Below, in pieces: positions 1 to 35,261 of a stretch of 35,261 bases of DNA. Source of the DNA: Alphaproteobacteria bacterium (lineage in GTDB: Bacteria > Pseudomonadota > Alphaproteobacteria > Geminicoccales > Geminicoccaceae); the NCBI GenBank assembly GCA_009908425.1, contig JAAAPF010000020.1, forward strand, positions 1-35,261, written 5' to 3'. The translations under genes were made by a program, and so were the position numbers. The notes below the pieces were generated by a model, which had not been told where the DNA came from, did not search any database, and saw nothing but the letters and a program-made list of their open reading frames with translations. The stretch's first letter is position 1, and every line of letters begins with the position of its first letter.

Positions 1-1
1 C

Positions 2-73
2 GATGTCGACGAGGCCGAGGCGACCCTCGCGCTCCTGCGCGAGCTGGCGGAGACGGCCGAGGCGGCGCGGTGA
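2..73 (+). CDS. hypC: HypC/HupF hydrogenase maturation chaperone, C-terminal end only
   Basis: Only the last 23 codons are in the window; the 5' part lies before base 1. The residues seen (DVDEAEATLALLRELAETAE, then AAR and stop) match the acidic, leucine-rich C-terminal helix of HypC. The TGA at 71-73 overlaps the GTG of hypD at 70-72. HypC pairs with HypD and carries the Fe(CN)2CO precursor to the large subunit of [NiFe]-hydrogenases. The call rests mainly on this overlap and the order hypC-hypD-hypE, because the catalytic N-terminal Cys is out of view. Confidence 0.75.
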   Translation, partial: DVDEAEATLALLRELAETAEAAR

Positions 74-1179
74 AATACGTCGACGACTTCCGCGACGGCC
101 ACCTCGCCCGCGCGCTTAGTGACCGCATCGCCGACGAGGTCGACCCGGCTCGGACCTACCGCCTGATGGAGTTCTGCGGCGGGCACACCCACGCCATCTT
201 CCGCCACGGCCTCGCCGACCTGTTGCCGGCGAACGTCGAGATGGTGCACGGCCCGGGCTGTCCCGTCTGCGTGCTGCCGATGGGCCGCGTCGACATGGCG
301 ATCGACCTCGCGATGCGTCCCGAGGTGGTGCTGTGCTCCTACGGCGATATGCTGCGCGTACCCGGCGCGCACCGCCGCTCGCTCTTGCGGGCCAAGGCCG
401 ACGGGGCCGACGTCCGCATGGTCTACTCCGCCGCCGACGCCCTCGCCGTCGCGCGCGCCGAGCCCGACCGCGAGGTCGTCTTCTTCGCCATCGGCTTCGA
501 GACGACGACGCCGCCGACGGCGGTGGCGCTGGCCGAGGCGATCGACGACGGCGTCTCGAACTTCCGCGTCTTCTGCAATCACGTGCTGACGCCGCCGGCG
601 ATCCGGGGGATCCTCGATACCCCGGAAGGGACCGCCATCGACGGCGTGCTGGGGCCGTCGCACGTCAGCGTCGTCATCGGCTCGGAGCCTTACGGTTTCG
701 TCGCGGCCGAGCACGGCGTGCCGGTGGTCATCGCCGGCTTCGAGCCGCTCGACGTCCTGCAGTCGATTTTGATGCTGATCCGCCAGCTCGAGGCCGGGCG
801 CGCCGCGGTGGAGACCCAGTACACCCGCGCCGTCACCCCCGGCGGCAACGCCAAGGCCCGGGCACTGGTCGAGCGGCTGTTCGAGCGCCGCGCGGCCTTC
901 GAGTGGCGCGGGCTCGGCGCGATCCCGCAGAGCGCGCTCGGCCTGCGCGCCGAGTTCGCCGCCTTCGACGCCGAGCGCCGCTACGATCTCGCCGAACGGC
1001 CGGTGCGCGAGAACCGGGCGTGCCGCTGCCCCGACGTCCTGCGCGGCGCCGCCAAACCGCCCGACTGCGCGCTCTTCGGCGGGGTGTGCACCCCCGAGAA
1101 CCCCGTCGGCGCGTGCATGGTCTCCGCCGAGGGCGCGTGCGCCGCCTATTGGGCCTACCGCCGCCATCTCGCGGCATGA
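70..1179 (+). CDS. hypD: HypD, [NiFe]-hydrogenase Fe-cyanide assembly protein
   Basis: This 369-residue protein has the usual HypD length. HypD is the Fe-S scaffold on which, with HypC and HypE, the Fe(CN)2CO group of [NiFe]-hydrogenase is assembled in the cytoplasm. The sequence shows the FCGGHTH motif (C36) and the GPGCPVC motif (C64, C67), the positions used for iron binding and thiol exchange. The C-terminal part holds a cysteine cluster (C318, C320, C333, C340, C349, C357) that would carry the [4Fe-4S] cluster. The start is GTG, overlapping the hypC stop by four bases, and its stop overlaps the ATG of hypE, so translation is probably coupled. The hydrogenase structural genes are not in the window. 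Confidence 0.97.
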   Translation: MKYVDDFRDGHLARALSDRIADEVDPARTYRLMEFCGGHTHAIFRHGLADLLPANVEMVHGPGCPVCVLPMGRVDMAIDLAMRPEVVLCSYGDMLRVPGAHRRSLLRAKADGADVRMVYSAADALAVARAEPDREVVFFAIGFETTTPPTAVALAEAIDDGVSNFRVFCNHVLTPPAIRGILDTPEGTAIDGVLGPSHVSVVIGSEPYGFVAAEHGVPVVIAGFEPLDVLQSILMLIRQLEAGRAAVETQYTRAVTPGGNAKARALVERLFERRAAFEWRGLGAIPQSALGLRAEFAAFDAERRYDLAERPVRENRACRCPDVLRGAAKPPDCALFGGVCTPENPVGACMVSAEGACAAYWAYRRHLAA

Positions 1180-2207
1180 GCCGAGGCGACACCTTCGGCT
1201 CCGACGCGCGCGTCGAACTCGCCCACGGCGCCGGCGGGCGCGCCATGCACGGGCTGATCGCGGCGCTCTTTCGGCGCCATCTCACCGACCACGAGCTCGC
1301 CCGCGGCGAGGACGCCGCCGTCCTGGCGGCGCCGGGCGAGCGGCTCGCTTGCGCCACCGACGGCTACGTCGTCGCCCCCCGCTTCTTTCCCGGCGGCGAC
1401 CTCGGCGCGCTCGCCGTCCACGGCACCGTCAACGACCTCGCCTGCCGCGGCGCGCGCCCGGTTTGGCTCACCGCCGGCTTCATCCTGGAGGAGGGCCTCG
1501 CCCTCGCCGAACTCGACGCGCTGGTCGCGTCGATGGCGGCCGCGGCGCGGGCGGCGGGGGTCGCGGTGGTGGCGGGTGACACCAAGGTGGTCGAGCGCGG
1601 CAAGGGCGACGGCGTCTTCATCACCACCACCGGCGTCGGCGCGGTGCCGGCGGGGGTCGATCTGGGGGTCCATCGCATCCGCGCCGGCGACGCGGTGCTG
1701 GTGAGCGGGACCCTCGGCGACCACGGCGTCGCGGTGATGTCGAAGCGTAGCGGTCTCGCCTTCACCACCGCCATCCGCTCCGACAGCGCCGCGCTCCACG
1801 ACCTCGCCGCGGCGATGCGCGCGGCCGTGCCCGAGCTGCGGGCGTTGCGCGATCCGACCCGCGGCGGCGTCGCCGCCACGTTGAACGAGATCGCCGACGC
1901 CGGCGGGCTCGCCGTCCGCCTCGACGAGGCCGCGCTGCCGATCGCGGAGGCGGTGCGGGGGGCATGCGAACTGTTGGGTCTCGATCCGCTCGACGTCGCC
2001 AACGAGGGCAAGCTGTTGGCGTTCTGCCCGCCGGCGCGGGCCGACGCCCTCCTGGAGGCGATGCGGGCGCACCCCCTGGGCCGCGACGCCGCGGTCGTGG
2101 GCGAGGTCGCGGCGGGACCGGCGGGGCTGGTCGAGCTCGCCACGGCGTTCGGTGGCCGTCGGGTGGTCGACTGGCTCGCCGGCGAGCCCTTGCCCCGCAT
2201 CTGCTGA
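1176..2207 (+). CDS. hypE: HypE, carbamoyl-dehydratase for hydrogenase cyanide ligands
   Basis: This is a 343-residue PurM/AIR-synthase-fold protein. HypE dehydrates the thiocarboxamide that HypF places on its C-terminal Cys, giving a thiocyanate whose CN group goes to HypC-HypD. The protein ends exactly in PRIC, the HypE signature, with the acceptor Cys as the last residue (C343). The HGAGGRAMH motif near the N-terminus, GEDAAV, AGDTKVVERG and RDPTRGGVAATLNE are family ATP/Mg-binding blocks. The ATG at 1176 overlaps the hypD stop (ATGA). A longer open frame reaches upstream to 333, but it runs over hypD out of frame and is not used. hypE is the last gene of the visible hyp operon. Confidence 0.97.
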   Translation: MSRGDTFGSDARVELAHGAGGRAMHGLIAALFRRHLTDHELARGEDAAVLAAPGERLACATDGYVVAPRFFPGGDLGALAVHGTVNDLACRGARPVWLTAGFILEEGLALAELDALVASMAAAARAAGVAVVAGDTKVVERGKGDGVFITTTGVGAVPAGVDLGVHRIRAGDAVLVSGTLGDHGVAVMSKRSGLAFTTAIRSDSAALHDLAAAMRAAVPELRALRDPTRGGVAATLNEIADAGGLAVRLDEAALPIAEAVRGACELLGLDPLDVANEGKLLAFCPPARADALLEAMRAHPLGRDAAVVGEVAAGPAGLVELATAFGGRRVVDWLAGEPLPRIC

Positions 2208-2279
2208 CCGCGGCGCGATCCGACCCCGACCGCGCCCGCCGCGTCGCGCCGTCGACGGTGCGGGGGTGACGGCCGGCGG

Positions 2280-2309
2280 TTGACGTCCCACTTCGGTCGG
2301 AGCTAACGC
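2280..2309 (+). promoter_or_regulatory. Possible promoter for the ferredoxin-glyoxalase pair
   Basis: TTGACG (2280-2285) is followed after 18 bases by TAACGC (2304-2309), about 35 bases before the ferredoxin start. The -35 is good and the -10 is weak. It lies in the 136-base gap after hypE, the only clear break in this plus-strand run. Position and sequence fit, but nothing proves it. Confidence 0.35.
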
Positions 2310-2343
2310 CACGCGAACACGTTTCCGGAGAAGCCGCTCAGCG

Positions 2344-2658
2344 ATGTCGAAGCTCATCGTCACCGATCGCGAGGGCCAGGTCCACGAGCTCGAGGGCCGG
2401 CCCGGCTGGTCGGTCATGGAGATCATCCGTGACAACGACCTGCCGATCGAAGCCGCCTGTGGCGGCTGCTGCGCCTGCGCGACCTGCCACGTCTACGTCG
2501 ACCCCGAATGGACCGAGAAGCTGTCCGAGGTCGGCGACGAAGAGGAGCTCATGCTCGACGAGGCCTACGAGGTCCAGGAAACCTCGCGGCTGTCTTGTCA
2601 GTTGAAATGGTCGGACGAGCTCGACGGGCTCAAGGTCACCCTCGCGCCGGAATTCTGA
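2344..2658 (+). CDS. 2Fe-2S ferredoxin, adrenodoxin/FdVI type
   Basis: This 104-residue soluble electron carrier binds a [2Fe-2S] cluster. The ligands are C39, C45, C48 and C85, spaced C-x5-C-x2-C with a distant fourth Cys in SRLSCQ, as in adrenodoxin, putidaredoxin and Rhodobacter FdVI. This differs from the plant-type spacing. Two more cysteines (C42, C43) sit in the cluster loop (CGGCCACATC); from memory FdVI has Ala at the position of C42. The acidic stretch after the loop would dock a partner reductase or oxygenase. GGAGAA lies about 11 bases before the ATG. Glyoxalase I follows 25 bases downstream. Fe-S biogenesis and ferredoxin-linked oxygenation are both possible roles, and the neighbours do not decide between them. 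Confidence 0.93.
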   Translation: MSKLIVTDREGQVHELEGRPGWSVMEIIRDNDLPIEAACGGCCACATCHVYVDPEWTEKLSEVGDEEELMLDEAYEVQETSRLSCQLKWSDELDGLKVTLAPEF

Positions 2659-2683
2659 GCCGGCGCCCGCGCGGGAGGACACC

Positions 2684-3124
2684 ATGCGCTATCTGCACAC
2701 CATGGTCCGGGTCTCCGATCTGGATCAGTCCGTCCACTTCTACGGCACCCTGTTCGGCATGAAGGAGCTGCGTCGGGTCGACAGCGAGAAGGGCCGCTTC
2801 ACGCTGGTCTTCATGGTCGCCGACGAGGACGTCGACAGCTTCGAGCGGAGCAGGTCGCCGGCGGTGGAGCTGACCTACAACTGGGATCCCGAGGAATACA
2901 CCGGCGGCCGCAATTTCGGGCATCTGGCCTACGAGGTCGACGATATCTACGGCTTCTGCCAGCATCTGATGGACAACGGTATCACCATCAACCGTCCGCC
3001 GCGCGACGGCCGCATGGCGTTCGTGCGCTCCCCCGACGGCATTTCGATCGAGCTGCTGCAGAAGGGCGAGGCCAAGGAAGCCGCCGAGCCCTGGGCGTCG
3101 ATGCCCAACACCGGCACCTGGTGA
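2684..3124 (+). CDS. gloA: Glyoxalase I (lactoylglutathione lyase)
   Basis: This 146-residue enzyme of the vicinal-oxygen-chelate fold isomerises the methylglyoxal-glutathione hemithioacetal to S-lactoylglutathione. The four expected metal ligands are visible: H5, E62, H80 and E123, matching H5, E56, H74 and E122 of E. coli GloA. Further family marks are NFGHLAYEVDDIY and SPDGISIELLQK. The short length and absence of the long insert suggest the Ni/Co-dependent class. A strong GGAGG precedes the ATG by six bases. The gene ends only nine bases from the stop of treY on the other strand, so the two transcription units converge with almost no spacer. Confidence 0.95.
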   Translation: MRYLHTMVRVSDLDQSVHFYGTLFGMKELRRVDSEKGRFTLVFMVADEDVDSFERSRSPAVELTYNWDPEEYTGGRNFGHLAYEVDDIYGFCQHLMDNGITINRPPRDGRMAFVRSPDGISIELLQKGEAKEAAEPWASMPNTGTW

Positions 3125-3133
3125 GCCCGCGGC

Positions 3134-5958
<2,825 letters not shown>

Positions 5959-5962
<4 letters not shown>

Positions 5963-7769
5963 GACCCGGGCTCCAGCCGCCACCAGCCGAGCGTCCAGGC
6001 CGGCAGCCGCGCCTCGCCGGCGTCCTCGACCACGCCGTCGCAGCGGTGCAGCAGCCGGCCGGGCGCGCCCACCGCCACCGTGTCGGCGCCCAGATTGACG
6101 CTCAGCTGCAGGCGCGGCGCGGCGGTGTCGTGCCAGCGCACGCTGAACGCGCGCTCGCCGTGGCGCGCCGCCTGGGCGCCGACGAGCTGCGAGATCAGCG
6201 GCACGATCTCGCGGTGGCGCAGGGCCAGGAGCTTGCGGGTGCGGGCGAGGGCGGCGTGGCCGGCCGCGCTGTCGGCCTCCGCCCAGTCGAGCCGGGAGCG
6301 CTCGCAGGTCGCGGCGGCGTTGGGATCGGGGATCGTCTCCCGGGCCTTCGGGTCGGCGAAGGCGGGAAAGCGCTCGAATTCGCGCCGGCGACCCTCGCGC
6401 ACGGCGTCGGCGAGGTCGTCGTGAAAGTCGGTGAAGAACAGAAAGGGCGTGGTGGCGTCCCACTCCTCCCCCATGAACAGGAGTGGCGGCGCCGGTGCCA
6501 AGAGGACGAGCGCGCGCATCAGCTCCAGCCGGGCCGGCTCGGCGAGCGTGGTCAGCCGCTCGCCGAAGGCGCGGTTGCCGACCTGGTCGTGGTTCTGGAC
6601 GAAGCCGACGAAGGCGGCGGGCGGGAGATGCCCGCTGGCCTCGCCCCGGCGCTCACCGTCGCGGAAGACCGAGGGCTCGCCCTGATAGATGAATCCCTCG
6701 GCGAGCGCCCGGGCGAGCTTGCCGACCGGGTCGGCGGTGAAGTCGGCGTAGTAGGCGGCGTCTTCGCCGGTCAGTAGGTGGTGGGCGATGTGGTGGACGT
6801 CGTCGTTCCACTGCGCGTCGTAGCCGTGGACCGCGCCGGTGACGCCGCGCTCCAACCGGTGGGCCTCGTTGGCGTCGTTCTCGAGGACGAGATGAACGTG
6901 GCGGTGCGGCTCCAGTTCGGCGCGCACCAGCGCCGCGAGTTCGGTCAGGATGTCGGGTCGGCTCGGATCGGCGATGGCGTGGACGGCGTCGAGGCGCAGG
7001 CCGTCGAAGCCGTAGCACTCCAGCCAGAAGAGGGCGTTCTCGACGAAGAAGCGGCGGACCTCGGGGCGGCGGAAGTCGATCGCCTGGCCCCACGGCGTGT
7101 GCCAGTCGTCGGTGAAGAAGGCCGGGGCGTAAGCGCCCAGGAAGTTCCCCTCGGGCCCGAAGTGGTTGTAGACGACGTCGAGGAACACCATCAGCCCTTT
7201 GGCGTGGGCGGCGTCGATCAGCGCCACCAGGTCCTCGGGCCGGCCGTAGGCGCCGTCCGGCGCGAACGGCAGCACCCCGTCGTAGCCCCAGTTGCGGGTG
7301 CCGGGAAAGTCGGCTAGCGGCATCAACTCGACGGCGGTGACCCCGGTTTCGACCAGGTGGTCGAGCTTGGCGGCGACGCCGGCGTAGTCGCCCGTGGGCG
7401 AAAAGGTCCCGACGTGGAGTTCGTAGAGGACGGTCTCGGCCCACGGCCGGCCGCGCCAGGTGCGCGCGCGGTCGGCGAAGGCGACGGTGTCGACGACCTC
7501 GCTCGGGCCGAGGGCGTCCTCGGGCTGAAAGCGCGACGCCGGATCCGGCACGCGCAGGCCCTCGATGTCGAAGAGATAGCGCGTGCCGGTGCCGGTGTCG
7601 GCGACGCGGGCCTCGTGCCAGCCGTCGGCGTCCGCCGTCAGGGCGTGGACGCGCTCGTCCGCGGCGCCGGGGTTGATCACGACCCGCACCTCGGCGAGGG
7701 CCGGCGCCCACAGCCGGAAGCGGACGCCGTCGCCCTCGACGACGGGCCCGAAGCGGTAACCGCGCGCGC

Positions 7770-7773
<4 letters not shown>
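5959..7773 (-). CDS. treZ: Maltooligosyl trehalose trehalohydrolase TreZ
   Basis: This 604-residue GH13 enzyme releases trehalose from maltooligosyl-trehalose. It has an N-terminal beta-sandwich (YRFGPVVEGDGVRFRLWAP) followed by the catalytic barrel: ELMPLADFPGTRNWGYDG, LDVVYNHFGPEGN, GFDGLRLDAVH with nucleophile D262, LVLENDAN with acid E298, and VQNHDQVGNR. The pair WGYDG and NHFGPEGN is typical of TreZ as against branching enzyme. The ATG at 7773 overlaps the glgX stop by four bases and the treZ stop overlaps the treY TTG, so the three genes are probably coupled. With TreY it forms the glycogen-to-trehalose route; no otsAB genes are seen here. Confidence 0.97.
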
Positions 7774-9914
<2,141 letters not shown>

Positions 9915-9961
9915 CCTCTACGACGTGAGCGCGCGGAACCTCGCGCCACCGCTCGCGGCGA

Positions 9962-10729
9962 TCAACCCTCCTTCGTCACCAGGCCCTCGAAGCCCTTGAG
10001 CAGATCCATCGGGAAGGGAAAGACGATCGTGGAATTCTTCTCGTTGGCGATGTCGTAGAGCGAGGACAGGTAGCGCAGCTGCATCGCCCCGGGCTCCTGC
10101 GCGATGATGTTCGCGGCGCGAACCAGCTCCTCGGCGGCCTGACGCTCGCCCTCGGCGTTGATGATCCGCGCCCGCCGGTTGCGCTCGGCTTCGGCTTGGC
10201 GCGCGATGGCCCGCACCATGCTCTCGTCGATGTCGACGTGCTTGATTTCGACGTTGGCGACCTTGATGCCCCAGACGTCGGTGCTCTGATCGAGGATGTT
10301 CTGTAGATCGTCGTTGAGCTTGTCACGCTCGCCGAGCATCGTGTCCAGGTCGTGCTTGCCGAGCACCGAGCGCAGCGTCGTCTGCGCCAGCTGGCTGGTG
10401 GCGGCGCTGTAGTCCTCCACCTGGATGACCGACTTCTCGGCGTCGATGACCCGGTAATAGATCACGGCGTTGACCTTGACCGAGACGTTGTCCTTGGAGA
10501 TGACGTCCTGGCTCGGCACGTCGTGGACGATCGTCCGCAGATCCACGCGGACCATCTGCTGGACGAACGGAATGACGATGATCAGGCCGGGGCCCTTGGT
10601 GCCGGTGTAGCGCCCGAGCGTGAAGATGACGCCGCGCTCGTACTCGCGCAGGATCCGAAAGATCGAGACGACGGCGAAGATGACCGCGGCCGCGATGACC
10701 GCGTAGAGGATGAAGTCGACGGGCAGCAT
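9962..10729 (-). CDS. Slipin / SPFH (band 7) membrane protein
   Basis: This 255-residue stomatin-like protein has one N-terminal membrane segment (about 5-25) and an SPFH domain starting at [14 protein letters not shown], with [20 protein letters not shown] and [26 protein letters not shown] coiled-coil region rich in Arg/Ala/Glu follows ([26 protein letters not shown]). The end, [13 protein letters not shown], is typical of slipins paired with NfeD. Its start overlaps the nfeD stop by one base (TGATG), the usual arrangement. In the known partnership the NfeD protease clips the C-terminal tail of the slipin, probably in lipid-ordered membrane patches. QmcA/HflK-type proteins are related, but the NfeD neighbour favours the slipin class. 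Confidence 0.94.
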
Positions 10730-12171
10730 CAGGTGCTCTCCTCGTGGTCCTCGACGGGGCTGACGGTGAGCGTCAACCCTTCCCGGCGCTCGACGCGGGC
10801 GGGCTGGCCCGCGCGCAGGTTACGCGGGCCGACGGCGTGCCAGTTTTCGCCGGCGACGTGCAGGGTGCCGTGGTCGCCTTCCCAGGCCACGACGCGGCCG
10901 ACCTGCCCGCTCAGGCTCTCGCCGCCGCTCACCACCGGGCCGCGGAGCGCCTTGATCGCGAGCGTGAGCACGCCCATCAACAGCCCCGCCGTCGACGCGG
11001 TGACCGCCCCGATGACCCAGGGCGACAAGGCGAAGCCGGGGGCGTTGGTGTCGATCAACAGCACCGAGCCCAGGATGAAGGCGATCACCCCCCCGATGCC
11101 CAGGATGCCGACGCTGGGCGTGAGCGCTTCGCCCACCATCAAGACCACGCCCAAAAGGATCAACCCGACGCCGGCGTAGTCGATCGGCAGCAGGTTCAAG
11201 GCGAACAGACCCAACAGCAGGCTGATGGCGCCGACGACGCCGGAGCCGATGGTGCCCGGATTGGCCAGCTCGAAAATGATACCGTAGATCCCGACCAGCA
11301 TCAGGATGTAGGCGACGTTGGGGTTGGCGAGGACGGCGAGCAGCCGCTCCTGCCAGTTGGGCTCGATCGCGACGGTGCGGGCGTCGGCCACCGCCACCGT
11401 GGCGCGGCGTTCGCCGGCGAGTTCGACCGTGCGGCCGTCGGCGAAGGCGAGCAGTTCGGCGCGGTCGGCGGCCACGGCGTCGATCACGTTCTTCTCGAGC
11501 GCCGCCGTGGCCGACAGGCTCGCGGCTTCGCGGACGGCGCGCTCGGCCCATTCCACGTTGCGGTCGCGCAACTCGGCGAGCGAGCGAAAATAGGCCACGG
11601 CGTCGTTGATCGCCTTGGCCCTGGTGGCGTCGCCCGGGGCACTCCCTTCGGCCCCGCCGTCGCCGTCGCCGTCGCCGTTGGCGCTCTCGTCGCCGTCGCC
11701 GGCACCGTCAGCGTCCCCGCCCTCGCCACCGCCCGGACCCCCGCCCGGCAGCGGGCTGCCGCCGCCCATCTGCACCGGGGTGGCGGCGCCGACGTTGGTC
11801 GCCGGCGCCATCGCCGCAACGTGGGTCGCCATCAGGATGTAGGCCCCCGCGCTCGCCGCCCGCGCCCCCTGCGGCGCGACGTAGCCGAGCACCGGCACGT
11901 CGGAGGCGAGGATCGCCTCGACGATGTCGCGCATCGCGGTGGAGAGGCCGCCCGGGGTGTCGATCTCGAGGACCACCGCGGCGTGACCCACCTCCTCGGC
12001 GACGCGCAGGCCGCGCTCGACATAGGCCGCGGTCGCCGGGCCGATGGCGTCCTCGATCGTCAGCACACCGACGGTCGGCGACTGCGCCCGCGCCGGCAGC
12101 AGCATCACGAACGCCGCCGCGACGAGGACGACGAGGTGCACGAATCGGGTGGCCATCGGCTGCATCTCCAC
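10729..12171 (-). CDS. NfeD-family membrane serine protease (ClpP class)
   Basis: This 480-residue protein has a signal peptide (cleavage likely after LPARA, about residue 29), a ClpP/crotonase-fold protease domain, four to five membrane helices (about 275-410) and a C-terminal NfeD OB-fold domain. The catalytic Ser is S107 in [10 protein letters not shown] and the Lys is probably K186 in [15 protein letters not shown], a Ser-Lys dyad as in archaeal PH1510. Between them, about 136-180, lies a Gly/Asp/Ser-rich low-complexity insert. The first ATG is used; MATRF at residue 6 is an equally good start. It overlaps the slipin gene by one base. The likely function is cleavage of the slipin in membrane quality control. 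Confidence 0.94.
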
Positions 12172-12229
12172 CCCTCGAACCTTAGTGCCGCGCCGGCGTT
12201 CCCCGCTAGGACCGACGGTCGCGGTCGGT

Positions 12230-12769
12230 TCAGCCGAGCGGATCGTCGAGCGAGTCGCTAGCTTCGGCGTCGACGATGCGCCGGGCCAGGGCGAAGCCGA
12301 AGCCCTGGCGGAGGAGCGCCCGGAGGTCGCGGTCGCGCCGCGCGGCCCGGCGGGCGGGGTCGCCGAAAGGCCCGATCCCGCGGCGCTTGGCGAAGCGCAC
12401 GGCGCAGGCGCGGGCGAGCGCGTCGGCGTCGCCCTGGGCCGCGAGCACCGCGTCCGTAGTGGCGCGATCGATGCCGTCCTCGGCGAGTTCGCGCCGCACC
12501 CGCGCCGGCGAGCGGCCGCGGCGCAACAGCGCCCGCGAGCGCCCCTCGGCGTAAGCGGCGTCGTTCACGAGCCCGAGTTCGGCGAGCTCGGCGACGACGC
12601 CGGCGACGGCGGCCGCCACCGCTTCGGGATCGCTGCCGGCGAGGTCGGCCTCGCGCCGCGCGCGCCGCTCCAACACCCGCGCGAGCCGCTCGCGCGAGGC
12701 GCCGTAGCGCTCGAGATAACGCACCGCGCGCGCCCGCAGCCGCGCCCGGTCCGGCGGCGCCGGCGCCAC
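12230..12769 (-). CDS. recX: RecX, RecA regulatory protein
   Basis: This 179-residue, helix-rich basic protein has the three-repeat RecX architecture: AVRYLERYGASRERLARVLERR, then AELGLVNDAAYAEGRSRALLRRGRSPARVRRELAEDGI, then RDLRALLRQGFGFALARRIVD. RecX binds RecA filaments and limits recombination and SOS induction. The start is GTG at 12769, two bases after the stop of the upstream DUF1445 gene, so it is probably translated from that mRNA. recA is not adjacent, which is common in alphaproteobacteria. The gene ends 58 bases before nfeD begins; nothing notable is seen in that gap. Confidence 0.9.
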   Translation of the reverse strand: MAPAPPDRARLRARAVRYLERYGASRERLARVLERRARREADLAGSDPEAVAAAVAGVVAELAELGLVNDAAYAEGRSRALLRRGRSPARVRRELAEDGIDRATTDAVLAAQGDADALARACAVRFAKRRGIGPFGDPARRAARRDRDLRALLRQGFGFALARRIVDAEASDSLDDPLG

Positions 12770-12771
12770 GC

Positions 12772-13626
12772 TCAGCCCGCGAGCGAGGTGTTGGTACGGT
12801 CGGTCACCAGCATGTGACCCGGCTTGTGGGTGATGCAGAAGGGCGGCTCGGCGGTCTCGAGCACGACCTGCGGCGTAACGCCGCAGGCCCAGAACACCGG
12901 GATTTCACCGGCGTGGATGACCGGATCGTCGCCGAAATCGGCGTGGGCGAGGTCGGTGATCCCGAGCTGTTCGGGCTCGGCGACATGGATCGGGGCGCCG
13001 TGCACCGCTGGAAAGCGCGCCGTGACCTGCACCGCGCGGATGGCGTCCGCCGGGCGGTAGGGCCGCATCGACACCACCATCTTGCCGTGAAAGGGCCCCG
13101 CGGGCGTGCAATCGATGTTGGTGCGGTACATCGGCACGTTGCGACCCAGTTCGTGATGGCGCACCGGCAGCTCGGCGTCGAGCAACGCCTGTTCGAAGGA
13201 GAACGAGCAGCCGAGCGCCAGGGTCACCAGGTCGTCGCGCCACCACGCCGTCACGTCGTCGGTCTCGGCGACGCAGACACCGTGCTCGAAGACGCGGTAG
13301 CCGGAGAGGTCGCTGCGGATGTCGAGATCGTCGGCCCAGCCGGGCAGCGTCACCGCCCCGGGTTCACCCGCGGCGAGCAGTGGGCAGGGCTTGGGGTTGC
13401 GCTGGCAGAACAGCAGGAAATCGAAGGCTGCCGCGCGCGGCAGGACGACGAGATTCGCCTGCACGCGGCCGGGCGCGATGCCCGCCGTCGGCCCGGTCCA
13501 GCGCTTCTCGCGCATCGCGCGGCGGGCGGCGCGGGGATCGGCGAGAGCCGCCGGCGCCGGGGTGTCGCAACGGTCCAATGCCGATCTCCCACCATCGTGA
13601 GCGACATCATCGCGTTCGGATACCAT
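12772..13626 (-). CDS. DUF1445 / YcsI family putative hydro-lyase (D-glutamate-cyclase-like)
   Basis: This protein of about 284 residues belongs to the DUF1445 (COG4336, YcsI) family. Marks seen are [75 protein letters not shown] and [12 protein letters not shown]. Members are listed as putative hydro-lyases, and the domain is shared with mammalian D-glutamate cyclase (DGLUCY), which makes 5-oxo-D-proline from D-glutamate. In Bacillus ycsI lies near the oxoprolinase genes. No such partner is seen here, so the substrate is unknown. The ATG at 13626 is preferred because residues before it look unrelated to the family; an in-frame start at 13674 is possible. It faces away from clpX and leads into recX. 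Confidence 0.82.
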
Positions 13627-13677
13627 ATCCGACAGAATGACACAGCCGCTTTGCCCTGACGCCCGCGGTTGCATTCC

Positions 13678-13705
13678 TTGCGTGATCTCGCCTCAGGGTT
13701 ACACT
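13678..13705 (+). promoter_or_regulatory. Possible clpX promoter
   Basis: TTGCGT (13678-13683) is followed after 16 bases by TACACT (13700-13705), which matches four of six -10 bases. The ATG of clpX is 31 bases further on, with a G-rich ribosome-binding stretch (13723-13728). The site lies in the 110-base gap between clpX and the divergent DUF1445 gene. The CTTG at 13677 could also be read as the start of a heat-shock sigma site. Confidence 0.4.
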
Positions 13706-13736
13706 CACCAGCCGGCATCGTTGGGGGGCTGCGCCC

Positions 13737-15011
<1,275 letters not shown>

Positions 15012-15065
15012 GTGCGCGGCCGCCGGGTCGGTCCCGGCCGGGTACGGAGTCCGGCGCCGCTCCGC

Positions 15066-15096
15066 CTTGAAACAGCGTCGCGGCCGCGCCAATTCT
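15066..15096 (+). promoter_or_regulatory. Possible heat-shock-type promoter of lon
   Basis: CTTGAAA (15066-15072) is a perfect heat-shock -35 element. A CGCCAATT block (15087-15094) stands 14 bases later and loosely resembles the sigma-32 -10 (CCCCATNT). A sigma-70 reading, TTGAAA-N18-AATTCT, is possible but weaker. The site is about 45 bases before the lon ATG. lon is under sigma-32 control in many proteobacteria, which makes this reading reasonable. Confidence 0.35.
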
Positions 15097-15137
15097 GTGA
15101 CGAACGCGACCAAGGTCGCGCCCGTAAGTGAGGAAGC

Positions 15138-17546
15138 ATGCCGCAAACCGCCGAGAAACAGGTCTTCCCGGTCCTGCCGCTCCGCGACATCGTCGTTTTC
15201 CCGCACATGATCGTGCCGCTCTTCGTCGGCCGCGAAAAGTCGATCGCGGCGCTCGAAGAGGTGATGAAGGACGACAAGCAGATCCTGCTGGTGGCGCAGA
15301 AAAACGCGTCGCAGGACGAGCCGGGCCGTGACGACATCTACCGTGTCGGTACGCTGGCATCGGTATTACAGCTGTTGAAGCTGCCCGACGGCACCGTGAA
15401 AGTGCTGGTGGAGGGACAATCGCGGGCGCAAGTCCGGACGTTCGTCGACAACCCGCACTTCTTCCAGGTCGCCGCCGAAATTCTGCCCGAGGTGGAAGCT
15501 GAGTCGCGCGAACTCGACGCCATGGCGCGCGCCGTCGTCACCAACTTCGAGCAATACGTCAAGCTCAACAAGAAGGTGCCGCCGGAGGTCTTGGTGTCGC
15601 TGGGCCAGATCGACGACCCGTCGAAGCTGGCGGACACCGTCGCCGCGCATCTCTCCTTGAAGATCGCCGACAAGCAGGAACTGCTCGAGACGGCCTCGCT
15701 GGCGGAGCGGCTGGAGCGCCTCTATGGCTACATGGAGGGCGAAATCAGCGTCCTGCAGGTCGAGAAGCGCATCCGGTCGCGCGTCAAACGCCAGATGGAG
15801 AAGACGCAGCGGGAGTACTATCTGAATGAGCAGATGAAGGCCATTCAGAAGGAACTGGGTGAACTCGACGACGGCAAGGACGAGCTGTCGGAGCTGGAAG
15901 AGCGGGTCCGCAAGACGAAGCTTACCAAAGAAGCACGCGAGAAGTGCCAGCAAGAGCTGAAAAAGCTGCGGTCGATGAGCCCGATGTCGGCCGAGGCCAC
16001 GGTGGTTCGCAACTACCTGGATTGGATGTTGTCGATCCCGTGGAAAAAACGCTCGCGGATCTCAAAGGATCTTAAGAAGGCACAGGCCATCCTCGACGCC
16101 GACCATTACGGTCTCGACAAGATCAAGGAGCGTATCGTCGAGTATCTCGCGGTGCAGCAGCGGGTCGACAAGTCGCGTGGGCCGATCCTGTGCCTGGTCG
16201 GGCCGCCGGGCGTCGGTAAGACCTCGCTCGGCAAGTCGCTGGCGCGGGCGACGGGGCGCAACTTCATTCGGGTGTCGTTGGGTGGCATCCGCGACGAGGC
16301 GGAGATCCGTGGCCACCGCCGCACCTATATCGGCTCGATGCCCGGCAAAATCATCCAGTCGATGAAGAAGGCGAAGACTTCCAACCCGCTGTTCATGATG
16401 GACGAGGTCGACAAGCTGGGCGCGGACTTCCGCGGCGATCCGGCCTCCGCGCTGTTGGAGGTGCTGGACCCGGAGCAGAACGCGAGCTTCGCCGACCACT
16501 ATCTGGAGGTCGAGTATGACCTTTCGGACACGATGTTCGTCTGCACGGCCAACACCTTGCGGATGCCGCAGCCGTTGTTGGACCGGATGGAGATCATCCG
16601 CATCCCGGGCTACACCGAGGACGAGAAGGTCGAGATCGCCAAGCGCCATCTGATCCCGAAGCAGCGCCGGGAGCACGGCCTCAAGGACGAGGAGTTCCAA
16701 CTCTCCGACGAGGCGCTCACCGATCTCATCCGGCACTACACCCGTGAGGCCGGCGTCCGTAATCTCGAGCGCGAGATCGCCAACTTGGCCCGCAAGGTTA
16801 CCAAGACGATCCTCGTCGACGACAAGAAGCAGTTGAAAATCTCGCGGCGCAACCTGGAGAAGTACGCGGGCGTGCGGCGCTACCGCTACGGCGAGGCGGA
16901 GAGCGAGGATATGGTCGGGGTGTCGACCGGTCTGGCTTGGACGGAGGTCGGCGGCGAGTTGCTGACGGTCGAGTCGGTGATGCTGCCGGGCAAGGGCCGG
17001 ATCACCATGACCGGTAAGCTCGGCGACGTGATGCAGGAGTCGGTGCAGGCGGCCAAATCCTATGTGCGTTCGCGCGCCGTCGAACTCGGGATCAGGCCGC
17101 CGACCTTTGACAAGACGGACATCCACGTCCACGTACCGGAAGGCGCGACGCCGAAGGACGGCCCGTCGGCCGGCATCGCCATGGCGACCTCGATCGTCTC
17201 GGTGCTGACCAAGATTCCGGTGCGCCGCGACGTCGCGATGACCGGTGAGATCACGCTGCGCGGGCGCGTGCTGGCCATCGGCGGCTTGAAGGAGAAGCTG
17301 CTGGCGGCGATGCGCGGCGGCCTCAAGACGGTGTTGATCCCGCACGAAAACGAGAAGGATCTCGCCGAGATCCCCGACAACGTGAAGAAGGGGCTACGCA
17401 TCGTGCCGGTGGGCAACATCGACGACGTGTTGCGCGAGGCGCTCGTCCGTCAGCCGGAAGCGATCGAATGGGTCGAAGTCGAACCCGAGGCGATCGCCGC
17501 GACCGACGGCACCGCCACCGAAACCCCGTCGCCGCTGCCGAACTGA
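15138..17546 (+). CDS. lon: Lon (La) ATP-dependent protease
   Basis: This 802-residue protein has the three Lon parts: an N-terminal substrate-binding domain ([20 protein letters not shown]) with a coiled coil around 180-260, an AAA+ domain with Walker A GPPGVGKT (355-362) and FMMDEVDKL, and a C-terminal protease domain. The catalytic dyad is S677 in PKDGPSAG and K720 in GGLKEK, matching S679 and K722 of E. coli. It degrades misfolded and regulatory proteins in the cytoplasm. GAGGAAG precedes the ATG. The gene is followed by a strong terminator and hupB, the usual alphaproteobacterial order. Confidence 0.99.
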
Positions 17547-17572
17547 GGCACGCGCGCGACTTTTGGATGCAG

Positions 17573-17606
17573 CGCCCGGGCCCCGTGGCCCGGGCGTTTG
17601 CGGTTT
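17573..17606 (+). terminator. Rho-independent terminator after lon
   Basis: A perfect ten-base-pair GC stem, CGCCCGGGCC (17573-17582) with GGCCCGGGCG (17587-17596), closes a CCGT loop and runs directly into TTTGCGGTTTT. It begins 27 bases after the lon stop. Confidence 0.85.
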
Positions 17607-17641
17607 TCCCCGGAAATCCGGGCTTCGCGCGCCGGCGGCGA

Positions 17642-17671
17642 TTGACGTCCGCGAAATCCTATCGTTAGGGT
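17642..17671 (+). promoter_or_regulatory. Possible hupB promoter
   Basis: TTGACG (17642-17647) lies downstream of the lon terminator. A TAGGGT (17666-17671) stands 18 bases further on, and an alternative TATCGT at 17660 is nearer. The -35 is close to consensus and the -10 is uncertain. The predicted transcript would have a leader of about 50 bases before the GTG of hupB. Confidence 0.4.
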
Positions 17672-17724
17672 TCGTCTCGTCAGGCGGCAGTCGCCGCACG
17701 CGAGGCAACCTCGGGGAGTTCGCG

Positions 17725-18000
17725 GTGAACAAGAACGATCTCGTGGCCAAAGTCGCCGGTCACAGCGGCCTTTCCAAGCAGGATGCGACGAAGGCCGTCG
17801 ATTCCGTCCTGGAGTGCATCACGGATGCGCTCAAGGACGGTGACGAGGTTCGTCTCGTCGGCTTCGGCACGTTCGCGGTGACCGAACGGGAAGCCACCAC
17901 CGGGCGCAATCCGCGCACCGGCGAGAGCATCGACATTCCGGCATCGAAGTCGCCCAAGTTCCGGCCCGGCAAACAGTTGAAGGACACCTTGAACGGCTGA
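17725..18000 (+). CDS. hupB: HU-family DNA-binding protein
   Basis: This 91-residue histone-like protein bends and compacts DNA as a dimer. Family marks are MNKNDLVAKVAGHSGLSKQD, the body motif VGFGTFAVTEREATTGRNPRTGE and the C-terminal FRPGKQLKDTLNG. The Pro in the DNA-inserting arm is present as IPASKSPKFRPGK. The GTG at 17725 with GGGGAG seven bases before it gives the exact family N-terminus, so the open frame upstream to 17563 is not coding. It follows lon after a terminator and is transcribed separately. IHF is excluded by the sequence of the arm and the lon neighbour. Confidence 0.98.
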   Translation: MNKNDLVAKVAGHSGLSKQDATKAVDSVLECITDALKDGDEVRLVGFGTFAVTEREATTGRNPRTGESIDIPASKSPKFRPGKQLKDTLNG

Positions 18001-18006
18001 ACCGGG

Positions 18007-18040
18007 CGGCGCGGGCCGGCGCATCGCACCGGCGGCGCCG
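18007..18040 (+). terminator. GC hairpin after hupB, possible terminator
   Basis: CGGCGC (18007-18012) and CCGG (18016-18019) pair with CCGG (18029-18032) and GCGCCG (18035-18040), leaving a small internal loop and a nine-base apical loop. No T-run follows, so it may act only with Rho. It separates hupB from the convergent tRNA-Val. Confidence 0.35.
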
Positions 18041-18051
18041 CGGGGTGGTGG

Positions 18052-18126
18052 TGGTGCGGGCGGAAGGGTTCGAACCTCCGACACCGGCGGTGTAAACGCC
18101 GTGCTCTACCGCTGAGCTACGCCCGC
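18052..18126 (-). tRNA. tRNA-Val (anticodon UAC)
   Basis: Read on the minus strand, the acceptor stem GCGGGCG pairs with CGCCCGC, followed by discriminator A and an encoded CCA (18052-18054). The D-arm is GCTCAGCGGTAGAGC and the T-arm is GGAGGTTCGAACCCTTC. The anticodon stem CGGCG/CGCCG closes the loop TTTACAC, giving anticodon TAC. Valine is the amino acid for GUA codons. It stands convergent to hupB. Confidence 0.96.
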
Positions 18127-18181
18127 GCGGGGCTCCCTGTTACGCCGTCGCCGGGGCCGGCTCAAGCCCCGGCCGCGGCGC

Positions 18182-18210
18182 TTGACAGGATCACCGCCAC
18201 TTCGTACGTA
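18182..18210 (+). promoter_or_regulatory. Promoter of tRNA-Asp
   Basis: A perfect TTGACA (18182-18187) is followed after 17 bases by TACGTA (18205-18210). The tRNA starts 14 bases later, the expected distance for a stable-RNA promoter. Confidence 0.55.
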
Positions 18211-18224
18211 CGCGGCGTTTCCAT

Positions 18225-18301
18225 GGGGGTGTAGCTCAGTCGGTTAGAGCGCTGGCCTGTCACGCCAGAGGCCGCGGGTTCGAGTCCCGTCACTCCCGCC
18301 A
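18225..18301 (+). tRNA. tRNA-Asp (anticodon GUC)
   Basis: The acceptor stem GGGGGTG pairs with CACTCCC (one G-T pair), followed by G and an encoded CCA (18299-18301). The D-arm is GCTCAGTCGGTTAGAGC and the T-loop is GTTCGAGTC. The anticodon stem CTGGC/GCCAG closes the loop CTGTCAC, giving anticodon GTC. A lipid-kinase gene follows on the same strand. Confidence 0.97.
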
Positions 18302-18450
18302 CCCGCCGTCCACGATGCGCGCGAGCGAGCGAGCGCGGCGCCGGATACGGTGGCGGCCGCATCGCCCGGACCACGGCGTCGGGAGAGCCGCACACGACCT
18401 CCCGCCTGCTTCTCCTCCGTAACCCGGGTGCCCGGCGCGGCGACGGCGAC

Positions 18451-19269
18451 TTGGATGCCGTGCGCGCGCGCTTCGACGCGGCGGCGGTCGAACGGCACGA
18501 GGTCGCCCCGGCCGGGCGCGAGGACGTCGCCGCCGCCATCCTCGCCCATCGCGGGGATGTCGACGCGGTCGTGGTCGCCGGCGGGGACGGCAGCCTCAAC
18601 GCCGCCGCTCCGGGTCTCGTCGCGGCCGAACTCCCCCTCGGCATCATCCCCCTCGGCACGGCCAACGACCTCGCCCGGACGCTCGCCATCCCGAGCGACC
18701 CCGCCGCGGCGGCCGACGTCGTCCTCGCGGGGCGGACCCGCGCGCTCGACCTCGGCAGCGTCAACGGCCGGCCCTTCTTCAACGTCGCCAGCATCGGGCT
18801 CAGCGCCGAACTCGCCCGGACGCTGACGACGGCCGAGAAGCGGCGCTGGGGCCGGCTCGGCTACGCCACCGCCGGCCTGCGGGTGCTCGCCCGGGCGCGG
18901 CCGTTCCACGCCCGCATCACCCACGCCGGCGTCACCGACGAGGTGCACACCTTGCAGATCGCCGTCGGCAACGGCCGCCATTACGGCGGTGGCAACGTCG
19001 TGGCCCGCGATGCCGCCGTCGACGACGGCCGGCTCGACCTCTACTCGCTCGAGTTCGGCAGCGTATGGCGGCTGGCGCTGATGCTGAACGCCTTTCGCCG
19101 GGGCGCCCACGGTGCCGCGCGCGAGGTCCGCACCCTCACCGGCACCGCCTTCGAGGTCACCACCCGCCGCCCGCGCTCGGTCAACGCCGACGGCGAGCTC
19201 ATCACCAAGACCCCCGCCCATTTCCGCGTCCACCCCGCGACGCTCAGGGTGTTCGTCCCGCCGGGGTGA
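18451..19269 (+). CDS. Diacylglycerol/sphingosine-kinase-like lipid kinase
   Basis: This protein of at least 272 residues has the DAGK catalytic fold of the YegS/BmrU/DagK group, which phosphorylates a lipid hydroxyl using ATP. Motifs seen are VVVAGGDGSLNAA (the GGDGT-type nucleotide loop, here with Ser), GIIPLGTANDLARTL, FFNVASIGLSAELAR, VGNGRHYGGGNVVARDAAVDDGRLDLY and SVNADGEL. The TTG at 18451 is the first standard start in frame. The family N-terminus (LLLLRNPGARRGDGDL) lies just upstream in the same frame from about 18406, with no ATG, GTG or TTG, so a CTG start at 18406 is likely. It ends five bases from the convergent cbiX stop. The substrate cannot be told from sequence. Confidence 0.85.
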   Translation: MDAVRARFDAAAVERHEVAPAGREDVAAAILAHRGDVDAVVVAGGDGSLNAAAPGLVAAELPLGIIPLGTANDLARTLAIPSDPAAAADVVLAGRTRALDLGSVNGRPFFNVASIGLSAELARTLTTAEKRRWGRLGYATAGLRVLARARPFHARITHAGVTDEVHTLQIAVGNGRHYGGGNVVARDAAVDDGRLDLYSLEFGSVWRLALMLNAFRRGAHGAAREVRTLTGTAFEVTTRRPRSVNADGELITKTPAHFRVHPATLRVFVPPG

Positions 19270-19274
19270 GGGCC

Positions 19275-20372
19275 TCAGTCCGATCCCGCCTTCTTGAGCA
19301 CGCTTTTGGGGCCCAGCGGATGGTCGGCGTGGGGGTAGGGGGCGTGGTGGTGATGGGGATGGCCGTCGCCGTGCCCGTGGTCGTGGTCGTGATGATGCTG
19401 TTGGTGGTCGTGGTCGGCCGTGACCCGGCAGGCGCCGGTGCAGAAGTCGTCGCACAAGGGGCAGTCGGCGACGTTGGAGCCCGGCGCCGAGGCGCCCTGA
19501 CCCTCGACGTGGTGGTGGTGGCTCGCCTGCGGCGCGCCGAGGTCGTGCTCGAAGCCGAGGACCTGCGCGCGGTACTTGCACATCGCGCAGTTCATGACGT
19601 TCTGACCCTCGAGGATCTCGATGACCCGCTCGGCGAAGGTGTCGACCACGAGCGGATGGTCGTTGAGGTAGCCCGCCTTGACGAACTGGATCTCGGGATT
19701 GGCGGCGGCGACGCGGTCGGTGAAGCCGTAGATCCGATCGATCAGGATGCCGGTGAACAGGAAATAGGGAAAGACGACGACCCGCTTGTAGCCGAGCCGG
19801 GCGACGTGCTCGAGGCAGGGCTCGACCAGGGGAAAGGTCACGCCCGAGAAGCCGGTTTCGCACCAGCCGAAGCCCATGCCCTCCCACAGCATGCGCGCGA
19901 TCTTGGCGACGTTGGAATTGGCGTCGGGATCGGAGGCGCCGCGGCCGATCACGACGAGGCAGACCTCGTGGTTGGGGAGCTCGCCGTGCTCGGCGTCGGC
20001 GCGGTCGAGCGCTTGCTGGACGCGATCGGCGGCCGCCTTGATCATCTTGGGATCGACCCCGAGCTCGCGGCCGTAGTCGACCTTGAGGCCGTGCTCGGCT
20101 TGGTAGGTGTTGAGGACCGAGGGGATGTCGTTCTTGGCGTGGCCGGCGGCGAACAGCATCCCGGGGACGGCGAGGATGCGCTCGGCACCGGCCTCGCGCA
20201 GGCGGTCGAGGCCGACGCGCAGCACCGGGTCGGCGAACTCGAGATAGCCGTGCTGGACGGGCCAGTCCGGAAAGCGTTCGCGTAAGCGGTCGGCGACCAC
20301 CGCGAACTCGCGCACCGCGGCCTCGGACCGCGAGCCGTGGCCGCACAGCATCACGCCCATCGGTTGGTCCAT
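19275..20372 (-). CDS. cbiX: Sirohydrochlorin cobaltochelatase CbiX, long form with metal-rich tail
   Basis: This 365-residue chelatase puts cobalt into sirohydrochlorin in cobalamin synthesis. It has two tandem CbiX/class II chelatase half-domains. The first carries the metal histidines H12 (GHGSR) and H78 (GHAKND). The second half includes GRGASDPDAN, FSGVTFPLVEP and VVVFPYFLFTGILIDRI. After the core come MNCAMC (C262, C265), the MXCXXC motif that carries a Fe-S cluster in Bacillus megaterium CbiX, then a His-rich stretch, a second Cys group (C304, C307, C311, C315) and a tail with about 15 more His. No cobalamin riboswitch is visible in the 109 bases upstream, and no other cob/cbi gene is adjacent. 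Confidence 0.93.
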   Translation of the reverse strand: MDQPMGVMLCGHGSRSEAAVREFAVVADRLRERFPDWPVQHGYLEFADPVLRVGLDRLREAGAERILAVPGMLFAAGHAKNDIPSVLNTYQAEHGLKVDYGRELGVDPKMIKAAADRVQQALDRADAEHGELPNHEVCLVVIGRGASDPDANSNVAKIARMLWEGMGFGWCETGFSGVTFPLVEPCLEHVARLGYKRVVVFPYFLFTGILIDRIYGFTDRVAAANPEIQFVKAGYLNDHPLVVDTFAERVIEILEGQNVMNCAMCKYRAQVLGFEHDLGAPQASHHHHVEGQGASAPGSNVADCPLCDDFCTGACRVTADHDHQQHHHDHDHGHGDGHPHHHHAPYPHADHPLGPKSVLKKAGSD

Positions 20373-20481
20373 CAGATCCTCCCCTTCGGCTGCGCCCGCG
20401 AGGCTGCAGCCACCGCGGCGGCGCGCAAGAGGCGGATCGGCGCAGGCGGCCAGGGCGCGACCGGCGGCGCCGCGGCGCGTC

Positions 20482-21384
20482 TCAAGCGTTCTCGGAGACC
20501 AGCGTCTCCGGTTCGTCGACGATGCGGCGCCGCAGGTTGGCGCGGGTTTCCGATTCCGGCAGGGGCCGGAACGTCGACAGCCCGTCCTGGACCCGGGTCT
20601 CGATCACGTTGAACACGGTGTCGAAATCGACGTCGGTGCGATCCTCCGCGAAGGCGTAGACCAGCGAGAGGTCGCACAGCGAATTGACCAACCGCGGCAG
20701 CCCCCGCGCGAAATAATGCACGGTGGCGAGCGCCACCGAGTCGAAAACGTCGGGGTCACCGCCGGCCGTCTCGAGCCGGTGGCGGACGTAGGAGGCGGTG
20801 TCCTCGCGGTCCAACGGCTTGAGATGATAGTCGATGGAGATGCGCTGAACGAACTGTCGCAGCGAGTTGTTGCCGAGCAACTGGCGCAGCTCGGGCTGAC
20901 CGACCAGGATCAACTGGAGCAGGTGATCCGATTCGGCGTTGATGTTGGAGAGCATGCGCAGCTGTTCGAGCGCCTCGCGCCCCAGGTTCTGCGCCTCGTC
21001 GACGATCAGAACGACCCGCTGACCGTGGGCGTAGCGCTCGATCAGAAAGTCGGTGAAGATCTGATGCTGGGTGACCGCGTCCTTGTCGGTGTAGTCGAGG
21101 TCGAACGCCAGCATGATCCACTTCATCAACTCGCCGAAGGAGCTGTGCGTGTTGGTGACCAAGCCGATCAGCACGTGGTTGTCGACGGAACGCAGGAGGT
21201 GGCGGAGGAGCGTGGTCTTGCCGGTGCCGACCTCGCCGGTGAGGACGACGTAGCCGGTCTGTTCGGCCAGGCCGTATTCCAGCATGTGCATCGCCATCGC
21301 GTGCGTGCGACCGGCGTAGAGGAAACGCGGGTCGGGCAGCAGCGAAAACGGCTTCTCGTGCAAGCCGAAGTGGGCTTCGTACAC
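20482..21384 (-). CDS. ExeA-like AAA ATPase of exopolysaccharide/exosortase-locus type
   Basis: This 300-residue ATPase opens with MYEAHFGLHEKPFSLLPDPR, close to the ATPase common in PEP-CTERM/XrtA exopolysaccharide loci and to GspA/ExeA. Walker A is GEVGTGKT (50-57) and Walker B is VVLIVDEAQN (124-133). Sensor-like GQPELRQLL, the arginine block VQRISIDYHLKPL and RGLPRLVNSLCDLSL are further AAA/ExeA marks. There is no C-terminal membrane segment or peptidoglycan-binding domain, unlike ExeA proper. It lies 32 bases downstream of the tyrosine autokinase gene on the same strand, which supports a polysaccharide role. The exact function in these loci is not known. Confidence 0.88.
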   Translation of the reverse strand: MYEAHFGLHEKPFSLLPDPRFLYAGRTHAMAMHMLEYGLAEQTGYVVLTGEVGTGKTTLLRHLLRSVDNHVLIGLVTNTHSSFGELMKWIMLAFDLDYTDKDAVTQHQIFTDFLIERYAHGQRVVLIVDEAQNLGREALEQLRMLSNINAESDHLLQLILVGQPELRQLLGNNSLRQFVQRISIDYHLKPLDREDTASYVRHRLETAGGDPDVFDSVALATVHYFARGLPRLVNSLCDLSLVYAFAEDRTDVDFDTVFNVIETRVQDGLSTFRPLPESETRANLRRRIVDEPETLVSENA

Positions 21385-21416
21385 GGTGGCGCTCCTCGAC
21401 GAACGACGATGGCGGC

Positions 21417-22253
21417 TCAGCGGTAACCGTAGTAGGTACTGCCTTCACTCTCGACGACCCGGTTGAGCACGCTGCCGAGATATTTGGCCTCGTCGAGATA
21501 TTCGGCGCTGCGTTCGACGTCGTCGCGACTGGTCCGTCCCTGCTCGACCACCAGCAGACAGCCGTCGACATAGCCTTGCACCACGAGCGGCTCGTCGGTC
21601 AGCAACAACGGGGGGCAGTCGATCACCAGCTTGGCGGACGGCACGCCGTTGGCGAGGTTCTGGATCAGCGTCCGCGCCGCTTGCGAGGCCACGATCTCGG
21701 AGGCGTGCTCGCTCTTGCGGGCCTGCGGCAGGACGTAGAGTTGGCTGTCGGCGATGCGGACCAGGACCTCTTCGACGGTCGCACGCCCCTCGATGACGTC
21801 GGTGAGCGAGACCTCGGGCTCAAGGCCGAAGGTGCGGTGAACGCTCGGGCGGCGGAAGTCCATGTCCAACAGGAAGGTCGGCGCCGCGGTCTGATGGGCG
21901 ATGCCGAAGGCCAGGTTGCACGCCACCAGCGTCTTGCCCTCGCCGTCGCGCGCGCTCACGACCATCAGGCTCCGCCCGCCCAGCGTCTGCAGTCGCAGCA
22001 TCGCCTGGGTGCGCAGTTTGCGGAAGACGTCGCTGCGGACGTCGTCGGTCGCACCCGCGAGAATCCGGTTCTCGCGCAGATGCTGCGTCGAGGGCTCGAA
22101 CACGCGTGCTTGTTGCAGGGCGGCGGCGAGACCGCCGCTAGCCCCCGCCGTGTTCGCCGACGGCCGGCTCGGCCTCGCCGGGGCGTCGACTTGGCCGCCC
22201 AGGCTGGCGCGCTGCTGGCGCGCGCGTTCGACGGCTTGCTGAATTTTTTCCAC
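21417..22253 (-). CDS. CpsD/CapB-family tyrosine autokinase
   Basis: This 278-residue cytoplasmic BY-kinase starts MEKIQQAVERARQQRA, as in exosortase-locus tyrosine kinases. Walker A is SARDGEGKT (100-108), Walker A' is FLLDMDFRRP (127-136) and Walker B is LVIDCPP (209-215). The C-terminus is STYYGYR with three Tyr (274, 275, 277), the likely autophosphorylation cluster. There is no Wzz membrane domain, so a separate chain-length protein must exist elsewhere. The GTG at 22253 is chosen because AGGAG stands seven bases before it and it gives the family N-terminus; the open frame upstream has no family likeness. It probably controls export or length of a polysaccharide. Confidence 0.9.
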   Translation of the reverse strand: MEKIQQAVERARQQRASLGGQVDAPARPSRPSANTAGASGGLAAALQQARVFEPSTQHLRENRILAGATDDVRSDVFRKLRTQAMLRLQTLGGRSLMVVSARDGEGKTLVACNLAFGIAHQTAAPTFLLDMDFRRPSVHRTFGLEPEVSLTDVIEGRATVEEVLVRIADSQLYVLPQARKSEHASEIVASQAARTLIQNLANGVPSAKLVIDCPPLLLTDEPLVVQGYVDGCLLVVEQGRTSRDDVERSAEYLDEAKYLGSVLNRVVESEGSTYYGYR

Positions 22254-22553
22254 CGCGTCACTCCTGGCGCGTCGGGCCTCCACCTGGTCTCGGCGCCGCC
22301 GCGTCCTGCGATCGCCAACCCGTTCCACGTCCGCCCGCCGCCGCGGCGCCCGGGTGTACCGAGGGCCCGGGGCGCCGACGCGACGAAGCAATGCACCGCA
22401 ACAATGGTGCATGAGCCCTATGTTGCTGCGCAAGTGTTCGTTTTTTCTTCGCGCTTTGGCAACCCGCTCCGCCCCACAGGCTCATCGGTGTACGCCGATG
22501 GTTTCGAATGGCGGCCGGAGGTTCCTGTGATGCGGGCCGGCGGTGTCGCGAAT
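22254..22553. other. 300-base intergenic region with two hairpins
   Basis: No credible gene is seen between the kinase and the CoA-transferase, both read leftward. ATGCACC (22391-22397) and GGTGCAT (22406-22412) form a perfect seven-base stem with an eight-base loop. CATCGG and CCGATG (near 22484-22501) form a six-base stem. A T-rich run (GTTTTTTC, near 22440) is unusual for this GC-rich DNA. The region probably holds the end of the CoA-transferase transcript and the promoter and leader of the kinase gene. Confidence 0.5.
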
Positions 22554-23780
22554 TCAGTCCTCCTTGGGGCCGGCGACCACGCCGCCGTCGTGCAGTCGTC
22601 CGACCTCGCCCTCGCTCATCCCGAGCGTCTCCAAGAGGATCTCGTCGGTGTGCTCGCCCAGACGCGGGGCGCGTCGCACCGGCAAGCGCGGGTGCTCGCC
22701 GAACTGTAGCGGCGAGCCGGGCATCAGATAGTCGCCGATCCCCGGCTGGTTGACGTTGGCGAACATGTCGTTCGCAGGCGAGCAGTCCGGGTCGTGCTCG
22801 GCCATCTCGCGCACGGTGTGGTAGGGCGCCCAGGTGATGCCGGCCTCGTTGAAGATCTTGCGGATCTCCGCCAGCATCCGGGTGGCGAACCAGGGCTCGA
22901 AAATCCGCGCGATCTCCCGCCGGGCACGGTAGCGGTCGCCCTCTTTCGAAAAGTCGAGGCCCAATCGTTGAGCCAGTTCCTCGAGCTGGGGGGCGACCCC
23001 GGTGACCTTGACCAGACTCGACCACTGACCCTTGGTCAACCCGACCACCATCAACCGCTTGCCGTCGAGCGTGCCGAAATCGCGGCCGAAGGAACCGTAG
23101 AGGTAGTTGCCGTCGCGCGGGCGGTCGATATCGTTGACGGTCACCTCGGCGAGGATGCCGAGATTGGCGACCATGGCGAGCGCGACGTCCTTCAGCGCCA
23201 GCTTGACCAGCTGGCCCCGGCCGGTGAGCCGGCGGTGGCGCTCGGCCGCCAACAGGCCCATCGCCGCCATCTGCCCGGAAATCAGGTCCCACGCGGGCAG
23301 GACGTGGTTCACCGGGCGTGGAAACACGTTCGGGCCGGTCATGTAGGGCATGCCGACCTGCGGGTTGACGGTGTAGTCGACCTCCGAGGTGCCGTCGGCG
23401 CGGCCGGTGAGGTTGACCATCACCAGGTCCTCGCGCTCCTTCTTCAGCGCCTCGTAGCCCAGCCAGCCCCGGGCCGGAAAGTTGGTGAGGAACAGCCCGC
23501 CCTCGTCGCCGGGCGCGGCGATCAGCCGGGTCAGCAACTCCTGGCCCTCGGGTCGCTTGAAATCGACCGCGATCGAGCGCTTGCCCTTGTTGAGCCCGGC
23601 CCAGAACAGGCTGTGCTTGCCGTCGAGGGTGACCGGCCAGCGCAGATAGTCGAGGCCGCCACCGATCGGATCGAAGCGGATCACGTCCGCTCCCATCTGG
23701 GCGAGCGTCATGCCACCCAACGGCATGGCCACGAACGCCGAGCCCTCGACGACGCGCAAACCCGACAAGATGCCCTGCAT
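22554..23780 (-). CDS. mct: CaiB/BaiF CoA-transferase, mesaconyl-CoA C1-C4 transferase-like
   Basis: This 408-residue class III CoA-transferase closely resembles the Chloroflexus mesaconyl-C1-CoA C4-CoA transferase (2-methylfumaryl-CoA isomerase) as I recall it. Shared blocks are GILSGLRVVEGSAFVAMPLG, DVIRFDPIGGGLDYLRWPVT, HSLFWAGLNKGKRSIAVDF, FLTNFPARGWLGYE, SEVDYTVNPQVGMPYMTGP and PRLGEHTDEILLETLGMSE. Mct moves CoA within mesaconate from C1 to C4 in glyoxylate/propionyl-CoA co-assimilation. The ATG at 23780 has AGGAG eight bases upstream; residues upstream in frame do not look like the family. A Meh-like hydratase gene lies nearby on the same strand beyond an unrelated gene. Another CoA-transfer role is possible, since assignment is by likeness only. 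Confidence 0.85.
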   Translation of the reverse strand: MQGILSGLRVVEGSAFVAMPLGGMTLAQMGADVIRFDPIGGGLDYLRWPVTLDGKHSLFWAGLNKGKRSIAVDFKRPEGQELLTRLIAAPGDEGGLFLTNFPARGWLGYEALKKEREDLVMVNLTGRADGTSEVDYTVNPQVGMPYMTGPNVFPRPVNHVLPAWDLISGQMAAMGLLAAERHRRLTGRGQLVKLALKDVALAMVANLGILAEVTVNDIDRPRDGNYLYGSFGRDFGTLDGKRLMVVGLTKGQWSSLVKVTGVAPQLEELAQRLGLDFSKEGDRYRARREIARIFEPWFATRMLAEIRKIFNEAGITWAPYHTVREMAEHDPDCSPANDMFANVNQPGIGDYLMPGSPLQFGEHPRLPVRRAPRLGEHTDEILLETLGMSEGEVGRLHDGGVVAGPKED

Positions 23781-23812
23781 CCGCGATCTCCTGACACGAT
23801 TTCTGCGACACT

Positions 23813-23840
23813 TTAGTACGAGCGGGGGCGGGCCGGGCAA
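23813..23840 (-). promoter_or_regulatory. Possible promoter of the CoA-transferase gene
   Basis: On the minus strand TTGCCC (23840-23835) is followed after 16 bases by TACTAA (23818-23813). The CoA-transferase ATG is 32 bases further. The -35 matches four of six bases and the -10 three of six. Confidence 0.35.
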
Positions 23841-23940
23841 GAGCGGAACCACCCGCCGCTACCGTGATCGCGCTCCCGTCGACGGCCCCGCGATGCTATA
23901 CGAATACCATCTGCGGTCCAACCGCGGTCGGGAGGTCGAC

Positions 23941-24525
23941 ATGCAAACACCGGTGGAACTGGTTTTCGACGACGTCGATTCGGCGCCCGCCGTCGAACAA
24001 CGGGTGCGCAAACGGGTGCGCCGTCTGGAGCGCTTCTACGCCGGCATCACCAGCTGCCACGTCGCGCTGAGCACGCCGCACCGCCACCAGCGCAAGGGCC
24101 GCCATTGGAGCGTGCGGATCGAGCTGCGGGTACCGGGAACCGAGCTCGTCGCCTCGCGCGAGCCCGGCGACGTCGAGGCGCACGAAGACCTGTTGGTCGC
24201 CATCCGCGACGCTTTCGACGCCATGGAGCGCGAGCTCCAGGCCTGGCACGCCAAGGTTCGAGGCGACGTCAAGATCCACGTCCCGCCGCCCCAGGGCCGC
24301 ATCCGGGAACTCGACCGGCAACGCGGCTTCGGCCAGATCGCGATGACCGACGGCCGGCTGGTCTATTTCCACCGCAACAGTGTGGTCCAGCCCGACTTCG
24401 ACGCCCTGCAGCCGGGCGACCCGGTGGAGGTGGTGGTCCAAGCCAAGGAGAGCGACCTCGGCCCGCAGGCCAGCACCGTCCGGCGCATCGGCGCCCTCGA
24501 ATTCGTGCCCGAGCCGCAAGCCTGA
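23941..24525 (+). CDS. HPF/RaiA-like ribosome-associated protein fused to a cold-shock domain
   Basis: This 194-residue protein has two parts. Residues 1-105 are an S30AE/HPF domain (VELVFDDVDSAPAVEQRVRK to AFDAMERELQAW) of the type that binds the ribosomal A/P sites during dormancy. Residues 118-185 form a cold-shock-like OB domain, with RGFGQIAM standing for the RNP1 motif and VYFHRNSV for RNP2. The linker around 108-117 has a proline run. GGAGG precedes the ATG by five bases, and the open frame upstream overlaps the CoA-transferase promoter and is not used. The long-HPF C-terminal dimer domain is absent. Ribosome hibernation or RNA-chaperone activity under stress is inferred from the domains. 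Confidence 0.9.
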   Translation: MQTPVELVFDDVDSAPAVEQRVRKRVRRLERFYAGITSCHVALSTPHRHQRKGRHWSVRIELRVPGTELVASREPGDVEAHEDLLVAIRDAFDAMERELQAWHAKVRGDVKIHVPPPQGRIRELDRQRGFGQIAMTDGRLVYFHRNSVVQPDFDALQPGDPVEVVVQAKESDLGPQASTVRRIGALEFVPEPQA

Positions 24526-24571
24526 GCGGGCGGCGCCGTCGCCGCGGCCGGCGGTGTGCCGGGGGCCCGCC

Positions 24572-25444
24572 TCAATCGGCGCCGGCGAAGCCGACCTCGG
24601 CGGTCATCGCGACCTGGCCGTCGGCTCGGACCGCGCGGAGCTGGTAGCCCGCACCGTCGGCGTCGGCGACGAAGCGCAGCGGCTGGTTGACGAAGGCCGG
24701 TCGCCGCGCCCGGAAGCTGAAGCGATCGGCGTTGCGGCCCCGGGTCCGCATGGCGAGGTCGAGCAGCTTGGAGGCGATGAAGGGACCGTGGACCACCAAT
24801 GCGGGATAGCCCTCGACCCCGGTGGCGTAGGGCTGATCGTAGTGGATGCGGTGGCCGTTGAAGGTCACCGCCGAGAAGCGGAACAGGTCGACCTCGTCGG
24901 GGGTGAAGTCTTCCATGGTCTCCCCGCTCGGCAGCTCGCTCGGCGGCACCGGCGCCGGCAGCGGTACCGCCCCGCCGGGCTCGAGATAGACGATGGTCTG
25001 GCGTTCCTCGAGCACCGGCGCGCCCTCCTGGGCGAAGAGCATCACCAGCTCGACGAAGATCAAGTCGCCCTGCGCGCCCGCCTTGCGCTCGACGCTCTCG
25101 ATCGTGGTCGTCTTGGTGGTCTCGACCCCGAGCCGGACGTCGCCGAGGCGCTGCATCGTGCCGCCCGCGAACATGCGCCGCTCGAGGCGGATCGCCGGGA
25201 TGAAACCGCCGCGCACGGGATGCCCGTCGGGGCCGGTCGTGCCCTTGGTGACGACGGGCAGAAAGAAGCCCCATTGCCGCCCGAGCGCCAGGGTGTCGCG
25301 GGTGGGATAGTGGACGTCGCCGAGCGTGCTCGAGAACCGGGCCGCGATCTCCGGCGCGAGCGTAGCCGTCTCCTCCATGCGGCGGCCCACCGCCGCCTCG
25401 TAATGGGCGATCTCCTCCGCCGTCAGCGCCGTCTCCGCCGTCAT
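24572..25444 (-). CDS. HTD2/MaoC-type hydratase, mesaconyl-C4-CoA hydratase-like
   Basis: This 290-residue protein is of the COG3777 hot-dog dehydratase group. The N-terminal FAS1-like dehydratase half runs to about residue 150 (LGRQWGFFLPV, GGFIPAIRLERRMFAGGTMQ). The C-terminal half carries FRFSAVTFNGHRIHYDQPYA and PALVVHGPF, where the Asp/His pair near HRIHYDQPYA is the usual catalytic region. Relatives include mesaconyl-C4-CoA hydratase (Meh), itaconyl-CoA hydratase and 3-hydroxyacyl-thioester dehydratases. The nearby Mct-like gene favours Meh, which makes citramalyl-CoA. The ATG at 25444 starts the family N-terminus (MTAETALTAEEI); the open frame further upstream runs into the promoter region of the divergent reductase gene. 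No gene symbol is given because other acyl-CoA substrates remain possible. Confidence 0.82.
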   Translation of the reverse strand: MTAETALTAEEIAHYEAAVGRRMEETATLAPEIAARFSSTLGDVHYPTRDTLALGRQWGFFLPVVTKGTTGPDGHPVRGGFIPAIRLERRMFAGGTMQRLGDVRLGVETTKTTTIESVERKAGAQGDLIFVELVMLFAQEGAPVLEERQTIVYLEPGGAVPLPAPVPPSELPSGETMEDFTPDEVDLFRFSAVTFNGHRIHYDQPYATGVEGYPALVVHGPFIASKLLDLAMRTRGRNADRFSFRARRPAFVNQPLRFVADADGAGYQLRAVRADGQVAMTAEVGFAGAD

Positions 25445-25625
25445 GGCCTCGCGCCTCCCCGTCGCACACCTTCCGATATCCGCAGGCTTAACGGCGCCGA
25501 CGCGCGCCCGGCAAGCCCGCGAACGCCGCACGGCCCGCTGCAACCTCTGCGACGAGGGCGCATCGAAGACGGCGTACGGCGAACGCGTTAGGTTGCACCG
25601 CGCCCGCCCAGCGAGAGGAAAGTCC

Positions 25626-27011
25626 ATGGCCTTCGACTTCGATCTCTTCGTCATCGGTGCCGGTTCCGGCGGGGTGCGCGCCGCCCGGATCGCGGCGGCC
25701 CACGGGGCGCGGGTGGCGATCGCCGAGCGTCAGTACCTCGGCGGCACCTGCGTCAACGTCGGCTGCGTGCCGAAGAAGCTGATGACCTTCGCGGCCTCCT
25801 ACGCTCACCATCTGGAGGACGCCGCCGGCTTCGGCTGGCAGGTCGGCGACGCCCGCCACGACTGGAGCACGCTGATCCGCAACAAGGACCGTGAGATCGA
25901 CCGCTTGAACCGGACCTACGCGCGGCTGTTGGAGGGGCCCGGGGCGCGCGTCTTCTGGGGCGACGCGGTGATCGCGGGGCCGAACACGGTGCGCATCGGT
26001 GCGGAGACCGTCACCGCCGCGAAGATCCTGGTCGCGACCGGCGGTCGGCCCGTTTTACCGGAGGTTCCCGGCGCTAGGGAGCACGGCATCACCTCCGACG
26101 ACGTCTTCTACCTCGAGCGGATGCCCGAGCGCGTCGTGGTCGTCGGTGCCGGCTACATCGGCATCGAGTTCGCCGGCATCTTCGCCCGTCTCGGCTCCGA
26201 GGTGACGATGGCGCACCGCGGCCGCATGATCCTCAACGACAATTTCGACCTCGACGCCCGCCGGGTCTTGCAGGACGAGCTCGAAAAGCAGGGCGTCGTC
26301 TACGCCTTCGACTGCAAGATCACCGGGGTCGAGCAGAGCGCGGGCGGGCTGTTGGTGCACCGCTCGAACTGTGCGGCGATCGAGGTCGACCAGATCCTCT
26401 TCGCCACCGGACGGGCGCCGAACACCCAGGGCCTCGGCCTCGAGGAGGTCGGCGTCGAGCTGCGTGGCAACGGGGCGGTGCACGTCGACGACGAGGACCG
26501 CACCAACGTGCCGTCGATCCACGCCATCGGCGACGTCACCGACCGCGTCCAGCTCACGCCGGTGGCCACCGCCGAGGGGCATGCCTTCGCCGACCGCCAT
26601 TTCGGGCCGGCGCGGCGCGAGGTGACGTACGACAACATCCCCACCGCCGTCTTCGCCAACCCGCCGGTGGCGCAGGTCGGCCTCACCGAAGAGCAGGCGA
26701 TCGCCCGCTTCGGCGACGACCTCGACGTCTATCAGGCCGAGTTCAAGGCGATGCGCTTCGCGCTCGCCGAGCGCGACGAGAAGACGTTGATGAAGCTGAT
26801 CGTGCAGACCTCGACCGACCGCGTGGTCGGCGCGCACATGGTCGGCCAGGACGCGCCCGAGATCATCCAGGGCTTCGCCGTCGCGGTGAAGATGGGCGCC
26901 ACCAAGGCCGACTTCGACGCCACCATCGGCATCCATCCAACCTCCGCGGAGGAGTTCGTCACCCTGCGCACCCGCCGTCCGCCGCGCACCGCCGAGGCCG
27001 CCGCCGGCTGA
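25626..27011 (+). CDS. gor: Glutathione reductase
   Basis: This 461-residue FAD disulfide oxidoreductase reduces glutathione disulfide with NADPH. It has the FAD motif VIGAGSGGVRAARIAA (9-24), the redox pair C42/C47 in GGTCVNVGCVPKK, the NAD(P)-binding GAGYIGIEFAGIFARLGSEV followed by HR in TMAHRGRM, the second FAD motif IHAIGDVTDR and the active-site HPTSAEE near the end. The spacing and HPTSAEEFVTLR are typical of glutathione reductase rather than lipoamide or mercuric reductase. AGAGGAAAG lies just before the ATG at 25626. The gene diverges from the hydratase gene and is monocistronic. With glyoxalase I it indicates glutathione use. Confidence 0.95.
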   Translation: MAFDFDLFVIGAGSGGVRAARIAAAHGARVAIAERQYLGGTCVNVGCVPKKLMTFAASYAHHLEDAAGFGWQVGDARHDWSTLIRNKDREIDRLNRTYARLLEGPGARVFWGDAVIAGPNTVRIGAETVTAAKILVATGGRPVLPEVPGAREHGITSDDVFYLERMPERVVVVGAGYIGIEFAGIFARLGSEVTMAHRGRMILNDNFDLDARRVLQDELEKQGVVYAFDCKITGVEQSAGGLLVHRSNCAAIEVDQILFATGRAPNTQGLGLEEVGVELRGNGAVHVDDEDRTNVPSIHAIGDVTDRVQLTPVATAEGHAFADRHFGPARREVTYDNIPTAVFANPPVAQVGLTEEQAIARFGDDLDVYQAEFKAMRFALAERDEKTLMKLIVQTSTDRVVGAHMVGQDAPEIIQGFAVAVKMGATKADFDATIGIHPTSAEEFVTLRTRRPPRTAEAAAG

Positions 27012-27017
27012 TCGCTC

Positions 27018-27040
27018 GACGCCGGCGACGCCTCGGCGTT
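27018..27040. terminator. Hairpin between convergent gor and lipocalin genes
   Basis: GACGCCG (27018-27024) and CGGCGTT (27034-27040) form a seven-base stem with one G-T pair and a nine-base loop. It fills the 28-base gap between the two convergent stop codons and may serve both strands. No T-run follows, so it is only a candidate. Confidence 0.3.
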
Positions 27041-27636
27041 CAGTCGGCTTCGGCGGTCCATTCGCAAAGCGGCGTTTCCGCGCCGCCCGGCCGGCGTGGG
27101 GTGCGCAGCAGGCGGCAGGTGTCGTAGCCGGCGGCGGCGTAGGCCGCCTCGATCTCGGCGAGGGTGGCCGGCTCGAGTTCCGGCTCGCGGGCGAGGATCC
27201 AGGCGTAGTCGCGCGAGGGGTGCGCCACCGCCGACCAACGGTAGTCGTCGTCGAGGGCGATGACGACGTAGTCGCCCGCGGCGAACCAGCGCCAGCCCCC
27301 CAGCAGCCTCACGAAGGTGACCTCGAGCGCGGCGACGTCGGGGGCCTCGGTGAAGCGCGCCCGGCCGATCGCTTGATCGAGCGTGCCGTCGGCGGTGCGG
27401 CAGGCGTTGAGCACGCGCAGGCGGTCCGGCTCGTCGCCGCGGTTGTAGGTCGCCGTCACGTCGTAGGCGCACTGGTCTTGAAACCACGCCGGGATCGCCG
27501 CGATCTGGCGCCACTGGCCGAGATAGCGCTCGGGCTCGAAGCCGCGCACCGGCTCCACGGTCTGCGCCGTGGCGGCGGTGGCGGCCGCGATCGCGGTGGT
27601 GACGACGACGGCGCAAAGCGTGCGGGCGACGGGCAT
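27040..27636 (-). CDS. Bacterial lipocalin (Blc-like), secreted form
   Basis: This 198-residue protein has a signal peptide (MPVARTLCAVVV onwards, cleavage likely after ATA at about residue 24) and one lipocalin barrel. The GXW motif is G40-Q-W42 in RYLGQWRQIA, and later blocks are GDYVVIALDDDYRWSAV and YAWILAREPELEP, close to Blc. Blc proteins bind lysophospholipids and fatty acids and are made under membrane stress. No lipobox Cys follows the signal peptide, so this one is probably free in the periplasm rather than an outer-membrane lipoprotein. The ATG at 27636 gives the signal peptide; it lies 17 bases from the ureohydrolase stop on the same strand. Confidence 0.88.
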   Translation of the reverse strand: MPVARTLCAVVVTTAIAAATAATAQTVEPVRGFEPERYLGQWRQIAAIPAWFQDQCAYDVTATYNRGDEPDRLRVLNACRTADGTLDQAIGRARFTEAPDVAALEVTFVRLLGGWRWFAAGDYVVIALDDDYRWSAVAHPSRDYAWILAREPELEPATLAEIEAAYAAAGYDTCRLLRTPRRPGGAETPLCEWTAEAD

Positions 27637-27653
27637 GACGGCCTTTCGCGGGC

Positions 27654-28622
27654 TCAGGGACGGCGGCGGTGGACGCCGTCGGCGAGGACGCAGAGGAGCT
27701 CGAACATCAGGTTGGCGCCGACCCAGGCGGTGTTGCCGCCGGCGTCCCAGGGCGGGCTGACCTCGACGAGGTCGGCGCCTACCACCTCGAGGCCGGTCAG
27801 GCGGCGGATCAGCCGCTGCGCCTGCTGCACCCACAGGCCCCCGACCTCCGGCGTGCCGGTGCCGGGCGCCTGGCTGGGGTCGATGGCGTCGATGTCGAAG
27901 CTGACGTAGATCGGCTCCTTGCCGACCAGGCGGCGGGCCTCGTCCATGACGTCGTCGACGCCGCGGTCGAAGACCTCCTCGACCGCGATCTGGCGGATGC
28001 CGTGTTCATCGGCGAAGTCGACGTCGCTCATGTCGATGGAGCTGCCGCGCAGCCCGATCTGGACGATCCGCCGGGGGTCCAACAGCCCCTGCTCGACGGC
28101 CCGGCGGAAGGGCGTGCCGTGGCTGTCGAAACCGCCGAAATAGGGCGGGTAGAGGTCGGAGTGGGCGTCGACGTGGATCATCCCGAGCGGGCCGTCGGCG
28201 GCGAGCGCCTCCAGGATCGGCCACGAGATGAAATGGTCGCCGCCGGCCGTGAGCGGCACCACCCCGGCGGCCGCTATGTCGCGGTAGTAGGCGACGATGC
28301 GCCGGCGCGAGTCGTCAAGGCTGACCGGGTTGATCAGCACGTCGCCGAGATCGGCGCAACGGGCGAGATGGAAGGGGGCGACGCGGGTGGCCTGGTTGAC
28401 CAGCCGGATCATGGTGGAGAGGTCGCGCAGCTGGCGGGGTCCGTGGCGCGCGCCGGGGCGGTTCGACGTCGCGCTGTCGAAGGGCACGCCGATCAGGGCG
28501 ATGTCGACGTCGTCGAGCTCGGCCGCCGCGCGGTGGGGCAGGCGCATGAAGGTGGGGATGCCCGCGAAGCGCGGCAGCACGTTGCCCGGCACCGGCAAAA
28601 AGCGCTCGTCGACGGCCTCCAT
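27654..28622 (-). CDS. Ureohydrolase (agmatinase/guanidinobutyrase family)
   Basis: This 322-residue Mn-dependent hydrolase of the arginase superfamily splits a guanidino compound into an amine and urea. All six metal ligands are visible: H130 (GGDHF), D152, H154 and D156 (DAHSD), and D243 and D245 (FDIDAIDP). GVPFDSATSNRPGARHGP and HGTPFRRA are typical of agmatinase and guanidinobutyrase. The HGTPFRRAVEQGLL block leans toward guanidinobutyrase, but substrate cannot be fixed. GGGAG stands six bases before the ATG at 28622; a GTG one codon earlier is too close to it. It lies between nhaA and the lipocalin gene on the same strand with short gaps. Confidence 0.9.
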   Translation of the reverse strand: MEAVDERFLPVPGNVLPRFAGIPTFMRLPHRAAAELDDVDIALIGVPFDSATSNRPGARHGPRQLRDLSTMIRLVNQATRVAPFHLARCADLGDVLINPVSLDDSRRRIVAYYRDIAAAGVVPLTAGGDHFISWPILEALAADGPLGMIHVDAHSDLYPPYFGGFDSHGTPFRRAVEQGLLDPRRIVQIGLRGSSIDMSDVDFADEHGIRQIAVEEVFDRGVDDVMDEARRLVGKEPIYVSFDIDAIDPSQAPGTGTPEVGGLWVQQAQRLIRRLTGLEVVGADLVEVSPPWDAGGNTAWVGANLMFELLCVLADGVHRRRP

Positions 28623-28647
28623 CACCGGCTCCCGTCGCCCGCCCGGG

Positions 28648-30012
28648 TCAGTGGCCCGCCTCCGCCGTGGCGCTCTGCGGCGGCGCGTGGGCGAAGGCGC
28701 GGGCCAGCAGCAGGAAGCCCAGGACGGCGGAGATCACCGAGGCGCCGAGGACGCCGAGCTTGGCCTGGTCGAGTTCGATGTTGGCGCCGAAGGCGAGGTT
28801 GGCGACGAACAGCGCCATCGTGAAGCCGATGCCGCCGAGACAGCCGATACCGACGATGCCCATCCAGTTGCCGCCGCGCGGAAACGCCGCGAGGCCGGTG
28901 ACGATCGCGACCCAGGCGCACAGCGCGATGCCCAGGGGTTTGCCGATCAACAGGCCGAAGAACGCGCCGATGGTCGGCAGACCGATCAACGAGGCGTGCG
29001 CCGCGGCCTCGCCCGCGCCGGCGCCGCCGTGGCCGCCGCCGCCGAGCGCCACCCCGGCGTTGAAAACTGCGAAGACCGGCATGATGACGAAGGCGACCCA
29101 GGGGCTCAGATTGTGCTCGAAGGTCATCAACGGGCTCTGTACCCGGTCGACCAGGTAGCTGATCCGCTCCACCTTGACGTCCACGCCCCCCGACGACGGC
29201 AGCATCATCTCGCGCACCTCCGCTTCGAGGTCGCGCGGCGGCAGCTTGCCCCCCAGCGGGATCGCCAACGCCATGAGCACGCCGGCGATCGTCGCGTGCA
29301 CCCCGCTCTGCAACATGAAGTACCAGCACACTAGCCCGATCAGAAAGAACATGCCGGCGCGGGCGTGGCCGAAGCGGCCGTAGAGCATCGCGACCACCCA
29401 GACCCCGAGCGACAGCAAGAGCGCGGTGGTGTTGACGCTGTCGGTGTAGAACAGCGCGATCACCATCACCGCGCCGAGGTCGTCGACGATGGCGAGGGCC
29501 AAGAGGAAGACCTTGAGCCCCAACGGCACCCGGTCGCCGATGAGGGCGAGCACCCCGACGGCGAAGGCGATGTCGGTCGCCATCGGCACGCCCCAGCCGC
29601 GGATGGTCGGCTCGCCGAAGTTGATCGCGACGTAGATCAGCGCCGGCGCCACCATGCCGCCGACGGCGCCGGCGATCGGCAACGCCGCGCGCCGGAGCCC
29701 CGCCAGCTCGCCCACCATGAACTCGCGCTTGATCTCGAGGCCGACAACGAAAAAGAAGATCGCCATCAGCGCGTCGTTGACGAAGTGCGCGAGGCTCAGC
29801 TCCAGATGAAAGTCGCCGAAGACGACGGCGGTGTGCAGGTGCTGCATCTCGAAGTAGGCGTTGGCCCACGGCGAGTTGGCCCAGCCGAAAGCGACCGCGG
29901 CGCACAGGATCAGCACCAGTCCACTCGCGCTCTGGCTGGAAAGGATACGCCGCAAGGGCGCGGTCAGGCGGTCGGTGACCGTGACCCGATCGGCGGGGCT
30001 GACGGCGGCCAT
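28648..30012 (-). CDS. nhaA: NhaA Na+/H+ antiporter
   Basis: This 454-residue inner-membrane protein of about 12 helices exchanges sodium for protons. The key aspartates are present: D147 in PMATDIAFA, and D177 and D178 in LAIVDDLGAV, matching D133, D163 and D164 of E. coli NhaA. Other marks are NDALMAIFFFVVGLEIKREF and GIGFTMALFVANLAF. A Gly/His/Ala-rich loop (GGGGHGGAGAGEAAAHA) lies between two later helices and is longer than in E. coli. The ATG at 30012 gives the usual N-terminus; the open frame upstream is not coding. It heads a minus-strand group with the ureohydrolase and lipocalin genes. Confidence 0.97.
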   Translation of the reverse strand: MAAVSPADRVTVTDRLTAPLRRILSSQSASGLVLILCAAVAFGWANSPWANAYFEMQHLHTAVVFGDFHLELSLAHFVNDALMAIFFFVVGLEIKREFMVGELAGLRRAALPIAGAVGGMVAPALIYVAINFGEPTIRGWGVPMATDIAFAVGVLALIGDRVPLGLKVFLLALAIVDDLGAVMVIALFYTDSVNTTALLLSLGVWVVAMLYGRFGHARAGMFFLIGLVCWYFMLQSGVHATIAGVLMALAIPLGGKLPPRDLEAEVREMMLPSSGGVDVKVERISYLVDRVQSPLMTFEHNLSPWVAFVIMPVFAVFNAGVALGGGGHGGAGAGEAAAHASLIGLPTIGAFFGLLIGKPLGIALCAWVAIVTGLAAFPRGGNWMGIVGIGCLGGIGFTMALFVANLAFGANIELDQAKLGVLGASVISAVLGFLLLARAFAHAPPQSATAEAGH

Positions 30013-30233
30013 GGCGGGTGTCCGTCCCGTGCTGGAGCTCGTGCCGGTTCTATGGCGACCCGTCGCCGGTGGGGTCAAGGGTCGGGGGGTGCGCTGCGAG
30101 CGCGGCGGCGGCGCGCGGCCGCGGCGACGGGTGGGCGCGGTGACCTCGCCCGACCCCGCCGGCGGCGCCGCTTGGGCCGGTTCTAAGAAGCCGGCCAACT
30201 CCCCGGCGCAGCGCGGTTTTGCCGAGGCGCGGC

Positions 30234-30261
30234 TTGACTTCCCGCACCCCGGGGGCATATT
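30234..30261 (+). promoter_or_regulatory. Promoter of the suf operon
   Basis: TTGACT (30234-30239) is followed after 16 bases by CATATT (30256-30261), matching five and four consensus bases. It lies about 40 bases before the regulator start, in the 289-base gap to divergent nhaA. The rest of that gap (30013-30233) shows no clear gene or repeat. Confidence 0.55.
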
Positions 30262-30263
30262 TC

Positions 30264-30307
30264 GATCAAAGCGAACCGCAACGGTCCTTATTGGAAGCGT
30301 TTTGATC
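30264..30307. repeat. Inverted repeat over the start of the suf regulator
   Basis: GATCAAAGCG (30264-30273) and CGTTTTGATC (30298-30307) are inverted copies with one mismatch, 24 bases apart. The right arm contains the proposed TTG start codon and the left arm lies just after the -10. This could be an operator or an mRNA hairpin that hides the start. Confidence 0.5.
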
Positions 30308-30778
30308 CGGCTATCCCGTATCGCCGATTACGGCATCGTACTGATGACCGAGCTGGCGCGAGGGCAGCGCTCGATGGCGACGCCCGAACTCGCCGAACGT
30401 ACGCGGATCGCCCAGCCGATGGCCGGCAAGATCCTGAAGACCCTGACCCGCGAGGGCCTTTTGGTGTCCCAGCGCGGGGCCAAGGGCGGTTACCAGCTGG
30501 CGCGTCAACCGTCGCTGGTCACCGTCGCTGAGATCATCGAGGCGCTCGACGGGCCGATCGCGCTCACCGCCTGCATCGAGGTCGGCGCGGGCGAATGCGG
30601 CATCGAGGAAATCTGTCCAGCCCGCTCGAACTGGCACCGGATCAACGCCGCCATCCGCGACGCGTTGGACGGAATCTCGCTCGGTGAGATGGCGCACGGC
30701 TGGCAACTCGGCCAAGGCGGCCTGCTTCTCGAACACTCGGCCCGCACCGCAGCGGCCGGATCCGAACTAGGGGACTGA
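30302..30778 (+). CDS. Rrf2-family regulator of SUF Fe-S assembly (IscR/SufR-like)
   Basis: This 158-residue winged-helix protein ([20 protein letters not shown], then the recognition region and KGGYQLAR) belongs to the Rrf2 group that precedes suf operons in proteobacteria. Three cysteines, C91, C99 and C105, resemble the cluster ligands of IscR (C92, C98, C104), so it probably senses Fe-S status and represses suf when clusters are sufficient. The TTG at 30302 gives the family N-terminus; no ATG or GTG is near in frame, and GGAAG stands four bases before it. The stop is two bases from the sufB ATG, so it is the first gene of the operon. Confidence 0.92.
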
Positions 30779-30780
30779 GG

Positions 30781-32226
30781 ATGGCGACTGCGCTCGAGAC
30801 CGTTCAGGAATATACGGGTCACGAGTACAAGTACGGCTTCTACACCGACATCGAAGCCGAATACGCTCCGAAGGGTCTGAACGACGAGATCATCCGGTTC
30901 ATCAGCGCCAAAAAGAGCGAGCCCGAGTGGCTCACCGAATGGCGCCTGGAAGCCTATCGGCGCTTTCAGGATATGGAGCAGCCGGATTGGCAAAAGCCCA
31001 ACGTCGGCTGGATCGACCTGCAGGACATCAGCTACTACGCCGCTCCCAAGCAGGATGAGGCGCCCCAATCCCTCGACGACATCGATCCCGAGATTCGGCG
31101 CACCTACGAGAAGCTCGGGATCCCGATCGAAGAACAGAAGATGCTCGCCGGCGTCGCGGTCGACTACGTCTTCGACAGCGTGTCAGTGGCGACCACCTTC
31201 AAAGAGAAGTTGAAGGAGCTCGGCATCATCTTTTGTTCGATCTCTGAAGCGGTGCAGGAGCACCCGGAGCTGGTAAGGAAATACCTGGGGTCGGTGGTGC
31301 CCCAGGGCGACAACTACTTCGCGGCGCTGAACTCGGCGGTGTTCACCGACGGTAGTTTCGTCTACGTCCCCAAGGGGGTGCGGTGCCCGATGGAGCTGTC
31401 GACCTATTTCCGCATCAACGCGGCGGGGACGGGGCAGTTCGAGCGGACGCTGATCGTCGCCGACGAAGGCTCCTACGTCAGCTACCTTGAGGGGTGCACC
31501 GCGCCCCAGCGCGACGAGCACCAACTCCACGCCGCCGTGGTCGAGCTGATCGCCCTGGACGACGCCGAGATCAAGTATTCGACCGTGCAGAACTGGTATC
31601 CGGGCGGTCACGACGGCCAGGGTGGCGTCTACAACTTCGTCACCAAACGCGGTCTCTGCCGTGGCAAGCGTTCGAAGATCAGCTGGACACAGGTTGAGAC
31701 GGGCTCCGCCATCACGTGGAAGTATCCGAGCTGCGTGCTGCAGGGTGACGACAGCATGGGCGAGTTCTACTCGGTGGCGGTGACCAACCACGCCCAGCAG
31801 GCCGACACCGGAACCAAGATGATCCACATCGGCAAGAATACGCGCTCGCGCATCGTCTCCAAGGGCATCTCGGCCGGGCACGCCGATCAGACCTACCGCG
31901 GACTGGTCCGGGTGCTAAAGGGGGCGGAGAACGCCCGCAACCACACCCAGTGCGACTCGATGCTGATCGGCGATCGATGCGGCGCGCACACCGTGCCCTA
32001 CATCGAGACCAAGAACCCGACGGCGAAGGTGGAGCACGAGGCCACGACCTCGAAGATTTCCGACGATCAGCTGTTCTACTGCCGCGCCCGCGGCATCTCG
32101 GAGGAGGACGCGGTCGCGTTGGTGGTGAACGGGTTCGCGCGCGAGGTCATGGACGAGCTGCCGATGGAGTTCGCGGTCGAAGCCAAGAAGCTGTTGGCGA
32201 TCTCGCTCGAGGGCAGCGTCGGCTGA
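30781..32226 (+). CDS. sufB: SufB, Fe-S scaffold subunit of SufBCD
   Basis: This 481-residue protein is the main scaffold of the SUF Fe-S assembly complex. Family blocks are [72 protein letters not shown] and [20 protein letters not shown]391 in QCDSML corresponds to the cluster-assembly Cys of E. coli SufB. It accepts sulfur from SufS, usually by way of SufE or SufU, and works with SufC and SufD. The ATG follows the regulator by two bases, with GGACTGAGG before it. Codon choice here is slightly less GC-rich than its neighbours, as often in strongly expressed genes. Confidence 0.99.
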
Positions 32227-32259
32227 CGCCGAGCCGCGAGCGTTCGTCGAGACCACGTG

Positions 32260-32282
32260 GGCCGGCCCGAACGGGCTTGGCC
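32260..32282 (+). other. Intercistronic hairpin between sufB and sufC
   Basis: GGCC (32260-32263) and GCCC (32265-32268) pair with GGGC (32273-32276) and GGCC (32279-32282), with a small bulge and a GAAC loop. It sits in the 76-base gap, the longest inside the suf operon. It could adjust transcript stability between scaffold and ATPase; no T-run follows, so full termination is unlikely. Confidence 0.35.
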
Positions 32283-32302
32283 GCCACCATCCGGAAGACC
32301 TG

Positions 32303-33097
<795 letters not shown>

Positions 33098-33106
33098 GGT
33101 GAGCCG

Positions 33107-34405
<1,299 letters not shown>

Positions 34406-34409
34406 GATC

Positions 34410-35261
34410 ATGGCCGATCACGTCACGCCCAAGCTCGACGTCGCGCAGGTCCGGGGCGACTTCCCGATCCTGGCGAGCGAGATGAACGGCCGGCCGCTGG
34501 TCTATCTCGACAACGCGGCCAGCACGCAGAAGCCGGCGTGCGTGATCGACGAGTTGGGGCGCTTCCTGCGCGAGGACTACGCCAACATCCACCGCGGCAT
34601 CTACGATTTGTCGATGCGGGCGTCGGAGGCGCACGAAGGGGCGCGCGAGCGCGTGCGCCGCTTCTTGAACGCGCCCGCCGCGCGCGAGGTGGTGTTCACC
34701 CGCAACGGCACCGAGGGGATCAACCTCGTCGCCCAATCCTACGTGCGCCCGCGCGCGCGCCCGGGGGCGAAGGTGGTGGTCTCGCGCATGGAGCACCACG
34801 CCAACATCGTGCCGTGGCAGATGCTGCGCGCGGCCACCGGGCTCGCCCTCGACGTCGTCGAGCTGACCGCGGAGGGCGAGCTCCGCCTCGACGAGCTCGA
34901 GGCCAAGATCGACGACGACACCGTGCTGGTGTCGTTGCCGTGGGTCTCCAACGTCCTCGGCACGGTGAACCCGGTCCACCGCATCGTCGAGATGGCGCAC
35001 GCCAAGGGCGTGCCGGTGCTGCTCGACGCCTGTCAGGCGATCCAGCATCTGCCGGTCGACGTCCGCGACGTCGGCTGCGACTTCCTCGTCTTCTCCGGCC
35101 ACAAGGTCTACGGGCCGTCGGGCATCGGCGTGCTGTGGGGCCGGAGCGAGCATCTGGAGGCGATGCCGCCCTATCAGGGCGGCGGCGAGATGATCTCGTC
35201 GGTGTCGTTCGAGCGGACCACCTTCGCCGATCTGCCGTTCAAGTTCGAGGCCGGCACGGGT
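34410..35261 (+). CDS. sufS: SufS cysteine desulfurase, 5' part (cut by window end)
   Basis: The first 284 codons are present and the gene continues past the window. It is a PLP enzyme of aminotransferase class V that takes sulfur from cysteine for SufBCD. Seen are YLDNAASTQKPACVID, the ANIHRGIY substrate block, MEHHANIVPWQ with the cofactor-stacking His, DACQAIQHLPVDV, and the PLP Lys K232 in FSGHKVYGPSGIGVLWG. The HANIVPWQ form and SGHK mark group II (SufS/CsdA) rather than IscS. The active Cys lies beyond the window. The ATG is four bases after the sufD stop. sufE/sufU or sufT may follow, out of view. Confidence 0.97.
   Translation, partial: MADHVTPKLDVAQVRGDFPILASEMNGRPLVYLDNAASTQKPACVIDELGRFLREDYANIHRGIYDLSMRASEAHEGARERVRRFLNAPAAREVVFTRNGTEGINLVAQSYVRPRARPGAKVVVSRMEHHANIVPWQMLRAATGLALDVVELTAEGELRLDELEAKIDDDTVLVSLPWVSNVLGTVNPVHRIVEMAHAKGVPVLLDACQAIQHLPVDVRDVGCDFLVFSGHKVYGPSGIGVLWGRSEHLEAMPPYQGGGEMISSVSFERTTFADLPFKFEAGTG

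Follow-up and report, generated by a model that had tools for sequence, protein, structure and literature searches.

We analyzed a window of 35,261 nucleotides, the whole of the stretch considered here, from a Geminicoccaceae MAG (G000; 3.36 Mb, 356 contigs, 94% complete, 4.2% contamination), and surveyed this genome by targeted searches for pathway genes. Comparisons were made with 31 Geminicoccaceae family genomes, with 385 sampled Alphaproteobacteria genomes and, at the closest range, with G011, which belongs to the same genus as G000. The features of the window that matter for the argument are as follows.

22554..23780, minus strand: mct, encoding a predicted mesaconyl-CoA C1-C4 transferase of 408 aa (TIGR04253, structures 8apq/7xkg, active-site residues, tree)
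23941..24525, plus strand: HPF/YfiA-like and cold-shock-domain gene, outside the pathway (PF02482, PF00313)
24572..25444, minus strand: meh-like gene, encoding a COG3777-type hydratase of 290 aa, probably a mesaconyl-C4-CoA (or itaconyl-CoA) hydratase (8khg/8huc, motifs)
25626..27011, plus strand: glutathione reductase gene, divergent from meh (NF004776, 581 bits, above cut-off); the same neighbor is found in G011

The mct and meh genes lie on the same strand with a spacing of 791 bp, in agreement with the earlier note, which placed them within 1 kb of each other and described a plus-strand gene between them. The product of the latter, at 23941-24525(+), combines an HPF/YfiA-like ribosome-hibernation domain (PF02482) with a cold-shock domain (PF00313), and its score against the NCBIfam yfiA model TIGR00741, 31.8 bits, is under the cut-off. 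On its other side mct is adjoined by genes for an AAA_22 ATPase and a ParA-like protein (20482-22433, minus strand), and the same pair, inverted, occurs near mct in G011 (L068:6929-8809). The contig that carries mct and meh also contains a B12-synthesis gene, encoding a cobaltochelatase of the CbiX type whose C-terminal tail is rich in His (19275-20372, minus strand). Mis-binning of the window contig is unlikely, since both this contig and the contigs with other pathway genes have same-genus counterparts in G011 at 66-89% identity.

The CoA-transferase and the hydratase

The mct open reading frame spans 22554-23852(-), and translation likely starts from the ATG at 23780, which is preceded by an AGGAG ribosome site. 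The product exceeds the cut-off of the NCBIfam equivalog TIGR04253 (726.4 bits, cut-off 725, E 9e-219) and is 73% identical to Chloroflexus Mct. Its best PDB matches are 7xkg and 8apq (E about 1e-204), structures of 2-methylfumaryl-CoA isomerase, the Mct-type enzyme of the 3-hydroxypropionate cycle. In the window protein L43, R47, N100, F101, R104, Y136 and D165 are retained together with most of the 'cork' residues, and Arg75 is replaced by Lys. These include the hallmarks of intramolecular transfer, namely the catalytic Asp165, Arg47, Tyr136 and the narrowing Leu43, described for the C. aurantiacus enzyme of 8apq (PMC9813914). SmtA and SmtB, unlike Mct, have D43 and H136 at the respective positions. 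Models of other CoA-transferases (formyl-CoA/oxalate, succinate-glutarate, succinyl-CoA:mesaconate, carnitine) give only about 36-106 bits, and these low scores together with the active-site residues rule out an oxalate or succinate CoA-transferase.

In the phylogenetic tree the window Mct forms one clade with homologs from G011, G027, G177 and G354 (support 100/99), and this clade adjoins the Mct of Chloroflexota and Accumulibacter/Propionivibrio (support of the union 100/99). A separate Mct clade comprises G003, G029 and five other alphaproteobacteria. Thus the likeness to Mct claimed from the sequence alone holds in model score, identity, key residues and clade, and the protein groups with characterized Mct and away from oxalate and succinate CoA transferases. 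The assignment of 22554-23780(-) as mct is strongly supported, with the activity predicted. Two genomes of the clade, G177 and G354, possess two Mct-family paralogs each (L135, L136), one of the bicycle type and one from a widespread lower-scoring group.

The hydratase is more difficult to place. It has zero Pfam or NCBIfam family matches and is the sole COG3777-type gene detected in G000. It matches the itaconyl-CoA hydratase structures 8huc and 8khg (E 1e-48), and shares 39-44% identity with Meh of Chloroflexus and Accumulibacter (39-40% overall, 44% over 233 aa to Chloroflexus). The motifs RxSAxTxNxHRIHYD and VHGP are retained, and are carried by Ich and further relatives as well. The likenesses of both Mct and the hydratase go beyond chance similarity. 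The structure that AlphaFold predicts for the hydratase has a mean pLDDT of 58 and is too poor for a fold search. In the tree the protein joins only its homologs from G011 (66% identity) and G027 (57% identity), and the three are set apart by a long branch; a wider grouping with bicycle Meh and four mct-adjacent Meh has support 67/90. The AU test rejects an exclusive clade with 14 bicycle Meh (p 0.012) but does not reject a grouping with 13 COG3777 proteins of the family (p 0.38). Hence the protein is clearly related to Meh and Ich by its structure matches and motifs, but the tree does not bear out the likeness to Meh proposed in the earlier note, as the protein falls outside bicycle Meh and is unseparated from itaconyl-CoA-hydratase-like relatives. 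Because it sits on a long branch of its own, we consider 24572-25444(-) a probable mesaconyl-C4-CoA hydratase, and this assignment is the weakest link of the pathway reading. Since Pseudomonas-type Ich likewise hydrates mesaconyl-C4-CoA (PMC12290011), an enzyme of either the Meh or the Ich kind would serve the pathway.

The inseparability from these 13 relatives would also suit the breakdown of C5 dicarboxylates supplied from outside, namely mesaconate, methylsuccinate or itaconate, with Mct correcting the CoA position after C1 activation and the hydratase acting as an itaconyl-CoA hydratase; the itaconate/methylsuccinate route does share mesaconyl-C4-CoA and citramalyl-CoA (PMC12290011). We regard such a role as improbable, given that the window genes have no CoA-transferase or ligase for these acids beside them, that NF038241 (MaoC type), the only Ich-named NCBIfam model seen, misses the hydratase, and that Mct belongs to the bicycle clade.

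Alternatively, the hydratase could be functionally unrelated to Mct, acting on another acyl-CoA or acyl-ACP, and lie near it by chance. Its long branch and the presence of a COG3777 homolog in 27 of the 31 family genomes, most of which lack Mct, point this way. Furthermore, the closeness of mct and meh is lost within the genus: in G011 they are located on different contigs, meh still being next to the glutathione reductase gene (synteny with L075). Against this, the subfamily of the window hydratase (57-66% identity) occurs in 3/3 family genomes with a bicycle-type Mct and in 0/28 others, although two of the three share a genus, and many other alphaproteobacteria have adjacent meh-mct pairs, a Meh-like gene adjoining mct in about ten of the loci inspected across the class. 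On balance we find a chance neighborhood rather unlikely. Adjacency of the two genes in G027 across contig ends is not claimed, as both ends bear a similar repeat. In another alphaproteobacterium, G371 (L156; C226:12336-15556 of that genome), mch, meh and mct are adjacent, and an SmtAB-like pair is encoded elsewhere.

Other pathway genes and their distribution

Beyond the window, G000 encodes the remaining enzymes of the second cycle of the 3-hydroxypropionate bicycle, the pathway genes being dispersed over five contigs. Mch (C131:8251-9306; best PDB match 4e3e) is 58-63% identical to Chloroflexus and Accumulibacter Mch encoded beside mcl. Its score against PF19315 is low (70 bits), which is no argument against the assignment, as the Chloroflexus and Accumulibacter proteins score lower still. 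Mcl (C226:9822-10808) has 41% identity to Chloroflexus Mcl, and its best PDB matches are, in order, 5ugr from Methylobacterium, 4l9y from R. sphaeroides and 4l7z from Chloroflexus, all three malyl-CoA lyases. A second CitE-like paralog is found near mch (C131:10338-11213). SmtB on C210 is 71% identical to the Chloroflexus protein, and the SmtA fragment alongside (59%) is cut by the contig end, the pair being intact in G011. Thus the full second-cycle set is encoded in G000, with the Meh-like member uncertain. C210 also contains, near smtAB, a HypE-like gene and genes for the small subunit of a NiFe hydrogenase and for a subunit of the NADH-binding 51K type, so that hydrogen oxidation by this organism is possible. 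There are two distinct HypD genes in the MAG, one in the window (1-1179, plus strand) and one on C210 (L034:2624-4000).

The same genome encodes Ccr (616 bits, cut-off 378.6) and, about 0.4 kb away, an Ecm-like mutase of the methylmalonyl-CoA-mutase family (C227), putatively Ecm and not Mcm. With these two genes present Mch and Mcl are expected anyway. Hence, although the search for mcl and mch proposed in the earlier note found both genes, and SmtAB besides, it discriminates little, because Mch and Mcl are just as much enzymes of the ethylmalonyl-CoA pathway, and hence no independent evidence for the second cycle. A joined query of Ccr, Mch, SmtB and isocitrate lyase sequences revealed nothing in G000 matching the E. 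coli isocitrate lyase. Propionyl-CoA synthase (Pcs) is a protein of about 1800 aa that includes a Ccr-like reductase part; frames of more than 700 aa in this fragmented MAG gave zero Ccr-family matches, in a search run without a positive control. An autotrophic 3-hydroxypropionate bi-cycle in G000 is not supported.

Of the 31 family genomes 26 carry Mch and 26 carry Mcl, regardless of Mct, and 24 carry Ccr, whereas Mct is present only in five. In this family, therefore, Mch and Mcl are best read as ethylmalonyl-CoA enzymes, and what is added to these is only Mct, SmtAB and the hydratase of the Meh subfamily. This bears on the proposal of the earlier note that glyoxylate and propionyl-CoA are co-assimilated as in Chloroflexus, through Mcl, Mch, Mct, Meh and again Mcl, which we consider here as a process separate from Ccr/Ecm. 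Complete sets of Mcl, Mch, Mct, the Meh-like protein and SmtAB in G000 and G011, the position of the window Mct within the bicycle-type clade, and the partial bicycles proposed elsewhere for the assimilation of organic substrates (PMC6593406; PMC9802188) agree with it. On the other side, beyond the occurrence of Mch and Mcl independent of Mct, these two enzymes normally run in the opposite direction with an active Ccr, yielding glyoxylate and propionyl-CoA. The proposal therefore survives insofar as the second-cycle genes are encoded, but Mch and Mcl say little about it and the sequence allows either direction of flux; pure co-assimilation is possible, if on the whole doubtful.

The Mct family occurs in 54 of the 385 alphaproteobacterial genomes. 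We compared its occurrence with that of Ccr, scoring six candidates per genome with the joined query described above. The broad Mct-like set showed no association (4/36 against 9/32 in controls), and the two clades nearest to the window Mct showed one (9/12, p 0.007 against controls). The latter was set aside as class-wide evidence, since the exclusion of Geminicoccaceae leaves 4/7 (p 0.19). In G003 and G029 meh and mct are side by side and Ccr and Mcl are present, and a search in which every candidate was scored detected no Mch at E 1e-60. This gene content fits a shortcut that would be fed by Ccr/Ecm, though the two MAGs are incomplete (93% and 86%).

A predicted branch from mesaconyl-CoA to pyruvate

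The Mct/Meh route and the ethylmalonyl-CoA pathway are both encoded in one genome, and thus probably join. With a probability of about 0.6, we suggest that Mct, Meh and Mcl constitute a module attached to the mesaconyl-CoA node of the ethylmalonyl-CoA pathway, which could be fed from either of two sources. Starting from what was observed, namely the genes present, the membership of the transferase in the Mct family and its active-site residues, we infer the activities, the identity of the hydratase and the flux as follows. Within mesaconyl-CoA, Mct would shift the CoA from the carboxyl group at C1 to that at C4. The COG3777-type hydratase would convert mesaconyl-C4-CoA to (S)-citramalyl-CoA, and Mcl of G000 would cleave the latter to acetyl-CoA and pyruvate. 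Mesaconyl-C1-CoA could be supplied by Ccr, Ecm and Mcd, giving overall pyruvate from acetyl-CoA and CO2, or from glyoxylate and propionyl-CoA by Mcl and Mch acting in reverse. SmtAB may form malyl-CoA and thereby provide glyoxylate. Summed from the known steps, the first supply would amount to acetyl-CoA + CO2 + 2 NADPH + oxidised ETF -> pyruvate + CoA + reduced ETF. Even an Mcl of the alphaproteobacterial type and a hydratase as divergent as this one could fill these roles, since Mcl of the R. sphaeroides type forms citramalyl-CoA reversibly (PMC3832036) and Ich has the activity noted above (PMC12290011).

Diversion of Ccr/Ecm-derived mesaconyl-C1-CoA by Mct and Meh would explain the data at least as well as co-assimilation. 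The divergent branch of the hydratase, the scattered genes and the separation of mct and meh in G011 are evidence against a joined module. More tentatively, the module may constitute a natural oxygen-tolerant route from acetyl-CoA and CO2 to pyruvate, bypassing glyoxylate, propionyl-CoA and the decarboxylation of C4 compounds, and could take the place of Mch in G003 and G029.

In the open-access literature searched, the use of Mct and Meh to leave the ethylmalonyl-CoA pathway was undescribed. Partial bicycles in proteobacteria, one alphaproteobacterial symbiont included, have been published (PMC6593406), and another paper mentions that 2-methylfumaryl-CoA isomerase was detected in Alphaproteobacteria (PMC9802188). 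Natural aerobic routes of acetyl-CoA assimilation are described as ending in C4 compounds, from which C3 units arise only with loss of CO2, and this prompted the construction of a short synthetic route (PMC11599936). If true, the natural route by which mesaconyl-CoA yields pyruvate would parallel pyruvate synthase while tolerating oxygen, and would help to explain the role of Mct in alphaproteobacteria without the autotrophic bicycle.

Comparison with known systems

The second cycle of the Chloroflexus aurantiacus bi-cycle (mch, mcl, mct, meh, smtAB) has every step encoded in G000, with identities of 73% for Mct, 58% for Mch, 71% for SmtB, 59% for the SmtA fragment and 44% over 233 aa for the Meh-like protein. 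In contrast to Chloroflexus, the genes are scattered rather than clustered, Meh is divergent, Mcl is of the alphaproteobacterial type (41%), Ccr and Ecm are present and Pcs was not seen. The partial bi-cycles of Ca. Accumulibacter, Kentron and Ca. Riegeria likewise feature proteobacterial homologs of Mct, Mch and Meh, and are read as organic-carbon assimilation; Accumulibacter and Propionivibrio retain a Chloroflexus-like cluster with its Mcl, whereas the core of G000 is a native ethylmalonyl-CoA set. Degradation of itaconate and methylsuccinate in Pseudomonas (Ich, Ccl) shares the hydratase family and the step from mesaconyl-C4-CoA to citramalyl-CoA, but the G000 genes are not surrounded by an itaconate cluster and their CoA transferase is the intramolecular Mct. 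Finally, the ethylmalonyl-CoA pathway of Rhodobacter and Methylobacterium has in common with G000 Ccr, an Ecm-like mutase, Mch and Mcl. Its usual outcome is glyoxylate and propionyl-CoA only; the Mct, Meh-like and SmtAB proteins that G000 adds to it would permit an exit to pyruvate.
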